A stretch of 64,000 nucleotides of DNA from Phycisphaerales bacterium. Lineage in GTDB: Bacteria > Planctomycetota > Phycisphaerae > Phycisphaerales > UBA1924. Positions 1 through 64,000 of the stretch are shown piece by piece. The DNA is taken from positions 186,001 through 250,000 of the forward strand of contig JASBRY010000008.1 of assembly GCA_030149165.1 (NCBI GenBank), written 5' to 3'. The notes under the pieces were generated by a model that saw only the letters and a list, made by a program, of their open reading frames with translations, had not been told where the DNA came from and ran no database searches. Numbering within the stretch: position 1 is the first letter of the stretch; each line of letters begins with the position of its first letter. The translations under genes were made by a program, and so were the position numbers.

Positions 1-432
1 TGTTGGGTTGGGTGCTTTGTTCCCGCCGCGATACGCACGCATCGCGTTGCGTGAGGTCCCAACTCCGGTGAGTTGTTTCGAGAGTTCATCGCGTCGATGT
101 TCAACCACGGCTTGCTGATCCGCATCTCGCTTGAGGATGGCTTGGATCATCGAGGACATCTCGTCGAGCTGCTCACGCGCCGATTCGATCTGTTTGACAT
201 CAAAACCGTCGCTATCAAGGAGTTTTTCGACGAGTTGCCCCGCTTGAGCAAGCGTTTGGATCTTGGGATTTCTGTAGTTGAGCGACTCGACGAACGCTTC
301 GAGTTCATCGGCATCGAGCAGTCTTTGCTGCTGCGCACCAATCTCGTCGATCTGCGAGCACAGCACTCGCATCTCTGCGAGCAGAGATCGGACGCGCTCG
401 GATTGTGCCCCTCGGGCTTGATGATCGGTCAT
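1..432 (-). CDS. FlgN-like coiled-coil protein (3' end outside window)
   Basis: An open frame runs from an ATG at 432-430 through the window edge: 144 codons without a stop. The start is preceded by GGAGGT six bases away. The product is helical and rich in Q, E, R and L, with a heptad-like pattern (MTDHQARGAQSERVRSLLAE at the start) and ends in view with AYRGGNKAPN. An arginine/tyrosine/glycine tail after two long helices is how FlgN-type flagellar export chaperones end, so this may chaperone hook-associated proteins; that is inference from shape and tail only. A forward-strand frame covers the same bases, but it has no ribosome site and an unnatural composition. If FlgN is right, flgK/flgL-like genes should lie just beyond position 1. 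Other coiled-coil families cannot be excluded. Confidence 0.55.
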   Translation of the reverse strand, partial: MTDHQARGAQSERVRSLLAEMRVLCSQIDEIGAQQQRLLDADELEAFVESLNYRNPKIQTLAQAGQLVEKLLDSDGFDVKQIESAREQLDEMSSMIQAILKRDADQQAVVEHRRDELSKQLTGVGTSRNAMRAYRGGNKAPNPT

Positions 433-564
433 CCGTGACCTCCAGACATGAGCCGCTGCATCCATTCAGCGACCTCCCCGATGAATGGGAGATGATGTAG
501 ATTGGTTATCGGCTGTTTGTGCGCATCACTCCACTTTGGGGCGCACTTTCCTGCGTCGACGCTG

Positions 565-3066
565 TCACGAAGTGGGCGCGGCGCTCAGCAGCATGGCGCT
601 CGAATCGAGCCAACGCTCCCAATCTGCCCGATCCATCGGGAGATTCGGATCGTCCCAGACCTCGTCAGGGATGGAGTTGTAGAACCGCTTCGCTCGCTCA
701 TTCGCCGTCGCGGCTCGTCCGAGCTCGTCTTTTGCGATGTACGCATTCACGATCTGGACCATCGCGACGAGCGACGCAGGATCATCAGAATACCGATCGC
801 GAGCGATGTCGTAGTAGCGGATCGCTTCGTCGTAGTCCTGGAGATCAAACGCGCAGTCTCCGAGATAGAAATGAGCGTTCCGCAGTGCGATGTTCTCGAA
901 GATCCCCATTCTGCTGAGTCTGAGCGCTCCGAGTGCGGTAATCGCGCCCTCGTAGTGTTCAATTGCACGGGATCGGTGTGTACGCATCTTCGCGATCCGC
1001 TCATTGCGCTCCGCGGCGGGCATCGCTTCTCCCAACGATTGCTCGATCCGATCTCCCAATCGTCGATGCGCCTCGGCAAGACGATAGATGACGACCGCGG
1101 TCTCCGGATCGCCCTCGTAGCGGGAGACAAACTCCTCATAACGCTCGATCGCACGCTCAGCGCGGCCGGTCGAGTCGTAGTGTCCTGCGAGTTCCAGCAG
1201 TGCGGTTCGGTAGAGCTCGGTTTCTGTGGACACCTTCGTGCCGCTCAGAGCGGTCAGGAGAAGCTGTTCCGCTTTCGCGTCGTTCTGTGGGTCTTCATCG
1301 TAGAGATACGCTTGCGCCAAGGGGACAAAGCTCGAATCCGCAAAGGGACCGATGTCCGCTCCGAGAACACCCTCGCGATCCTGGATCAGCTGCTCGAAGA
1401 TCTCCGCGGATTTCTGGAAATCCCCGATCGCACGCAATGACTCACCCAAGCGGAACAACGCTTCGGCGTACCTCGGATCCGATGGCATCGAGTCCGCGTA
1501 GGTCTGGAACGCGATGATCGCTTCGCGCTGATCACCGGCACGGTCGTACAGATCCGCAGCGGTCCAGAGCGACTCCGCGTGGCGAGGAAGATTGGTCACC
1601 ACGAATCTTTCGGCGTGCATCCGTGCGTTGGTCGCGGCGGCGATAAGATGACGCTGCACCTGAGCGCGGGTTGATGGATCCAGACCAAGCAATGATCGTG
1701 ATTCATCGATCGGACCGCCGAGGAGTTTCTCTGCCAATGCGCGATGTCCATCCATGAGCATCGCGAGGATCTCGGCAGGGAGTTCGACCCCCTGCTCGGC
1801 GTCGTACAAGCGTTCACCAAGATTGGTGTAGCGGAGTGTGTCTTCTGGATTCCCTGCGGCGAGTGCGTCGCCGGCGCGTGCCAGGATCGAATCGAGAACC
1901 TGCTTACGGCTTGGCTCAGACTCGATCCCGAGCGAGTCGTAGTTCCCGACGAGTGTGTCGTACGCTTCGATGGAGAGTTCCGATTCTCCGATCGCGGCTT
2001 GGGTTTCTCCTAAACCAACAAGCGCCCAAGCGTACGGACGATCTCGCGAGAAGTTGTCCGCGATTTGTGCATACAGGTCGCGAGCTTCGTAGGTGTTGCC
2101 CTCAATGTCCTCAAGCTGCGCGTGTGCGAGGAGGATCTGCGAATAGTGTGGATCGCCGGCGCCGGAAAGTTCGTACGCGTGCTCGATCTGCGTGCGTGCC
2201 ATGTCGTTGGCACCCAGTTCGAGATAACCGCGTGCGAGGAGCAGGTGCAGCCGTGAGCGACCGTCCGCTTGAGCGCGTTCGAGTCGTGGCATCTCTCTCA
2301 GGATCCGCGTGATGGTCTCGTCAACGAATCCTGCTTCGAGCTGGATGCGTGCCTGATGCTCCATCGCCCAAACGCGTTGGTTGATCGATAGTTCAGTATC
2401 GGCGAGCATCTCGCCGAGCATCTGCATCGCGGAATCGATTTCAGGGACCGGTCTGTCCAACAGGTCTTCAACAATCTGATGGTTCAATCCATCACGCAGG
2501 TCTCTTCGTGATTTAGGGATCTGCGCGACTCGGTTCTTCGCGTTCTCGAGTTCACCTCGTGAGAGATAAGTCCGAGCAAGAGCCGCGAGATCTGGTGCGT
2601 CGAGCACAGCGCCCATACGCTCGGCTTCCAGGTATTCGCGGATGATCGAGACATGATTCCGATCATCCTCGAATCCTGCGGCACGCTGACCACGATCGAT
2701 CGCGCGAGCTTTATTCAGGTGATAGTGGATTTTGTCAGCCGCAGACGCACCTTCGGGTTCCGCGACATATGGATAGACTTTCGTGTTGAGCAGTTCGATC
2801 GCTTGCTCGTAGTGCTCGTTCTTGAGAAGGACATCCGATTGCTTGAGTGCTGGCTTCAGGGATGGATCGGGTTTACTTGAGATGCCGTATGCAAGTCCGA
2901 GCAGGAGCAATCCGCCGGTCGCAAGAATCGCGGGAGTCTGCCAGAGATCGCGCCAATCGCGCTTGACCGCTTCGACTGGATCGACCGGATTGATCGCGGA
3001 GCCGGGTTCAGCCTCGGTTTCATGACCCGATTGCTCGGGAGCGTCTTGGACAGGTTCTTCGCTCAC
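565..3066 (-). CDS. Membrane-anchored TPR-repeat protein, 833 aa
   Basis: The gene begins at a GTG (3066-3064) with AAGGAAG seven bases upstream. Residues 1-45 are acidic and probably cytoplasmic. Residues about 46-64 form one hydrophobic helix (ILATGGLLLLGLAYG). The rest is tandem helical repeats with typical TPR spacing, such as YAEALFRLGESLRAIGDFQK and ERAIERYEEFVSRYEGDPET, so a large periplasmic or surface scaffold is likely. The last repeats resemble outer-membrane-assembly (BamD) or tol-pal YbgF type TPRs, but no enzymatic domain is visible. The gene lies downstream of the lipoprotein gene at 3215-4090 on the same strand, separated by about 150 bases in which I see no gene. Function unknown; protein-protein assembly in the envelope is inference. 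Confidence 0.88.
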   Translation of the reverse strand: MSEEPVQDAPEQSGHETEAEPGSAINPVDPVEAVKRDWRDLWQTPAILATGGLLLLGLAYGISSKPDPSLKPALKQSDVLLKNEHYEQAIELLNTKVYPYVAEPEGASAADKIHYHLNKARAIDRGQRAAGFEDDRNHVSIIREYLEAERMGAVLDAPDLAALARTYLSRGELENAKNRVAQIPKSRRDLRDGLNHQIVEDLLDRPVPEIDSAMQMLGEMLADTELSINQRVWAMEHQARIQLEAGFVDETITRILREMPRLERAQADGRSRLHLLLARGYLELGANDMARTQIEHAYELSGAGDPHYSQILLAHAQLEDIEGNTYEARDLYAQIADNFSRDRPYAWALVGLGETQAAIGESELSIEAYDTLVGNYDSLGIESEPSRKQVLDSILARAGDALAAGNPEDTLRYTNLGERLYDAEQGVELPAEILAMLMDGHRALAEKLLGGPIDESRSLLGLDPSTRAQVQRHLIAAATNARMHAERFVVTNLPRHAESLWTAADLYDRAGDQREAIIAFQTYADSMPSDPRYAEALFRLGESLRAIGDFQKSAEIFEQLIQDREGVLGADIGPFADSSFVPLAQAYLYDEDPQNDAKAEQLLLTALSGTKVSTETELYRTALLELAGHYDSTGRAERAIERYEEFVSRYEGDPETAVVIYRLAEAHRRLGDRIEQSLGEAMPAAERNERIAKMRTHRSRAIEHYEGAITALGALRLSRMGIFENIALRNAHFYLGDCAFDLQDYDEAIRYYDIARDRYSDDPASLVAMVQIVNAYIAKDELGRAATANERAKRFYNSIPDEVWDDPNLPMDRADWERWLDSSAMLLSAAPTS

Positions 3067-3214
3067 GCGCTTCCTTTACACAGAACAACCCACACCCCAT
3101 CGGGGGTGCGGAGCCGTACCTTCTTTATGTCGGCACAAACTCGGCGGGATCTGAAGTTCTCGGACCTCGGCTAGGCAATTTCAAGCGATTGACGCCGTCG
3201 ATCTGGACTGCGGG

Positions 3215-4090
3215 TCAGGGCTGGGGATCTGCACGCGGTGCATCGAGATCGATCGATTCGTGGATCCTGTACGCTCTGGACAATCGGCTGGGGTTGTAGA
3301 CCATCGCGCGAATCGATTTCTGGGACGGCTCTGAGAGTTCGATCCGGATGAATCCGCCTTGCGTGCGTGGATCGCGGACTTCGACCTTACCTGGGACTTG
3401 CACGCCGCTGTCGAGTTTTTGCTCAGTGAGGAGGTCTTTGTAGCGTGACAGACCTGTCGTAGCGAGCCGCTCGCCGTATGCGTCGAGACTGCGGACCAGA
3501 ATCGGGAGCCCTCGTCCCGGATCGAACCAGTACTCAGTCTCTCCCCATCCTTCCAATCTGGATGGGAATCGGATCGCGATCAGTCCTGAGGAATCTTCCC
3601 ATCGCGTATCGATGATTGATTCTGGATCAATGGGTTCGATTCCCAGCACGGTGATTAGATCCGCGGGATGGACACTGAGACCGATCTCTTCCGCTCGTTG
3701 TGGGGTGATCTTGTCGAGTGATCCGATCAGCGCGACTCTGTTGTCCGAGTCGGACAGGTCGAACATCCAGTATTGCTCGGTACCTGAGCCGTACGCGAAG
3801 TAGGTTTCTCCGAGTTTCCCGATGCTCAGTGATACGGATTCAGGACGCGTGATCTGGAGATGTCCTTCGCCTTGCTCCTCGAACCATTCGCCTCGCGCGT
3901 CGGTGCCTTTGATGCGGACGGACACACGCGCCCACACGCGTTCAATAGACGCGACGCGTTCATTGTGAAACTGGATGATCTGATCGATCTCGTCTTGCGT
4001 CACGGCTGATCGCTTTGACCCGCTATTGCTGCAACCAACGCTCAACACGAGCACAAGCATGAGCAGCACGCATTGGAACACGCGAGTCAT
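3215..4090 (-). CDS. Outer-membrane lipoprotein, LolA/LolB-like, 291 aa
   Basis: The N-terminus is a lipoprotein signal: MTR, a leucine-rich helix, then LSVGC with the lipidated cysteine at residue 20. The mature part reads as an antiparallel beta sheet with phrases such as EGQGEGHLQITRPESVSLSI and IRFPSRLEGWGETEYWFDPG, the style of LolA/LolB-like lipoprotein carriers and DUF4292-type proteins. It may bind or sort lipoproteins, but this is a fold-style guess. Its start codon overlaps the stop of the upstream 182-aa gene by one base (TAATG), so the two are translationally coupled. Confidence 0.85.
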   Translation of the reverse strand: MTRVFQCVLLMLVLVLSVGCSNSGSKRSAVTQDEIDQIIQFHNERVASIERVWARVSVRIKGTDARGEWFEEQGEGHLQITRPESVSLSIGKLGETYFAYGSGTEQYWMFDLSDSDNRVALIGSLDKITPQRAEEIGLSVHPADLITVLGIEPIDPESIIDTRWEDSSGLIAIRFPSRLEGWGETEYWFDPGRGLPILVRSLDAYGERLATTGLSRYKDLLTEQKLDSGVQVPGKVEVRDPRTQGGFIRIELSEPSQKSIRAMVYNPSRLSRAYRIHESIDLDAPRADPQP

Positions 4091-4638
4091 TACGAGGCGC
4101 CCTGATCGAACTGGATGACCTGTCCGAGTTCTTCGATTGCTTCAGCGATTGCGTCGTCGTCCATCTTGGGATCGATGACTTCGAAGACTGGTCCCCCACC
4201 GCCTTTGACTTTCTGACGCACTTTGAGCAGCGAGGGGTTTTCATCGTCACCCGCGATCATGCCTTCGAGCTCGATTTTCTTTTTGCGCATCAGCATGAGC
4301 GTGAGCAGGTAGCGGAATCCGATCTGCTTCTCTTCGGTCGCTTCTCCGAGCTGCTCGAACAAATCGAAAATCTCGTCATCAGAAACCAGCGGTGTTTTCT
4401 TGGATTCCCCCGGCTCTGGGACTCGGCGTCTCCAGAATCCGAAGAGCGAGACGCCTTCATCAAAGTTGATCCCCTGTTCCCAGACATCCATCGCGTAGAG
4501 CACGCGATTGAGCGTCGAATCGCCCGCGGTCTCCAGGAGTGCCGCGATGTGCTCCTCACCAACATCGAGCTCGCGTCCTGATGCGGCGCAGACTTCCTGG
4601 GATCTCGTGATTTCGTATGGCGATGCGGAACTACTCAT
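4090..4638 (-). CDS. Conserved hypothetical protein, 182 aa
   Basis: Acidic soluble protein with no signal peptide or membrane segment. Near the N-terminus lies SGRELDVGEEHIAALLE, then YAMDVWEQGINFDEGVSLFGFWRRRVP, and later EKQIGFRYLLTLMLMRKKKI, followed by an acidic tail. The CAASGRELDVGEEHIAALLE stretch looks like half of a zinc-ribbon-like module (one Cys followed by GRxLxxGE) of the sort seen in planctomycete proteins, but only one cysteine is present. No function assigned. No ribosome site precedes the ATG; instead TACACT ends six bases before it, so the message may be leaderless. It is coupled to the downstream lipoprotein gene by a one-base overlap. Confidence 0.8.
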   Translation of the reverse strand: MSSSASPYEITRSQEVCAASGRELDVGEEHIAALLETAGDSTLNRVLYAMDVWEQGINFDEGVSLFGFWRRRVPEPGESKKTPLVSDDEIFDLFEQLGEATEEKQIGFRYLLTLMLMRKKKIELEGMIAGDDENPSLLKVRQKVKGGGGPVFEVIDPKMDDDAIAEAIEELGQVIQFDQGAS

Positions 4639-4644
4639 GCTTTA

Positions 4645-4650
4645 AGTGTA
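4645..4650 (-). promoter_or_regulatory. Candidate -10 box for leaderless transcript (TACACT)
   Basis: TACACT on the minus strand, six bases before the ATG at 4638. No Shine-Dalgarno site is present. The predicted transcription start falls on the start codon. Confidence 0.45.
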
Positions 4651-4657
4651 TCCGACT

Positions 4658-4894
4658 TCAACATGACACATTGAAGAACCGCTGATCTGTCGCGCCATCG
4701 CCCGTCCCGACGCGGAACTTCATGCATTTGCCGCATCTGGCGCAGCGTGCGAGGTATTCCGTCCCGGCGGTATTGCGATAGACACGCTGGTACTGACCGC
4801 TGCAGGTAAAGCGGACCCCCAACCAGGGGCGTTCATTGGGTTTTGGATGCATCTCTCCTGGAGGCGGGACCCCCGGCGTCGCTCTCAATGACAT
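4658..4894 (-). CDS. Small CxxC protein, possible zinc binder, 78 aa
   Basis: The C-terminal half holds a cysteine cluster, CARCGKC, plus an earlier cysteine (FTCSG) and a terminal cysteine (FFNVSC), which would suit a small zinc site or redox protein. The N-terminal 25 residues are proline-rich and polar. I chose the ATG at 4894; a TTG at 4945 would add 17 residues. Neither start has a good ribosome site, and TAGTTT lies four bases before the ATG. No membrane segment is present. The gene sits between the 182-aa gene and the divergent lpxI. Function unknown; the cysteine cluster and reading frame suggest a real clade-specific gene. Confidence 0.6.
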   Translation of the reverse strand: MSLRATPGVPPPGEMHPKPNERPWLGVRFTCSGQYQRVYRNTAGTEYLARCARCGKCMKFRVGTGDGATDQRFFNVSC

Positions 4895-5010
4895 ACCCAA
4901 ACTATCGTCATGCGAGTTGATCCATCTTGATTCGGCTGTCGTCAAAACCGGGTGCGGACCGATGATTTGGACATTGAGAACCTATACCTGATAGAATCCA
5001 GACCACACCT

Positions 5011-5928
5011 ATGTCCGGCGTCCTGTCCATCTTGCCCGATCCCCCACCTCCTCCCGCACCGATCGGGCTGATTGCTGGGGGTGGTCGGCTCCCAATCCTT
5101 GTCGCGCAGGGACTCCGCGAGATGGGGCACAAGGTCCACGGCATCGGGATTCATCGACGCTACGACGCGAAACTCCCTCCGCTGTGTGACAGTTTCAAAG
5201 AGGTCGGGTTGTTCCGATTGGGGTCTTGGGGCCGCAAACTCAGAGCGCGAGGTGTTAAGCATGCAATTATGGTCGGGCATGTCGATAAAGCCGAGATCAT
5301 GCACACTCGATGGAGGTTGTTCAAAAACATCCCCGATCTGACTACGATCAAAGTGGTGATGACCCAGCTTCGTCACGATAGACGATCGCACGCGATCCTG
5401 CGAGCGGTCGCTGAGGAACTGGACCGCAAAGGAGTTTCGCTCATCGATTCGACGATCCCCATCCAGTCCCAGCTCGCGCAGCCCGGCGTGATGACGCTGA
5501 CGCAGCCGACCCCCGCTCAGCAAGCGGACATCGACTTCGTCTGGCCATTGCTGACTGAGCTTCTGCGTCTGGACATCGGACAGTCGCTGTGTGTGCGTGA
5601 TCTCGATGTGATCTCTGTCGAAGCGGTCGAGGGGACGGATCGGATGATCCAGCGCACAGCCGAGTTGTGCAAGAAGGGTGGATGGACGCTCGCGAAAGGC
5701 GCTCGCGCTCAGCATGATCGGCGCTCCGATGTGCCGACCGTCGGTCTGAAGACGATCGAGAATCTTGCGAAGCACGGCTGCAGCTGCCTCGCGATCGCGG
5801 CGGGTGATGTGATCATGCTCGATCGCGTCGAGATGATCGAGCGTGCGGATGAGCTCAAGATCGCGATTGTTGGTGTGCCGGTCTCGCATCGACCACTGAC
5901 GACGACCTCGACGACCGAGATCCAGTAA
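5011..5928 (+). CDS. lpxI: UDP-2,3-diacylglucosamine hydrolase LpxI
   Basis: LpxI (DUF1009) cleaves UDP-2,3-diacylglucosamine to lipid X and UMP in lipid A synthesis, replacing LpxH in many bacteria. The 305-aa product has the family N-terminus GLIAGGGRLPILVAQGLREM, the middle block HAIMVGHVDKAEIM, and the C-terminal GCSCLAIAAGDVIMLDRVEM, at full family length. This shows the organism makes lipid A, as expected of a planctomycete with an outer membrane. A TAGAAT box sits at 4992-4997, 13 bases before the ATG, and no ribosome site is seen, so the leader would be very short. The methyltransferase gene follows after two bases. A long opposite-strand frame over the gene is a shadow. Confidence 0.93.
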   Translation: MSGVLSILPDPPPPPAPIGLIAGGGRLPILVAQGLREMGHKVHGIGIHRRYDAKLPPLCDSFKEVGLFRLGSWGRKLRARGVKHAIMVGHVDKAEIMHTRWRLFKNIPDLTTIKVVMTQLRHDRRSHAILRAVAEELDRKGVSLIDSTIPIQSQLAQPGVMTLTQPTPAQQADIDFVWPLLTELLRLDIGQSLCVRDLDVISVEAVEGTDRMIQRTAELCKKGGWTLAKGARAQHDRRSDVPTVGLKTIENLAKHGCSCLAIAAGDVIMLDRVEMIERADELKIAIVGVPVSHRPLTTTSTTEIQ

Positions 5929-5930
5929 TC

Positions 5931-6572
5931 ATGGATCAACCACCTCCAGCAGACGCGTACACCTATGTTTCGCGCGGCGGACTCAAACTCCATCACGCGC
6001 TCAACGAGTTCAAGCTTGATCCGTCTGGATTGATCTGCGCCGACTTCGGATGCTCGACCGGCGGGTTTACCGACTGCATCCTCCATCACGGCGCGGCGCA
6101 TGTGCACTGCATCGATACCGCATACGGGCAGCTCGCGTGGAAACTGCGTCAGGATGATCGAACGACCGTGCATGAACGATCCAATGCGTTGCACACCGAG
6201 CCACCACCAGAAGTCGTCGAGACGCAAGGCTTAGACCTGATTGTGATGGACCTTGGATGGACCAAGCAAGAGCGAGCACTCGCCGCGGCTCGGACCTGGC
6301 TCAAGGATACTGGTCAAGTCATCTCGCTCGTCAAACCCCATTACGAAGCGACGAAAGAAGAGCTCGAAGAAGGCATGATCCTCACGGAAGAACTCGCGCA
6401 GTCGATCGCGGAGCGTGTGAGAGATTCGCTGCCAGAAATGGGATGGGAAGTGCTGGGATGGACGAGAAGCCCAATCCTCGGGAGCGCTCGCAAGAAGAAT
6501 AAGAAGAACAAGGGCAAGGGCAATCCGGAGTGGTTGGCTTTGCTTACACCTTCTAAACAAAACCGCTCCTAG
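5931..6572 (+). CDS. TlyA/FtsJ-like SAM-dependent rRNA methyltransferase
   Basis: The N-terminal YVSRGGLKLHHALNEF is the signature of TlyA-family rRNA 2'-O-methyltransferases. The SAM loop is DFGCSTGGFTDCILHHGA, and the catalytic-type blocks VMDLGWTK and ISLVKPHYEA follow. The S4 RNA-binding domain found at the N-terminus of TlyA is absent, so this is a catalytic-domain-only version of 213 aa. The C-terminus is lysine-rich (KKNKKNKGKG), which could help bind RNA. It starts two bases after lpxI ends, so the two are probably co-transcribed. The target nucleotide cannot be read from sequence. Confidence 0.85.
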   Translation: MDQPPPADAYTYVSRGGLKLHHALNEFKLDPSGLICADFGCSTGGFTDCILHHGAAHVHCIDTAYGQLAWKLRQDDRTTVHERSNALHTEPPPEVVETQGLDLIVMDLGWTKQERALAAARTWLKDTGQVISLVKPHYEATKEELEEGMILTEELAQSIAERVRDSLPEMGWEVLGWTRSPILGSARKKNKKNKGKGNPEWLALLTPSKQNRS

Positions 6573-6582
6573 AAAGGAGCGG
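6563..6582 (-). terminator. Intrinsic terminator, probably shared by convergent genes
   Basis: A 7-bp GC stem (CCGCTCC/GGAGCGG) with a six-base loop. Read on the minus strand it is followed by TTTTGTTT, a good tail for the PilZ gene. The stop codon of the plus-strand methyltransferase lies in its loop. Confidence 0.75.
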
Positions 6583-6610
6583 CTCGCTTGTTCAAACTGG
6601 TTCACTCAAC

Positions 6611-7000
6611 TCACGCGACGCGGAGGTGGTGTCCGGTGGTGAGTGATTTGATCAGTCGTTCGCGATCACCGGCGCGGTCAAATCGAGTCACGGCCATCGC
6701 CATTCGGCTGGCGCCGGGTTCTTCCAGATCGCACCACACGATGTTCCCGGTCAGGAACACGGCTCGTCCTGGTCCGATGTCCTCACCGGTCATCGGGAGG
6801 TCGATGCGGATGGACACGGTCTGTCCCGGATCGATCGGGCGATCGAGCTCGAAGCAGACCCCGCCTTCGGAGATGTCGTAGACATGCCCCTCGAGCGCGA
6901 ACTCGGTCTCGTCTGGATGCACGCGAAGCGCCATCGAGGTGTAGCCGGGATTGACCTGGAATCGTTCGTGGACGCGGCGGTTGATCGGGTTGTTGATCAT
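6611..7000 (-). CDS. PilZ-domain protein, probable c-di-GMP receptor
   Basis: A single PilZ domain of 129 aa. The two c-di-GMP-binding signatures are visible: the RxxxR-type NRRVHERF near residue 7, and DISEGGVCFEL around residue 48, matching the D/NxSxxG motif. PilZ proteins relay c-di-GMP levels to motility, polysaccharide export or surface attachment; the target here is unknown. The start is supported by CAGGAG eight bases upstream. The gene ends at a strong terminator and is probably transcribed alone. Confidence 0.9.
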   Translation of the reverse strand: MINNPINRRVHERFQVNPGYTSMALRVHPDETEFALEGHVYDISEGGVCFELDRPIDPGQTVSIRIDLPMTGEDIGPGRAVFLTGNIVWCDLEEPGASRMAMAVTRFDRAGDRERLIKSLTTGHHLRVA

Positions 7001-7122
7001 GATCGGGCTCCTGTTTCTGACTCACTTATCGGCCCGCACGCGATCGATCTTGACTCGTTCATCCCTCGGCGCAGCGATTCCCCTGATAACCACGCGGACC
7101 TTTGCAGAGTTGTGTCTGTGGG

Positions 7123-9507
<2,385 letters not shown>

Positions 9508-9616
9508 AACTAGCTCAAATCAGCGAATCCCATGAGGTTTGTTCTTTTATCAGACCGAGCGATTTGGTAGAATTACCCACTGATTTACGACTTTCTGACT
9601 TCAAAGGGGTATTCAC

Positions 9617-10957
9617 ATGCGCACACCATTTGTTACATGCTCGCTCGCACTTGTAGCTGCTTTCCCGCTATTGAGCAGCAACACACATGCTCAGGTCATC
9701 AATGAGGATCGTGAGCTGATTCCTGCTGGTGCTGGATCGGGCTCATTCTTTGGCCGCTCAACAGCGATGGATAATGGGATCTTGGTCGCAGGCGCTGACG
9801 GTGCTGAGGCCGCGTACGCATTCAACGCGGTCACTGGCGCACAACTCCAAATGCTCGCTCCGAACGATCCGCCTTCACGCAGTTTCGGATACTCGATTGA
9901 CATTCAAGGCAATATCGCGGTCATCGGTGCGAGATGGGATGATGATAACGGTGTCCAATCCGGATCTGCATACATCTTTGATGCGCTCACAGGCGCTCAG
10001 CTCCACAAGCTCGTTCCACCCGATGGCAATGTAGACTTTCACTTCGGACATTCCATCTCGATCCACGATGGGATCGTCGGTGTCGGTGCGCAATATGACG
10101 GAGAGAACGGTTTCCGATCTGGAGCCGCGTATCTGTTCGATGCATCCACGGGCGCGTTCATCAGGAAGATTCTTGCTCCTGATGGTGTTGCGAGCGATGA
10201 GTTTGGTTACTCCATCGCTGTAGGAGACGGTGTAGTGGCGGTTGGCGCAATCAAAGACGATGATGTCACAGCGAACTCTGGCTCGGTATACATCTTTAAT
10301 CTCGCCGATGGCTCGCTGAATCGAAAGATCATCGCAAGCGATCCGGGACTTGCGGATCAGTTTGGGTTCTCAGTTGCGATCGATAACGGAATACTGGCCG
10401 TTGGATCAAACCAAGACAACATCGGAAACAACGACAACGGATCAGCCTATCTCTTTGATATCGCGACTGGTGACGAACTCTTCAAGCTGACCGCGAGTGA
10501 TACAGCGCGAGAAGATCAGTTCGGGTGGTCCATCGGGATTGACAACGGCGTTGTTGTGGTTGGCTCGCACCAAGACGATGACCTTGGTTCACTCTCAGGT
10601 TCTGCGTATCTCTTCAATGCTTCGACAGGCACACAGATCGCTAAAATGCTTCCAACCAACGGTGGACCAAGCGAATACTTCGGATCATCTGTCGCGATCT
10701 CCGGCGGGCTTGCCGCCGCAGGATCAATCCTCTTTGGTCCCGGATCGGTGCATGTGTTTAGTGTACCAACACCGCCGTGTCCGCCGGACCTCACTGGAGA
10801 GGGTGATCTGAACTTCCTCGATGTCTCGGCGTTCCTCACTGCGTTCGGGAACATGGATCCAATCGCGGACTTTGAGCCCGATGGCAACTTCAACTTCCTC
10901 GATGTCTCCGCGTATCTTGACGCGTTCGGTAATGGATGCTCCGCTGCTATTCGTTGA
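9617..10957 (+). CDS. Secreted FG-GAP beta-propeller protein with GC-type dockerin tail
   Basis: 446 aa. Residues 1-25 are a Sec signal ending near THAQ. About seven repeats of roughly 50 residues follow, each with an FGxSIAxxxGxxxVGA start and a GSAYLFxxxTG end, the pattern of FG-GAP-like propeller blades. The last 55 residues form a dockerin-like module with two EF-hand-like loops (DLTGEGDLNFLDVSAFLTAF and DFEPDGNFNFLDVSAYL), bracketed by cysteines in CPPD and GNGC. The propeller probably binds protein or sugar outside the cell, and the tail probably anchors it or is processed at the surface (inference). AAAGGGG lies eight bases before the ATG, and a TAGAAT box lies at 9568-9573. The next gene carries almost the same tail. 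Confidence 0.88.
   Translation: MRTPFVTCSLALVAAFPLLSSNTHAQVINEDRELIPAGAGSGSFFGRSTAMDNGILVAGADGAEAAYAFNAVTGAQLQMLAPNDPPSRSFGYSIDIQGNIAVIGARWDDDNGVQSGSAYIFDALTGAQLHKLVPPDGNVDFHFGHSISIHDGIVGVGAQYDGENGFRSGAAYLFDASTGAFIRKILAPDGVASDEFGYSIAVGDGVVAVGAIKDDDVTANSGSVYIFNLADGSLNRKIIASDPGLADQFGFSVAIDNGILAVGSNQDNIGNNDNGSAYLFDIATGDELFKLTASDTAREDQFGWSIGIDNGVVVVGSHQDDDLGSLSGSAYLFNASTGTQIAKMLPTNGGPSEYFGSSVAISGGLAAAGSILFGPGSVHVFSVPTPPCPPDLTGEGDLNFLDVSAFLTAFGNMDPIADFEPDGNFNFLDVSAYLDAFGNGCSAAIR
10778..10939 (+). repeat. Dockerin module, copy 1 of a 162-bp near-identical repeat
   Basis: Matches 12176-12337 with about 12 mismatches over 162 bases by my count, mostly synonymous. It covers the two EF-hand-like loops and both end cysteines. 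Confidence 0.85.
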
Positions 10958-10958
10958 G

Positions 10959-10979
10959 AATCTCGCAATAGAGATTTTT
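10959..10979 (+). terminator. Weak intrinsic terminator after the first dockerin gene
   Basis: AATCTC, six-base loop, GAGATT, then TTT. A short 6-bp AT-rich stem just after the stop codon. Confidence 0.5.
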
Positions 10980-10981
10980 CC

Positions 10982-11010
10982 TTGTATCGCTGATTGGACT
11001 CAAATAGAAT
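10982..11010 (+). promoter_or_regulatory. Sigma-70-type promoter of the second dockerin gene
   Basis: TTGTAT, 17 bases, TAGAAT. Transcription would start near 11017, after the in-frame ATG at 10994. This supports translation from the ATG at 11042. Confidence 0.7.
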
Positions 11011-11041
11011 GGGAGTCGACTGCAAAACAAGGGATATCTGT

Positions 11042-12343
11042 ATGCGCACCACACCGAATTCAGTTTATTTAAGCCGTTCTCTCGCACTTTCTTCTGTCGC
11101 TATTCTGGGGCTGTCGAGCAACGCACAGACCTGCGATCCGACCTTTGCGGCGGAGATTCCGTATGCCGCGGGTGACTCGACGCGGAGTGTGAAGATCGGC
11201 GATGTGAACAACGATGGCGATCCGGATCTCGTCTTTGCCAACTTCGCGGATGATGAAATCGGTGTCATGCTCAACAATGGCGACGGTACATTCGCGCCCC
11301 AGATCCTTTTCGCGACCGGTGATGGTCCGATCGCGGTGACCATCGCGGATGTCAACGGCGACGGTGACATGGACATCGGCGTGTGCAATGCGCTGAGCAG
11401 CAACACAAGCGTTCTGATCAGTAACGGCGGCGGGGCTTTCGCAACCGCGGTCAACTATCCCACTGGATTCTCTCCACGCAGCGTGCGCTTTGGGGATCTG
11501 GATGGAGACAACGACCTCGATATGGTCGTCGCGTTCGACATCGGACTCGGGATGAGCGTGCTGCTCAACAACGGAGATGGGACCTTCGGCACAGAGGTGC
11601 AATACACCGCGGGGAGTCGATCCACCAGTGTTGTGCTCGGTGATGTGGACAGCGATAACGATCTTGATGTCGTCATCGCGAACTTCGACAGCGACGACAT
11701 CAGCGTGCTGCTCAACAATGGGGATGGGACCTTTGCTCCTGAAACACGCTACGGCGTGGGTGATCAGCCCCGCCGTGTGCGACTCGGTGATGTCGATGGG
11801 GACAACGACCTTGATATCGTCGTTGCGAATCAAGCGCCGGACAATGTCAGCGTCTTGCTTAACTTCGGAGACGGCACCTTCCTCGCGAGTTCCTTCTACA
11901 GCGCGGGAACACAACCTCGGAGTATCCAGCTCGGTGACCTCGACGACGACGGTGATCTCGACATCGCAACAGCGAACGGTGGAGGCAGCGCGAGTGTCCT
12001 GCTCAACAACGGCGACGGCACCTACGCCACTGAAATCAACTACACCACTGGAGGTGGATCGGTCGGCATCGACCTCGGCGATCTCGATGGCGATGGCGAT
12101 CTCGATATGGCGGTCTCCAACGAGTTCCGCGATGACACGAGCATCCTCTTCAACGAGTGCGTGATGGTTGAAGCGTGTCCGCCTGACCTCACTGGAGAGG
12201 GCGATCTGAACTTCCTCGATGTCTCGGCGTTCCTCACTGCGTTCGGGAACATGGATCCCATCGCGGACTTTGAGCCTGACGGCAGCTTCAACTTCCTCGA
12301 TGTCTCCGCGTATCTCGCGGCGTTCGGGAAGGGTTGCCCGTAA
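11042..12343 (+). CDS. Secreted VCBS/FG-GAP propeller protein with GC-type dockerin tail
   Basis: 433 aa from the ATG at 11042, which has AAGGGA upstream; an in-frame ATG at 10994 lies before the predicted transcription start. A signal peptide ends near SSNAQ. Seven tandem repeats of about 45-48 residues follow, each with an acidic calcium-loop motif of the type GDVDGDNDLDIVVAN and a SVLLNNGDGTF phrase. These are VCBS/FG-GAP blades and should form a seven-bladed calcium-stabilised propeller. The same two-loop dockerin tail as the upstream gene ends the protein (FGKGCP). The role is probably adhesion or scaffolding at the cell surface. It has its own promoter despite the tandem arrangement. 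Confidence 0.88.
   Translation: MRTTPNSVYLSRSLALSSVAILGLSSNAQTCDPTFAAEIPYAAGDSTRSVKIGDVNNDGDPDLVFANFADDEIGVMLNNGDGTFAPQILFATGDGPIAVTIADVNGDGDMDIGVCNALSSNTSVLISNGGGAFATAVNYPTGFSPRSVRFGDLDGDNDLDMVVAFDIGLGMSVLLNNGDGTFGTEVQYTAGSRSTSVVLGDVDSDNDLDVVIANFDSDDISVLLNNGDGTFAPETRYGVGDQPRRVRLGDVDGDNDLDIVVANQAPDNVSVLLNFGDGTFLASSFYSAGTQPRSIQLGDLDDDGDLDIATANGGGSASVLLNNGDGTYATEINYTTGGGSVGIDLGDLDGDGDLDMAVSNEFRDDTSILFNECVMVEACPPDLTGEGDLNFLDVSAFLTAFGNMDPIADFEPDGSFNFLDVSAYLAAFGKGCP
12176..12337 (+). repeat. Dockerin module, copy 2 of a 162-bp near-identical repeat
   Basis: Partner of 10778-10939, about 93% identical. The propeller parts of the two genes are far less alike, so this tail was recently copied or converted on its own. 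Confidence 0.85.
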
Positions 12344-12361
12344 TCGAGTTCAAATCCTATC

Positions 12362-12406
12362 ATATACCAAACAATTGAGTTGACACCCGATTTTTGTTTG
12401 GTATAT
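12362..12406 (+). promoter_or_regulatory. Large inverted repeat overlapping the DNA polymerase promoter
   Basis: A perfect 13-bp inverted repeat, ATATACCAAACAA at 12362-12374 and its complement at 12394-12406, with centres 32 bp apart (three helical turns). The downstream arm contains most of the -10 box and the -35 box lies in the spacer, so a bound protein would block RNA polymerase. It differs from the known LexA boxes I can recall. A terminator role for the preceding gene is possible, but there are only four Ts after the second arm. Confidence 0.75.
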
Positions 12407-12407
12407 T
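12380..12407 (+). promoter_or_regulatory. Promoter of Y-family polymerase, leaderless
   Basis: TTGACA, 16 bases, TATATT, ending six bases before the ATG at 12414. The predicted transcription start coincides with the start codon. Confidence 0.75.
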
Positions 12408-12413
12408 TTAGGA

Positions 12414-13667
12414 ATGATTCTCTTCCTCGATCTCAACTCGTTCTTCGCGTCTGTCGAGCAGCAGCTTCAGCCCAAGCTTCGGGGTCGTCCTGTCGGGATC
12501 ATCCCCAATGATTGCGACTCAACCTGTTGCATCGCCGCGAGTTATGAAGCGAAGCACTTCGGGGTCAAGACGGGGTGCGGGATCCGCGAAGCGCACGAGC
12601 GCTGTCCCGGCATCACGCTGGTGCTGGCGCGTCCTGACGAGTACATCAAGGCGCATCACAAGATCCTCGAAGCCGTGGACACGATCTATCCAGTCCAAGG
12701 CGTGTACTCGATCGATGAGATGAGCTTCAAACTCACCGGTCCCGATCGCGAGATCGATCGCGCGCGCGAGCTCGCGATGGGGATGAAACGCGCGATCCGT
12801 GAGATCGCTGGAGAATATCTCCGCTGCTCGATCGGGATCGCGCCCAATCGGATGCTCGCCAAAACCGCGTCGAACATGATGAAGCCGGACGGTCTTGTTG
12901 TGATCCAGCGTCACGAGATCCCCGATCGTCTCCACGCCCTCGACATCACGGACTTCCCTGGGATCGCGGACGGCATCCGCAATCGGCTCCATCGCTACGG
13001 CATCCACACGACCAAGCAACTCTGCAGCGCTTCCAAGCAAACGCTCCGCAAAGCATGGGGAGGGGTCCTCGGAGAAGTCTGGTACCACTGGCTCAAAGGC
13101 GACGATCCCCACATCGCGGCGACCAAGCGGCGCAACTGCGGACATCAGCATGTGCTCGCTCCGGAACTCCGCGAAGCGGAGAAAGCACGCTCCGTCGCGA
13201 TCCGTCTCTTGCACAAAGCCGCAGCTCGGATGCGTCACGAGGGGTTCTGGTGCACGAAGCTGACGCTGAACATCAAACCGATCGAGGCGCCGTCGTGGGT
13301 CGCGTATGTGAACCTTGAGCCTTGTCAGGACACGGTGCGATTGCTGCATCATCTGGATCAGTTGTGGAAGTTGCAGCCCCATCCGTTCATCTTCTGTGTT
13401 GGTGTGACGCTTGGTGGATTGGTGCGGGACTCGCAGATCGAGCAGCCGTTGTTCGAGCAGGATCGCAAGCAGACGAATCTGGCGCACACGATGGATCAGA
13501 TCAACCGCAAGCACGGGCACGCGTCGATCTACTACGGCGCGATGCACGAAGGAAAGGACGCGGCCCCTCGGCGCATCCCGTTCGCGAATGTACCTGATCT
13601 GGACCTCCCCGATACGGGCGGGATGGGGGCGTTCAAACAGCCGGCGTTGAAACTGAAGCAGGCGTGA
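12414..13667 (+). CDS. Y-family DNA polymerase (DinB/UmuC-like)
   Basis: Translesion DNA polymerase of 417 aa. The N-terminus FLDLNSFFASVEQ carries the first metal aspartate (D6) and the steric-gate phenylalanine. YSIDEMSF at about residues 98-105 gives the catalytic D101/E102 pair, and the expected fingers motif RPVGIIP lies near residue 25. The little-finger region is present, so the protein looks complete. DinB polymerases bypass damaged bases and are usually damage-induced, which fits the operator-like inverted repeat over the promoter. No imuA/imuB or lexA gene is nearby. The first codon is fixed by homology, so the message has essentially no leader. Whether it is closer to DinB or UmuC/ImuB cannot be settled by eye. 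Confidence 0.9.
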   Translation: MILFLDLNSFFASVEQQLQPKLRGRPVGIIPNDCDSTCCIAASYEAKHFGVKTGCGIREAHERCPGITLVLARPDEYIKAHHKILEAVDTIYPVQGVYSIDEMSFKLTGPDREIDRARELAMGMKRAIREIAGEYLRCSIGIAPNRMLAKTASNMMKPDGLVVIQRHEIPDRLHALDITDFPGIADGIRNRLHRYGIHTTKQLCSASKQTLRKAWGGVLGEVWYHWLKGDDPHIAATKRRNCGHQHVLAPELREAEKARSVAIRLLHKAAARMRHEGFWCTKLTLNIKPIEAPSWVAYVNLEPCQDTVRLLHHLDQLWKLQPHPFIFCVGVTLGGLVRDSQIEQPLFEQDRKQTNLAHTMDQINRKHGHASIYYGAMHEGKDAAPRRIPFANVPDLDLPDTGGMGAFKQPALKLKQA

Positions 13668-13704
13668 GTGCTTCACAAGCTTAGTAATGACAACCGTTTC
13701 AAGA

Positions 13705-15138
13705 TCAATCTCTTAACTTGAGAAGAACATCCCACTCAATTCCTTCAATAGTATCATTGAGGAACCAACTCCACGCTCCTGACAGTTCAAGTGACGCATT
13801 GATCATTGACACAAAATTTGAGCGATCACCACACCCGAGAAGTGGAGAAATTTTCCTGTAATTTTCCGTAGCTTTCATTTTGCTGAACAAAGGCAAATCA
13901 TAGCAGATCGCATGATCCCAAAGCGTTGTAATAGGCACCCAACCTGAGTAAGATGGGACCGCACTCGAAGCATCCCGAATTGACCTAAGAGACAAAAGCA
14001 AATCTGCTTGTATAAGTTTTTCCATCGCAAACCTTGGAGGAAAGCACCGCTGCTTCATGGTGTGAGAAACCAACGAAACTTTCCTAGCTTCGGTAGCAGT
14101 GTTCCGATCAAGATCAATCGAACGAAGTGTTCTCTGAAATTCGCCGAAACTTACCCACTCAAGCATCCCTGTTCGTCGTCTGCCATATTTCTCAGCACAA
14201 AACTCTTCCAACGCGCTGTAATCGATTGCTTCCTCTTGAGAAGCCGCAAAATACAGTATGAGCTCTTGCATAAAAAACCGAGCTGCATCAAAATCCGTCG
14301 AACTCAAAGACTCCCGAGATAGAAGTTCGTTAGAAACCAAATCGCACACAGACATCATCATTCTTGATGCCAAATGTTCGAGTTCATGATTTGTAGCGGT
14401 TAAAAATACATCTGCCAGTATGTTTTTAGTCTCATTTGTAGACTGAATCGCATCGAAAATTTCATTGTGATCCGCAGATGGTCTTTTTAAGGAGACTACA
14501 TACTCAGCGATCTCGTCAGACAGGGCACGCGATGTGCCTTCATAGGCTTGATTGTAATCTTGAATTTGATTCTTCAACCTTCTGGCAGTCACCATTAATG
14601 ATCCAGAAGGCGATTCACTATTGAACAAAAAAGCTGGCGGAGAGCCTAACTTTGGCTTCGGACGAGCAGGCCTGGAATACAAGTCCCGGAGCAACTCTTC
14701 AAATTTTGCTGAGTACTTTGATGGATCTGTGAAATCAATATAAAAACGAGACTTGAGATAAACCGGAACAGTCGCAGCTCCATCGCCCCCAACTTCGAAG
14801 ACCAATGGTAAAAATTTGGTTTCGGTTGCTTTCCCATAAAGCTGAGGAGAGATGATTTGCGATTCCGCACCGACGCCACCCTTTCGATCGTCTGCTTTTT
14901 CTGCGTAGTGTTTATCGCAAACCATTAACACTTTATGAGTATCTGAGCTAACAACATTCTCTTCCATGAAGTGATAAATGTCCTGACCTTTATGCAGATC
15001 CCATTCATCAAAAACTACATCTACTCCACATGACACAAGCTCTTCACAAAGATTCCGTACCCAATCGCAAACGGCGGGGTTTGCCTGGCAATAAGAAACA
15101 AACACTTTTGGCTTGACCAAGTCCTTAGGTATATCCAC
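13705..15138 (-). CDS. SEFIR/TIR-domain protein, candidate antiphage effector
   Basis: 477 aa. Residues 10-150 are a SEFIR (TIR-like) domain: KVFVSYCQANPAVCDWVRNL, then VVFDEWDLHKGQD, HKVLMVCDKHYAEKADD, and KGGVGAESQIISPQLY, which holds a candidate catalytic glutamate (E92). Bacterial TIR/SEFIR proteins are often NAD-degrading or signalling parts of phage-defence systems. Residues 170-477 are mostly helical and unrecognised; they may sense infection or oligomerise. The coding DNA is much richer in A and T than its neighbours, and the codon use differs, so the gene was probably acquired. Start: GTG with CAGGAG five bases upstream. No partner gene is adjacent; flanking genes are a Y-family polymerase (convergent) and an M29 peptidase. 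Confidence 0.85.
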   Translation of the reverse strand: MDIPKDLVKPKVFVSYCQANPAVCDWVRNLCEELVSCGVDVVFDEWDLHKGQDIYHFMEENVVSSDTHKVLMVCDKHYAEKADDRKGGVGAESQIISPQLYGKATETKFLPLVFEVGGDGAATVPVYLKSRFYIDFTDPSKYSAKFEELLRDLYSRPARPKPKLGSPPAFLFNSESPSGSLMVTARRLKNQIQDYNQAYEGTSRALSDEIAEYVVSLKRPSADHNEIFDAIQSTNETKNILADVFLTATNHELEHLASRMMMSVCDLVSNELLSRESLSSTDFDAARFFMQELILYFAASQEEAIDYSALEEFCAEKYGRRRTGMLEWVSFGEFQRTLRSIDLDRNTATEARKVSLVSHTMKQRCFPPRFAMEKLIQADLLLSLRSIRDASSAVPSYSGWVPITTLWDHAICYDLPLFSKMKATENYRKISPLLGCGDRSNFVSMINASLELSGAWSWFLNDTIEGIEWDVLLKLRD

Positions 15139-15220
15139 AGCTACTCCTGCACTTCATAATATCAAGAGCATATTAGGCAAATGCTGTTGGCACAATGACC
15201 AAATCTGTAACCCTGCGTAG

Positions 15221-16363
15221 TCACTCATTCCCCGGCCAATCCGGATTCAGGAACTTACCGTCTTTGTGGATCACTTCGCCGTCCGCGAGGATCTCGCCGC
15301 CTGCTCTCAGGTCGCAGACCATGTCCCAGTGCAGCGCGGACTCGTTGGTTGATCCCGACTCTGGGTACCCCATCCCGACCGCGGCGTGGAAGGTGCCTCC
15401 GATCTTCTCGTCAAAGAGCGTGTTCTTGGTGAACTCCTTGATCGAGTAGTTGGTCCCGATCGCGATCTCTCCCATGTTGCGAGCGCCCTCGTCCTGATCG
15501 AGCATCGCAAACAGGAACTCCTCGTTCTTCTTCGCGCTCGCGTCCACGACTCGGTTGTCCTTGAAGACCAATCGGACGCCCTCGACTTCTCTGCCGTTGT
15601 ACACAGCGGGGAAGGTGTAGTTGACATGACCGTTCGCGTTTTGAGGGCCGCAGAAGACCTCGCCGTCTGGGAAGTTCTCGCCTCCGGAGCAGTTGATCCA
15701 GATGGATTTACTCTTGTCCACATCAACCTTCAGGTCCGTCCCGTCGTGGCCGTCCTTTGCAGGCGCTTTGAAGTGCAGCTCGTCCTTGGTCTGGAGGAAG
15801 TCGCAGACGCGTTGTTGACGGATGTGGATCTCTTCCCACGCCGCGACGGGATCGGGGAGGTGCAGGAGTCCCGCTTCGAAAACAAACTTCTCGTACTGCG
15901 CGAGCGACATTTCCGCGTCCTGCGCCGATGCGAGTGTCGGGAAGAGCGTCCCGCACCAGCGCAGTTCGCCGTCCGCGGCTCGTTTGAGGAACTTGTCCAT
16001 GATGGGGCCGTTGGCGACGCGTTTCATCGCGAGTTTCTTCGCATCGACGCGTGAGAGCGACTTGGTGTTGACATCGGCCCACAGTCCGATGTTCACATCG
16101 ACCGTTTCGGTGAGGTACATGTCCACTGGGTTGAGGAACATGAGTTGTTCGTCGCTGCCGTGCTCGTAGAGCAGGTCCGCGAGGGTGGAGTTGCGCATCG
16201 ACCAGAAGGGGTGACCTCCGGCACGCAGAACGGCGGCATAGGTCGCTTCGATCATCGGCATCGCGACGGGATCGGCGGCGATCGAGACGAGATCGCCCTT
16301 CTTGACTTTCGTGGAGTAACGAACAATCACATCAGCGAGTTTGTCGAGTCGTTGGTCGCGCAT
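15221..16363 (-). CDS. M29-family aminopeptidase
   Basis: Metallo-aminopeptidase of the thermophilic M29 (AmpS/AP-T) family, 380 aa. It removes N-terminal residues from peptides in the cytoplasm using two metal ions. The metal-site regions are visible in order: GGENFPDGEVFCGP (Glu), GEIAIGTNYSI (Glu), FHAAVGMGYPES (His), and ALHWDMVCDL (His and Asp). The N-terminus MRDQRLDKLADVIVRYSTKV matches family starts. I chose the ATG at 16363 because GAGAGGATC precedes it; a longer frame from 16411 lacks a ribosome site. Probably a single-gene unit, divergent from the Skp-like gene. Confidence 0.92.
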   Translation of the reverse strand: MRDQRLDKLADVIVRYSTKVKKGDLVSIAADPVAMPMIEATYAAVLRAGGHPFWSMRNSTLADLLYEHGSDEQLMFLNPVDMYLTETVDVNIGLWADVNTKSLSRVDAKKLAMKRVANGPIMDKFLKRAADGELRWCGTLFPTLASAQDAEMSLAQYEKFVFEAGLLHLPDPVAAWEEIHIRQQRVCDFLQTKDELHFKAPAKDGHDGTDLKVDVDKSKSIWINCSGGENFPDGEVFCGPQNANGHVNYTFPAVYNGREVEGVRLVFKDNRVVDASAKKNEEFLFAMLDQDEGARNMGEIAIGTNYSIKEFTKNTLFDEKIGGTFHAAVGMGYPESGSTNESALHWDMVCDLRAGGEILADGEVIHKDGKFLNPDWPGNE

Positions 16364-16504
16364 TGCGGATCCTCTCAATATGCGTTTATTGGGGTATATA
16401 ACGGAATTCAAGCGTAGGGGCGTATGAACACCGCCGCATCGGGTGCGTACAGTTGTGGTCCATATTCACACGAAACCACCACGAACCTCCAAACGGAGCA
16501 TCCC

Positions 16505-17233
16505 ATGACTTCCAATCGTTCATTCTCATTCGCGATCATCCTCGGCGCGTTCATCGTCGCGGGAGCACTCATCGCGCGTCCCGCCGTAGGCACCAAGACC
16601 ACTTCCATCGGACAGGGCGACATCGGCGTCGTCGATGTCTACAGCTTGGTCGATATCCTCATCATGTCCGAGGAAGCGAGCCAGCAACGCAGTGACTTTG
16701 AAGCTCAGAGCAACGCAACCATCAGTGAGTACGAGCAGCGCCTCATCGGCATCCAGACACAAATGTCGACGATGACCCAAGACGATCCAAACTCTGGTCA
16801 GCTCTACGCGCAGTACCAGCAAGTCACGCAGCAGATCCAGCAAGCAACGAACCAGATCAATGAAGGCTACCAGGTCCTGCTCGCAAATCAGATTGCGGAT
16901 GCGTACAAGACCATCCACGCGGCGGTCAATGAGATTGCTGGCGACCAAGGATACACCTTCGTGCTCGCGACGCGTCGCGGCGCGGACCTCGTTCAGACCT
17001 CATCGCTGACTGGCGTGACGCAAGAGATCCTCGCCCGTCCGCTCGTCACCCCACCTGAAGCGGTGGACATGACCGAAGCCGTCCGGATCCACCTGGGACT
17101 CCCGACACTCGAAGAGATCACTGCAGAAGCGGAAGCGGCACAAGCCGCGACTGAAGCGGCAGCGGCTCAAGAGCAAGCTGAAGAACAAGAAGCAGTTGAA
17201 CCAACTCCGGCGACCGAGATCACCGACGAATAA
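16505..17233 (+). CDS. Skp/OmpH-family periplasmic chaperone
   Basis: 242 aa from the ATG at 16505, which is preceded by CGGAG; the upstream in-frame ATG at 16424 lacks one. Residues 1-25 are a signal or signal anchor (FAIILGAFIVAGALIARP). IGVVDVYSLVDILIMSEEA resembles the first beta strand of OmpH/Skp proteins, followed by a long glutamine-rich coiled coil (QYQQVTQQIQQATNQINEGY) and then the return strand YTFVLATRRGADLVQTSS. Skp-type proteins hold unfolded outer-membrane proteins in the periplasm. The C-terminal 45 residues are an alanine/glutamate-rich tail not typical of Skp. The terminator lies inside the convergent neighbour gene. Confidence 0.8.
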   Translation: MTSNRSFSFAIILGAFIVAGALIARPAVGTKTTSIGQGDIGVVDVYSLVDILIMSEEASQQRSDFEAQSNATISEYEQRLIGIQTQMSTMTQDDPNSGQLYAQYQQVTQQIQQATNQINEGYQVLLANQIADAYKTIHAAVNEIAGDQGYTFVLATRRGADLVQTSSLTGVTQEILARPLVTPPEAVDMTEAVRIHLGLPTLEEITAEAEAAQAATEAAAAQEQAEEQEAVEPTPATEITDE

Positions 17234-17244
17234 ATCACTCGTCG

Positions 17245-18672
17245 TTAATCAATATCCCCAAGCACCTCGAGCATCGGCCCGAGGTGTTTTTCATAGTTCT
17301 TCCAGCGTGCTCGGCTCGTCTTGTACAACGGCTGACGCACCTGTCCCGCGCTCGCGGTGTGCACGGAGGACTTGCTCTTGTGGTGCTCGAGACACGCTTT
17401 GTTGAACTCCAGACCGATGTGGTCGAGCATCGCACGCACGCGCGTTTCAGGTTCAGCGGTCAGTTCCTCGTAACGCGATTCGAAGATCTCGATCCCCATC
17501 GACTCCCAGTGTTCGATCGTCTTGAGGTATCCAAGATATTGCTGAGCACACGCTTTGAGATCGTTGGCGTACTGGAGCGCCGGACCGAAACGCTGGAAGT
17601 AGATCGAGAGACAGGTATCACGCGCGCTGCGTCGGCAGTGGACGATGCTCGCGCCTGGGAGCATTCTTGTGATCGGTCCAAGGAACAGGTAGTTCTCAGG
17701 CATCTTGTCTACTACGCGGAGGATCTTCTTGCTTGGGTATGCTTTCTCAAGAGACTTGAGATACTGCTGTCCGCCGGCTTTGAGGATTTCATTGGACAAG
17801 TCATCGGGACCTTTAGAGCCGAGGATCGAGTTGATCACCGGTGATTCACCGACCCCTCCGGCTTGAGGGTGAGACGCGATGACCTGCTCGGTCAGCGTCG
17901 TTCCCGAACGAGGCATACCGACGACGAGCACCACACGCGAGCCGTCGTTGGGTTGGATATCGAACCCTTCTACAGCGTCCTTGGGCCAACGGCTGATGTG
18001 AAGGTCAAAGTCGACCGCCGTGCCGGGATCGGTCATCTTGTTCGCGGTATCAAATGCTTTGAATGCATCGTCGTACTCACCAACCGAATCGAGCAGGTGT
18101 CCGAGCGAATACAGCAGCTCGCTTCTGCGGACGCGTTCCATGTTTGGGTTTTCGAGTGACTCACGGATCAGATCGATCGCTGGACCTTGTTTTTTAAGTT
18201 CGCGCGCGAGTGTGCCGTAGATCATGACGATCGATGGATCTTTGGAGAGTTCGAGTGCACGCTCGACGATCTCCATCGCTTTGGGGGACTGTCCTCGCGC
18301 TTGGAGCACGCGTGCTTTGAGCGCTACAGCTCGCCCGTTTGCAGGGTTCATATCGAGGACCTTGTCGAGTGCTCGGTGCGCATCGCCGACCCGATCCATC
18401 CGGCGATAAATCATTGCGAGGTCGCACAGCGTATCGGGTTCACCTGGATTGAGTTTGGACGCGAACTCGAGGTGGCGCAGCGCTTCGGTGTGGTTATCGA
18501 AGAGCATCAGCGCGTATCCCAGCATCCGGAGCACCATCGCATCACGCGGTGTCTTTTCGAGTTGTTCGCGCAAGAGACCGATCGCGGTCTGGAACTCATT
18601 GGCCGCGAGCAGCGTTCGTGCGCGCTGGACAATGCTCCTTGTATCGACCCCTGATCCGCTGCCGTTGATCAT
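17245..18672 (-). CDS. TPR-sulfotransferase fusion, paralogue 1
   Basis: 475 aa, cytoplasmic. Residues 10-215 are TPR repeats. The C-terminal half is a sulfotransferase (Sulfotransfer_3 type) with the 5'-phosphosulfate loop VVLVVGMPRSGTTLTEQ at about residues 247-263 and the 3'-phosphate region IVHCRRSARDTCLSIYFQRF. The end, QVRQPLYKTSRARWKNYEKH, is shared with paralogues 2 and 3. Such enzymes move sulfate from PAPS to sugars, proteins or small molecules; the TPR part may present the acceptor. The start has AAGGGAG seven bases upstream and a TATAAA box about 27 bases upstream. Paralogue 2 lies 22 bases before it, so the two may form one unit. Confidence 0.88.
   Translation of the reverse strand: MINGSGSGVDTRSIVQRARTLLAANEFQTAIGLLREQLEKTPRDAMVLRMLGYALMLFDNHTEALRHLEFASKLNPGEPDTLCDLAMIYRRMDRVGDAHRALDKVLDMNPANGRAVALKARVLQARGQSPKAMEIVERALELSKDPSIVMIYGTLARELKKQGPAIDLIRESLENPNMERVRRSELLYSLGHLLDSVGEYDDAFKAFDTANKMTDPGTAVDFDLHISRWPKDAVEGFDIQPNDGSRVVLVVGMPRSGTTLTEQVIASHPQAGGVGESPVINSILGSKGPDDLSNEILKAGGQQYLKSLEKAYPSKKILRVVDKMPENYLFLGPITRMLPGASIVHCRRSARDTCLSIYFQRFGPALQYANDLKACAQQYLGYLKTIEHWESMGIEIFESRYEELTAEPETRVRAMLDHIGLEFNKACLEHHKSKSSVHTASAGQVRQPLYKTSRARWKNYEKHLGPMLEVLGDID
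17263..17291 (+). terminator. Terminator of Skp-like gene, inside the convergent gene
   Basis: CACCTCG, ten-base loop, CGAGGTG, then TTTTT on the plus strand. It lies within the last codons of the minus-strand sulfotransferase gene, so the same bases encode its C-terminus. Confidence 0.75.
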
Positions 18673-18694
18673 CGTTGCACTCCCTTACCCGACT

Positions 18695-20146
18695 TTATAA
18701 GATGCCGCTCGTCGCATGAACACCATCGGCATACTTGCCCAAACCCTCCAGCAATGGGCCCAGGTGTTTCTCGTAGTTCTTCCATCGATGCTTACTGGTC
18801 TGATACACGGGCTGACGCACCTGCATCGAACTCGCGGTATTCACATGCTCTTTGCTCTCGAAGAACTTCAGACTCGATTCATCAAACTCGAGCCCAAGGA
18901 AATCGAGGAGCGATCGTGTCGACTGCTCCTGATCGCTCACGAACTCCTCATAAACACAGTTATAGATACTGATGTCGAGGTGCTCTTTCCAATACTCCAT
19001 CATCTCGCGATGGACCACATATTGCTCTCCGAGCAACTTGAGGTCGCGTGAATAAAGGACATTGGCACCGAAGTTCTGAGTATACGCGCTTAAGCAACAA
19101 TCGCGTGGATCGCGCAGCGCGTGAACGACATGAACACTGGGCAGCACTTTGCTGACAAAGCCGAGATCTTTCTCTGAACCCATGTGCTTGTCGACGACAC
19201 GAAGTTTCCCTGAACCACAGCGTCTGTCGAGAAGATCGATGTATTCCTTCGCATAGGAATCTATTTTTTCTTGATCGAGATTCGCGACCATCGATCTAGT
19301 GCGCATCTGCAAAAGCAGTGGACACTCTCCCACTGTTCCTCCGAGCGGGTGTGCGTTGATGACCTGCTCCATGAGTGTGGTTCCGGATCGTGGCATCCCT
19401 GCGATGTACACCGGACGCTCATCATGGATGGTTGAAGTTGGGATGTTTGCAAGGACTTCAGGAGACCAGGTCTTCTGGAGTGATTCTGTGTGTGCAATTC
19501 TGCCGAGTCCGTGCCACGCATTACCTCGCTCGAAGCAATCGAATGCCTTGTCGTATTCACCGAGCTTGTCGTAGATCGCCCCGAGTTCGTAGGTCGCATT
19601 GCGTCGTGTCGAATCCAGTACTGAGGAATCCTCAGATAGTTTCTCAAAGATCGCCAATGCCTCTGGATATGATTTGGTGTCCTTTAGATATCGACCTCGG
19701 ACCATCTGAATGAGCTCACCGGTATCCTCGAGATCAGTGACGCGATCGAGAACCTCCTTCGCTTCTTCCATCATCCCAGAATCAAGGTAGTTCACAGCTT
19801 TGGTCTGTATGACCAGTTCGTGATATGGGTCACGCGCGAGCGCTTTGTCGAGCGTCGCGTGCATGCCTTCGATATCGCCTTGCATGAGCTGCGCTTGCGA
19901 AAGGAGCACAAGCACATTCAGGTCATTCGCTTTGCGTTTCGCAGCGAACTTGAGCACTTCGACCGCTTCATCAGCGTATCCGACAGTCACAAGCACATGA
20001 CCCAAACGAAAGAGGATCGCATGATTGTTTTTATCCAGCGCATGGGCCTTGCGATACAGCATCAACGCCGAGCCGAAGTGCTCTTGCTTCATCGCCATCT
20101 GGGCTTTATTGAGGATCGATTGGAGCTTTGCTGCCGATTTTGCCAT
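18695..20146 (-). CDS. TPR-sulfotransferase fusion, paralogue 2
   Basis: 483 aa with the same plan as paralogue 1: TPRs over residues 5-215, PAPS loop YIAGMPRSGTTLMEQ at about 248-262, VVHALRDPRDCCLSAYTQNF as the 3'-phosphate site, and the shared ending QVRQPVYQTSKHRWKNYEKH. No signal peptide is seen. The sequence after the PAPS loop keeps the family histidine in INAHPLGG. The ATG has no ribosome site; TAGAGT ends five bases before it. Probably upstream member of a two-gene unit with paralogue 1. Confidence 0.88.
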   Translation of the reverse strand: MAKSAAKLQSILNKAQMAMKQEHFGSALMLYRKAHALDKNNHAILFRLGHVLVTVGYADEAVEVLKFAAKRKANDLNVLVLLSQAQLMQGDIEGMHATLDKALARDPYHELVIQTKAVNYLDSGMMEEAKEVLDRVTDLEDTGELIQMVRGRYLKDTKSYPEALAIFEKLSEDSSVLDSTRRNATYELGAIYDKLGEYDKAFDCFERGNAWHGLGRIAHTESLQKTWSPEVLANIPTSTIHDERPVYIAGMPRSGTTLMEQVINAHPLGGTVGECPLLLQMRTRSMVANLDQEKIDSYAKEYIDLLDRRCGSGKLRVVDKHMGSEKDLGFVSKVLPSVHVVHALRDPRDCCLSAYTQNFGANVLYSRDLKLLGEQYVVHREMMEYWKEHLDISIYNCVYEEFVSDQEQSTRSLLDFLGLEFDESSLKFFESKEHVNTASSMQVRQPVYQTSKHRWKNYEKHLGPLLEGLGKYADGVHATSGIL

Positions 20147-20151
20147 GGTCC

Positions 20152-20157
20152 ACTCTA
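20152..20157 (-). promoter_or_regulatory. Candidate -10 box for leaderless sulfotransferase message (TAGAGT)
   Basis: TAGAGT on the minus strand, five bases before the ATG at 20146, with no Shine-Dalgarno site. Confidence 0.45.
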
Positions 20158-20261
20158 GTTCGGTTTAAACGCGGATTCACTCAAATCGAACCCGGATCGC
20201 CCATGCTCCCTACAATCCTCGGCTCGACTCTCCCCACCCCCTCACGCTTATCGGAGTGCTT

Positions 20262-21956
20262 GTGGACTCACTCTTTGAAACACAACGGTACTTGATCCCG
20301 TTCCGGACCGGACTGCTGCCGCAGATCTTCTGCGACACGCTTGTACTGGGATCCGGGGTCGCTGGACTGCGTGCCGCGATCACGGCCGGGGATGCCGGGG
20401 ATGTGATCGTCTGTACCAAAGATCGACTCGACAAGACCAATACCGCATGGGCGCAGGGTGGGATTGCCGCGGTGCTCCCTGACATCCCGGATCAATCCGA
20501 TTCGATCCAGAGCCATATCGAGGACACGCTGGTCGCTGGCGCAGGGATGTGCGATGAGGATGCTGTGCGACTCATCTGTACGCAAGGACCTGCTCGATTC
20601 AAAGAATTGCTCGCTTGGGGCGCGGAGTTCGATCGCGATTCGTCAGATCATCTCGAAGCAGGTCGTGAGGGGGGGCACAACGCGAACCGGATCTACCATG
20701 CCGGAGGCGACGAGACCGGCAAAGAGATCCAGCAAACCCTCATCCGAACCACTCAAGAGCACGACTCGATCCGCTTGTTTGATCACTGCTTTGCGCTCGA
20801 TCTGCTCACTCCCTCGGATGATCCAGGATCGCCGGTGATGGGCGCGATTACCTGGCACAAGAAGTATGGCTTGCAAGTCATCTGGGCGCGAACCACAATC
20901 CTCGCATCCGGCGGATCTGGGCAAGTCTTCCGCGAAAGTTCCAATCCGCGAATTGCGACCGGTGATGGGATTGCGATGGCGTATCGTGCTGGAGCATCCA
21001 TCCGTGACATGGAGTTTTTCCAGTTCCATCCGACAACGCTGTATATCCCAGGCGCACCTCGATCATTGATTTCAGAAGCCGTGCGAGGGGAAGGGGCGCA
21101 CCTGCTCGATGATTCCGGCGAGCGTTTCATGCCGGCGATCCATCCGCTCGCGGAACTCGCCCCTCGTGATGTGGTTTCGCGTGCGATCTCCAAGCAGCTC
21201 GCACTCCAAGGAGGCAAGCATGTTTGGCTCGACTGTCGTCACATCGACAACTTCCAAGCACGATTCCCGAGCATATGGAACACACTCAAATCCTTCGGAC
21301 TTGATCCCGCGACCGATCCGCTCCCGGTCCATCCCGCGGCTCATTATCAAATCGGAGGGATCCAGACCGACCTCACCACACGCAGCAGAGTACCAAATCT
21401 GCTCGCAGTTGGTGAGGTCGCTTCGACTGGACTCCACGGCGCGAATCGACTCGCGTCCAACTCGCTGCTCGAAGGCCTGGTGATGGGTGCAATCGCAGGG
21501 GAAGTCGCTGCGGAACGATCGAATGGACAGCAGGTGTCACCTTCTGCGATCGTCTCATCGATCGAGCCGAGCTCACACGCACAGCTTGATCTGACAGATG
21601 TTCGATCATCGCTCCGATCAACGATGTGGTTCAACGCTGGGATCGCTCGGACGCGGACCAAACTCGCGGATGCGTGTGATATGTTCAATATCTGGGGACG
21701 CTATTCGCTCGACAAGGTCTTCGAGACTCCTGATGGATGGGAGACTCAGAACTTGCTGTACACGGCGCACCTCATCGCACGCGCGGCTCTGAATCGTCCG
21801 ACCTCGATCGGAGCGCACTGGATTCAGAGCGAGAATCCAGTTGGTGAGCAAGACACTGACCCCAACGCGAAGATCCACGCAAGCTGGACACGCTATTCGC
21901 AGGAACCGACCTATTCCCCGATCGAACCGCACGCGTCTTCGCCCGTATCTGAATGA
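20262..21956 (+). CDS. nadB: L-aspartate oxidase NadB
   Basis: Flavoenzyme that oxidises L-aspartate to iminoaspartate, the first step of de novo NAD synthesis. The FAD-binding start is DTLVLGSGVAGLRAAITAG. TAWAQGGIAAVL, HIEDTLVAGAG and GREGGHNANRIYHAGGDETG are all hallmark blocks, and the C-terminus keeps GLHGANRLASNSLLEGLVMG. Both GTG starts, 20256 and 20262, are possible; I prefer 20262 because CGGAG lies five bases before it. 564 aa is normal. nadA and nadC are not in view. A lipoprotein gene follows after three bases and is probably co-transcribed. Confidence 0.95.
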   Translation: MDSLFETQRYLIPFRTGLLPQIFCDTLVLGSGVAGLRAAITAGDAGDVIVCTKDRLDKTNTAWAQGGIAAVLPDIPDQSDSIQSHIEDTLVAGAGMCDEDAVRLICTQGPARFKELLAWGAEFDRDSSDHLEAGREGGHNANRIYHAGGDETGKEIQQTLIRTTQEHDSIRLFDHCFALDLLTPSDDPGSPVMGAITWHKKYGLQVIWARTTILASGGSGQVFRESSNPRIATGDGIAMAYRAGASIRDMEFFQFHPTTLYIPGAPRSLISEAVRGEGAHLLDDSGERFMPAIHPLAELAPRDVVSRAISKQLALQGGKHVWLDCRHIDNFQARFPSIWNTLKSFGLDPATDPLPVHPAAHYQIGGIQTDLTTRSRVPNLLAVGEVASTGLHGANRLASNSLLEGLVMGAIAGEVAAERSNGQQVSPSAIVSSIEPSSHAQLDLTDVRSSLRSTMWFNAGIARTRTKLADACDMFNIWGRYSLDKVFETPDGWETQNLLYTAHLIARAALNRPTSIGAHWIQSENPVGEQDTDPNAKIHASWTRYSQEPTYSPIEPHASSPVSE

Positions 21957-21959
21957 GCC

Positions 21960-22550
21960 ATGCCCAGCCGGACGATCATCCATGTTGCTTCTCTCTGCAT
22001 TGCTGCGGTAGCTTTGTCTCTAATAGCTGTTGGGTGTCAACCCTACGAGCGAGAGGTGAGCCGATCGGGATTGCTCTCCAAACTCAAAGAGACTCAGGAA
22101 GGGAATCGCAAACCCATTGATCCGGCATCGATCCATCCGGTGTTCGGCGTCCCGGGCGGGAAAATCCGCGTCGAGGACGAACAGGGCAATGTCACGCTCT
22201 ACGCGAAGACCATCAAGCACCTCATGAATCACCTCATCCATGCGCTTGAGTATGACGAGCGTGATCTCTTTGTAGAGCAGATCCTATCCCAGATCACCAT
22301 CGAGGAGTTCGAAGAGCGCGGTCTGGATCCTCGGCTCGCATTTGACGAACTCGTGAATCGTCGGCGTGATGTCTACAGTCTGTTTCACTTCATGCCGATG
22401 GGTGAACACACGCCGGGGTTGTACCCCACTCCGATCGGTCAGAACATCTTTCGGCTACAAGTCTCGCGTGTAGGGCGCGATCTGCTCTGGTCTGGGATCG
22501 ATGTCTCCTTCGAGCAAGGCAACTACAAGCTCCGCTGGTTCGTGCCTTAA
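21960..22550 (+). CDS. Lipoprotein of unknown function, 196 aa
   Basis: A lipoprotein signal is clear: a hydrophobic stretch ending LIAVGC at residue 26. The mature part has no repeated domain that I recognise; it contains an alpha-helical acidic block (HLIHALEYDERDLFVEQILS) and a beta-rich C-terminus (LWSGIDVSFEQGNYKLRWFV). It starts three bases after nadB ends, so it relies on translational coupling or a shared message. Its association with nadB is positional; no role in NAD synthesis can be inferred. Confidence 0.85.
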   Translation: MPSRTIIHVASLCIAAVALSLIAVGCQPYEREVSRSGLLSKLKETQEGNRKPIDPASIHPVFGVPGGKIRVEDEQGNVTLYAKTIKHLMNHLIHALEYDERDLFVEQILSQITIEEFEERGLDPRLAFDELVNRRRDVYSLFHFMPMGEHTPGLYPTPIGQNIFRLQVSRVGRDLLWSGIDVSFEQGNYKLRWFVP

Positions 22551-22564
22551 ACTATCGTTCCTCC

Positions 22565-22570
22565 TAGTAT
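22565..22570 (+). promoter_or_regulatory. Candidate -10 box for leaderless DinB-fold gene (TAGTAT)
   Basis: TAGTAT, six bases before the ATG at 22577, with no Shine-Dalgarno site. Confidence 0.5.
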
Positions 22571-22576
22571 TGATGC

Positions 22577-23197
22577 ATGAGCAGCACCACTTCCCCCACT
22601 CCAACTTCGATCAAATCTCTGGAAAAGTTGAGCAACGAAGAACTGATCGGCCGGCTCCGCGTCGGCGTTGAATGGCTCGATCCTCGCATCTTTGAACTCA
22701 GTGATGAGCAGTTGAATCAAGCGTGGCTTCCCGACGCGAATGTCGGACGCTGGCCCATCCGTGTGGTGCTTGGGCACCTGGCGGATGTTGAGATGGTCTT
22801 TGCGACTCGGATACGCAAGATCTTCGCAGAAGAGAACCCAACGCTCGCGCTGTTCGATGAGCATGCGTTTGTTGACTCCGCTATCTATGGCTGCACAGAG
22901 GGATCGACTATGCAGCCTCCGATCGGGGGTGATGTCGCAACAATCCACACACTGCGTTCGTGGCTAGTCACCTTCCTGTACCAACTGGACGAATCCGACT
23001 GGGAACGGACAGGACTCCATCCGGACCACGGTCCGATTTCGATCCGAACGCTCGCGATTTACAACTGCTGGCACCTCGAACGCCACGCGTGGTTCATCAA
23101 CGCGAAAACCGAACGGATGATCGGTCCGAGACCACAACCCGAAGCGTGCGAGACGGGCGGGTGTGGCAAGCCGGATTGCCAATGCGTTCACGAATGA
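22577..23197 (+). CDS. DinB/YfiT-fold putative metal-dependent enzyme
   Basis: 206-aa four-helix-bundle protein of the DinB/YfiT (bacillithiol-transferase-like) superfamily, unrelated to DinB polymerases. The first histidine ligand is in RVVLGHLADVEMVFATRIRK, the usual HxxxxE helix, and the second pair is in NCWHLERHAWFI. These proteins bind a divalent metal and often act as thiol transferases or hydrolases; the substrate is unknown. The C-terminus is cysteine-rich (CETGGCGKPDCQC), which is unusual and could bind another metal. The ATG has a TAGTAT box six bases upstream and no ribosome site. Confidence 0.82.
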   Translation: MSSTTSPTPTSIKSLEKLSNEELIGRLRVGVEWLDPRIFELSDEQLNQAWLPDANVGRWPIRVVLGHLADVEMVFATRIRKIFAEENPTLALFDEHAFVDSAIYGCTEGSTMQPPIGGDVATIHTLRSWLVTFLYQLDESDWERTGLHPDHGPISIRTLAIYNCWHLERHAWFINAKTERMIGPRPQPEACETGGCGKPDCQCVHE

Positions 23198-23213
23198 ATG
23201 GATCCTGAATCAG

Positions 23214-24749
23214 TTAGACTTCAAAGAACTCACGGAGTTGTTTGTACGCGACTCCATATTCCTTGACATGCGATCCGGGTCCAACAGATTGCGTTGGTTC
23301 TAGACCAGCGGTCAGTTGATCACTGAGTTCTTCACCCAGAGCGTCTGCCAGTTGGCGGAGCACCGACTTGGGATCATTCATGACTTGTTCATACTGGATG
23401 TTGATGACCTTAGCGCCGACGCGTTCGTCGTTGAGCACGCTTGTCCAGTGATCCATGAGCCGTCCGGTATCTTTCACATACGATGCTGTCGAGATCAGAT
23501 CTCCGGCGTATGGATGATTGCCCGGCATCTCATCACAGTAGATCGCGAGGGACTCTTCGATCGGATCGCGCCGGCAGTTGATGACGGTCACGCCTGGCAA
23601 CGCCATCGCGATGCATCCAACGAGCGGGGTGTTGCCAGGGTGCGTATCCACTGTCCGCATACCACCCATCCGCGCTGCGGCATCACACTGCCGTGAGTAT
23701 CCAGCGGCGAGTTTGCCGATCTGGTCACCTCGGTGACCGCGTGGTGTGGGGACCAGGGCGCGGAGCACACCTCGCGCTGCATTGAGTTGCGTAGCACACA
23801 GCATCCCGAGTGATTCGATCGGTCCGATGTCAACGGTGTTGGGCAGTCGATCAAGCAAGCTCATCACCTCAGGCATCCCTGAATGGATCGAGCCACAAAG
23901 CAGCACTCGGCTCTTTCCAGGAACTCCGGGTGGGCGCATGAGCTTATCAATCTCTTCCGCTGTCCAGCTTTCAATGAGACGGGAACTCATCTTCGCATGG
24001 ACTTCAGCGTTGTACGCACCACGACGGAGTTTCGCGGCTCTGCGATACGCGTTGAACGCGTCGCTGTATTCGCCCAACGCGTCACAGAGCGATCCCTCAG
24101 CTCGCAACAACGCCATCAGATTCGCCGCACCGATTCCTGCTTCATTGACGAGGGTCGCGATCTGCTCCTTGCAAGATTGCATGCGATCTGTATCTTGTTT
24201 CTCTGCGTTGACGAGGACCTTCGCGTAGCTGATCAGCAATGGGATGTCGTCAAGCTTGCGTGCCAAACCGTCATCGATGAGCTTAATCGCTTCGTCGGTG
24301 TTGCCCATATTGGATTGGACCTCAGCGAGCGCGGCGATCGCATCACCCCGATCGGGGTCCATGTCAAGGGCCAACTGAATCTCATCGATCGCGTCCATGT
24401 GCTCTCCGAGTGCGCTGAGCGAGCGGCCGATCTCTGATTGGAGGCGGATGTACTGATCCACGATTCGAGGACGCGCGGGATTCTCTGCTTCATCCTCGTC
24501 TTCGAGAGACTGGAGCGTGAGGTGTGATGAGGCTCGCATATCAGCAATCGCTGGCTCATGGAGTCCAAGCTTTGCGAGGGTAAAGCCGTGGATCGCAAGG
24601 ATTGGTGGTTCTTCGGGAAAGTGTGCTTTGAGCTTTCCAGCACGCTTGGATGCTTCAAACACATCACCCACTGCGAGGAGTTTCTTTGCTTGTTCGAAGA
24701 AGTCCTTGGGAGTGGGTTGTTGCTGTGCTTGTGCGGGATTGGGTTGCAT
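23214..24749 (-). CDS. TPR-sulfotransferase paralogue with degenerate PAPS loop
   Basis: 511 aa with the same TPR plus sulfotransferase layout as its neighbours. The PAPS loop that reads GMPRSGTTLTE in the paralogues reads GSIHSGMPEVMS here (about residues 286-297), so the conserved arginine and both threonines are gone. The later block is kept in part (VTVINCRRDPIEESLAIYCD), and the shared C-terminal QVRQP motif is missing; the protein ends VAYKQLREFFEV. It probably no longer transfers sulfate and may act as a partner or scaffold for the active paralogues. The frame is intact over 1.5 kb, so it is under selection rather than a fresh pseudogene. The start is only weakly supported (GAG nine bases upstream). 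Confidence 0.82.
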   Translation of the reverse strand: MQPNPAQAQQQPTPKDFFEQAKKLLAVGDVFEASKRAGKLKAHFPEEPPILAIHGFTLAKLGLHEPAIADMRASSHLTLQSLEDEDEAENPARPRIVDQYIRLQSEIGRSLSALGEHMDAIDEIQLALDMDPDRGDAIAALAEVQSNMGNTDEAIKLIDDGLARKLDDIPLLISYAKVLVNAEKQDTDRMQSCKEQIATLVNEAGIGAANLMALLRAEGSLCDALGEYSDAFNAYRRAAKLRRGAYNAEVHAKMSSRLIESWTAEEIDKLMRPPGVPGKSRVLLCGSIHSGMPEVMSLLDRLPNTVDIGPIESLGMLCATQLNAARGVLRALVPTPRGHRGDQIGKLAAGYSRQCDAAARMGGMRTVDTHPGNTPLVGCIAMALPGVTVINCRRDPIEESLAIYCDEMPGNHPYAGDLISTASYVKDTGRLMDHWTSVLNDERVGAKVINIQYEQVMNDPKSVLRQLADALGEELSDQLTAGLEPTQSVGPGSHVKEYGVAYKQLREFFEV

Positions 24750-24797
24750 ATGTTTGATCTCGCTGTCGTATGAATGTGCTGGGTGAGCAGCAATTGG

Positions 24798-26318
24798 TTA
24801 ATCGTTCGCGGTCTCGCAAATAAGGTCCCCGAGTCCTTCGAGGAGCGGGTCGATATGACCAGCATAGCGTTCGTAGCGCTTGGTGGATGACTTGTAAATC
24901 GGTTGGCGGACCTGATCATTGCTGAGCGTGAGCGCGACGCGTCCTGACTGATGGAAGTCCAGGCACGCTTCATCAAACTCAAGTCCCACAAAGTCGAGCA
25001 ACGCTCTGGTCTTTGCTTCTTGATCTGCGACTGTGTCTTCGTACTGGTTATCGAAGACTGGGACGCCCACTCTTGGATCCCTGAGGACTTGGGTGTAGTG
25101 CTCAGTCACTTCGTGGTAGTGACGGTAAAACAGGCCGCAGTTCTTGAGATCGAAACTGTATGAATGCCCTGGATTGAGTGCTTGGAAGAAACACGAGAGA
25201 CAGTTGTCGCGGGCTTCACGCTTACAATGAATGATCTTCGCGTCGGGGAACGCGAGGGCAATCATCCCCATGTACCAAAAGTTCATTGGCGCTTTGTCCA
25301 CGATGATTTCGACCGATGGGTTATCTGCCATTGCGATAGTCTCGCGGCGATAGATCTTTGCGAGTTGTGCGATCTGCTTCGGGTCATACTCATCGGGGCT
25401 TGTTTTGTACGGATTCTCAGGATTGGGCGCGACCTCTCTGAAGAGCTCTGAGATCAGACCCAGTTCCCCAGCTCCGAAACCCTTTGGATGTGCATCAAGA
25501 ATTTGCTCAGTGAGCGTTGTCCCGGATCGGGGCATACCCAGAATAAACACTGGACGAGGCATTCCAGTCTCCGGACGCTTGACTCCTTCATAGCGTTCGG
25601 CGGTCCATGCTTGTTTAAGACACTTAACCTGAGCCGCTACACGGTCGTCGGAATACATTGCAGGTATGGCCTTGTTCGCTTTCGTGAACGCATCCATCGC
25701 TTCGTCATATCGCTTGGCCCGATCATACATGTGACCCAACGCGTTGTACGCTTTGCTAGCAGTTTGTGATTCTGCAAGATCATCCGAAGAACCAAGATCG
25801 CTGATAAGCCCCTCAATAAGCTCGATGCCTTCATCGAGTCGATCAGTCCGGAGAACCGCTCTTCCAAAGATCGCGGCTATTGACAGGGTCATCATCCCAC
25901 GCTCTCTTGCTTCTTCAACCAGCTTGATCGCTTCGACCTTCTGATCTCCGAGCAGGAGGATGTGTCCGAGTCCCGAAACCAATGACGGCTCGTCCGGCTG
26001 ACGGATGATCTCGTCGCGCATCAACTCGATCGCGTCATCAAGATTGCCGGTCTGCGTCAGCCCTTCGGAGAGGGTGTTGAGGACGGCAACTCGGTGCGGT
26101 TTGTGTGTGATGTGACGCAGCGCCCGCCGTGCGATGGTGGTGCCTTCTTCGGGCTTCTGCAATCGCAGCAGCACACTTACATGGAGCGCAACAATCGGTG
26201 GAAAGTGTGGGTTGCGGTTGTAGAGCTGGGAAGTCGTCCGATAAGCGGCACGGTACTGACCTGAGTCGTACTGCTCGCGTGCTTTCTCGTAGGCTTCCTT
26301 TGTGCTCACAACGGGCAT
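24798..26318 (-). CDS. TPR-sulfotransferase fusion, paralogue 3
   Basis: 506 aa from the ATG at 26318, which has GGAGGAT six bases upstream; a longer frame to 26471 lacks one. TPR repeats fill residues 5-235. The PAPS loop is VFILGMPRSGTTLTEQ (about 257-272), the 3'-phosphate site is IIHCKREARDNCLSCFFQAL, and the C-terminus keeps QVRQPIYKSSTKRYERYAGH. All elements for activity appear present. The neighbouring degenerate paralogue lies 48 bases downstream on the same strand, so the two could be expressed together and pair up. Confidence 0.88.
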   Translation of the reverse strand: MPVVSTKEAYEKAREQYDSGQYRAAYRTTSQLYNRNPHFPPIVALHVSVLLRLQKPEEGTTIARRALRHITHKPHRVAVLNTLSEGLTQTGNLDDAIELMRDEIIRQPDEPSLVSGLGHILLLGDQKVEAIKLVEEARERGMMTLSIAAIFGRAVLRTDRLDEGIELIEGLISDLGSSDDLAESQTASKAYNALGHMYDRAKRYDEAMDAFTKANKAIPAMYSDDRVAAQVKCLKQAWTAERYEGVKRPETGMPRPVFILGMPRSGTTLTEQILDAHPKGFGAGELGLISELFREVAPNPENPYKTSPDEYDPKQIAQLAKIYRRETIAMADNPSVEIIVDKAPMNFWYMGMIALAFPDAKIIHCKREARDNCLSCFFQALNPGHSYSFDLKNCGLFYRHYHEVTEHYTQVLRDPRVGVPVFDNQYEDTVADQEAKTRALLDFVGLEFDEACLDFHQSGRVALTLSNDQVRQPIYKSSTKRYERYAGHIDPLLEGLGDLICETAND

Positions 26319-26398
26319 TGATATCCTCCATACACCGAACAAAGGATCGGTCCGCGATCCGATGAGGGTATCCTGCTCACATCGACCAATCGCAGGCA

Positions 26399-26404
26399 TA
26401 ACCT
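26399..26404 (+). promoter_or_regulatory. Candidate -10 box for leaderless asparaginase-like gene (TAACCT)
   Basis: TAACCT, seven bases before the ATG at 26412, with no Shine-Dalgarno site. An overlapping TATACC makes the exact box uncertain. Confidence 0.35.
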
Positions 26405-26411
26405 TATACCT

Positions 26412-26969
26412 ATGCGCCAGATCACGCTCATCTCCACCGGTGGAACCATCGAGAAAACCTACGATGAGCACGCCGGAACGCTCACAAATCGCTCCTCGAT
26501 CGTCCAGGAGATGCTCAGGCTGCTCCGGCTCGAAGACACGCAGGTCAACACGCTCCAGCTCATGCAGAAGGATTCATTGGATCTCACAGATGCGGATCGT
26601 GCTCGGATTCTCGATGCCGTCAAGCTGGTCATTGGTCCCGCTACGGATGACCCTTTGAACGATCCGAATGGTTGTCGCGGAGTGGTGATCCTTCACGGGA
26701 CAGACACACTGTGCCAGACCGGAGAGTGGTTGTATGAAGCGCTCATCAACAACGCGGCACCTGAGCACAAACTCGCGGTGCCTGTGATTTTGACAGGCGC
26801 TATGCGACCATTTGAGATGAAACGATCCGATGCGCTGCAGAACCTCAACGAGTCCATCTTCGCAGCGACCATCCTGGATCCGGGCGTGTATGTCGTCGCG
26901 CACTCCAAAGCACTGAGCTTCCCAGGTCCAGTCAAGGATCGAGAGCGCGGTACATTCATCAAGAACTAG
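26412..26969 (+). CDS. Asparaginase-family N-terminal-domain-only protein
   Basis: 185 aa matching only the N-terminal half of L-asparaginases, which are usually about 330 aa. The two catalytic threonine motifs are present: ITLISTGGTIEK at residues 4-15 and VVILHGTDTLCQTGEWL near residue 96. VPVILTGAMRPFEMKRSDAL also matches. The C-terminal domain that completes the dimer active site is absent, and the frame stops cleanly with no sign of the missing half downstream. Short asparaginase-domain proteins of this size exist in other bacteria, so it may be a distinct family rather than a truncation. Hydrolysis of asparagine is possible but unproven. Confidence 0.85.
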   Translation: MRQITLISTGGTIEKTYDEHAGTLTNRSSIVQEMLRLLRLEDTQVNTLQLMQKDSLDLTDADRARILDAVKLVIGPATDDPLNDPNGCRGVVILHGTDTLCQTGEWLYEALINNAAPEHKLAVPVILTGAMRPFEMKRSDALQNLNESIFAATILDPGVYVVAHSKALSFPGPVKDRERGTFIKN

Positions 26970-27019
26970 CTGACGCTTGGTACAAACCATGTTGTTCGTG
27001 TCCGAGGTTTTCTATCAGA

Positions 27020-28000
27020 CTAGCGGTAGCGTTCGGGATGATTGATCGCTCCAAAGCGTGGATTCAGACCATTGCGTGCAAGGCTTTGAGCATCAGAGAT
27101 GTCGTAGAGTCGATAGTAGTCAGCGCGTCGATTCGCTCGGATATAGATATCCCATGATGTGAAACCGGTATCGCCGTAGGACTGGGTGGGGTCGTCGTTG
27201 ATGAAACCTTCAGGGGGTGTAAAAACACTCACATGCCCGTCTTTGAAATATGTGGCACCCCCACCATTGTGTCGTGTGGTCCATTGATCGACATTGCCCC
27301 ATTCGCCGTCTGTTGACCCAAGATTCGAGTGATTGTTGAACCACCAAGAGCTTTCCTCGATGATGATTGGGAGTCCTTCCATGCGTGCGACCATGCCGTC
27401 TTCCATGAGTTGTGCGATCTGTTGGCTGTTGTATTGATCTACATCGGGGGCCGCTTCTTTGAACATATAGACATCGAAATCAGTCTGGTCCTTCGCGCCT
27501 TGCGCGGGTGCATTGAAGGTGTAATCGAAGTTGAGTTCACCATCGCCGTAGACATTGCGAAGCCGGATGGTGTCTGGATCCTCAGGGATGCCGTGCGGAT
27601 CTTTGCGTTTGTTTTTGGGACACTCGACGATCTCTGTCGCATTATCGACATAGTCGAGAAGAAGCCCGGCTCCCCGCCTGCGATTGCCTTGGTGGTTGTA
27701 TGTGTATGCCCAATTGATGAGGTTGAGATCCCCGCGGTTATTGCGGGGTCCCTTGGTGGTCTGAAACAGACCAGTAGGCATGGAATGACCATCAAAGTCC
27801 ATCCCGTAGAGCGCATCAGCGACCCCAAGCTGGCGCATGTTGGAAAGACACACAGTCTGCTGTGCGGTCTGCCTCGCCTTTCCCAGCGCCGGCAGAAGAA
27901 TCCCGATCAGCAGCGCGATGATCGCGATGACCACCAATAACTCAATAAGCGTGAAGGCTCTGGCACCACGATATACATCAATCTGAGCACGGCATTGCAA
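27020..28000 (-). CDS. Type II pseudopilin with large C-terminal domain
   Basis: The prepilin signal is [21 protein letters not shown] near residue 14, with the hydrophobic stem that follows and the typical [20 protein letters not shown] helix of planctomycete DUF1559-type proteins. The roughly 270-residue C-terminal domain ends in the usual exposed-loop region ([20 protein letters not shown]). These proteins are made in high numbers in Planctomycetes and are processed by a prepilin peptidase; their role is largely unknown. No close ribosome site precedes the ATG (AGGGG at -17). No pilus assembly genes are nearby. Confidence 0.88.
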
Positions 28001-28073
28001 AGGAAGACCCCTGTATAGTGTGATCCACAGGGTATCTGATTTTTAGTTTGGATGCAATGGTCGTCAGTTCAAA

Positions 28074-28243
28074 TCAGCGGCGACGCCGAGTTGAGATCAC
28101 TGATCCCCGTGCGAGCAACGCTAATCCAGAAGGAGCAGGATTCACATCAATACGGATCGCGCCGAGGTAGTAGAACCTGTTGTTATTGGTGTTGTTTGGA
28201 CCAGCAAATGCATTTATGGGAATCGACTTGAACTGATCCTCGA
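28074..28243 (-). pseudogene. Remnant of a PEP-CTERM-like protein gene
   Basis: The minus strand encodes FAGPNNTNNNRFYYLGAIRI followed by NPAPSGLALLARGSVISTRR and two more arginines before the stop. That is the C-terminal sorting end seen in the genes at 47.2 and 48.2 kb (PAPS, hydrophobic helix, four arginines), but the helix is interrupted by an arginine and has lost the GLGG pattern. No signal peptide or longer frame lies upstream, where the frame runs into the 41-residue gene. Best read as the decayed 3' end of a lost gene. Confidence 0.5.
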
Positions 28244-28369
28244 CTAGATGATTGAGCCACCCACCATGTCGAAGGCTATTTTCACAATCCATACGAAAAA
28301 CACAATAAAGAGAATCGCAGGAATATACAGCATCCAGCGAGAACGCTTGGTCTGTCCACCTTTACCCAT
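28244..28369 (-). CDS. 41-residue single-span membrane protein
   Basis: A short frame: ATG at 28369, stop at 28246-28244. GGAGGT lies four bases before the ATG, the best ribosome site in the area. The N-terminus is basic and polar (MGKGGQTKRSRW), then comes one hydrophobic helix (MLYIPAILFIVFFVWIVKIA), then a short tail, FDMVGGSII. The basic start predicts an N-in orientation. It lies 26 bases after gcvP on the same strand and may be co-transcribed with it. Function unknown. Confidence 0.75.
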   Translation of the reverse strand: MGKGGQTKRSRWMLYIPAILFIVFFVWIVKIAFDMVGGSII

Positions 28370-28395
28370 GCGTACCTCCAATACTGTTGAATCAG

Positions 28396-31290
28396 TTAAG
28401 ACTGTGCTTCACATGCCTCATCGACACTGACACAACTGCATACTAGGTTGCGATCGCCGTATGGATTGTCAACGCGTCCGACTGGGGACCAGAACTTGAA
28501 TCGGCGCAGATGCTCAGCGGGGTACGCCGCGACATCGCGTGAGTATGGGTGTGTCCATTCGTCCGCTCCGATCGCGGCGATCGAATGCGGCGCGCCCTTG
28601 AGTGGGTTGTCGTCTTTGGGCATCTTGCCTTCTTCGATGTCGCGGATCTCGTTGCGGATCGTGATCAGCGCATCGCAGAAGCGGTCGAGCTCCGCTTTCG
28701 ATTCGGACTCAGTGGGTTCAACCATAAGCGTGCCGGGGACGGGCCAGCTCATGGTTGGTGCGTGGAATCCGAAGTCAATCAAACGCTTCGCGATGTCATC
28801 AATCTCGATGCCGGCTGTTTTCTTGAATTCTCGGCAGTCCATGACGAACTCGTGCGCCACATGTCCGCGAGCGCCGCGGAACAGGATGTCGTAGTGGTCC
28901 TTGAGACGCTCGGCCATGTAGTTCGCGTTGAGGATCGCTATCTTGGACGCTTGCGTCAGTCCACGCTTGCCCATCATCGCGATGTAGACCCACGAGATCG
29001 GGAGGATGCTCGCGGACCCTTCCGGAGCAGCGCTGACCGCACCGACCGAACCACCGGTGCTTGGGTTGCGGACTGGGTGTCCGGGGAGGAACGCCTTGAG
29101 TTTGTCGTTGACCCCGATCGGTCCCATGCCGGGACCACCACCGCCGTGGGGGATGCAGAAGGTCTTGTGCAGATTGAGGTGACAGACATCGGCGCCGTAA
29201 TCACCAGGTCGGCAGAGTCCGACCTGCGCGTTCATGTTCGCGCCGTCGAGGTAGACGAGTCCGCCGTTATCGTGGACGACCTGGATCATCTCGCGGATCG
29301 AGTCATCGAACACGCCGCAGGTCGATGGGTAGGTGATCATCGCGGCCGCGAGCGTGTCCTTGTGCTTCTCCGCTTGTGCGACGAGGTCCTCGTACACGAT
29401 CGTTCCCGATTCATCGACCTTGACCCCGACGACTTTCATCCCCGCGACGACTGCGGATGCGGGGTTTGTGCCGTGGGCTGAGGTTGGGATGAGACAGACA
29501 TTGCGCTGCGTGTCGTTTCGGCTCTCGTGGTATGCGCTGATCGCGAGCAATCCCGCGTATTCGCCTTGCGATCCCGCGTTGGGCATCAGCGACACGGCTT
29601 CAAATCCCGTGATCTCCGCGAGCCATGCTTCGAGTTGCTTGAAGAGCTCGAAATATCCCTCGCACTGGTCCGCGGGCGCGAATGGGTGCATGTGCGCAAA
29701 CTCTCGCCAAGAGACCGGGATCATCTCGCTCGTCGCGTTGAGTTTCATCGTGCACGATCCGAGCGGGATCATCGAGTGCGCCAGCGAGAGCTCACGCGAT
29801 TGGAGCTCGGAGATGTAGCGGAGCATCTCGGTTTCCGAGCGGTGCGTATTGAACACCTCATGCGTCATGAACGCGCTGGTGCGCTCGAAGACCTCCGGGA
29901 TCTCCATCCATGCTTGCTCGCTCAGCGCATCGAAGCTGCACGAACCGTCGCATCCGAAGCTCGCGAGTAGGTCCATGACCAGTTGCTCATCACCCGTCTC
30001 GTCCATGGTGATCCCGAGCGTGCCGTCTCCGAAGTCGCGGAGGTTGATCCGCAAATCACGAGCGGCTTTGAGCACGGCATTCGGATCGCCGCTTACTTTC
30101 ACGCGGAGCGTATCGAAGACCAGATCGCCGTCAATCTCGTGTCCAAGCTCGAGCAGTCCAGCACGCAGTGTTTGTGTGAGGTCTCGGATGCGCTGTGCGA
30201 TCGCTTTGAGTCCGTCGGGGCCGTGGTACACGCCGTACATCGACGCGATGACGGCGAGAAGAACCTGCGCCGTGCAGATGTTGCTCGTCGCACGATCGCG
30301 TTTGATGTGCTGCTCGCGGGTCTGGACGGCGAGGCGCAGTGCTGGTTTGCCGTGCGAGTCGATTGACATCCCGACCAATCGGCCTGGCATTTTGCGGACA
30401 TGCTCTTCGCGCGTCGCCATGTATCCTGCGTGCGGTCCGCCGAATCCCATCGGGACACCGAAGCGTTGAGCGGAGCCGACGACGATGTCCGCGCCCTTCT
30501 CGCCCCACTCACCCGGAGGTTTGAGCAGCGTGAGCGCGAGCAGATCCGCTGCTGCGACGACCATCATGCCGCTATCGTGTGCTTCGTTGGTGAGCTTCTC
30601 GTAGCACTCGACGCGGCCATCGGTGGTTGGGTACGAGACCAGGACACCCGCCGCGTCCGGATTGCTCATGTCGAAGGATTCGACATCTCCAACCACAATT
30701 TCCACACCGATCGATTTGGCGCGCGTCTGGACAACCGCAATCGTTTGCGGATGACAGTCATCGGCAACATAGAACACCTTGCGTTTGTCCCGCAGGATCG
30801 CGACGCACATGGACATCGCTTCTCCCGCGCTCGTCCCCTCGTCGAGCATCGATGAGTTGGCGAGCGGGAGTCCCGTCAGGTCGCAGACCATCGTCTGGAA
30901 GTTGAGCAGCGCTTCGAGACGACCCTGTGCCGTCTCTGGTTGATACGGCGTGTACTGCGTGTACCACTGCGGATTCTCGAACACATTGCGGAGGATCACG
31001 CCGGGAGTGACGGTCCCGACATACCCCATCCCGATGCACGAGCGGAAGACCTTGTTCTTGACTGCGATCTCACGCAGGTCTCGCAGCAACACGCGCTCGT
31101 TGCGAGCCGCGGGGAGTTCGAGCTCGCGATCCATGCGGATCGCGGCGGGAACGACCTGATCGATGAACGAGTCCAGATCCGCCGCACCCACCGCGGCGAG
31201 CATCGACGCGACTTCCGAGTCGTCGGGACCAATATGCCGTCCCACGAACGCACCAAATCCAGCATCGGCAACCACATCAGTCATCGTCAT
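28396..31290 (-). CDS. gcvP: Glycine dehydrogenase (decarboxylating), GcvP
   Basis: P-protein of the glycine cleavage system, 964 aa, single-chain form. It decarboxylates glycine using PLP and passes the aminomethyl group to lipoyl-GcvH. The PLP lysine lies in [20 protein letters not shown]. The N-terminus [17 protein letters not shown] and the C-terminal [11 protein letters not shown] and YPYSRD-like block ([13 protein letters not shown]) are family hallmarks. The ATG at 31290 has GGAGCGTGG upstream; an in-frame ATG 120 bases further out does not. gcvT and gcvH are not adjacent, which is unusual. No glycine riboswitch was recognised in the leader; a TATGAT box lies about 50 bases upstream. 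Confidence 0.95.
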
Positions 31291-31406
31291 TCCACGCTCC
31301 AAATAAGCCACTCGATCCGTCTTCGCCCTACCAGCGGGGGAGGACGCAATCATAGACCCGCGGCACCGATCTTCCCCCACATTTTGTCCCCGAGCTGGTT
31401 GTGATC

Positions 31407-32186
31407 TCAATCGTTTTTTGAAGGGAACCGCTTACTTGCGGATTCGACCAGCTTAGCAATTTCTTTTGCCTTCGGAGTCTTCATCTCCTCAAGCTCACTC
31501 TGGGCACGCATCGCCGCCGTGATTGACATCCATGTTTGGATGTTGGGGTTGGCCCCGGCGTCCAGAAGGAATCGGACCATCTCAAGATGCTGTCTTTGAA
31601 CTGCATAATCCAGAGGGGTATTACCAACACGAATTTCAGAACTTGCATTTACATCTGCACCCTGATTAAGCAACCAGTTGGCTTGTTCAATCTTCCCGTC
31701 CCGAGCCATTTCTGCGAGGGCTGTTGCCCCTCCAATCTCAAATGCATTGAGCAAGCACATCAGATCAAAGTCCATCAACGCTTCGATGACATCGTAACGC
31801 CCCTGGCCTAACAAATAACTCAACGGATTGTCGGTGCAGAGCGGCTCACCCTTCGTTTCGGTCAGGAACTCCTTGAAGGAATGCCCCAAACGGAAGATGC
31901 TGAGTGTGGATTCAAGCGGAGCATTGCCAATTAAAACATCATCCAGAAGCTTCTCTTCAGGATATGCTATTGCCCCGTGCTCAATTAGCAGCTTAACGAA
32001 ATCTGTTTTCCCGCCCTCCAGCTCTTCACCCCAGGCTAAATACAACGGCCGCCGATTCTCCATCCACTCGTCGGGAAGATTCGGATCCTCTCCTGCTTCG
32101 AGCAACGCTTTGACCATCGCGTACGACTCTTGCGGATCTTCCATCAAGATCGCTTCACACAATGGTGTCTTCGCGTACCCAGCCAT
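31407..32186 (-). CDS. Ankyrin-repeat protein, 259 aa
   Basis: Four to five ankyrin repeats, with clear examples at [45 protein letters not shown] and [20 protein letters not shown] followed by DAGANPN. No signal peptide, so probably a cytoplasmic protein-binding module. The ATG at 32186 lies three bases after the apt stop codon; a GTG at 32189 directly after that stop is also possible. It is therefore probably coupled to apt, though no functional link is known. Base composition is a little lower in GC than its neighbours. Confidence 0.85.
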
Positions 32187-32189
32187 CAC

Positions 32190-32726
32190 TCAGTACCGCA
32201 GCACCGAATGCACATCCCCGAAATCTCCCAGCCGTTTGCTGCCTTCGAGGAACTCCAGCTCGATCAGCACGGCGATCCCCTCGATCACGGCTCCGGTTTT
32301 CGTGACCAAGCCGCACGCGGCTTCCATTGTCCCGCCCGTCGCGAGCAGGTCATCGACCATCAGGACCTTGGTCCCTGATGCGAGTGCGTCTTGGTGGATT
32401 TCGAGCGTGTCTGTGCCGTATTCGAGGTCGTACTCGGCGCGATGCACGGCTCGTGGGAGCTTCCCGGGCTTGCGGACAGGGACGAATCCGGCAGAGAGCG
32501 CCTGAGCAATCGCGATCCCGAAGATGAAGCCGCGGGATTCGGCGCCGACGACGAGGTCGATCCCTTTGCCTCTGTAGGGATTGGCCATGAGTTCCACAGC
32601 GAGCGCCAACGCTCCAGCGTCTCCCAGCAGCGGCGTGAAGTCCTTGTAGACCACCCCGGCTTTGGGGAAGTCGGGAACATCGCGGATCAGGTTCTCAAGC
32701 CGAGCGACGGCTTCTTCGTTGTGCAT
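32190..32726 (-). CDS. apt: Adenine phosphoribosyltransferase
   Basis: Salvages adenine to AMP with PRPP. The 178-aa product has the PRPP-binding motif VLMVDDLLATGGTME, the N-terminal VPDFPKAGVVYKDFTPLLGD, and GAESRGFIFGIAIAQ. I start it at the ATG at 32726, preceded by GAGGAG; a longer frame from 32765 has no ribosome site. The ankyrin gene follows immediately. Confidence 0.95.
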   Translation of the reverse strand: MHNEEAVARLENLIRDVPDFPKAGVVYKDFTPLLGDAGALALAVELMANPYRGKGIDLVVGAESRGFIFGIAIAQALSAGFVPVRKPGKLPRAVHRAEYDLEYGTDTLEIHQDALASGTKVLMVDDLLATGGTMEAACGLVTKTGAVIEGIAVLIELEFLEGSKRLGDFGDVHSVLRY

Positions 32727-32774
32727 CGAGTACTCCTCTGCAGAACCCCATCCTACGCGACCCAAACCAGAGCC

Positions 32775-32803
32775 TTGTGCGAATCCTCAAAAGTCAGTAC
32801 GAT
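32775..32803 (+). promoter_or_regulatory. Promoter of the two-span membrane protein gene
   Basis: TTGTGC, 17 bases, TACGAT. Start of transcription near 32810, giving a leader of about 39 bases. This decides against the GTG at 32777. Confidence 0.55.
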
Positions 32804-32848
32804 ATTCCAGACCACATTGTCCGATTGTTCAAGATTCAGGATTCCGCC

Positions 32849-33481
32849 GTGCAGCTCCCACCGATGCGACCCAAGTTTGAGTTCACTTTCCCGATCGTTC
32901 CAAATCATGCGATCGAGCTGCTTGAGTCCATCATGGACAACAACGACCATCCGATCGAGGGACGCTCTGCCGGGAATCATCTCATGCTCGTGATCCCGAT
33001 CAAGGATCGTCACTTCTGGTCGCCTTGGCTCAACCTCGAAGCGCGTCCGTATTGCCCCGATCCCGATGGGAAACTCATCACGCACATCAAGGGACGCTTC
33101 TCACCCAATCCATCCGTGTGGACTGGATTCATGATGACTTACTCATCGCTCGCCGTGCTCGCGTTCCTTGCCGTGATCTTCGCGCTCTCGCAAGTCATGA
33201 TGGACGATTCGCCTTGGGCGCTGCAAGCGTTGATCCCGCTCGGATTGATCGCTGGCGTGATGTACTGGTCATCGCTTGTTGGACAGAAACTCGCGCAGGA
33301 GCAGATGCAGCTGCTCTATCGCGTGACACTCGAAACACTCGCGGATGGATCGGGGATCCAGGTGCTGGATCACCCCACTGCTCCGATCGATTCGCATCAG
33401 TCTGAGCATCCAATCCCTGAAATCACGCTCGTGAAGACTGATTCCAGTGCATTGGAAACCAATCCCGATCCCGTGCCGTAG
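32849..33481 (+). CDS. Two-span membrane protein, unknown function
   Basis: 210 aa from the GTG at 32849, which has AGGA seven bases upstream and lies after the predicted promoter. Earlier in-frame codons (GTG at 32777) fall inside that promoter. Residues up to about 110 are soluble and beta-rich (FEFTFPIVPNHAIELLESIM), then SPNPSVWTGF leads into two membrane helices (LAVLAFLAVIFALSQVM and WALQALIPLGLIAGVMYW). The C-terminal 60 residues are polar. The family is not recognised. The META-domain gene follows after eight bases, so the two may share a message. Confidence 0.75.
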   Translation: MQLPPMRPKFEFTFPIVPNHAIELLESIMDNNDHPIEGRSAGNHLMLVIPIKDRHFWSPWLNLEARPYCPDPDGKLITHIKGRFSPNPSVWTGFMMTYSSLAVLAFLAVIFALSQVMMDDSPWALQALIPLGLIAGVMYWSSLVGQKLAQEQMQLLYRVTLETLADGSGIQVLDHPTAPIDSHQSEHPIPEITLVKTDSSALETNPDPVP

Positions 33482-33484
33482 ACT
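33479..33484 (+). promoter_or_regulatory. Candidate -10 box for the META gene (TAGACT)
   Basis: TAGACT, five bases before the ATG at 33490. It includes the upstream stop codon, so its match could be chance; AGGA also lies just before the ATG. Confidence 0.3.
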
Positions 33485-33489
33485 AGGAT

Positions 33490-33984
33490 ATGCACAAGCT
33501 CATCCCCATCGTCCTGCTTTCGATCTCCATGCTCCTGACGCTCGGCTGCGAGACGGCGAAGCGTGATGAGGAACCGATCCGCGTAGACGCGGAGCCGCAC
33601 GCGAATCTGGTCAAGCAAGCGAAAGAAGACTGGTCTTGGATCTCAGGGACGACCTGGATCGCGACTTCTATCGAAGGACAAGAGCCGCTCAAAGACACTT
33701 CGCTCTGGATCCGCTTCGAGGATCACACTTGGATGTCAGGAAGCGCGGGATGCAATCGCATTTCTGCGAGCTACGAAAGACGAGGCATCGACGGGCTCCA
33801 GATGTCGCAGATCGCATCGACAAGGATGCACTGCGCGCAACCCAAAGGCACGATGCAACAGGAATCAAGATTCCTTCATCTGCTCGCGAACATCGACGCG
33901 TACCACGCGGAGCCCGACACACTCACCCTCTCAACCAACGCGATCACGATGCTGACCTTCAAGCGTCTAGAGATTGAAAAGTAA
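33490..33984 (+). CDS. META/HslJ-domain lipoprotein
   Basis: 164 aa. Lipoprotein signal ends LTLGC at residue 20. The META (HslJ-like) domain is seen in WISGTTWIATSIEGQEP, the SGSAGCNRISASYE turn and IASTRMHCAQPKG, each a standard META block, in an outward-facing all-beta fold. HslJ in E. coli is a heat-inducible outer-membrane protein linked to novobiocin resistance; no finer role can be given here. It follows a two-span membrane protein after eight bases. Confidence 0.85.
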   Translation: MHKLIPIVLLSISMLLTLGCETAKRDEEPIRVDAEPHANLVKQAKEDWSWISGTTWIATSIEGQEPLKDTSLWIRFEDHTWMSGSAGCNRISASYERRGIDGLQMSQIASTRMHCAQPKGTMQQESRFLHLLANIDAYHAEPDTLTLSTNAITMLTFKRLEIEK

Positions 33985-34103
33985 TCTGATCTCAGTTTAT
34001 TGAACTGCTCGATGGACCTCGGAAAAATCCGCTTGTGCTGTTCTTGAGTTCGCTATACACTGCGAGCACAATATTGTTCATGCAACCCCGAGGGAGATAC
34101 AAC

Positions 34104-35534
34104 ATGCATATCCGTACATTCGCCGCGTGCGCTGTCGCCGCGGCATCATCCGTGACATTCGCACAAACCATCACAGACTCGTTCCTCTATCAAGGGGAAC
34201 TCATGGACAATGGAGTCCCTGCGAACGGGATCTATGACATGTCCTTCATCATCTACGATGCGCCCTTCGGAGGCAACATTGTCTTTGGGGGATCTCAGAA
34301 TGTTCAGGATGTGCTCGTCACCGATGGGAGATTTGAAGCACTTGTGGACTTCGGAGTCACCGGCGCTGTCTTTGACTCAAACCAAACTCGCTGGTTGAAT
34401 CTGTCCGTCGCTCCGGATGGGGGGTCATTCACAGCACTCTCCCCTCGTCAGCCCATCGTCCCAGCACCACTCGCGAACTATGCGCTCCGCTCTGGGACTT
34501 CGCTCCAAGACGCATATGAGAACGGCGAGATCATCACGATGGACAGCGCACGAGGCGTCATCGAGATCCAGGGATCGCCGTCTCAAGATCCAGCGATCTT
34601 TATCAGAAACGAGCTTGCAGAACTGCGCGCGATCTACGGGCAAAGCAGCTTCGATGCCGGCCTCTTACTTCTGTTAAGCCCCACAGGCGGGGGGATGATT
34701 GAACTCACCCACGATGCCTCAACTGGAGGTGGAGGATATGTGGAAATCGCTCGCAACGATGCTGGTGAAGCGGGGATCATTCTTGAAGGCAATCGCCTCG
34801 GTAGTGAAGCGAGCCGGATGAGTCTGTTCGGTCCAGATCGAGCTATTACGCTGAACACACAAACTGATGGTGACTTCAGTGTCGTCTTACCTTCGAACTC
34901 TATTAACTCCAGCGAAATCCTGGATGAGGTCGGTGCCGCGGAAACTGTGAATGGATCATCATTGATTTCGCTCAGCACCCTGCCGACCAATCCAGACCAG
35001 ATCGCGAGTGTCACCATCAATGCTCCTACATCGGGGCATGTCTTGGTCATCGCGACTGCAGAAACCTCAATCTCTCATATCAATGGTGTGAACTCAAGGG
35101 TGAACTATGGGGTTTCGAATCAAGCAACAACATTCCCAGGCAATGGCGATATCGAACTGATCATCGACGACGCGACACCCTCAGGCAACTTCGATCATCC
35201 CGTCACAGTGCACAGCATGTTCAACGCGACTGAAGGCAGCAACACCTACTACTTCCTCGGTTTAAAAACCTTTACCGGCGGGAGCGCTTCAGTGCTCGAC
35301 ATTCAGCTCTCCGCGATCTTTATCCCAACTGCTTATGGATCACTCGCGCGTGACAATCAAGTTAGTATCCCAGACGAACAACTCCCGGCTCGCCCATCGT
35401 TGTCGGAGTATGAGATTCTCTCTGAGCAGGATGCCGCGATCATTGCTGATAATGAACGGCAGCAACGCGAGCTTGATGAGATGCGTGCTTTGATGTCTGA
35501 TATGAAGCGTCAACTCGAGCAACAGACCGATTGA
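34104..35534 (+). CDS. Secreted protein with C-terminal coiled coil, 476 aa
   Basis: The ATG at 34104 has GGGAGA upstream; an in-frame ATG at 34035 has none. A signal peptide ends near VTFAQ. The beginning resembles a recurring planctomycete exported-protein start (SFLYQGELMDNGVPANGIYD followed by MSFIIYD). Middle parts are beta-rich with runs such as GGGYVEIARNDAGEAGIILE, then a globular region without cysteines, and a final coiled coil of about 40 residues (QRELDEMRALMSDMKRQLEQ). A trimeric surface or fibre protein is possible, but that is only from shape. It ends at a strong terminator. Confidence 0.8.
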   Translation: MHIRTFAACAVAAASSVTFAQTITDSFLYQGELMDNGVPANGIYDMSFIIYDAPFGGNIVFGGSQNVQDVLVTDGRFEALVDFGVTGAVFDSNQTRWLNLSVAPDGGSFTALSPRQPIVPAPLANYALRSGTSLQDAYENGEIITMDSARGVIEIQGSPSQDPAIFIRNELAELRAIYGQSSFDAGLLLLLSPTGGGMIELTHDASTGGGGYVEIARNDAGEAGIILEGNRLGSEASRMSLFGPDRAITLNTQTDGDFSVVLPSNSINSSEILDEVGAAETVNGSSLISLSTLPTNPDQIASVTINAPTSGHVLVIATAETSISHINGVNSRVNYGVSNQATTFPGNGDIELIIDDATPSGNFDHPVTVHSMFNATEGSNTYYFLGLKTFTGGSASVLDIQLSAIFIPTAYGSLARDNQVSIPDEQLPARPSLSEYEILSEQDAAIIADNERQQRELDEMRALMSDMKRQLEQQTD

Positions 35535-35564
35535 TTCCCGTTTGTCAGGATGAGTTCTGAATTA

Positions 35565-35599
35565 CCCATCAGTCCCTAATGGAATGATGGGCGTTTTTT
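35565..35599 (+). terminator. Intrinsic terminator after the coiled-coil protein gene
   Basis: CCCATCA pairs with TGATGGG, extended by TCC/GGA after a one-base mismatch, followed by CG and six Ts. Confidence 0.85.
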
Positions 35600-35638
35600 G
35601 TCATCTATGGGCTAAAAAGCCATGATTCAGTTGATCTC

Positions 35639-35683
35639 TTGACATTTCTGAAACCGCATGAGATACTATGTCGTACATAGTAT
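35639..35683 (+). promoter_or_regulatory. padR promoter with palindromic operator
   Basis: TTGACA (35639-35644), 17 bases, GATACT (35662-35667). A perfect 9-bp inverted repeat with a three-base centre, ATACTATGT CGT ACATAGTAT (35663-35683), overlaps the -10 and the start point. ATGT/ACAT dyads like this are typical PadR-family operators, so autorepression is likely. Confidence 0.85.
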
Positions 35684-35716
35684 GCAGAACATACCTTCTC
35701 TTAGGAGTCCCTATCA

Positions 35717-36082
35717 ATGAAACTCGAACGCGAACTTATGCGTGGCGCTGGACCGACCGCTGTGCTCAAACTGCTCTCCACACAGTCCATGTACGGCTAT
35801 CAGCTCGTTGAAGCACTCGCAAAGCAGTCCAATGGTGTGCTCGCGATGGGACAATCGACGCTCTATCCGATGCTCTACAACCTCGAAGCGAAGGGGTTGA
35901 TTGAGGCGGAATGGCAAGCCGCGCCCAATGGACGCGATCGCAAGTACTACAACCTCACTGGAAAGGGGAAGAAGAAGCTCAAAGCGGATCTGGAAGCGTG
36001 GAAGAAACTGACTGGTGCGATGAGTTCGCTCGGGATTCTTCCTGATCCCGCGACGATTTCCGAATCCGGAGCGACGGCATGA
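35717..36082 (+). CDS. PadR-family transcriptional regulator
   Basis: 121 aa, a winged-helix PadR repressor. The signature is MYGYQLVEALAKQSNGVLAM, then STLYPMLYNLEAKGLIEAEW, and the basic wing GRDRKYYNLTGKGKKKL. The C-terminal dimerisation helix is short. AGGAG lies nine bases before the ATG, and a perfect palindrome overlies the promoter, consistent with self-control. It overlaps the next gene by four bases (ATGA), so both are produced together. The inducing signal is unknown; PadR proteins often respond to phenolics, drugs or membrane stress. Confidence 0.92.
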   Translation: MKLERELMRGAGPTAVLKLLSTQSMYGYQLVEALAKQSNGVLAMGQSTLYPMLYNLEAKGLIEAEWQAAPNGRDRKYYNLTGKGKKKLKADLEAWKKLTGAMSSLGILPDPATISESGATA

Positions 36083-38115
36083 GCAATGTGCTGTCCAACG
36101 CATGGAACTGGTCTGTGGAGAAGTCGCCGCTCATGAATATCTCTCGCTGGATTCTGCATCAAGGATATCCGAACTCCCAGGCGCGTGGGTTAATCGAATC
36201 AGCCCAACTCCCGCCTGAGCTTGCGGATCTGATTGATTCGACTGTCAAACGCACGAAACTCTGGCGCTCAGAGCGAGCAGAGATTGCTCGCGAACTCATC
36301 ACGCACACACAAGATGCGCTCGAGTCAGGACGCACTCCCGAACGGATTATCGAGTCCTTTGGAAATCCGAAGAAGGTCGCGAAGCTGTTGAGAAGATCTG
36401 CGAAACGCAAGCGGCCTCTGTACTGGAGGACACTGCGAAACATGCGTCGCGCGATCACCGCTGTGCTTGCATTGCTCTTCGTCGTGTACACCATCCAGCT
36501 TGTCCGCTATATCTCAGGCAAACCCAACATCAAAACGAACTACGCTCAGATCATCAACTCATACAACGAGGCGTACAGCGAGGAAGAGAAAGCTTGGCCG
36601 ATCTACAACGAGGCGAACATCGCGTGGAATGCACTCAGCACTCCAGTCCAAGATCAGCAGCGTGAGGAAGTACGCATTTTCAATGACAATCGCGCCAACA
36701 TGGAGGACGACGACGCGGAACTGATGAGTACAGGATTCCACTTGATCCCACGGGTCCCAACCGATCACCCCCAGTACGACCAAACGGCACAGCTTGTCCG
36801 AGACTTCTCCGACGAGCTTAACCAACTCCGCGCCGCGTGTCATCGACCGATCATTGGGATTGATCTCGGATTCGATCTTGAGATCACGCCGCCTGACGGC
36901 AATCCCCATGACATACGCATGGTCTCTCCGGATTCCAATCCAGATCTTCAACCAACGCTTGTTGAACTGCTTCTTCCGCATCTTGGTAGTATGCGTCGAT
37001 TCGCGAATCTGTTGTACTTCGATGCGCTCGTCGCTGCGAGGGATGGGGATCACGATCGTGTATACGAGAACCTTTCCGCGATGCTCGCGATGTCGCGCCA
37101 GCAGTCATTTGACGGCACCATTATCGCTGACCTTGTCAACATCGCGATCGCACATCTCACGGAAAACGCGATGCAGCAGATACTCAACGAGTATCCTGAC
37201 ACCCTGAGTAGATCGCAGCTTGTCGCTCTATCCCACGAACTGGTGCTTGTGCGTCCCGCTCTACACATGTCATTCGAGGGCGAGCGGATGATGTTCGACG
37301 ATGTGCTCCAACGCACATACACCGATGATGGAAAGGGGAACGGACGACTCACCAGACATGGCTCGCAGATCCTCATAGGTCTCAACAGCGATCACATTTT
37401 ACAAAATGAGCTCTCGATGAATCCAGCACAGCTCATCACTGGACCGGTCGCTCTCAGTCTCGCGCCGGATCGAAAGTCTCAGTACGAAACTTACCACACG
37501 ATGATGGACCTCGTCGATGCCGTCCAAGAGCAAGGGCCGCAGTATCTCCCGAAGCTCAAAGCACACGAGCGTCAGGTTGAACGAGCGTTCCATAAAGGAC
37601 CTCAAGTCCTTGACAACCTGATCGTGGGTCCAGCGGAGTTGCTCATGCCAGCGCTCTCGAGAGCTGTTGATCGTGTGTTCTGGTCGCATATGACCCATGA
37701 CGCGACAAAGACCATGCTCACGATCGAGATCTACGCGCGCGACCACGACGTGTATCCTGAGACACTGAGTTCACTCACTCCGAACTATCTCCCCGAACTC
37801 CCAGAAGATTCATTCAATCCCGGACACACGCTGAAGTACCGCATCACAGACTCTGGATACATCCTTTACTCGGTTGGATCAGACGGCGATGATGACTCAG
37901 GCAAGACACATGACGACAAACGACGATTCCCTGAGTTTGAAGACCGATTCCCTGGGAAGTTTGATGCACAACAGAAACTCATCCTCGATGAAACCGGTCG
38001 TCCCGTGCATGCTGAGCCAGTCGGTTCCGATGGGGATTGGATACTCATTGAAATAGACCGAGCACCAATAGAACAAGAGCCGGACCAAAGCCCGGCTCTT
38101 GAGAGTTCAAACTGA
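36079..38115 (+). CDS. PadR-partner membrane protein with pseudopilin-like C-terminus
   Basis: 678 aa overlapping padR by four bases. Residues 30-115 contain a small helical domain (RAEIARELITHTQDALESGR, TPERIIESFGNPKKVAKLLR) like the HAAS/DUF1700 domain often encoded beside PadR regulators. One membrane helix follows at about residues 128-148 (AITAVLALLFVVYTIQL). The remaining 530 residues are probably periplasmic, mostly helical and unrecognised. The end (residues 550-640) resembles a major-pseudopilin globular domain: EIYARDHDVYPETLSSLTPN followed by YILYSVGSDGDDDSG, with the aspartate loop that binds calcium in GspG. The usual N-terminal prepilin helix is missing, so a pseudopilin domain seems to have been grafted onto a signalling protein. 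Confidence 0.82.
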   Translation: MSNVLSNAWNWSVEKSPLMNISRWILHQGYPNSQARGLIESAQLPPELADLIDSTVKRTKLWRSERAEIARELITHTQDALESGRTPERIIESFGNPKKVAKLLRRSAKRKRPLYWRTLRNMRRAITAVLALLFVVYTIQLVRYISGKPNIKTNYAQIINSYNEAYSEEEKAWPIYNEANIAWNALSTPVQDQQREEVRIFNDNRANMEDDDAELMSTGFHLIPRVPTDHPQYDQTAQLVRDFSDELNQLRAACHRPIIGIDLGFDLEITPPDGNPHDIRMVSPDSNPDLQPTLVELLLPHLGSMRRFANLLYFDALVAARDGDHDRVYENLSAMLAMSRQQSFDGTIIADLVNIAIAHLTENAMQQILNEYPDTLSRSQLVALSHELVLVRPALHMSFEGERMMFDDVLQRTYTDDGKGNGRLTRHGSQILIGLNSDHILQNELSMNPAQLITGPVALSLAPDRKSQYETYHTMMDLVDAVQEQGPQYLPKLKAHERQVERAFHKGPQVLDNLIVGPAELLMPALSRAVDRVFWSHMTHDATKTMLTIEIYARDHDVYPETLSSLTPNYLPELPEDSFNPGHTLKYRITDSGYILYSVGSDGDDDSGKTHDDKRRFPEFEDRFPGKFDAQQKLILDETGRPVHAEPVGSDGDWILIEIDRAPIEQEPDQSPALESSN

Positions 38116-38134
38116 TTTCATTTGATTTCTGGAT

Positions 38135-39760
38135 TTATTCAAACCCGTCGCGGGTCTGGATCTCGAAGCTGTGGATCGAAGCGATGTCCTCGCTGGACTT
38201 GCTCCCCAGATCCTCGAATCGAGCGACGATCGGCGATGGGTCTTCGAACGCGAGTTTCCCGAGCAGGTTGAACTTGTGATGCAGGATCCCGTTGAGGTCC
38301 GCTTCGGTGTTGCGAGCGTGACCACCTGGATACATGACCATTCCGGATTCGAACTCGGTCCCGTCCTGATCCTCGATCACGACCGAAGTTGGGATGCCGT
38401 CGGGGTACCGATCGTCGTATTCCTTCCCGCCGTGGAAGAACTCGATCTTGTCCATGAGCGAGCGCGTGCGCTCGTTGTTGATTGCTTCGGCAGCATAGTC
38501 ATACGGCTCGAGCATGAGCTCGGTCCATCCGGCTTTCTGCTGACTCAGCGCCTTGCGAAGCAGCGTCGCGACGATGTAGACCATCGAGTGGTCCGCGCTC
38601 TGACGCGTGGTTGGGTTACGCTTCGCGGGATCGCCGATGATCCCAAACGCAGGCTCGTATGCCGTGATCTTGATCGATTTGATTTTTGAACCGGTCTCGT
38701 CGTCTAGCAGGTGTGGTGCTTTCTCGAGCAGATCGAGCATCGCTTGGAGTGCGCCAGCGCTCTGGTGCTCGTAGAGACCAAGCTTGAAGTGCATCCCCAT
38801 GACCGCGAAGTCATCGCCGCCTTGTCCGAGCACGAGCGTGAACGGCGATGCGTCCGCATCCTTGGTGTTCGCTGATTCAGCGCCGACCTTCTGGAACATC
38901 TGACCAGGTCCCTCAAAGATGCGGAAGATCGCTTCGGGGTTGCGGAAGATGTCGCGTGGTCCGAGGAAGCCGGACATGCTCCGGCGGACCGACATGATCG
39001 CGACTTCGCTGGAAATCGCGGCGCTCGCGCCCTTGGAATCACTCAACTGCTTCCCTGCACGGATCGCACGGAACGGGATGTAGTGCGCGACGACCATACC
39101 GATCGCGGATTCGATTTGTTCTGCGGAAGCACCCATCATCGCACCGTAGACAGCTGCGGATGCGATCGCGCCGTGGACGACATGGTCAACCTTGTAAGTC
39201 TTGAGCGAGAAGACCTCGGACAGACGACCGCGGATTTCGTCAAGACAGACCATTGCTTTGAGTGCGTATGCACCGTCACGCTCGGTCATCTGCGCCGCGG
39301 CGATGCACACGCCGTAGAAGTCGTTGTGCCCGAACTCACCCGCGATGTTGCCGAGCTTTGGGTTGTATCCGAAGTTGGTGCCGTTGGAGTCCCATTCACG
39401 CACGGCGGAGTTGTTCGCCAGGATCGCTTTCTCAGGTTGGACCTGCACATCACTCCCGAACACTGTCGCGCCGCGTTTAGTTGCTTTGCCCAATCGGTGC
39501 GTCGCGTCGGTAACAGGGTACTGCAGCGCTTCATCACGCAGGATCGTTGGCGCGTTGGTCTTGAGCGCCAGCGCCGACAATCCACAGATCACGGCGTCGG
39601 TAAAGAATAAGTTCGTCCGCTCGAGCACAGCCGCAGAGGGCTCACCGCGTTTGGAGGGATCATCACTGAGAAAGTCAATCGCGTACTGCGCGATCCCCAA
39701 CGCTTGGTTGGTGTCAGCAGCAAGGGTCACATAAGTATCCGCAGCGGTCGAGGTCGGCAT
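38135..39760 (-). CDS. MmgE/PrpD-family protein
   Basis: 541 aa, matching MmgE/PrpD proteins (2-methylcitrate dehydratase and cis-aconitate decarboxylase relatives). The N-terminal DAVICGLSALALKTNA-type helical domain, REWDSNGTNF followed by GEFGHNDFYGVCIAAAQ, and DHVVHGAIASAAVYGAMMGA are family features. PrpD dehydrates 2-methylcitrate in propionate breakdown. There is no prpB, prpC or acnD nearby, so the substrate is uncertain. The ATG at 39760 has GAAGGAATC upstream; a longer frame to 39781 lacks one. Confidence 0.87.
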   Translation of the reverse strand: MPTSTAADTYVTLAADTNQALGIAQYAIDFLSDDPSKRGEPSAAVLERTNLFFTDAVICGLSALALKTNAPTILRDEALQYPVTDATHRLGKATKRGATVFGSDVQVQPEKAILANNSAVREWDSNGTNFGYNPKLGNIAGEFGHNDFYGVCIAAAQMTERDGAYALKAMVCLDEIRGRLSEVFSLKTYKVDHVVHGAIASAAVYGAMMGASAEQIESAIGMVVAHYIPFRAIRAGKQLSDSKGASAAISSEVAIMSVRRSMSGFLGPRDIFRNPEAIFRIFEGPGQMFQKVGAESANTKDADASPFTLVLGQGGDDFAVMGMHFKLGLYEHQSAGALQAMLDLLEKAPHLLDDETGSKIKSIKITAYEPAFGIIGDPAKRNPTTRQSADHSMVYIVATLLRKALSQQKAGWTELMLEPYDYAAEAINNERTRSLMDKIEFFHGGKEYDDRYPDGIPTSVVIEDQDGTEFESGMVMYPGGHARNTEADLNGILHHKFNLLGKLAFEDPSPIVARFEDLGSKSSEDIASIHSFEIQTRDGFE

Positions 39761-39911
39761 ATCGATTCCTTCAAAGTCCAAAGAGTCTCATCGGGCTGGT
39801 GTCAAAGCATCCAAAATCACCCGAAACTGGAGGGAATCATAGCCCGATTGATCTCAGATTTGGGTCGCACGACGCAACGGTCTTTCGCTGCTTCGGGTCG
39901 AATACCAGTGA

Positions 39912-39941
39912 TTGTAAACCCCGTCAGAATACCCGTAGAAT
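39912..39941 (+). promoter_or_regulatory. Promoter for leaderless membrane-protein message
   Basis: TTGTAA, 18 bases, TAGAAT, ending five bases before the ATG at 39947. No Shine-Dalgarno site. Confidence 0.55.
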
Positions 39942-39946
39942 CAGAT

Positions 39947-40297
39947 ATGGAAGGGCAGATCCCACATACGAGGAAGCCACACTCCCAGCTTGGGTCGTGG
40001 TCATTATGGATATCACTTGCTGGGTTTGTGATTCTTGTTTCCCAGTTGATCTTGAGCGTGGGCGTAGGGACATGGCTTGGCAGTGAAAGCCCTATCCGTC
40101 ACTGGTTCACCATACTCCTTATTCTATTTTTGTTCACTCAACTTATCGCCACCGTTTTGGGGGCATTCAGTTTGTTTACATCTGGGACACGAAAATGGAG
40201 GGGCATCCTCGGCATGCTGATGGGCGGCGGGATACTGCTCACGCTTGGAATCGTCACCGCCATCAGTGCTGCCAGACTGTCAGATATCCAAGGGTAA
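39947..40297 (+). CDS. Three-span membrane protein, 116 aa
   Basis: The frame is longer upstream (to 39704), but that part overlaps the convergent-side MmgE/PrpD gene and has no ribosome site. The promoter at 39912-39941 points to the ATG at 39947. The product has a polar 18-residue start and three hydrophobic spans (about 19-41, 53-75 and 86-108), with a basic RKWRG loop between the last two. No family recognised. It converges on the PDZ/repeat gene with only 12 bases between the stops. Confidence 0.7.
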   Translation: MEGQIPHTRKPHSQLGSWSLWISLAGFVILVSQLILSVGVGTWLGSESPIRHWFTILLILFLFTQLIATVLGAFSLFTSGTRKWRGILGMLMGGGILLTLGIVTAISAARLSDIQG

Positions 40298-40309
40298 ACG
40301 GTTTGGTAC

Positions 40310-42622
40310 TCACTCATCCACAAACACGCCGTAGAGCGTGGATTGAGCCCGTTCTTCCTCGTTAACTTTCCCTGTCGACTGCACAATCCCATCCCCTCTC
40401 CCCTCGACGGAGTACACATCCCGGCCCCCTCCCAGATCGAAGAATCCTGAGAAACTCATGACCTTGTCCGCGTCGTAGTGGTAGGTGTTGCTTCCCGATG
40501 TCCCCATCGTTGAGCCGGGATTCGCGGAGTGCCGATCATCCCCTCCCAGATCGATCAGGATCCCGATTGCTTGCATCGCGGCGGCTCCCTGACCCAATCC
40601 ATCACAGCGATACGAATCGTTCCCGGATCTATCGATCAGCATCCCGATCGACTCGTCCCAGGTCCCGGCTTGCGACGCGGCGGTCATCGACCAGTAGGTA
40701 TCATCCCCGGCATCATCGACGAGGATCCCTCCCGCTTGGTGAGCCGCGAATGCTTGTCCGTACCGATTGCCGTAGTACAGATCGTGTCCGCTGTAGTCGT
40801 GCATGATCCCAAGACCGAAGTAGTACCCACCGGCTTGTGAGAACTCACCTGCTTCGTAACGATCGTTGCCACCAAAGTCGTAGATCGCACCGACCCCACC
40901 ACTTGCATAGCCTCGGATTCCAACCCCAAACCCCTGACTCATTCCGAGGAATACTCCAGGTGTGCCGTACGCGGAACCAAAGGTTGAGCCGTTCGCTCGA
41001 TAGATATCTCTGCCGCTCGAATCCACAATTACCCCAAACCCACGAGAACCGCCTACGCCTTGGCAGAGTTTTTCTCCGATGTATGTGTCCGCGCCATTCT
41101 TATCGAGGATCACCCCGGCACCCCAGTACCCAACACCCATTGTGAATCCGGCTTGCTCACCCATATTCTCGTACCGATCGTTCCCCCCACGATCGATGAG
41201 CACTCCAACCCCAAACAATCCCGCGCCGATCGATAGGTGGCCATCACTGGAATACACATCATCCCCAGAGTGATCGTCAATCAGCGAGTATCCATACACG
41301 CCTGTCGCGGGACCAAAGAAACTCCCATCCGCTAGGTATTGATCATTCCCATTCCAATCCACGATGGATTGATTGCGTGTCGGACTGTTCGGATCAAGAT
41401 CCATCTCATCCGGATAGTGGTACACATCGTCGCCATCCACATCGACGACGGATGCGATCTTGCTCATGTCGTAGCGGTTGTTGCCTTTGCCTCCGAGAAC
41501 GCGGTAGTGTCCGGATTCATCGACATCAAACGCGAGCACATCACCCTGAACTGCTTCGCGGAGATTCTCCGGCAGATCATCTTCGTCCATCGCAGATCGA
41601 TTCATCATCAGTTGCGATCGAACTCTGGCATCCCATGCGAACGCGTGCTCCTCCATTGCTTTGAGGCGCACGGCGACTCCGATGGATGCTTCATCAACCG
41701 ATGATTGGATAACACGTAGATGGCCTTCTGCATTCTCGCCGTAGATCGACCAATCGTTGCGCATCTGATCCACCAACACCGTCGCTTTGCTCCACATCAT
41801 TTTCTCGCTCTGAGAGTTGGCACTGGATGCAACTTGGGTAATGACCGCTTCCGTACCAATCTCGCTGAGGTCTGGTAACGCGAGGATCTCGATGATCGCA
41901 TCAGTAACTTTCTTGAGATCCCCCTCGTCCCGCTTGGTTCCGATCGTGTTGATCCGCACCACTTGTTCAGCGATGGTGTGCTCAACTCGGTCCAGACTCA
42001 GTGGACGCTCGAACATCTGCACTACCGCGGGGAGTGATCCCGGATCGAGTGCATCGTTTTGTACTACACCGAGTCGATCGATCAATGCGGCGACACCATC
42101 CTCCTTCTCGAGAATCGCAACTTCTCGCGCACGCTGGAGGATCATCTGCTCGAACTCGCCTTCATTGAGCGATTCAATCTTACGATCCCCAAGACCACGG
42201 CCAATCGTCCCCGACCATTCTGCCTTACTGGAAAGTGTCACGGCTACGGTGAACTCGTCGCCCCCCTCTCCACCCTTTGGGACCGACGCATTCATATTCG
42301 CATTGGGAGAGCGCCGCATGACGAGCATGACTTCGTCGCCTACACGCATTTGATCAAGCGCCTCTTTGAATCCATCCGCATCCAACACTTGACCATTGAG
42401 CGAGACCACATTGTCACCGCGTTGGATTCCTGATTCGGAAGTGAACGCCGTCCCACCGAGTGGTCCTGGATACACCCAACCCACGACCAATCCATCTGCG
42501 GTATCACGCACCCCCAATCCCAGATACGCGATCTCATCCCACGAGCGATCATCCTGTGCTGCTGCACTGCACGCGAGACACGCCATAACCAAACCCAGCA
42601 ATCCAATACGAATCAGGGACAT
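40310..42622 (-). CDS. Exported PDZ protein with a 12-fold Gly/Asp repeat domain
   Basis: 770 aa from the ATG at 42622, which has GGAGAT upstream. A signal peptide ends near CSAAAQ. Residues 28-130 form a PDZ domain (GDNVVSLNGQVLDADGFKEA). A helical region of about 230 residues follows, with heptad-like character. Residues 370-760 are built from about 12 repeats of 30-45 residues, each with a core of the type LIDRGGNDRYE: DWNGNDQY, DRGGNDRY, DFGGNDRY, DRSGNDSY and DLGGDDRH, followed by a glycine/glutamine-rich turn (QAGG, GQGV). This looks like a calcium-binding solenoid related in style to, but not the same as, RTX nonapeptides (GGxGxDxUx). The neighbour is a pseudopilin gene, perhaps co-transcribed. 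Confidence 0.85.
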   Translation of the reverse strand: MSLIRIGLLGLVMACLACSAAAQDDRSWDEIAYLGLGVRDTADGLVVGWVYPGPLGGTAFTSESGIQRGDNVVSLNGQVLDADGFKEALDQMRVGDEVMLVMRRSPNANMNASVPKGGEGGDEFTVAVTLSSKAEWSGTIGRGLGDRKIESLNEGEFEQMILQRAREVAILEKEDGVAALIDRLGVVQNDALDPGSLPAVVQMFERPLSLDRVEHTIAEQVVRINTIGTKRDEGDLKKVTDAIIEILALPDLSEIGTEAVITQVASSANSQSEKMMWSKATVLVDQMRNDWSIYGENAEGHLRVIQSSVDEASIGVAVRLKAMEEHAFAWDARVRSQLMMNRSAMDEDDLPENLREAVQGDVLAFDVDESGHYRVLGGKGNNRYDMSKIASVVDVDGDDVYHYPDEMDLDPNSPTRNQSIVDWNGNDQYLADGSFFGPATGVYGYSLIDDHSGDDVYSSDGHLSIGAGLFGVGVLIDRGGNDRYENMGEQAGFTMGVGYWGAGVILDKNGADTYIGEKLCQGVGGSRGFGVIVDSSGRDIYRANGSTFGSAYGTPGVFLGMSQGFGVGIRGYASGGVGAIYDFGGNDRYEAGEFSQAGGYYFGLGIMHDYSGHDLYYGNRYGQAFAAHQAGGILVDDAGDDTYWSMTAASQAGTWDESIGMLIDRSGNDSYRCDGLGQGAAAMQAIGILIDLGGDDRHSANPGSTMGTSGSNTYHYDADKVMSFSGFFDLGGGRDVYSVEGRGDGIVQSTGKVNEEERAQSTLYGVFVDE

Positions 42623-42648
42623 TCCAATCTCCATCGTGTTTCAGTCAT

Positions 42649-43356
<708 letters not shown>

Positions 43357-43423
43357 GCCATGTCTCCCGTTCCAATGTATCGGCAAACATGAAAAACTGG
43401 AACACCCAATAACTCATCTGCAC

Positions 43424-43446
43424 AAAAAAACCGGCGATACGCCGGT
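43424..43446 (-). terminator. Strong intrinsic terminator on the minus strand
   Basis: ACCGGCG, three-base loop, CGCCGGT, then seven Ts when read on the minus strand. It ends the thiolase transcript before the pseudopilin gene. Confidence 0.9.
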
Positions 43447-43476
43447 GTGATTGGTTCTGAATGTTCAGATTGCGTT

Positions 43477-44673
43477 TCAGCACATCTCTACGCACATCGC
43501 GACCGCGTTTCCGCCGCCGAGACAGAGGGCGGCGACGCCCTTCTTGCCGCCGGTGCGCTTGAGCTGATGGATGAGCGTGACGAGGACGCGAGCGCCGGAC
43601 GCACCGATCGGGTGGCCCAGCGCGACGCCGCCGCCGCAGATGTTGAGCTTGTCTTCGCTGATCCCGAGTTCTTTGATGTTGCACAGGACCTGAGCCGCGA
43701 ACGCTTCGTTGATCTCGTAGAGATCAACATCGTCGACCGACCATCCCGCTTTGTTCAGCGCGCCCTTCACGCCCTCGATCGGCGCGGCGAAGATGTCCTT
43801 GGGATCGACACCTGAGGTGTTGTACGAAACGATCTTGCAGAGCGGAGCGAGTCCGAGTTCGCTCGCTTTGGATTCGCTCATGACGATGGTCGCCGCGGCT
43901 CCGTCGCTGATCTGCGATGCGTTGCCTGCGGTGACCGATCCGTCCTTGCTGAATGCGGGACGGAGCTTACCGAGACCTTCAGCGGTCGAGTCGCCTCGGA
44001 TACCCTCGTCGGTGTTGATCCCGCCTTCTGGGCCGGGAACTTTGCGGTTGCCGAGCTGCTCGCCGGTGAGTTTGACGACCTCGCTGTCGAAGTGTCCCGC
44101 TTCCCACGCAGCAGCCGCACGCTGGTGGCTCTGTGCGCCGAAGCGGTCTTGGTCTTCGCGAGTCACGCCGTACTTCTCCGCGATGTGCTCCGCGGCGTTG
44201 CCCATCGGCCAGCACTCGAACGCACAGCGGAGTCCGTCGTAGGCCATATGGTCTTCCATCGTGCCTGGTCCGTACTTGATCCCGCTGCGGACATTGGCAA
44301 AGTGCGGAGCGGCGGTCATGTTCTCCATGCCACCGGCGATGACCACATCGTTGTCACCCGCTTTGATGGACTGCGCCGCCATCATCACGGCTTCGAGTCC
44401 CGATCCACAGACCTTGTTGATGGTTTTTGCGGACAGTGTGCTTGGGAGTCCTGCTTTGAGTCCCGCTTGACGAGCTGGATTCTGTCCGAGCCCGGCTTGG
44501 AGCACGCATCCCATGATGCACTCATCAACATGATCTTTCGCGCCAGAAGCATCGTCCAACACGGCTTCAATCGCGAATGCACCAATCTGAGGAGAGGCAA
44601 CACGCGAGAACGAACCGAAGAACTTCCCGATTGGGGTACGACGAGCGGCAACAATGACAGGCTGATTCGACAT
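43477..44673 (-). CDS. Acetyl-CoA acetyltransferase (thiolase)
   Basis: 398 aa thiolase that joins or cleaves acetyl-CoA units. Active-site cysteine in [20 protein letters not shown]. The C-terminal catalytic His is in [19 protein letters not shown] and the final cysteine block is [14 protein letters not shown]. The start follows AAGGAG at 44673; a longer frame to 44688 is less likely. Typical of acetoacetyl-CoA formation (AtoB/PhaA type), but a beta-oxidation role is possible; no phaB or fadB gene is adjacent. Confidence 0.94.
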
Positions 44674-44810
44674 CAAAGACTCCTTCACAAGCCGGGTCGT
44701 GCCGGCATGAGTTCACAATTGGGTGGGTCAATATCCTAGGAACCCATGCCAACAATACCCAGCGTTGACCAGAATCCCAGCACACCAATCCTGCTCATCA
44801 AACCAGCACA

Positions 44811-45593
44811 GTGGACACCCGTTTGACTTCAGAAACAACCCCCAAACCTGCTCGATTGTTCCATTCCAAAGCATGGCTCTGGATCGAGTGGGTTGGGTTG
44901 TATCTCCTCACGCCGCCGCTAGTGGCCGCTCTTTCGCAGCCACAGCTCGCTGATGCGCTTCTTGATCGGATCGGTCTGGGAGCATTCTCTTTCGACACCG
45001 GACTCCCCTCTGGGGTGTTCATCTTCCCTGTCTTGCTGATTACCTTCCTGACTATGCTGCTCTACCTCAGACTGGACCGCTCCTTTGATAATGCTCGTTT
45101 GTGGAAGATCGCGGATCTGAAAGCCGCGCTGCCTCGGATTTTGATCACCTTCGCGATCACCGGCCCCATCGTTCTGTTTATGAGTTGGTATCTCGCGCAT
45201 CACACTCCTTACCTCCCAGAGTCCGGATTCCTGCGTCTCCCACGCGAGATCCCGATCCTGATGCTCACGATCACGCTGTTGTATCCCTGGGTCAGCGCGT
45301 ATCCGCAAGAGATCACCCATCGCGCGTTCTTCTTCCATCGCTACGCGCCGATCCTCGGCAGTGGTCGCACAATCCTCATCCTCAACATCATCTGCTTTGT
45401 TTGGCTCCACGCTCCGATGTGGAATCCGATCGCGCTGCTGATGACACTCCCTGCCGGGATTATCTTCGCGCTGACTTACCTGCGCACGAAATCCGCACTC
45501 GCCGCGGGATTCGAGCACGCGATCTATGGCATTTGGGCGTTCGCGAGTGGGCTGGGGTACTTCGTGTTTACCGGAAGTGCTGGGAGCATCTGA
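44811..45593 (+). CDS. CPBP-family intramembrane protease-like protein
   Basis: 260 aa with about seven hydrophobic spans. The motif region of CAAX-processing/bacteriocin-processing (CPBP, Abi) membrane proteases can be read: YPQEITHRAFFFHRY, in which the usual first EE pair is QE, then CFVWLHAPMW with a histidine, and GFEHAIYGIWAF with the second. The replaced first glutamate raises the question of whether it is active. The start is a GTG with no ribosome site, so the first codon is tentative. Function of this subgroup is unknown; some CPBP proteins confer bacteriocin self-immunity. Confidence 0.72.
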   Translation: MDTRLTSETTPKPARLFHSKAWLWIEWVGLYLLTPPLVAALSQPQLADALLDRIGLGAFSFDTGLPSGVFIFPVLLITFLTMLLYLRLDRSFDNARLWKIADLKAALPRILITFAITGPIVLFMSWYLAHHTPYLPESGFLRLPREIPILMLTITLLYPWVSAYPQEITHRAFFFHRYAPILGSGRTILILNIICFVWLHAPMWNPIALLMTLPAGIIFALTYLRTKSALAAGFEHAIYGIWAFASGLGYFVFTGSAGSI

Positions 45594-45625
45594 TTCAATC
45601 AAAACCAGAGATTTAACCGTTTGCC

Positions 45626-46336
45626 TCAGTGGCTTGGCATCTGATAGACATCTCCGTTCTCCAGATCCGTCTCGCCGGTCACGCACGACACGACCTTCGC
45701 TGCGACTTGGCCCGGTGAAAGTGTCGCGCTGCTTGGGAGCGCGGACTCAGGGAGGAACGAGCGGAGCATCTGCGTCTCGATCGCGCCTGGACAAATGGAA
45801 TATCCTCGGACGCCCTTGTCGCCGTATTCGTTCGCGACGGCTTTCGCGAGCACGCCGACGGCTCCCTTCGTGCAGCCATAGATTCCGAGACCTGCGAACG
45901 GATCGATCTGCGCCATAGACGAGACATTGACAATGACCCCATCGCCGCGTTTGGCCATGTCTCCGACCACACGCCGTGCGAGATCAACTGGACCGATCGC
46001 GTTGACGGCGAACATCGCATCGAGTTCTTCATCCTCGATCCGCGCCATCTTGTTGAAGACCGCGAGTCCAGCGTTATTCACCAATGCATCGACGTGTCCG
46101 AACATCTCGACCGCTTCATCCATGATCCGCGCCCGATCTGCGGCGACCCCAACATCCGCCGCGACGGAGACCCACTGCGTACCCAAAGAGGATCCGACTC
46201 GATCGAGTTTTTCCTTCGTTCGTCCCACGAGGACCAATCGATACCCCTTCTCGCTGAGTTGATGAGCGATCTGCTCCCCCACTCCTGATCCGGCGCCTGT
46301 GACGATCGCGACCATTCCATCCTCGTTCCCTGTCAT
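45626..46336 (-). CDS. Short-chain dehydrogenase/reductase
   Basis: 236 aa classical SDR. NAD(P) loop VAIVTGAGSGVGEQIAHQL at about residues 9-27, NNAG at residue 87, catalytic NVSSMAQIDPFAGLGIYGCT with the Ser-Tyr-x-x-x-Lys set (YGCTK). AAAGGCA lies seven bases before the ATG. It is divergent from hpt, with 83 bases between starts. The substrate is unknown. Confidence 0.9.
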   Translation of the reverse strand: MTGNEDGMVAIVTGAGSGVGEQIAHQLSEKGYRLVLVGRTKEKLDRVGSSLGTQWVSVAADVGVAADRARIMDEAVEMFGHVDALVNNAGLAVFNKMARIEDEELDAMFAVNAIGPVDLARRVVGDMAKRGDGVIVNVSSMAQIDPFAGLGIYGCTKGAVGVLAKAVANEYGDKGVRGYSICPGAIETQMLRSFLPESALPSSATLSPGQVAAKVVSCVTGETDLENGDVYQMPSH

Positions 46337-46408
46337 TGCGTGCCTTTCAGTCTTGGTTCAAAGTGAGACTATTGGTGCATTCGTGCTGCGAGCGCGATCC
46401 GATGCTCC

Positions 46409-46414
46409 TACCCT
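46409..46414 (+). promoter_or_regulatory. Candidate -10 box for leaderless hpt message (TACCCT)
   Basis: TACCCT, five bases before the ATG at 46420, with no Shine-Dalgarno site. Confidence 0.35.
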
Positions 46415-46419
46415 ACGCC

Positions 46420-46998
46420 ATGTTCCCAGAAATCGAACGCACACTCGTTACCAAAGAACAGATCGCTACTCGTATCAAAGAGATGGCGAACGAGATCGTA
46501 CGCGATCTCGAGGAGGACCTCGCGAAAGACGGTGACTCTCGTCTCGATGAGGATCGTGTCATCATCATCCCGATCATGACCGGCGCGATGATCTTTGTCG
46601 CGGATCTGATCAGGCAACTCCCAGTCAAGCTCTCGCTTGGACTCACCTCTGTCCGATCCTATCCCGGCGCTTCGATCTCATCGAAAGGCGCGCATCTGGA
46701 GTCCGACCTCCCAGACAACCTCGAAGGAAAGCATGTCATCGTCCTCGACGACATCCTCGACTCGGGACAAACCCTCGCGCTGGTCAAAGCGATCATCCTC
46801 AAGCAGAAGCCCGCGTCACTCCGATTGGGAGTCATGCTCGATAAGCAGACCACTCGCACTATTGATGTGAAAGTCGATTACACAGGATTCGAGATCCCCG
46901 ATGAGTTCGTCGTCGGATACGGCCTCGACTACGACGGCTACTACCGCAACCACCCCGAGATCGTCATCCTCAATCAGGACGCGATCCCGAAGCGGTAG
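46420..46998 (+). CDS. hpt: Hypoxanthine phosphoribosyltransferase
   Basis: 192 aa from the ATG at 46420, which gives the usual family N-terminus (IERTLVTKEQIATRIKEMAN); an earlier ATG at 46402 adds six residues. The PRPP motif is HVIVLDDILDSGQTLALVKA. The product region KVDYTGFEIPDEFVVGYGLD is standard. It salvages hypoxanthine and guanine with PRPP. Together with apt and the purine genes at 60-63 kb it covers purine salvage and synthesis. Confidence 0.93.
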   Translation: MFPEIERTLVTKEQIATRIKEMANEIVRDLEEDLAKDGDSRLDEDRVIIIPIMTGAMIFVADLIRQLPVKLSLGLTSVRSYPGASISSKGAHLESDLPDNLEGKHVIVLDDILDSGQTLALVKAIILKQKPASLRLGVMLDKQTTRTIDVKVDYTGFEIPDEFVVGYGLDYDGYYRNHPEIVILNQDAIPKR

Positions 46999-47090
46999 AC
47001 TACATCGCGAAATACACCAACAGACCCAATTGCCAGCTTAGTCCAACAAAGATCGAGGAGTGCCTTAACATCAAAGGCGCATTGACTCAT

Positions 47091-47130
47091 CAAAAAGAAA
47101 GCACCCCGCTGATATCCAACGGGGTGCTTT
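47091..47130 (-). terminator. Terminator after the first PEP-CTERM-like gene
   Basis: AGCACCCCG, 11-base loop, CGGGGTGCT, then TTCTTTTTG on the minus strand. Confidence 0.85.
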
Positions 47131-47179
47131 GAGTTCTTTGTATCCGATCTTGACCAGAGACCGGAATCAGAGCCGCGGA

Positions 47180-47818
47180 TTAGCGGCGACGGCGTCCGGC
47201 AACCAGACCACCGAGACCGAGCAGAGCGATCGACGATGGGGTTGGGATGACCTCAACTGTTGCACCTTGGATGCTTGGGTTGAGGATCTTGAAGGATTCA
47301 CCTGGAGGGTTGCCGCCTGGGTTTGCGTTGACATCGATGAGCTCAACCATGAACTCGGTCATTGGGATCGCGCCTGCGGCCCATGAAACGACACCTTCGG
47401 AATCAGCAATGATGTCCACGGTGAAGCTACCGAGGAATACTGGACCGTTGCCCAAAGCCGAAGCTGCATCAGGCTGGATGAATGGGAGGAACACGATCTG
47501 ACCAAGGATCAGTCCGTTGTGGTTTCCGTCGCCAGCATCGCCGAAATCGTCGGCTCCAAGTGCTTGCCAGTCAGTGGATGCGTACGCACCAGCGGTCATC
47601 CCGCCGACAACGCCTGCACCACCGGTTGCATCCATGGTGAACGCTGCACCAGTGACATGGGTTGCAAAGTCAGCATCAGCGTACACCGAAAGGGTGATGG
47701 AGCTGGTCATGGTCGAATCGACCACTGCCTGTGAAGGCACAATGCTGAGGGTTGCATTCTGAGCCGAAGCAGCTGACGCAATGCCAGCAACTGCAGCCAA
47801 GACGACTGTCTTCTTCAT
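47180..47818 (-). CDS. PEP-CTERM-like secreted protein, tandem copy A
   Basis: 212 aa with a signal peptide (KKTVVLAAVAGIASAASAQ). The body is beta-rich and cohesin-like in style (SSITLSVYADADFATHVTGA). The end is a sorting signal: VIPTPSSIALLGLGGLVAG then RRRR, the PEP-CTERM type, trimmed or anchored by a dedicated exosortase in known cases. GGAGAGAG lies a few bases before the ATG at 47818; an earlier in-frame start at 47863 is less likely. Copy B at 48.2 kb is a close relative, so the pair arose by duplication. No exosortase gene is in view. Confidence 0.88.
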   Translation of the reverse strand: MKKTVVLAAVAGIASAASAQNATLSIVPSQAVVDSTMTSSITLSVYADADFATHVTGAAFTMDATGGAGVVGGMTAGAYASTDWQALGADDFGDAGDGNHNGLILGQIVFLPFIQPDAASALGNGPVFLGSFTVDIIADSEGVVSWAAGAIPMTEFMVELIDVNANPGGNPPGESFKILNPSIQGATVEVIPTPSSIALLGLGGLVAGRRRR

Positions 47819-47917
47819 TTCTCTCTCCTTGAAAAGGGTTTTCTCTCTTCTCTCTCTTCTCACGACGCCTGCACGTTACAGACGCATTCCCGTCAAAGGC
47901 AGCAACGGGATACACCC

Positions 47918-47945
47918 AGAATAGACCGCTTTTGTAGATGGTCAA
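47918..47945 (-). promoter_or_regulatory. Promoter of PEP-CTERM-like gene A
   Basis: On the minus strand: TTGACC (47945-47940), 16 bases, TATTCT (47923-47918). Transcription would begin near 47911, giving a purine-rich leader of about 93 bases with long GA tracts. Confidence 0.65.
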
Positions 47946-48080
47946 GAGTTCGGGTGACCCATTGCCTATTTTGACACAGATCAAACATACCGGAAACACT
48001 GAGAAATCACAAGGCCTTTGTAACTGTTTCGTAGAATTTATCAGTCCTGAGATGGTGTTCCTGATTGCTTTCCAGAGATT

Positions 48081-48116
48081 GTAAAAAGAACGCCCGCCCG
48101 GCGAACCGGGCGGGCG
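48081..48116 (-). terminator. Terminator after PEP-CTERM-like gene B
   Basis: An 11-bp GC stem (CGCCCGCCCGG and its complement, loop TTCG on the minus strand) followed by TTCTTTTTAC. One of the most stable hairpins in the window. Confidence 0.88.
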
Positions 48117-48178
48117 TTTGCAGTTAAGCAGTCAGTCTCAGATCAGTGATCTGTGGACTGTTTGTCGTATCGCTGCGA

Positions 48179-48808
48179 TTAGCGGCGACGACGACCAGCA
48201 ACGAGACCACCGAGGCCGAGAACAGCCATAGCGGATGGTGCTGGAACGACTTCAACGCGAGCTGAGCCGAAGTCAACGTCAGCGAGCGAGAACACTTCAC
48301 CTGGAGGGTTGCCACCTGGGTTAGCGTTCACGTCGATGAGCTCGAGAGCGAAGGTACCGATGCCACCGCCGACGGTCCAGTCGACGAGACCAGCGGAGTT
48401 CGCTGCGATGTTCACGGTGAAGCTACCGATGAACACAGGACCGTTGCCGAGAGCCGAAGCTGCGTCAGGCATGATGAATGGGAGGAACACGATCTGGCCC
48501 ATGATGGTACCAGCGTGGTTGCCGTCACCAGCATCACCGAAGTCGTCCTGACCGAGTGCACCCCAAGCAGCAACGCTGTCTTGCGAGATGCTATCGACGA
48601 CGCCAGCACCGCCAGCAGCGTTCATGGTGAATGCAGCACCGGTCACGTGAGTGCCGAAGTCAGCATCAGCGTAAACCGAAAGGGTGATCGAGCTAGTGGT
48701 CTGTGAGTTTACAACCGATTGCGAAGCGACGATGCTCAGCGAAGCGGTCTGTGCAGCTGCAGCGGAAGCAATACCGGCGACAGCAGCGAGCGCAATTGCG
48801 TTCTTCAT
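48179..48808 (-). CDS. PEP-CTERM-like secreted protein, tandem copy B
   Basis: 209 aa from the ATG at 48808, preceded by GAGGAG. A signal peptide (KNAIALAAVAGIASAAAAQ) leads into the same beta-rich body as copy A: SSITLSVYADADFGTHVTGA and QIVFLPFIMPDAASALGNGP in the same positions. The sorting end is VVPAPSAMAVLGLGGLVAG then RRRR. Long stretches of DNA between the copies are similar, so the duplication is not ancient, while the N- and C-terminal signals have diverged. Each copy has its own terminator. Confidence 0.88.
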   Translation of the reverse strand: MKNAIALAAVAGIASAAAAQTASLSIVASQSVVNSQTTSSITLSVYADADFGTHVTGAAFTMNAAGGAGVVDSISQDSVAAWGALGQDDFGDAGDGNHAGTIMGQIVFLPFIMPDAASALGNGPVFIGSFTVNIAANSAGLVDWTVGGGIGTFALELIDVNANPGGNPPGEVFSLADVDFGSARVEVVPAPSAMAVLGLGGLVAGRRRR

Positions 48809-49063
48809 TTCAAATCTCCTCATCTGGAAACAGTTAGTTGGATTTCGTACTGAAATACCTAGTTTGGAAACGAACGACTCGTTCCTGACCCGTGACAAGA
48901 GTAATCCAATTCTGAGGGGCATGCAAGGAGAATGTACAATGGAATTCGTCAATTTTCAGGATTCGATCCCAAATTACCCTACCAAACCCCTTGAATGCCC
49001 TCAATATCCCACCAAAGAATAGATTGGGGTACCCGATTTTGCCCATCATTTCACAAAAAACGC

Positions 49064-49621
49064 TCAATCGCGGCGCACCCAACGCTCAATCGTGAACCCG
49101 AAATCGTGCCGATCGTCGGATTGGTGCTCCTCGATCTGTTCTAATGCCCAATCATCGGAATCGATGGACGGGAAATAGGTGTCACCCTCGATCTCGCAAT
49201 GGACTCGTGTCCGTAATACAAGATCAGCAACCTCGAATGCCTGCTTGTAGATCTCTCCACCGCCTGCGATCCAGATAAGCCCCTTCCCGAACCCGTTCTC
49301 CGAGATATCCGCTGCACGACCAGCCTCAATTGCTTCCCTGAGGGATCTCATCACAGTCAGTTCTCCTGGGATCGATTCCTCTATAGGCATCGATCTGGAA
49401 ATCACGATGTTGAGTCGTCCCCCCAATGGCTTTTCAAGCGACTCGAAGGTCTTGCGCCCCATAACCACAGCATGGCCCTTTGTGGATCGCATGAAGTGCT
49501 TGAGATCTTCTGGGAGATGCCATGGGAGGTCGCCATCCCGCCCGATTACGCCGTTCTCACTGCAGGCGACGATCAAACCGATCCGGATAGGGCTGTCTTT
49601 ACAATTGCATGTTGTTTCCAT
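49064..49621 (-). CDS. folA: Dihydrofolate reductase
   Basis: 185 aa. The fold starts with IGLIVACSENGVIGRDGDLPW, the active-site loop and HLPEDLKHFMRSTKGHAVVM. The NADPH-binding MGRKTFESLEKPLGGRLNIV and IWIAGGGEIYKQAFE follow. It reduces dihydrofolate for thymidylate and purine synthesis. The first 10 residues, including CNC, precede the conserved fold. TAGTAT lies five bases before the ATG and there is no Shine-Dalgarno site. The downstream metalloprotease gene (50 kb) points the same way. Confidence 0.94.
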   Translation of the reverse strand: METTCNCKDSPIRIGLIVACSENGVIGRDGDLPWHLPEDLKHFMRSTKGHAVVMGRKTFESLEKPLGGRLNIVISRSMPIEESIPGELTVMRSLREAIEAGRAADISENGFGKGLIWIAGGGEIYKQAFEVADLVLRTRVHCEIEGDTYFPSIDSDDWALEQIEEHQSDDRHDFGFTIERWVRRD

Positions 49622-49626
49622 CCACC

Positions 49627-49632
49627 ATACTA
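49627..49632 (-). promoter_or_regulatory. Candidate -10 box for leaderless folA message (TAGTAT)
   Basis: TAGTAT on the minus strand, five bases before the ATG at 49621. Confidence 0.5.
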
Positions 49633-49649
49633 CTCAGCCCAAGGAGTGA

Positions 49650-51140
49650 TCAGCGTGCGACGAGTTCGACCGAGTTCTCGCCGTGAATGGTCCCGCGGCG
49701 CCAGCGGACTTGGACGGTGTCCCCTGCTTCATAATCACCCAGCACACGGATGAGTTCATGCAAGTCACGCGTTGCGCGTTTATTGACTCCGGTAATGATC
49801 GAACCGAGTCGGAGTCCCGATCGTCTGCGAGCTTCTGGGGTCAGTTCTGTGATGACGACGCCGTCCCCTGTGCCGTTCTCGACTGAGATCCCGAGCGTCG
49901 CGTCCAGATCACTTCCAGTCTCGGCGACTTCCTCAAGATCAGCGACCCATGCTCTATAACGCTTGTTGATCTCGTCCATTTCTAGACCGAGCGTCTGCTG
50001 CAGGGCGAATAGCCCTGTCGGATCCTTTGAGAATGACTTGCAGTACTCCAGATAGAATTCAGCAAGCTTGCGTTGCTCAAGCAGCCACATCAGGATGGTC
50101 CTGGATTGAGCGTATCTTGCGAGCGGCCTGCGATTGGTGAAGGTCGGGAGATCCATCTGAGCGATCGTCTCGATCGCTGGGAGTTTGCGGACCCTGTGCA
50201 GACGCTTGACCATATTGGTCCGCCAGGATGGGACCGGAACCAGCCGTCCCCCCACTACATCGAAGTCCTCGACCACTGATGCGAGCCCTTCCTGGATCCA
50301 TGGAGCGTGCTCTTGTCCCATTCGAGACATGTCCCGCCAATGCAGGACATGGACATACTCATGGCGGAGCGTCGCTCCCAAGTCTTGCGCCACCAAGCGT
50401 CGCTGTTGATGCTCGTAGGCACCTCCAACGCTCGAGATGCTGCCACGCACACTGGGACCAAAGGTCTCCAGTGCCCATTTCGCAAACCCTCGGCGTTCAG
50501 GGAGTCCCACCATCACCCACGCGGAATCTTCGCTCCCTCCTGCACCATCGGTTGCTTCAAGACCGAGCATCACCTCGCGGAGGATCCAATCCGTGATGAG
50601 TTCGAGCTCCTCGACGGCTTGATCGGTCGAGACTGGATCATGAGCACTCACGATCTCAAGACGGAAGTCATCGAGCGTGCGATGTTCCATCCGCTTGTAC
50701 TTCACCAGTTCATTCATCCGCGCCAGATCGATGTTCCGACGCGTCTGGATCATCGCGTCCCATTGGGTCATGAGCTTGGTGAAGTAGTCGGTGTCTCTGA
50801 GTCGATCGAGGTCCGGATCTCGCAGGAGTTGCCTGCGGTCTGTGAATCCCAGCGCCACCGCTCGTTTGAGTGATTGTTCCGCATCCTTGAGCTCCCCCAG
50901 TTGGCTCTGAGCCGCGGCGAGGTTGTAATGCCCCACGAAGCTCTTTGGACGCTGATCGATGAGTAGCCGCCAAATATCAGCGGCTTTCTCCCACTGCTTC
51001 GCTCGCATCGCTTGGACGCCTCGCGATTCGATCTGCGAAGCCGACTCATTGCTCGGTCTGGGATCAGGTGCCCAACCTACTGATTGGGAAGACCCCAGCG
51101 TGAGTATGGCGAGCATCGAGATGAGAACGATTTTGTGCAT
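49650..51140 (-). CDS. Exported TPR-zinc protease-PDZ protein
   Basis: 496 aa from the ATG at 51140, which has GGAG four bases before it; a longer frame to 51203 is unsupported. A signal peptide covers residues 1-22. TPR repeats occupy about 33-105. The zinc site is HEYVH at residues 260-264 with WIQEGLASVVED giving the third ligand (E284), the gluzincin (HExxH...E) pattern of peptidase_MA-type enzymes. A PDZ domain ends the protein (LRLGSIITGVNKRATRDLHE). The order is unusual for a secreted protease. It probably cleaves envelope or extracellular proteins; folA lies just upstream of it in the other direction of spacing but is unrelated. Confidence 0.83.
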   Translation of the reverse strand: MHKIVLISMLAILTLGSSQSVGWAPDPRPSNESASQIESRGVQAMRAKQWEKAADIWRLLIDQRPKSFVGHYNLAAAQSQLGELKDAEQSLKRAVALGFTDRRQLLRDPDLDRLRDTDYFTKLMTQWDAMIQTRRNIDLARMNELVKYKRMEHRTLDDFRLEIVSAHDPVSTDQAVEELELITDWILREVMLGLEATDGAGGSEDSAWVMVGLPERRGFAKWALETFGPSVRGSISSVGGAYEHQQRRLVAQDLGATLRHEYVHVLHWRDMSRMGQEHAPWIQEGLASVVEDFDVVGGRLVPVPSWRTNMVKRLHRVRKLPAIETIAQMDLPTFTNRRPLARYAQSRTILMWLLEQRKLAEFYLEYCKSFSKDPTGLFALQQTLGLEMDEINKRYRAWVADLEEVAETGSDLDATLGISVENGTGDGVVITELTPEARRRSGLRLGSIITGVNKRATRDLHELIRVLGDYEAGDTVQVRWRRGTIHGENSVELVAR

Positions 51141-51241
51141 ACTTCTCCATTCGGTCATTCCGGACGCTCCGTTCCACCGAATCGTTGTCCGATCACATAC
51201 CATACCAGCACGACGATCTGACAGGACCCTGACCTCGCATC

Positions 51242-52561
51242 ATGCTGCTCGCACAATCCACTTCCATCGCGACCCAAGCCCCTTTGCTCATTGTGATGGG
51301 AGCGCTGCTCATTGGTTCAGCGATCGCGTCCGCTTCGGAAACCGCATTGCTAGGTCTTTCACGCTCAAAGAGAGCCGTGCTCCGCGCCGAGCACTCTGGA
51401 TTGGGGCTGATGGTCGATCGACTGCTGCTCAATCCCAGACAACTGCTGCTCCAGGTGCTGCTGCTCAACATGGTGATCAATGTTGGATATTTCATCACCA
51501 CTTCGATCGTCACGCTCAACGCTGAGTCCACGAGCACGCGGATCATCATTTCCGTCGCTTCGTTGTTTGCGATCATTCTTGTTGGTGAGGTGTTCGCGAA
51601 GCTCTTTGCGGTTGCCTCCCCAACACTGTGCCTGCGGATCGTGGCGCCATTGCATCTGATCCTCAAGCAGCCGCTGCGTCCATTGATTACGATCCTTGAG
51701 CGGTACTTCATCCTTCCCGGCACGCGATTGCTTGTCCCAGGACCCCCACCACCTCCAGGAATCACGGCTCAAGAAATGTCGGCGCTCCTAGAGATGGGGA
51801 CCAATGAAGGGGTGATTGATCAGTCCGAGCAGGATTTGCTCTCAGCAATTATCATGCTTTCCCAACGCCGAGTCGAAGAGATTATGCGTCCACGCGTGGA
51901 GTTCACTTGGATCGATGCGGACGCATCGCGTGATGAGGTCATCGAGGCGTGCTCCCAATCCAGCGCCACTCGCTTCCCAGTCTTTGAAGGCGGACTCGAT
52001 GGGACCCCGATTGGCATGACCGATGCGAAGCGCGTGCTCGCGGGCGCTGATATTCGTGACACGCTCGCGCCGCTGCTGTTTATTCCCGAGCAAGCGACGC
52101 TCGATACGCTGCTCACTCAATTGCGTGACAACGCGCAAACCATCGCACTTGCGGTTGATGAGCACGGCACCGTGGTCGGACTCGTCGCGCTTGCGGACAT
52201 CGCGGATCAACTGCTCTCGGGAATCGCTGATGCACCAACAACCGAAGCTCAAGAGATCCAGATGATCGGTCCGGGGACTTGGTCCGTTCCTGGTCGGCTC
52301 GCTGTTCACGAATGGTCGACGCTGTTCAGCGGATTGGGGACAACTGAATCCCTCACCCAATCCACGACACGCACGACAGCGAAGACCCTCGCTGGATTGA
52401 TCATGCACGCGCTTGCACGCGTCCCCAAGGTGGGCGACCAGATTAATCTCGGAACAGCAACGCTGACAGTGCTCTCGATGAATGACCTGGTCGTCGAGAC
52501 CGTCGAGGTCAAGCTGAAGCTGGATGACAAGGACGAGGAATCACAAGGGGGTGCGGACTGA
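51242..52561 (+). CDS. CNNM/CBS (HlyC/CorC-family) membrane protein
   Basis: 439 aa. The N-terminal CNNM domain has four hydrophobic helices and the motif SASETALLGLSRSKRAVLRA at residues 28-47. A pair of CBS domains follows (EIMRPRVEFTWIDADASRDE, LRDNAQTIALAVDEHGTVVG), then the C-terminal CorC/HlyC domain (GDQINLGTATLTVLSMNDLV). These proteins are linked to magnesium and cobalt efflux. It overlaps the next gene by one base (TGATG). The start lacks a clear ribosome site. Confidence 0.9.
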   Translation: MLLAQSTSIATQAPLLIVMGALLIGSAIASASETALLGLSRSKRAVLRAEHSGLGLMVDRLLLNPRQLLLQVLLLNMVINVGYFITTSIVTLNAESTSTRIIISVASLFAIILVGEVFAKLFAVASPTLCLRIVAPLHLILKQPLRPLITILERYFILPGTRLLVPGPPPPPGITAQEMSALLEMGTNEGVIDQSEQDLLSAIIMLSQRRVEEIMRPRVEFTWIDADASRDEVIEACSQSSATRFPVFEGGLDGTPIGMTDAKRVLAGADIRDTLAPLLFIPEQATLDTLLTQLRDNAQTIALAVDEHGTVVGLVALADIADQLLSGIADAPTTEAQEIQMIGPGTWSVPGRLAVHEWSTLFSGLGTTESLTQSTTRTTAKTLAGLIMHALARVPKVGDQINLGTATLTVLSMNDLVVETVEVKLKLDDKDEESQGGAD

Positions 52562-53535
52562 TGCCCCTCCATGAACTCGCTATCTGGATTGTCATTGCAT
52601 TCGTCGGATTGTTAGGCTCCGCGCTTTGCTCAGGACTCGAGGTTGGGTTGTACGCCGTCTCTCGAGTGTTTGTGCGTGTGCGATCGATTGATCAGCCTCG
52701 CGCACAGCTGCTCCATCAACAGCTTGAGAAACCTGCTCCGCTTCTCACAACACTGCTCGTGTACAACAACGCGTTCAACTACCTCGCCACGCTCGCGATC
52801 ACGGCTCTGCTCTCAACAACCGACCTCTCCGAGACCCTGATCATCGTGATCCAAGCGATCGTGCTCACACCGATCCTGCTGATCTTCGCTGAATCGATCC
52901 CCAAGGAACTCTTCCGATCCCGCGCCAATCAGCTCATGGAACGGCTCGCACGCGTGCTCGCGTGCATGAAACTCTCGCTCACGCTGATCCCGGTCACGCC
53001 GATCATCACATCCATCGCCAACTCGTTATCCAAGCTGATCGGATCCGATCTGACGGGATCGGTCCGCTCAGCGCGTCATCACATGGCGGATCTGATCAAA
53101 CACGCCGACGAACAGATCACGCAGTCTCAGACCGAGATGATCGATCGGGCGCTGCAGTTGAACCAGACCCCGATCCGTATCAACGCGGTGCCATTGGCGC
53201 GGGTGATCCGTCTGGGTGCCTCGGCATCTCCATCTGAGGCCCTCAAGCAGATCAAGAAAAGCAATCACAGTCGATACCCAGTCCATGATTCAAATGGGAA
53301 GATCATCGGATGTATTCAGACGATTGACCTGTATACAACCAAAGACTCCACGATCGAGTCTCTGATCAAGCCGATCGTTCGTCTCAACGCTGAGGTCCCG
53401 ATGCGAAGGGCGCTCACTGAGATGCGAGCCGCGAATGCGCATCTTGCGATCGTCACTCGATCGGGTCAGGATGCGGGAATTCTGACACGGAAAGACCTGT
53501 TATCGCCGTTGATCGCGACGACACACGATTGGTAG
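52561..53535 (+). CDS. Second CNNM/CBS membrane protein, truncated
   Basis: 324 aa with the same CNNM (GLEVGLYAVSRVFVRVRSID) and CBS parts (KSNHSRYPVHDSNGKIIGCI) as the upstream gene, but it stops after the CBS pair and lacks the CorC/HlyC domain. The one-base overlap (TGATG) makes the two a coupled pair that may form a mixed complex. The C-terminal phrase LAIVTRSGQDAGILTRKDLL shows the second CBS is complete, so the truncation is at a domain edge. Confidence 0.88.
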   Translation: MPLHELAIWIVIAFVGLLGSALCSGLEVGLYAVSRVFVRVRSIDQPRAQLLHQQLEKPAPLLTTLLVYNNAFNYLATLAITALLSTTDLSETLIIVIQAIVLTPILLIFAESIPKELFRSRANQLMERLARVLACMKLSLTLIPVTPIITSIANSLSKLIGSDLTGSVRSARHHMADLIKHADEQITQSQTEMIDRALQLNQTPIRINAVPLARVIRLGASASPSEALKQIKKSNHSRYPVHDSNGKIIGCIQTIDLYTTKDSTIESLIKPIVRLNAEVPMRRALTEMRAANAHLAIVTRSGQDAGILTRKDLLSPLIATTHDW

Positions 53536-53581
53536 GAATAGAAGCTTTAATCGCATAGTTGTTCGAGCGGAGACCAATGTT

Positions 53582-54022
53582 ATGAAGAATCACATCATCA
53601 CGATCGTCCTGCTCGCGCTCGTCGCGTACATCGCGACTCCCAGAATTGTCAGCATGATCAAGGGACCCGCGGAGACGCCGACACTGTTCGCCGCCGGACT
53701 CACGCTCGATCAAGCGGTGGAGCAATCCGTAGCGACCGGTAAACCGATGCTTGTGCTGGTAACGGCGGATTGGTGTGGTCCCTGTCAAGCACTCAAACGC
53801 GGGGCGCTGACTGATCCCGAGGTCACCCAGTGGGTCCAGAATAACATGATCCCGGTCTATCTTGAAGACGGCACCAATCCCGACGCGATCCGCATGCTTC
53901 CGGTTCAGTACTACCCCACCACGCTGGTCATCAAGGACGGCGACATCGTGGGTCAGTTCACAGGAAACGCATCCGCGGCGAGCTTTCTCTCCAAGGTTCA
54001 GGACCTCGCATCCAAATCCTGA
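53582..54022 (+). CDS. Membrane-anchored thioredoxin-like protein
   Basis: 146 aa. A hydrophobic N-terminal helix (IITIVLLALVAYIATPRI) anchors it in the membrane. The thioredoxin fold carries WCGPC at residues 64-68 with VLVTADWCGPCQALKRGALT, and YYPTTLVIKDGDIVGQFTGN gives the cis-Pro region. It should act on disulfides outside the cytoplasm. GGAG lies nine bases before the ATG. Confidence 0.88.
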   Translation: MKNHIITIVLLALVAYIATPRIVSMIKGPAETPTLFAAGLTLDQAVEQSVATGKPMLVLVTADWCGPCQALKRGALTDPEVTQWVQNNMIPVYLEDGTNPDAIRMLPVQYYPTTLVIKDGDIVGQFTGNASAASFLSKVQDLASKS

Positions 54023-54144
54023 TCTGCTGAACCTCTGCGTTCGAAGAGTGGTATATAGGTACACATAGATAGCTATCCAGCGATGCCCAACCCCCTCTGA
54101 GGGCCATGGATCGCATATCGTGGATCAACGAAAGGCACACGAAC

Positions 54145-55809
54145 ATGCAGAATCTTCGCGCCAACGCACTCGTCGCGACCCTCGCGGTTGCTGTCCTCGG
54201 CTCCGCCGTCGCTGTCACCACCAACGCGACTCGATCCACAGATTACGGCTTCTACGACCCCATCGTTGATGTCCACACGATGATCGAGCACCTCTATGTT
54301 GAGGAACCGACTGACAATGAGATCCAGATCGGCGCGATCAACGGCATGCTCGAGAATCTCAACGATCCATACACCACATTCATCCCGGCGGATCTTGAGC
54401 GTGATTTCAACAAGGACATGCGCGGCGAGTATGTCGGGATCGGCGCTGAGGTCATTCTCCGAGATGGTTGGCTGACCATCGCGTCCCCAATGGACGACTC
54501 ACCTGCCTGGAAAGCTGGCGTCATGGCGGACGACAAGGTCGTCAAAATCGACGGAGAATCCACTTGGGGTTACACGATCAACGACTCGATCGACAAGCTT
54601 CTCGGCGAACCCAACACCAAGGTGACCATCACCGTCGAGCGTAATGGCGTTGAGCAGGACATCACGATCACACGCGATCACATCAAAGTCCAAGCCGTGA
54701 AGGGTTTCATGCGCAGCGATGGTGGTGAAGGTCCTTGGCGCTACATCATCGACGACTCGACCAACATCGCATACATCCGGCTGACCCAATTCATCCCTGG
54801 ATGCGCTCAGGAACTCAAAGAAGCAATCGAGACCGCGACGGCGAACGCTGGAGGTGAGCTCGAGGGTTTGATCCTCGACCTGCGTTACAACCCAGGAGGG
54901 CTGCTCAATGAAGCCGTGGAAATTGCGGATCTGTTCCTCGAAGACGGCGTGATCGTTTCAACGAAGGGAAGAGCGCACGAGGATCGCTCTGAGAGTGCGC
55001 ACAAAAAAGGCACACTCCCCCACTTCCCGATGGTCACACTGATCAACGGCAACTCCGCGTCAGCATCCGAGATTCTCTCAGGAGCGCTCTCGGATCATGG
55101 ACGCTCGATCATCATCGGCGCCCGCTCGTTCGGGAAGGGGTCAGTCCAGACGGTGCGTCCGCTTGAATCGGGCGCCGGGACTCTCAAGATGACTGAGCAG
55201 TACTACTACCTCCCATCTGGACGCTTGCTCCATCGCCGAGATGATTCGACCGTCTGGGGTGTGGACCCAACTCCTGGGTACTACCTCTCGATGACTGATC
55301 AAGAGCGGATCAATATGCTCAATGCTCGCAGAGAAAACGAGATCCTCCACAAAATGGAAGGCCCTGAACTCACGAACACCGGTGAAATTCTCGAGGCACT
55401 CGATGATGTGCAGCTCACTGCGGCGGTCAATGTGCTGAACAATCGTCTCGCTACTGGTGAGTTCGCGCCTGTCGGGATTGAGTCCAACCAACCAGATGAT
55501 GCCGCGTTCGAGGAACTGGTCGCGCTGCGTTTGCAAGAGGAACGCATCCTGCGTCAGCTCGAGCGGATCAATCGGCGCGTGACCGCGATCGAGAGCGTGG
55601 TGGATACTGATAAAGATCCCCTCGATCTGTGGGACGATGATCGTCAGATCGCTGGTGGTCAGCTCATCGTCAAGGATGCGGATGGGAATCTCGTGACTAC
55701 GCTCGAGATCACTGGACAGAACCTTGAACGCTGGTTGATCGATGCGGATGTCAAGGTACTGGACAGCGAAGACATCGAGGGTGGTCTCAATGGAGAAGTC
55801 GACCAGTGA
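54145..55809 (+). CDS. S41 carboxy-terminal processing peptidase
   Basis: 554 aa from the ATG at 54145, with GAAAGG upstream (a longer frame from 54106 lacks it). A signal sequence covers residues 1-25. A PDZ domain precedes the catalytic fold, where LINGNSASASEILSGALSDH gives the serine and ARSFGKGSVQTVRPL the lysine of the Ser-Lys dyad. The C-terminal 200 residues extend beyond Ctp cores and end in a helical, glutamate-rich tail. It trims envelope proteins at their C-termini. It overlaps tsaD by four bases, the first link of a four-gene run. Confidence 0.92.
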   Translation: MQNLRANALVATLAVAVLGSAVAVTTNATRSTDYGFYDPIVDVHTMIEHLYVEEPTDNEIQIGAINGMLENLNDPYTTFIPADLERDFNKDMRGEYVGIGAEVILRDGWLTIASPMDDSPAWKAGVMADDKVVKIDGESTWGYTINDSIDKLLGEPNTKVTITVERNGVEQDITITRDHIKVQAVKGFMRSDGGEGPWRYIIDDSTNIAYIRLTQFIPGCAQELKEAIETATANAGGELEGLILDLRYNPGGLLNEAVEIADLFLEDGVIVSTKGRAHEDRSESAHKKGTLPHFPMVTLINGNSASASEILSGALSDHGRSIIIGARSFGKGSVQTVRPLESGAGTLKMTEQYYYLPSGRLLHRRDDSTVWGVDPTPGYYLSMTDQERINMLNARRENEILHKMEGPELTNTGEILEALDDVQLTAAVNVLNNRLATGEFAPVGIESNQPDDAAFEELVALRLQEERILRQLERINRRVTAIESVVDTDKDPLDLWDDDRQIAGGQLIVKDADGNLVTTLEITGQNLERWLIDADVKVLDSEDIEGGLNGEVDQ

Positions 55810-56867
55810 TTGTTCTGGGGATTGAGTCCTCGTGCGACGAAACCGCCGCGGCCGTGATCGAAGACTCGATGACCGTGCGTTCGTCCGTCGTCGCGTCGCA
55901 GACCGAAACCCACGCTGAATACGGTGGGGTGGTCCCAGAGATCGCATCTCGACTCCACGAGATCAACATCCTCCCTGTGCTCAAGCAAGCACTCGATGAA
56001 GCGGGCGTTGAGCTTCAGCAACTCGACGCGATCGCTGTGGGACATCGTCCTGGTTTGGTTGGTTCGTTGTTGGTCGGATTGTCCGCTGCGAAAGCGTTGA
56101 ACTGGTCACTCAACAAACCACTCATCGGCGTCGACCATGTGCACGCGCACCTCTATGCACCGTTCCTTGATGCTCAAGACGCACCAACTTTCCCAGCGTT
56201 GGGACTGGTGATCTCTGGTGGCCATACTTCCCTGTATCGCATGGACTCCCCAACCAGACTCACACGCTTGGGCGCCACAATCGATGACGCGATCGGTGAA
56301 GCGTTTGATAAAGCGGCGTCGATTCTTGATCTGCCCTATCCCGGCGGTCCACACATCGACAAGCTGGCGCAAGATCCGAATGCGAACGACCGGCTCGTCG
56401 ACTTCCCGATCTCAAGACTCGGGAAAGACTCGCTGGATTTCAGCTATTCGGGACTCAAGACCGCGTTGTTGTATGCCGCGAAAGGCAAACCGAATCCGCC
56501 CAAACTCCCTGGGAAACCTCAGCGGATCGCGGAGCCTGCTCCAGAGTTGAATGACAATCGTGTTCGCGATCTGTCTGCGAGTTTCCAGAGAGCCGCGGTG
56601 CGAGCGCTGACCATCAAAGCTCAACGAGCGCTGAACACGAATCCCGATCTCACCTCCATCATCATCGGAGGCGGCGTCAGCGCCAACACGCGTGTCCGAT
56701 CCGAGTTCGCAAAGCTCGCGCAGGACAACGACTGCTCGCTGTATATCCCAGAGATGAAATACTGCGTGGACAACGCCGCGATGATCGGGGCGCTGGGATC
56801 GGTGATGTTCGTCGCTGGTCATCGCGATGATCTCTCGCTTGCCGCGACCCCAACCACGGCGTGCTGA
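55806..56867 (+). CDS. tsaD: tRNA threonylcarbamoyladenosine synthase subunit TsaD
   Basis: 353 aa. TsaD transfers the threonylcarbamoyl group to A37 of ANN-reading tRNAs. VLGIESSCDETAAAVIED begins the ATPase fold, and the metal motif is DHVHAHLYAPF (HxxxH). The family block YGGVVPEIASRLHEINILPV is present. It starts at a GTG that overlaps the ctp stop by four bases (GTGA), so its translation is coupled. Members of the t6A pathway are not adjacent. Confidence 0.96.
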   Translation: MIVLGIESSCDETAAAVIEDSMTVRSSVVASQTETHAEYGGVVPEIASRLHEINILPVLKQALDEAGVELQQLDAIAVGHRPGLVGSLLVGLSAAKALNWSLNKPLIGVDHVHAHLYAPFLDAQDAPTFPALGLVISGGHTSLYRMDSPTRLTRLGATIDDAIGEAFDKAASILDLPYPGGPHIDKLAQDPNANDRLVDFPISRLGKDSLDFSYSGLKTALLYAAKGKPNPPKLPGKPQRIAEPAPELNDNRVRDLSASFQRAAVRALTIKAQRALNTNPDLTSIIIGGGVSANTRVRSEFAKLAQDNDCSLYIPEMKYCVDNAAMIGALGSVMFVAGHRDDLSLAATPTTAC

Positions 56868-56870
56868 TTG

Positions 56871-57428
56871 ATGAAGTCCATTGATGACATCTTTGAGTCT
56901 CTGGATAAACCGATCGTGCGCGATCCGCATCCTGCCTCATTTCCAGAGGACGAGCTGCTCAAATCCTGCACCATCACCAAAGGGCGCGTCTCAGGTCCCG
57001 GCGGTCAGCACAGAAACAAAGTCTCGACGCATATCACGGTCGCACACGATCCAACCAACATCAGCGCCCAAGCGGGGGAACGGCGGAGTCCCGAAACCAA
57101 CCGCAAGGTCGCGCTCAAACGGCTGCGCTATAAACTCGCGATTGGGATTCGTGTACCAGTCCCAGATGGTGATATCCGATCCGAGCTCTGGCGCTCTCGC
57201 TGCAAGAAGGGCAAGATCGCGTGCTCATCCAAGCATCAGGACCACCCCTCGATGATCGCTGAGGCGCTCGATGTGCTGGATGCATGTGGATTGGATCCAT
57301 CCAAAGCCTCGACTCGACTCGAATGCACGGCTTCGCAGCTCATCAAACTCATCGCATCGCATCCACCTTCTTTGGTGTATCTGAATCAGGAACGCGAGAA
57401 GCACAACCTCCACCCACTCAAACACTAA
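56871..57428 (+). CDS. Release-factor-like GGQ protein (ribosome rescue candidate)
   Basis: 185 aa from the ATG at 56871 (a TTG at 56868 is the only alternative). The peptidyl-hydrolase motif is SGPGGQHRNKVST at about residues 41-53, the class I release factor GGQ loop. The rest of the domain fits RF-like proteins (AQAGERRSPETNRKVALKRL). Codon-recognition domains are absent, so it cannot act as a normal RF1/RF2. It resembles ArfB (YaeJ) or PrfH-like rescue factors, though the C-terminal 60 residues are longer than in ArfB and not basic enough to be sure. It sits between tsaD and hflX with close spacing. The link to stalled ribosomes is inference. Confidence 0.8.
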   Translation: MKSIDDIFESLDKPIVRDPHPASFPEDELLKSCTITKGRVSGPGGQHRNKVSTHITVAHDPTNISAQAGERRSPETNRKVALKRLRYKLAIGIRVPVPDGDIRSELWRSRCKKGKIACSSKHQDHPSMIAEALDVLDACGLDPSKASTRLECTASQLIKLIASHPPSLVYLNQEREKHNLHPLKH

Positions 57429-57438
57429 CGATCACGGC

Positions 57439-57444
57439 TACTAT
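57439..57444 (+). promoter_or_regulatory. Candidate -10 box for leaderless hflX message (TACTAT)
   Basis: TACTAT, eight bases before the ATG at 57453. No Shine-Dalgarno site. It suggests hflX may be made separately from the genes before it. Confidence 0.4.
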
Positions 57445-57452
57445 CCCTATCC

Positions 57453-58940
57453 ATGCCTGAACCGACCGAACGCCAATCCATCAAAGTCCAAGCGGAACGC
57501 ACTGTCCTCGCGGCTGTCCGACTCCCGGAATCCACTTACGACCAGCGCGATCCGTTCGGAGAGCTTGGAGAACTCGCGAAGCAAGCGGGCGCGGTTGTTG
57601 TTGGCGAGATCGAGCAGCGCCGTGATCGTCCCGAAGCGGGGACCTACATGGGAGTCGGGAAGCTCGAAGAACTCAAGGGCGCCTGTGAAGAGCTTGATGC
57701 ATCGACGATTATCTTCGATCACGACCTGTCCCCGAAACAGATCGCAAACATCGAGAAGATCACAGAACGCAAGGTGCTGGATCGGTCTGAACTGATCCTT
57801 GATATTTTCGCGTCTCGTGCTGTGTCCCATGAAGCAAAGCTGCAGGTCGAGATCGCTCAGCTTGAGTACACCTATCCACGGCTCCGCGCGATGTGGTCTC
57901 ACCTTGAACGCATCGTCGGCTCTGGAGGGATTGGGGGCGTGGGCACCAGAGGTCCTGGTGAGCAGCAGCTCGAGATCGACCGCCGGTTGGTGCAGCGCCG
58001 AAAGACGATCCTGCAGCGCGAACTCGAAGAGATCCAAGCACGCAAGCGTCGCGCTGTTGAGAAACGCAATGTGGACTTCTACACCGTCGGCTTGGTCGGA
58101 TACACCAACGCCGGGAAGTCCACGCTGTTCAACACGCTGACTGAAGGCGGCGCGTACGCGGATGACCGCGTGTTTGCGACGCTCATGACACGCACGCGCC
58201 AGTGGGACCTCGGGGGTGGACACACCGCGATGCTCTCCGACACCGTCGGATTCGTGCGTGATCTCCCCCACCACCTCGTCGCGTCATTCCGTGCGACGCT
58301 TGAAGAAGCGATGCACGCGGACCTGATCCTGATCGTGCTGGACATCTCTGATCCATCGGTCGAGCTGCACTATGAGACTGTCCTGACGACGCTTGACGAT
58401 CTCTTTACAGAGGTCGAAGAACGCGAAGCGAAAGAAGCAGAGCAGCACAAGCGGGATGGGAAGGAATACCACCATTACGAGCGTCCGGAGTACCTCGTGC
58501 TGCTTAACAAAGCGGACAAGCTGACGGACCACGCGGATCTGCTGTATTGGCAGACGCGTGTCCCCGGTGCGATCGCGCTCTGTGCGCTTCCGGGAGATCC
58601 TGATGCCGAGGATTGCCCGCTCGGACAGGATGATTTGATCGCTCGCGTCAAACGCCACTCAATCGGTCCGATCGCGGAGCTCGTGATCACGGTGCCGCTG
58701 AGTGATTCCAAGACGATCCACACGATCGAGAACCGGACCGAGGTGCTCGATCGCGAGTATGTCGATCAGTTCGTGAATCTGCGGACCAAGATCGGATCGC
58801 GACAACTCGCGCAGCTCCGCGCTCGCGGCGCGGACATGGTCGTCCACACTCCCGACGGCACGCTCGTCGAGAATCCATCACGCGCGCGCGGCTGGACGGA
58901 AGATTCCGACTCACCATTCGCGAAGAAGCTCGACTTCTGA
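57453..58940 (+). CDS. hflX: Ribosome-splitting GTPase HflX
   Basis: 495 aa. The HflX nucleotide-binding start is LGELAKQAGAVVVGEIEQRR with GTYMGVGKLEELK, followed by the GTPase core: G1 GLVGYTNAGKST, G3 DTVGFVRDLPHHL, and G4 LLNKADK. The Gly-rich VGSGGIGGVGTRGPGEQQLE linker is a family hallmark. HflX splits stalled 70S ribosomes after heat or antibiotic stress. The C-terminal tail of about 60 residues is longer than usual. With the release-factor-like gene just before it, a ribosome-rescue theme is suggested. Confidence 0.95.
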   Translation: MPEPTERQSIKVQAERTVLAAVRLPESTYDQRDPFGELGELAKQAGAVVVGEIEQRRDRPEAGTYMGVGKLEELKGACEELDASTIIFDHDLSPKQIANIEKITERKVLDRSELILDIFASRAVSHEAKLQVEIAQLEYTYPRLRAMWSHLERIVGSGGIGGVGTRGPGEQQLEIDRRLVQRRKTILQRELEEIQARKRRAVEKRNVDFYTVGLVGYTNAGKSTLFNTLTEGGAYADDRVFATLMTRTRQWDLGGGHTAMLSDTVGFVRDLPHHLVASFRATLEEAMHADLILIVLDISDPSVELHYETVLTTLDDLFTEVEEREAKEAEQHKRDGKEYHHYERPEYLVLLNKADKLTDHADLLYWQTRVPGAIALCALPGDPDAEDCPLGQDDLIARVKRHSIGPIAELVITVPLSDSKTIHTIENRTEVLDREYVDQFVNLRTKIGSRQLAQLRARGADMVVHTPDGTLVENPSRARGWTEDSDSPFAKKLDF

Positions 58941-59263
58941 GCATGGGCTTTTGCGTAGTCAACCAAAACTCTTTTGTTGACCATTCTTTCATATTTGTGC
59001 GCGCTCAAATCAGCGCGTTGTAAACCACGCAAACCCAGCACTTGCGCGCTGTATTTGGAATGCGCGAATCATGCGGCGCATTCTTGATGATCTCTGAATG
59101 GAAGGGTTGATCGAAGAGTTCTATCTTCAATCAACTCCCTTTCTTTGAATCAGCCACACACCTGATTCAATTGCTCACAGCACCCGGACCGACACACCCC
59201 GGGTGCTGTTTATATACACAAACGCTCAAGCTAAATAGCACTACATACTTGAATCACATTGAT
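58941..59263 (+). other. Structured gene-free interval with three hairpins
   Basis: No gene is seen between the convergent hflX and DUF1015 genes. Three inverted repeats follow one another: 59102-59141 (a long stem, AAGGGTTGATCGAAGA pairing with TCTTCAATCAACTCCCTT, with one mismatch and two extra bases), 59145-59170 (9-bp perfect stem TTGAATCAG/CTGATTCAA), and 59178-59208 (10-bp stem CAGCACCCGG/CCGGGTGCTG followed by TTTATAT). The last may end a plus-strand transcript. An imperfect repeat, GTCAACCAAAA and TTTTGTTGAC, lies near 58960-58980. Together they could form a small RNA or simply stacked terminators. Confidence 0.55.
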
Positions 59264-60601
59264 TCAACTGAGTGGATTCAACCACAACCCCGTCGCGAGC
59301 TTTGGATAGAAGAAGGTGCTCTTCTGCGGCATCAGCTCGCCCGCTCTCGAAATATCGCGCACGGCTTCCAGTGGGGTTGGACGCACGATGATCGCGAGTT
59401 GGGGTTTGCCGCCGCCGGCGATGGAGCTGCCGGTCTCTTCGCCGCGTCCCAGTGCGAGGACCTCGTCGATCGAGTGCGGGAATGCCCATTTGACCGGCTC
59501 GCCGTTGTTGAGTTCTGGGGAGCAGATCTCATCGACGATCAGGTGCTGGATGATCGCGACATCGAGACTACGCCACGCCTGGGATTGGTCTGGGAACTTG
59601 TCTTCGAGCGGATCGCTCATCGCGGGCCACGCCGCGAAGCAGAGTCCGGTCGCGTAGTCGTAGATCCCGAATATATTGGTCTTCTCACGCTCGGCGAGGA
59701 CATTCATCTGTGCGAGGAAGGTTGAAGGGGTGTTCTCGATCGCTTCGATGTTGAGCAGTCCGGCGCTCGCTTGCTGGAACGCGTCGATGTCATAGTCTTT
59801 CATTCCGCCGAGGACTCGATGCGTTGGTCCGATCGCCAGTCCCGGATCGTTCATCGAAACGAGCACCATCATGGTTCTACGAGCGGGATGATCCGCTGGT
59901 ACATCGCCAAGTGATTCGAGGTAGTTGAGCGCGGTGTTGTATCGGTGGTGACCATCAGCGACGAAGATGTCTTCGCCGGCAAGCGCCGCGGTGTATGCGT
60001 TGAGTGTTGCTTCATCGTCGATCGCCCAAACCTCTTGCTGGACTCCATCGCTCATCATCCCCGTCATATCGGGATCGCGGGACGCCATGACTTCGCGGAC
60101 GATCTTGGTCGCTTCGCCATCTTCATCGGGATGGAGTCCGAAGATCGGGGAGGTCTGACACTGCGTCGCTTCCATCAGCGCCTTGCGGTCTTCCTTTGGA
60201 CCTCCGAAGGTCTGCTCGTGCGCGAGGATCCCGCCGCCTTCGCGATCTCCGAAGGGGACTGTCTCAACAGTCGCAACCATGCCGCAGCGCTCGAAGGTCT
60301 TTCCCTCGAACTCGAAGGTCTGTCTGTACGCGAACATCGCTGGAGTCTGGCGCTGGGAAAGGGTTCCGGACTCGAGCATCGAGCGGTAGGACGCCGCGGA
60401 TGCTTCGTACGCTACCTTGGGACCCAGTTCCTTCGCGGGCACATGCGGCAGGTCGATCCCGACGATGTTGTTGGGATCGGCGTCGAGCATCGCTTGTTTC
60501 TGTGAAGCGTCAAGCACATCGTACGGCGGCGCGATCACTCCTGAAACATCTCCAGAGCCGTTGTGGTATTGAACTGCACGAAATGGGAACACAGCGGGCA
60601 T
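59264..60601 (-). CDS. DUF1015-family protein
   Basis: 445 aa, matching the DUF1015 family throughout: FPFRAVQYHNGSGDVSGVIAPPYDVL at the start (given here in two pieces in the text), HRYNTALNYLESLG after FVADGHHRYN, and a C-terminal GLWLNPLS. The family occurs in many bacteria and is often near serine or phosphoglycerate enzymes, but its reaction is not established. The product is soluble. AAAGGATCT lies five bases before the ATG. It converges on hflX. Confidence 0.9.
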   Translation of the reverse strand: MPAVFPFRAVQYHNGSGDVSGVIAPPYDVLDASQKQAMLDADPNNIVGIDLPHVPAKELGPKVAYEASAASYRSMLESGTLSQRQTPAMFAYRQTFEFEGKTFERCGMVATVETVPFGDREGGGILAHEQTFGGPKEDRKALMEATQCQTSPIFGLHPDEDGEATKIVREVMASRDPDMTGMMSDGVQQEVWAIDDEATLNAYTAALAGEDIFVADGHHRYNTALNYLESLGDVPADHPARRTMMVLVSMNDPGLAIGPTHRVLGGMKDYDIDAFQQASAGLLNIEAIENTPSTFLAQMNVLAEREKTNIFGIYDYATGLCFAAWPAMSDPLEDKFPDQSQAWRSLDVAIIQHLIVDEICSPELNNGEPVKWAFPHSIDEVLALGRGEETGSSIAGGGKPQLAIIVRPTPLEAVRDISRAGELMPQKSTFFYPKLATGLWLNPLS

Positions 60602-60707
60602 GGGGAGATCCTTTCAGCTCAGCATGCGGAGATTGAAACAAAGCCGACCCGCTCCAAAGTGGAGTGTCCATGGGTCGGCCCATCCATCATACGCCCGCTT
60701 TCCGACC

Positions 60708-60713
60708 TACGAT
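60708..60713 (+). promoter_or_regulatory. Candidate -10 box for leaderless purQ message (TACGAT)
   Basis: TACGAT, five bases before the ATG at 60719, with no Shine-Dalgarno site. Confidence 0.45.
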
Positions 60714-60718
60714 CAGCC

Positions 60719-61504
60719 ATGACCACCCCCTCCACCACTCCACGGGCACTCGTCATCCGCACCGCCGGCACGAACTGCGATGCCGAGCTCGTTAGAGCGT
60801 TTGAACTCGCCGGTGCGGTGCCGGAATCCATCCATCTTGATGCGCTGTGTGAACGCCCCGAACTGCTCGAATCCTTCGATCTCATCGGATTTCCGGGTGG
60901 TTTCTCCTACGGCGACGACATCGCGTCGGGACGCATCAAAGCGATGCACGCTCGACAGCACCTGCTCCCACAACTCCACGCGGCTCGGGATCGCGGAGTC
61001 CCGATCATCGGGATCTGCAATGGGTTTCAGGTGCTCGTTCAGCTCGGATTACTGCCGGGCAATACCGATCATCCGACGCTGGCGCTGTGTCAGAATGAGC
61101 ACGGGCGATTTATTGACGACTGGGCCGTGATGGAGGTGAATCACAACTCTCCTTGCGTGTGGACTCAGGAACTGACGAGTTTCGATGATCCAGAGGTCTG
61201 CCGATTCCCGTACGCGCATGCGGAAGGACGATTGGTTCTGGAGGATCACTATCAGATCAATCCGGATCTCGTCGCGCTGCGATATCAAACCAACATCAAC
61301 GGCTCCCATGATCGCATCGCCGGAGTCTGTGATCCGACTGGATTGGTCTTTGGACTGATGCCTCACCCAGAGCGGATGCTCGACTGGAATCGTCATCCCT
61401 ACGCGACGCGGCTGGATGCGAAAATCAAATCGGGTCCCACTCCAGGATTGAGCATCTTCACGAGTGCTGTGCGAGCGGTGCAGAATCACGGAGCCGCGGT
61501 ATGA
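60719..61504 (+). CDS. purQ: Phosphoribosylformylglycinamidine synthase, glutaminase subunit PurQ
   Basis: 261 aa from the ATG at 60719. The class I glutamine amidotransferase nucleophile is in GICNGFQVLVQLG, with MPHPERMLDW giving the His and Glu. GFPGGFSYGDDIASG is the PurQ-type oxyanion region. It supplies ammonia to PurL for purine synthesis; purL and purS are not adjacent. An upstream extension to 60563 overlaps the DUF1015 start and lacks support. The stop overlaps the coaD start by four bases (ATGA). Confidence 0.94.
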   Translation: MTTPSTTPRALVIRTAGTNCDAELVRAFELAGAVPESIHLDALCERPELLESFDLIGFPGGFSYGDDIASGRIKAMHARQHLLPQLHAARDRGVPIIGICNGFQVLVQLGLLPGNTDHPTLALCQNEHGRFIDDWAVMEVNHNSPCVWTQELTSFDDPEVCRFPYAHAEGRLVLEDHYQINPDLVALRYQTNINGSHDRIAGVCDPTGLVFGLMPHPERMLDWNRHPYATRLDAKIKSGPTPGLSIFTSAVRAVQNHGAAV

Positions 61505-62007
61505 ACGGGCGTGCGGTGTACGCGGGAAGCTTTGATCCGCCGACCAATGGTCATGTGTGGATGATCGAGCAGGGCGCTCGGCTGTTCGACGATCTCATCG
61601 TCGCGGTCGCGAAGCATCCCGAAAAGGAATACACCTTCGACATTGAAGAACGGCTCGGCTGGCTGCAAGAAATCGCAGATCGGCACGACAATGTCAGTGT
61701 CGCTTCGATCCAGAACGAGTTTCTCGCACATTATGCGAAGCGTGTGGACGCACGATTCGTGATCCGTGGGATCCGTCATGAAGACGATTATCAGTACGAA
61801 CGCGGCATGCGCTATGTCAACTCCGACCTGAATCCGGACCTGACCACTGTGTTCCTCATGCCACCTCGCGCGTTGTGTGAGCTCAGCTCCAGCTTCGTCA
61901 AAGGCATGATCGGCCCTGAGGGCTGGGAGCCGGTTGTGAAGGGATATGTACCAACAGCGGTATTCGAAAGATTGAGCAAGTATCACGACGAGCAGTTGAA
62001 TTCGTAA
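61501..62007 (+). CDS. coaD: Phosphopantetheine adenylyltransferase CoaD
   Basis: 168 aa. CoaD makes dephospho-CoA from 4'-phosphopantetheine and ATP. The nucleotidyltransferase signature is YAGSFDPPTNGHVWMIEQGA with the HxGH-type NGHV, and the second block is CELSSSFVKGMIGPEGWEPV. RGIRHEDDYQYERGMRYVNS is family-specific. It overlaps purQ by four bases, so the two are coupled although they serve different pathways. Confidence 0.95.
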   Translation: MNGRAVYAGSFDPPTNGHVWMIEQGARLFDDLIVAVAKHPEKEYTFDIEERLGWLQEIADRHDNVSVASIQNEFLAHYAKRVDARFVIRGIRHEDDYQYERGMRYVNSDLNPDLTTVFLMPPRALCELSSSFVKGMIGPEGWEPVVKGYVPTAVFERLSKYHDEQLNS

Positions 62008-62027
62008 CTATTCCTTGGAGCATCCGG

Positions 62028-62477
62028 ATGACCTTTGAACGGGATCACGCAAAACCAGAAGCGGCGCTCACTGATCCGATCATCGCGATGCGTGTCGTTG
62101 CGATGCCGCGCGAGACGAATCCCTACGGCACGATCTTCGGCGGGATCATCCTCAGCTATATTGACCAAGCGGGATTCGTCGAAGCACGACGACACGCGGA
62201 TATGGCGTGGGTGACCGCCGCGGTCGACCGCGTCGAGTTCCACGCGCCGGTCCGTGTCGGAGATATCGTCAACTATTACACCTACACCACTCGGCTCGGA
62301 CGAACAAGTCTCGATGTCCGCATCGAGGTCAGTGCCGAGCGATTCCACACACGCAAGATTGTCCATGTGACAACCGCGAACATGACATTGGTTGGTATGC
62401 GTGACGGTAAGCCGTTCCCATTCCGAGAGTGTGCGGCGCATCCGGGTGAATGCAGCGACAAGTCCGGATTGACCTGA
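62028..62477 (+). CDS. Acyl-CoA thioesterase, hot-dog fold
   Basis: 149 aa, resembling YciA/ACOT-type acyl-CoA thioesterases. The start VVAMPRETNPYGTIFGGIIL and the catalytic helix YIDQAGFVEARRHADM follow the family pattern. It probably hydrolyses acyl-CoAs. TTGGAG lies seven bases before the ATG. It is part of the purQ-coaD-thioesterase-purN run. Confidence 0.88.
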   Translation: MTFERDHAKPEAALTDPIIAMRVVAMPRETNPYGTIFGGIILSYIDQAGFVEARRHADMAWVTAAVDRVEFHAPVRVGDIVNYYTYTTRLGRTSLDVRIEVSAERFHTRKIVHVTTANMTLVGMRDGKPFPFRECAAHPGECSDKSGLT

Positions 62478-62478
62478 T

Positions 62479-63063
62479 ATGAGCGACGACGCACGAGCCA
62501 AACTCGCGGTGTTGCTCTCAGGGAGCGGTCGCACGCTGGATAATCTGCTGGAGTACATCAATCAAGGCAAACTCGATGCACAAATCTGCGTCGTAGTTGG
62601 ATCGCGTGATTGTCTTGGTGTTGAGAAAGCGAAAGCCGCGGGGATACCCACTCATGTGTTTGATGGCGGGATCGGCGGAGAGGATCTGGATCGAATCTGT
62701 AACGAGCACTCGATCGATTGGGTGGTGCTCGCTGGTTACCTCAAGCTCGTCCCGATTACCGATCGCGTGCGCGGGCGGGTGATTAATATCCACCCTTCGC
62801 TGCTCCCAAAGTTTGGAGGCAAAGGCATGCACGGCATGCATGTTCATCAAGCCGTACTGAAAGCTGCTCGCCAAGGTGAGATCACCGAGACAGGATGCAC
62901 AGTCCATTTCGCTGACGAGGAGTTCGATCAGGGGAAAATTATCGCGCAGCGTCACTGTCCAGTTTCCACAGACGACTCTGCTGAGCAGATTGCAGCGCGG
63001 GTCTTTGAGCTCGAATGCGAATGCTTACCGAGCGCACTCGCTCAGGTTCTACAGACAGCTTGA
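62479..63063 (+). CDS. purN: Phosphoribosylglycinamide formyltransferase PurN
   Basis: 194 aa. PurN transfers formyl from 10-formyl-THF to GAR. VLLSGSGRTLDNLLEYINQG begins the fold. The catalytic set is in INIHPSLLPKFGGKGMHGMH, with the HPS motif and the conserved GxxGMHVH, then ADEEFDQGKIIAQRHCPV. It starts two bases after the thioesterase stop. It converges with hscB, with no space between the stops. Confidence 0.95.
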   Translation: MSDDARAKLAVLLSGSGRTLDNLLEYINQGKLDAQICVVVGSRDCLGVEKAKAAGIPTHVFDGGIGGEDLDRICNEHSIDWVVLAGYLKLVPITDRVRGRVINIHPSLLPKFGGKGMHGMHVHQAVLKAARQGEITETGCTVHFADEEFDQGKIIAQRHCPVSTDDSAEQIAARVFELECECLPSALAQVLQTA

Positions 63064-63615
63064 TTAAAAATCTGAGCTGTTCGGATCGTAAGTCGGATCG
63101 AGCTGTTCGATGAGCCGTTCTGTGTAGCGCCACGCGTTGAGTGTGGTGCGGATGGACTGCTTGATCTGTTCATGCTCTGATTGCGGATGCACCGCAAGCG
63201 AATTGAACTGCTCGGCGATGTCTTCGATGGTCTGCTTGCGTTGCTCGTCGGCCCACTGCTGCCAGCGGGGTCTTGCTTGGTCGGGATCCACTTCGAGTTC
63301 TTCCTCGATCTGCGAGCGGAGTTGCATCATCTCCATCAGGAATCCATCAGGGAGCGTCGTGTCCTTTGATGATGGTCCATCGAGAATCTCAAGCATCAGG
63401 TTGGCGCGGGATTCGTCGTTGAGCAGCGCATCGCGTGCGTTGTTGAGCGTTGCGGGATCGAGCGGATCGCTCTGGTCCGTTTGCCCCAGATCGGGGTGGT
63501 TCGCTCCGAGTCGCTGGAAGTATGCACGCTGGATCTGATCATGCGAGATCGAAAAACTTGGCTCAATCCCGAGGATTTGGAAGGCGTTGGTTGAATTGTC
63601 CGTGTTGGGTGTCAT
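63064..63615 (-). CDS. hscB: HscB-like J-domain co-chaperone
   Basis: 183 aa from the ATG at 63615. The J domain is in the first 80 residues with the HPD motif in QRLGANHPDLGQTDQS and a bulky N-terminal NAFQILGIEPSFSISHDQI. The C-terminal helical bundle (DQARPRWQQWADEQRKQTIE) is the HscB iron-sulfur-scaffold-binding part. It works with HscA/DnaK in iron-sulfur cluster assembly. Neither hscA nor isc genes are adjacent. A TACACT box lies seven bases before the ATG, and there is no ribosome site. Confidence 0.85.
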   Translation of the reverse strand: MTPNTDNSTNAFQILGIEPSFSISHDQIQRAYFQRLGANHPDLGQTDQSDPLDPATLNNARDALLNDESRANLMLEILDGPSSKDTTLPDGFLMEMMQLRSQIEEELEVDPDQARPRWQQWADEQRKQTIEDIAEQFNSLAVHPQSEHEQIKQSIRTTLNAWRYTERLIEQLDPTYDPNSSDF

Positions 63616-63622
63616 GGATGGA

Positions 63623-63628
63623 AGTGTA
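63623..63628 (-). promoter_or_regulatory. Candidate -10 box for leaderless hscB message (TACACT)
   Basis: TACACT on the minus strand, seven bases before the ATG at 63615, with no Shine-Dalgarno site. Confidence 0.4.
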
Positions 63629-63631
63629 GGA

Positions 63632-63660
63632 TTGACAGTGAGCGGGATTTCTGGGATGAT
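63632..63660 (+). promoter_or_regulatory. Promoter of the racemase-family gene
   Basis: TTGACA, 17 bases, GATGAT. Transcription would begin near 63667, about 60 bases before the TTG start. Confidence 0.65.
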
Positions 63661-63728
63661 GTGGTGTCCTAGTCCGTTCGATGGGGCGCATCCCACTGTG
63701 TGTGCTCGTGGATTGAAAGGACTTGATC

Positions 63729-64000
63729 TTGACCAAGCACATCGGCATCGTTGCAGTGAGCCCCGAAGGGGCGGCGAGTTGCTATCGACAGCTGTTCCGG
63801 CACGCGTCGGTCAAGCTCCCGGCTGATCAGCATCCGGTGGTATCGATCTACAACATCCCGCTCGCGTTGTACATTCAAGCGGTCCGAAGCGATAACTGGA
63901 GACTCGTCGGACAGATGCTGCGTGAATCCGCAGTCAAACTCGCCGAGATCGGGGCCGAGTTCTGCTTCACTCCCGACAACGCGGTCCAGCACGCTGTGCA
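63729..64000 (+). CDS. Aspartate/glutamate racemase-family protein (3' end outside window)
   Basis: An open frame from a TTG at 63729 (AAAGGA seven bases upstream) to the window edge, 90 full codons. The start is TKHIGIVAVSPEGAASCYRQ, like the first strand and loop of Asp/Glu racemase-family enzymes, then LFRHASVKLPADQHPVVSIY, and AVKLAEIGAEFCFTPDNAVQ, where the family has its N-terminal half of the active site. The usual first cysteine falls in EFCFTPDN rather than the standard position, so the reaction is uncertain until the rest is seen. It has its own promoter divergent from hscB. Confidence 0.7.
   Translation, partial: MTKHIGIVAVSPEGAASCYRQLFRHASVKLPADQHPVVSIYNIPLALYIQAVRSDNWRLVGQMLRESAVKLAEIGAEFCFTPDNAVQHAV

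Follow-up and report, generated by a model that had tools for sequence, protein, structure and literature searches.

According to the available part of one account (PMC11237479), HAAS-PadR dyads were defined in 2024 by comparative genomics, with the suggestion that they serve as an alternative to two-component systems. In the model put forward there, HAAS relays a change in fused sensor domains to PadR, and the fusions described are Toastrack, PspC, LiaI-LiaF-TM, FtsX/MacB, FtsW/RodA, other multi-TM and pentapeptide forms. For the Listeria PadR proteins LltR and LstR, the accessible portion of the corresponding study describes control mainly of their own operons, which encode membrane proteins, one of them with DUF1700 (PMC6624303).

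The locus considered here lies in a stretch of 64,000 nucleotides from a Phycisphaerales bacterium (the window), and consists of a padR gene and the adjoining gene of a membrane protein, here called the partner (Table 1). To our knowledge, no signal or mechanism has been established for HAAS-PadR pairs. The locus resembles the described dyads (PF22564/DUF1700; PMC11237479) in that a HAAS protein with a membrane span directly follows a stand-alone PadR, and carries a GxP motif and a further fused domain. With the Listeria systems (PMC6624303) it would share a PadR that represses its own operon with membrane proteins, whereas the protein described in the accessible portion of that study is multi-span and lacks a pseudopilin part. 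The available part of the dyad description (PMC11237479) mentions no form that combines a single span with a large ectodomain that is helical and ends in a pseudopilin domain. HAAS-PadR pairs are already known; their single-span, pseudopilin-ended form is new. Our preferred reading, to which we assign a probability of roughly 0.55, is that PadR and the HAAS partner would form an autorepressed, membrane-tethered dyad in which HAAS relays a change in the ectodomain to PadR.

Table 1. Features of the padR-partner locus, in positions of the window
Feature	Residues	Position	Strand	Basis or remark
Sigma-70-like promoter, TTGACA-17-GATACT		35639-35667	+	10/12 consensus bases
Predicted PadR-type operator, ATACTATGTCGTACATAGTAT		35663-35683	+	overlaps -10 hexamer
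AGGAG ribosome-binding site of padR		35703-35707	+	direct sequence reading
padR		35717-36082	+	121 aa; PF03551 match, E 3e-23
Partner gene		36079-38115	+	678 aa; HAAS, one TM, helical ectodomain, pseudopilin-like domain
HAAS domain	41-111	36199-36411	+	PF22564 match and modelled helices
Single transmembrane segment	124-142 (about)	36448-36504	+	hydropathy; model helix 114-146
Helical ectodomain	149-519 (~370 residues)	36523-37635	+	model, pLDDT mostly >90
YTDDGKGNGRLT loop	414-425	37318-37353	+	between two helices; EF-hand-like, strongly conserved
Pseudopilin (GspG)-like domain	520-660	37636-38058	+	profile, profile-profile, structure
GSDGDDDSG loop	600-608	37876-37902	+	at GspG calcium loop position

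The padR gene and its operator

The identification of the first gene as padR is, on sequence grounds, certain: the PF03551 winged helix scores 82 bits against a cut-off of 27, and the product is a small repressor with the winged helix and no long C-terminal domain. Its promoter match is weak when taken alone, as the region contains three such sites where 1.6 are expected. The predicted operator, ATACTATGT-CGT-ACATAGTAT, has perfect 9-base arms, and only 0.05 comparable palindromic sites are expected in the window; the perfect palindrome that an earlier note on this DNA had described is borne out, as is the overlap of the two genes, which is of 4 nt (ATGA). Downstream of the partner lies a convergent PrpD-like gene, named from the appearance of its sequence only, and because this neighbour is convergent the transcription unit comprises two genes. 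The partner's last codons (38074-38101) contain a terminator-like stem of 12 pairs for the convergent gene on the minus strand. Further along the minus strand (40310-42634), a 774-aa protein appears by eye to begin with a PDZ-like part and to continue with many GGxDxY repeats.

The operator is conserved with the gene pair. A search upstream of padR for ATACTATG-N5-CATAGTAT with up to three mismatches, a single pattern that misses weak or different sites, found it at 70 of 76 homologous loci, at a median distance of 53 nt before padR, whereas of 380 stretches drawn at random from these loci 5 matched. In the source genome the full pattern occurs once, with a tolerance of up to two mismatches. 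An exact match to a shorter operator core occurs at 15 sites in 61 genomes, and 14 of these precede the dyad described here; sites with one mismatch to the core look like background, because a control pattern is overall no less frequent. The sole exact core match outside a dyad (L168; genome G049, C10:13361-13377) is flanked by ORFs that include a secreted LamG/dockerin-like protein, judged by eye, and no obvious padR. A single operator overlapping the -10 hexamer fits a predicted autorepression whose regulon hardly extends, if at all, beyond the operon and, because the operator is unique in the genome, no regulated output other than the operon product is evident.

The partner protein and its relatives

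HAAS is the only family match of the partner above cut-off (PF22564, residues 63-102, E 2e-7, 31.7 bits against 27), and is detectable at E 0.01 in 51 of 76 homologues. The AlphaFold2 model, built from a 76-sequence alignment with a mean pLDDT of 91, places HAAS helices at residues 46-59, 63-82, 87-94 and 97-110. The GxP motif (G95-N96-P97) lies at the kink of the third HAAS helix, where the model breaks the helix at 94-97; G95 is present in 76/76 homologues and P97 in 40/76. Hydropathy gives one strong hydrophobic span after HAAS in all 76 homologues, and Lys and Arg are more numerous before the span than after it in 93% of them. The partner's N-terminus and HAAS are predicted to be cytoplasmic, and the earlier proposal of a HAAS-like domain on the inside followed by one membrane span holds. 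Within the partner, conservation is highest in HAAS and the pseudopilin domain, with mean pairwise identities of 47% and 41%, respectively. PadR co-divergence with HAAS is no stronger than with other regions of the partner.

A search of 60 related genomes yielded full-length partner homologues, 27 of which were aligned (27-52% identity). All 27 have a single conserved architecture and an adjoining padR, with the 4-nt overlap in 26. A scan of 84,980 species genomes, using peptide patterns that pick the HAAS region and carry no information on padR, recovered 80 partner loci, which are planctomycete by the titles of their records (Phycisphaerales, Pirellulaceae, Mariniblastus and others), except for a few titles that seem misassigned or are unspecific. 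A padR is found in the neighbourhood at all 77 evaluable loci, the remaining three running off their contigs; at 55 of the 77 the two genes overlap by exactly 4 nt, and at two loci padR is about 1.9 kb from the partner. These sequence comparisons show that padR and the HAAS partner are inherited as one unit. The fusion, whose occurrence in other Phycisphaerae had been named as a check, is found there and beyond, across Planctomycetota.

The source genome holds two genes for PadR and two for HAAS, which form two pairs. Its second dyad (L002 1423-3194; contig C10, about 676346-678117) also has an ATGA overlap and is conserved in the genus, with a different upstream palindrome, ATATATC-gaaactt-GATATAT. 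Three orthologues of the second partner end, by eye, in an SLBB-type domain; a reading of its ectodomain as a secretin N-domain was faint (2 of 14 members, best E 0.046) and is not claimed. At further HAAS loci, a padR-like gene was seen at 20 of 20 examined.

Residues 155-523 of the partner are mostly helical in the model. A fold search with the whole protein returned designed helical repeats and solenoids and no clear solved relative of the ectodomain, with scores that are usual for helical models and say little about the ectodomain fold itself. The ectodomain and the pseudopilin end recur in planctomycete proteins that lack HAAS, mostly with just an N-terminal span or a signal peptide, and with up to four such proteins in tandem. 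Tandem arrays were seen at L115, L118, L119 and L126, and in two of these, L118 and L119 (662-663 aa), the N-terminal part is multi-span and includes a Cys-rich CxxCRY stretch. No padR was found in 16 neighbourhoods of these HAAS-less relatives, so that PadR tracks HAAS rather than the ectodomain, and five of their loci viewed by eye gave no functional hint. Because the ectodomain and pseudopilin end recur without HAAS, the HAAS form looks like an envelope module joined to a PadR switch. The anatomy described in the earlier note, and its link with PadR, are upheld by the invariant pairing, the conserved operator and the absence of padR near the HAAS-less relatives.

The same observations bear on a possible but less likely alternative in which the membrane protein is the effector and not a sensor: PadR would answer a small cytoplasmic compound, HAAS would do no more than titrate PadR in a homeostatic feedback that keeps the membrane protein at a constant level, and the ectodomain would have an envelope job common to the HAAS-less relatives. 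The occurrence of the ectodomain without HAAS and padR, in up to four tandem copies, argues for it, as do the sole evident output implied by the unique operator and the regulation of mainly their own operons by LltR and LstR (PMC6624303, in its accessible portion). However, HAAS has the highest identity in the partner and is always in one chain with the ectodomain, and transmembrane signalling, as in the dyad reading that we prefer, fits at least equally well.

The pseudopilin-like end and the acidic loops

In the AlphaFold2 model, a helix at residues 526-556 is followed by a small beta domain. Residues 520-678 modelled alone reach a pLDDT of 92, and all 20 structural matches listed for this model are pilins or pilin-like entries, the best four being GspG major pseudopilins (top match 3gn9, Z 8.2, 2.5 A over 88 residues). 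A Z near 8 is modest on its own and is backed here by the profile and profile-profile results: the best PDB sequence match of the domain profile is GspG (2kep, E 5e-4), and hhalign of the domain against GspG from related genomes gives 85.7% (E 5.5e-6), whereas no control (15 column shuffles, the profile reversed, and four segments from elsewhere in the partner) exceeds 0.5%. The alignments agree in register, with partner residues 520-523 at about pilin residues 19-22. No GspG/T2SSG match above cut-off was found in Pfam or NCBIfam (NCBIfam GspG, 12.6 bits against 88.85), so the GspG homology rests on profile, profile-profile and structure. The absent Pfam match and the low NCBIfam score would suit a resemblance due to convergence or to a chance match of phrases, but the agreement of profile, controlled profile-profile and structural comparisons in the same register makes such a resemblance next to negligible in probability and refutes it in practice.

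By sequence and model, residues 520-660 are a truncated GspG pseudopilin fold. They share with GspG/PulG/EpsG (3gn9, 3fu1, 4lw9, 2kep, 5o2y) the second half of helix 1, the beta sheet and the position of the acidic loop; unlike these proteins, the partner has a ~370-residue helical ectodomain attached and its own span far upstream, and is not encoded among secretion genes. Because the domain starts at about pilin residue 19, the membrane-embedded half of pilin helix 1 is missing; this hydrophobic N-terminal half is absent, and the membrane span lies about 380 residues upstream of the domain. A motif scan of the partner for the prepilin signal (G/A, F at +1, E at +5) found none. The GspG-like C-terminus without a prepilin helix that had been noted earlier is therefore recovered, and the structure prediction named beforehand as its check matched pilins and pilin-like entries, with GspG first. 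The fold predicted for residues 550-640 stands, but those limits do not and are replaced by 520-660.

The pseudopilin part is retained as a fold without the assembly features of a working family member. The GspG-like fold, together with the three secretins and 33 pilin-like matches in the genome, might suggest that the partner is a working pseudopilin or secretion part that assembles with type II or type IV machinery. This is highly improbable: the protein has neither a prepilin site nor the membrane-embedded half of the pilin helix, its domain follows the span at such a distance, and the neighbouring genes are unlike secretion genes. The proposal is largely refuted by the missing assembly helix and, because the assembly features were tested and are absent, the partner is not a working member of the pseudopilin family.

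Two acidic loops are among the partner's most conserved parts. D602, D605 and D606 of the pseudopilin loop, at the place that the calcium loop occupies in GspG, are retained in 87%, 95% and 89% of 76 homologues, respectively; the claim that the calcium-loop aspartates are kept thus stands, with the amendment that the loop is about three residues shorter than that of GspG. The second loop, at residues 414-425, has the consensus YTDDGxGDGRLT, nearly invariant in the family, and may be a cation site or a catalytic loop. The same helix-loop-helix is also present in a HAAS-less relative. From these sequences we infer that the acidic loops may bind calcium or another metal. On one reading, the ectodomain would measure a periplasmic cation, for example calcium, through D602/D605/D606 and loop 414-425, with binding-dependent folding or unfolding as the signal. 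PulG, a homologue of GspG, depends critically on calcium to fold and assemble (PMC6692295), and the conservation of both loops would agree with such a sensor. Against it are the shorter pseudopilin loop, the departure of loop 414-425 from an EF-hand (Gly at position 12 without the usual acidic residue, and a variable position 3), and the retention of at least one acidic loop in the HAAS-less relatives, so that a cation may be purely structural. We regard cation measurement as distinctly unlikely.

Proposed signalling by the dyad and its meaning

In the autorepressed, membrane-tethered dyad that we prefer, PadR dimers would occupy the operator, mask the -10 box and silence padR and the partner; at the membrane, HAAS would bind PadR. 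A change that a ligand, envelope stress, a cation or a protein partner causes in the ectodomain would pass through the span to HAAS, and the change in HAAS would alter PadR's hold on the operator and so raise or lower the output of the membrane protein. The pseudopilin domain would be a globular module put to new use in binding or folding, with the usual route of pseudopilus assembly closed to it. Sensing by the ectodomain and contact between HAAS and PadR are plausible and consistent with the published proposal for HAAS-PadR pairs, in its available part (PMC11237479). The dyad probably lets the cell tie expression of the partner to envelope conditions. Literature searches on pseudopilin domains in Planctomycetes returned nothing relevant.

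A more speculative extension, which we consider unlikely, is that a pseudopilin without its membrane half now forms the external portion of a signal protein with one span, directly reading the state of a pseudopilus or secretin, or the calcium that these require, and passing it via HAAS to PadR. If true, this would be transmembrane transcriptional signalling whose receptor descends from the parts of a secretion fibre. In this locus a pilin fold has been separated from its assembly helix and serves anew in a family of envelope proteins that the databases used do not name, and this compact dyad of two genes, a single span and one operator, found across Planctomycetota, offers a clean system for testing the HAAS-PadR proposal.

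Follow-up and report, generated by a model that had tools for sequence, protein, structure and literature searches.

A stand-alone GGQ protein with a FIS-like C-terminal domain, a probable codon-independent rescue hydrolase, in a lineage-limited neighbourhood of tsaD, ctp and hflX in Phycisphaerales

The window, a 64,000-nucleotide stretch from a Phycisphaerales bacterium, carries a run of four genes: ctp, tsaD, a gene for a stand-alone GGQ protein, and hflX (Table 1). For the GGQ gene we coined the label rfl. The initial annotation had these four genes following one another, and our analysis confirmed their positions and spacing, all on the forward strand: there is a 4-base overlap between ctp and tsaD, while 3 bases separate tsaD from rfl and 24 separate rfl from hflX. 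The open frame of ctp begins at 54106, and the in-frame ATG at 54145 was adopted as its start. The products of ctp, tsaD and hflX scored above the cut-offs of the C-terminal processing peptidase model TIGR00225 (283.8 bits, cut-off 218.6), the TsaD model TIGR03723 (380.7 bits, cut-off 296.1) and the HflX model TIGR03156 (367.4 bits, cut-off 216.75), respectively. Judged by these curated cut-offs, the three are ordinary members of their families, and we saw no departure in any of them.

Table 1. Features of the four-gene run, in positions of the window.
Feature	Position	Strand	Description	Basis
ctp	54145..55809	+	PDZ-containing C-terminal processing peptidase (S41)	ORF list, domain and family profiles
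tsaD	55806..56867	+	t6A tRNA-modification transferase subunit, GTG start	ORF list, domain and family profiles
rfl	56871..57428	+	GGQ protein of the stand-alone type, 185 aa with the ATG start	
GPGGQ catalytic motif of rfl	56994..57008	+	residues 43-47 of the 186-aa reading	conserved without exception in the 56-row alignment
rfl C-terminal domain	57162..57425	+	residues 99-186	predicted alone, pLDDT 95.7
FIS-like helix-turn-helix core of rfl	57231..57365	+	about residues 122-166	
hflX	57453..58940	+	ribosome-splitting GTPase family	ORF list, domain and family profiles

An alternative TTG start at 56868 would lengthen the rfl protein to 186 aa, but the closest relative reads TTC at this codon, which makes the ATG at 56871 the likelier start. 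Comparison with the rfl gene of another genome (G004) revealed 45 nucleotide differences, of which 10, 3 and 32 fall on the first, second and third codon positions, a bias that shows selection on the protein. This bias and the invariant GPGGQ motif indicate that rfl is a real gene.

The only profile that the rfl protein passed was Pfam's broad RF-1 domain, at residues 35-91 with 48.7 bits against a cut-off of 35, and it remained far below the cut-off of every specific family: 29.2 bits against 100 for the ArfB model NF006718, which matched residues 36-63 only, 39.3 against 166.65 for the PrfH model TIGR03072 (residues 35-91), 35.5 against 400 for RF1 and 39.5 against 370 for RF2. On these cut-offs we rejected a plain ArfB or a plain PrfH, and rfl probably belongs to a planctomycete family that is not named in the libraries searched. 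Neither the codon-recognition domain nor the GTPase-interacting domain of RF1/RF2 matched within the 186-aa reading, where the GGQ domain alone was matched. The GGQ protein had been described at the outset as lacking codon recognition and as longer than ArfB, and both descriptions hold, the former in the sense that no such domain was detected. An alignment of 56 rfl proteins showed GPGGQ, R49, N50, R73, N78 and R85 to be invariant, together with R111, Q157 and R176 in the C-terminal half.

The best solved relatives by profile over the GGQ part were PrfH, RF2, RF1 and C12orf65. The closest was PrfH (9mor, 1.3e-14), and C12orf65 was more distant than either PrfH or RF2. In the predicted structure, the same part aligned with RF2, RF1 and PrfH at Z 7.5-8.3. 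A tree of GGQ domains, built on 69 columns and with 5 of its 41 inner branches starred, was mostly unresolved, and we read no line of descent into it; all rfl-family rows sit in one fork (support 81/89), which also includes two of the three PrfH rows.

The full-length model of rfl, predicted from the 56-protein alignment, reached a pLDDT of 94.7 and a pTM of 0.88. Because a fold search with the whole model barely tested the C-terminal part, the last 88 residues were also folded alone (Table 1). Foldseek gave no match under E 0.001 for this C-terminal model. When its top chains were realigned to the model, FIS-type helix-turn-helix domains ranked first, led by that of structure 1ojl, which we take to be ZraR, with 0.7 Å over 41 residues and a Z of 5.5, a value under the level that the tool calls safe; NtrC1 and NtrC4 followed with Z 5.4 and 5.1. 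At the sequence level, the Fis-family domain HTH_8 of Pfam was the commonest weak match, found in 9 of 55 rfl members (best E 6.2e-4) and giving no match in the window's own protein. The rfl C-terminal profile was also compared by hhalign with a profile of FIS domains from relatives, made from 24 of 30 FIS loci (the motif used found no domain in the other 6, which were dropped). This comparison gave 89.3% in the same register as the structural match, whereas all six controls, five column shuffles and one reversed profile, gave less than 1%. Taken together, the predicted fold and the profile comparison indicate that the C-terminal core of rfl has a FIS-type helix-turn-helix fold.

The helix-turn-helix core is slightly acidic, with a mean net charge of -2.3, and so need not bind nucleic acid; its composition speaks against DNA binding, and the core may only pack or dimerise. 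The end of the protein was also compared with ArfB. The net charge of the last 25 residues is +1 in the window's protein and averages +2.8 across the 56 rows; the ArfB of the same genome reaches +8 over its last 31 residues. By this charge count, a basic C-terminal tail of the ArfB type is absent from rfl in the 56 rows.

The neighbourhood of rfl was compared in 52 loci of the order (53 were fetched, and one was left out as it encodes a different short GGQ protein, L080), over stretches that mostly reach about 6 kb on each side of rfl and are in some cases cut by contig ends. tsaD lies near rfl in 37 of the 52 loci, which shows that the run goes beyond chance, ctp in 31 and hflX in 32. These counts differ between families: tsaD, ctp and hflX are near rfl in 31, 27 and 27 of the 32 loci of family f1, in 5, 3 and 5 of the 6 loci of f2, and in 1, 1 and 0 of the 4 loci of f4, and all three are absent near rfl in the 10 loci of f3, f5 and f6. 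hflX is therefore near rfl in none of the 14 loci of f3 to f6, and none of 22 further loci, 21 of them outside the order, has tsaD, ctp or hflX near rfl. Among the best 80 listed, named loci, which partly come from the same genomes as the 52, the three genes were near rfl in 30, 25 and 22, respectively. The orientation of hflX also varies. In 14 of the 52 loci, each of them from the window's genus, it lies downstream on the same strand as rfl, whereas in 18 of the 32 hflX-linked loci it is found upstream on the opposite strand.

Among 23 genomes, most of them picked because rfl is unlinked or absent there, six (G038, G040, G044, G052, G056 and G060) have hflX and tsaD about 1.7-2.1 kb apart in divergent orientation. 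rfl lies on another contig or far off in G038, G040, G056 and G060, and G044 and G052 have no full-type rfl match, showing that hflX and tsaD stay together without rfl. On the pattern of linkage across the loci we rejected a conserved GGQ-HflX operon unit. The adjacency does extend beyond this genome, but where families were labelled it does not reach past two families within a single order. The neighbours of rfl, HflX included, seem for the most part to reflect the history of the lineage.

The gene order of the window itself probably arose by inversion. The order found elsewhere is hflX on one strand, then ctp, tsaD and rfl on the other, followed by trx and hemolysin-like genes on the strand of hflX; turning round the ctp-tsaD-rfl block gives the order of the window. 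Such an inversion likely put hflX directly downstream of rfl in part of the window's genus. In one locus (L108), rfl is accompanied by trx and two open frames, which from their look we take to be hemolysin-like genes, on the side and strand expected from the inversion. In another (L050), the strand of a gene that is presumably a DUF1015 gene disagrees with it.

Full-type rfl matches, meaning roughly 89 bits or more, were counted by eye in 56 of 61 genomes of relatives, the window's own included; the exceptions were G007, G017, G028, G044 and G052. In a sample of the whole phylum, 93 of 292 Planctomycetota genomes have such a match: 28 of 30 in the order, none of 9 from elsewhere in the class, and 65 of 253 outside the class. 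The two genomes of the order without a full-type match in this sample (G044 and G314) are nearly complete, suggesting that rfl is dispensable in them. Greater divergence is seen in some of the lower-scoring matches (95-135 bits, among them families f16 and f32), and the seven of these that were translated keep both halves of the protein. The best 80 rfl loci listed mostly bear planctomycete names, and a few are oddly labelled as Leptolyngbya, Nealsonbacteria or Kuenenia. On viral contigs there were 92 relatives, and among the best 80 listed nearly all match the GGQ part alone. One viral match (L249) extends to residue 162 of rfl at 28% identity. None of 12 plasmid records covers 80% of the rfl query.

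The window's genome encodes four proteins with an RF-1 domain. These include rfl and a true ArfB (L003; 134.1 bits, cut-off 100), and the other two, with frames of 351 and 370 aa, we read as RF1/RF2-type factors from their length and the order of their domains. ArfB was found in 35 of 41 genomes and thus coexists with rfl, and the window's genome also has tmRNA (144.4 bits). The cut-off of the RqcH family was reached in none of the 41 genomes, the window's own included, and weak matches below the cut-off occurred in 9. A survey gives rqcH in 7 of 211 in the PVC group (PMC11633108).

We consider it reasonably probable that rfl is a codon-independent rescue peptidyl-tRNA hydrolase in which a GGQ domain and a FIS-like helix-turn-helix domain are combined. 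Counting against this reading are the acidic helix-turn-helix core, the modest Z of 5.5, the mostly unresolved tree of GGQ domains and the two nearly complete genomes of the order that lack a full-type match. Our analysis establishes sequence, conservation, domain make-up and predicted fold, and we infer catalysis, ribosome binding and a role for the C-terminal domain as follows. By the known chemistry of the family, the GGQ domain would hydrolyse peptidyl-tRNA in the ribosome, its GGQ loop entering the peptidyl-transferase centre and freeing the nascent chain. Taking the place of the stop-codon reader of other factors or of the basic tail of ArfB, the C-terminal domain would pick which stalled complexes to bind. 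The lineage-limited neighbourhood would be hflX-ctp-tsaD, next to whose tsaD rfl is found in two families and in some loci of a third. A bolder proposal, which we put forward only tentatively, is that the FIS-like domain aims the GGQ domain at a substrate unserved by known factors, such as a split 50S subunit bearing peptidyl-tRNA where RqcH is lacking, making rfl a further rescue class across Planctomycetota. The initial annotation had likewise suggested a distinct rescue class, and this suggestion can be kept as a candidate, given the C-terminal domain of its own, the ArfB in the same genome and a length greater than that of ArfB. We found no description of the GGQ-HTH architecture in the ribosome-rescue literature searched, which was mostly open-access; the sections of PMC6514570 consulted cover RF1/2, ArfB, PrfH, ICT1, C12orf65 and MRPS35, with no GGQ-HTH protein among them.

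Three other readings were weighed. The first, which builds on the pairing put forward at the start, is that rfl and HflX form a rescue operon, in which the nascent chain of a stalled ribosome is freed by the GGQ protein before HflX splits the ribosome. The gene order of the window with its 24-base gap and the 32 loci with hflX near rfl are consistent with it, as is a locus (L114) in which hflX lies directly upstream of rfl in the same direction, and part of a review relays a proposal that release by ArfB precedes splitting by HflX (PMC8786322). A release-then-split pathway is reasonable biology, yet gene order gives no support for it in the case of rfl: hflX is upstream on the opposite strand in more than half of the linked loci, linkage is limited to f1 and f2 and missing from the 14 loci of f3-f6 and the 22 further loci, and the six genomes named above link hflX to tsaD without rfl. 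We therefore regard this route as quite unlikely. The fold could instead serve regulation or binding, rfl being a helix-turn-helix protein whose release domain is vestigial or has been put to another use. Its helix-turn-helix core would fit this role, but the core is not basic, and GPGGQ and the residues around it are invariant in 56 rows, which makes the reading highly improbable.

Rather unlikely, though less so than either of these, is that rfl resembles mtRF-R (C12orf65) and, in bacteria without RqcH, serves as the release factor of 50S subunits that have been split off with peptidyl-tRNA still on them. The absence of RqcH above its cut-off from the 41 genomes and the rarity of rqcH in the PVC survey agree with this reading, as do the presence of C12orf65 among the closer solved relatives, the lack of a basic tail that could sense an empty mRNA channel, and the statement, in part of the same review, that mtRF-R works on split large subunits (PMC8786322). 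Against it, the profile comparison places the GGQ domain further from C12orf65 than from PrfH and RF2. If our preferred reading of rfl as a conserved GGQ hydrolase with another kind of targeting domain is right, the inventory of ribosome rescue in Planctomycetota, which belong to the wider PVC group where RqcH is rare, would be incomplete, and rfl would show that a release domain can be targeted by a new route that needs neither a codon nor an empty mRNA channel.

Compared with known systems, rfl is like ArfB (YaeJ) and ICT1 in being a stand-alone GGQ domain, with the GGQ motif present and no codon recognition, but it differs from ArfB in being longer, in having a folded C-terminal domain in place of a lysine/arginine-rich tail, in its low score on the ArfB model, and in coexisting with a true ArfB in the window's genome. 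PrfH has the closest solved GGQ domain, but the match of rfl to the PrfH model is limited to the GGQ part, and no RtcB was found among the five window genes scanned, an rtcB neighbour being a trait of PrfH. RF1 and RF2 possess codon-recognition and GTPase-interacting domains that rfl lacks. C12orf65/mtRF-R shares the GGQ domain and a similar length (7a5h_C, 166 aa), but its similarity to rfl is limited to the GGQ part and the flank N-terminal to it, and the positively charged C-terminal extension ascribed to it in part of a review (PMC8786322) is absent from rfl. The helix-turn-helix-like domain, which is not seen on known rescue factors, resembles in fold and profile the FIS-type domain of sigma54 activators such as ZraR and NtrC; unlike theirs, the rfl core is acidic, is accompanied by no AAA+ domain and is joined to a GGQ domain.

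The genome from which the window was taken carries two stand-alone GGQ genes, and both of them adjoin a gene for t6A synthesis, since its ArfB gene lies beside a tsaB-like gene and the GGQ-helix-turn-helix gene lies beside tsaD. The tsaB-like neighbor of ArfB scored 68.9 bits, just under the cut-off of 69.3 bits. The ArfB and tsaB-like pair was found at 18 of the 30 ArfB loci, 17 of which come from the genus of the window and one from the relative G024.

Coordinates of the ArfB locus and of the short GGQ gene
Feature	Genome	Locus	Position
ArfB gene with the tsaB-like gene directly 3' of it	G000 (window's own), contig C10	L003	1435-2606
Short GGQ protein with basic tail	G052	L080	6210-6548

One relative, G002, has two copies of the GGQ-helix-turn-helix gene on separate contigs (loci L041 and L085), each with ctp, tsaD and hflX alongside; this duplication may reflect contamination. 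At another locus, L114, the gene order differs from that of the other loci, with hflX immediately 5' of the GGQ gene on the same strand.

Members of a divergent branch (L188-L194; families f16, f32 and others) showed about 29-37% identity and keep both the GGQ and the C-terminal halves. On a viral contig (L249), the GGQ match extends to residue 162 with 28% identity.

Short GGQ proteins with lysine-rich tails occur in other planctomycete families (L175-L186), and some of them share a genome with the full-type gene. In G052, where the full-type gene is missing, there is a short GGQ protein whose tail is basic; we liken this protein to C12orf65.
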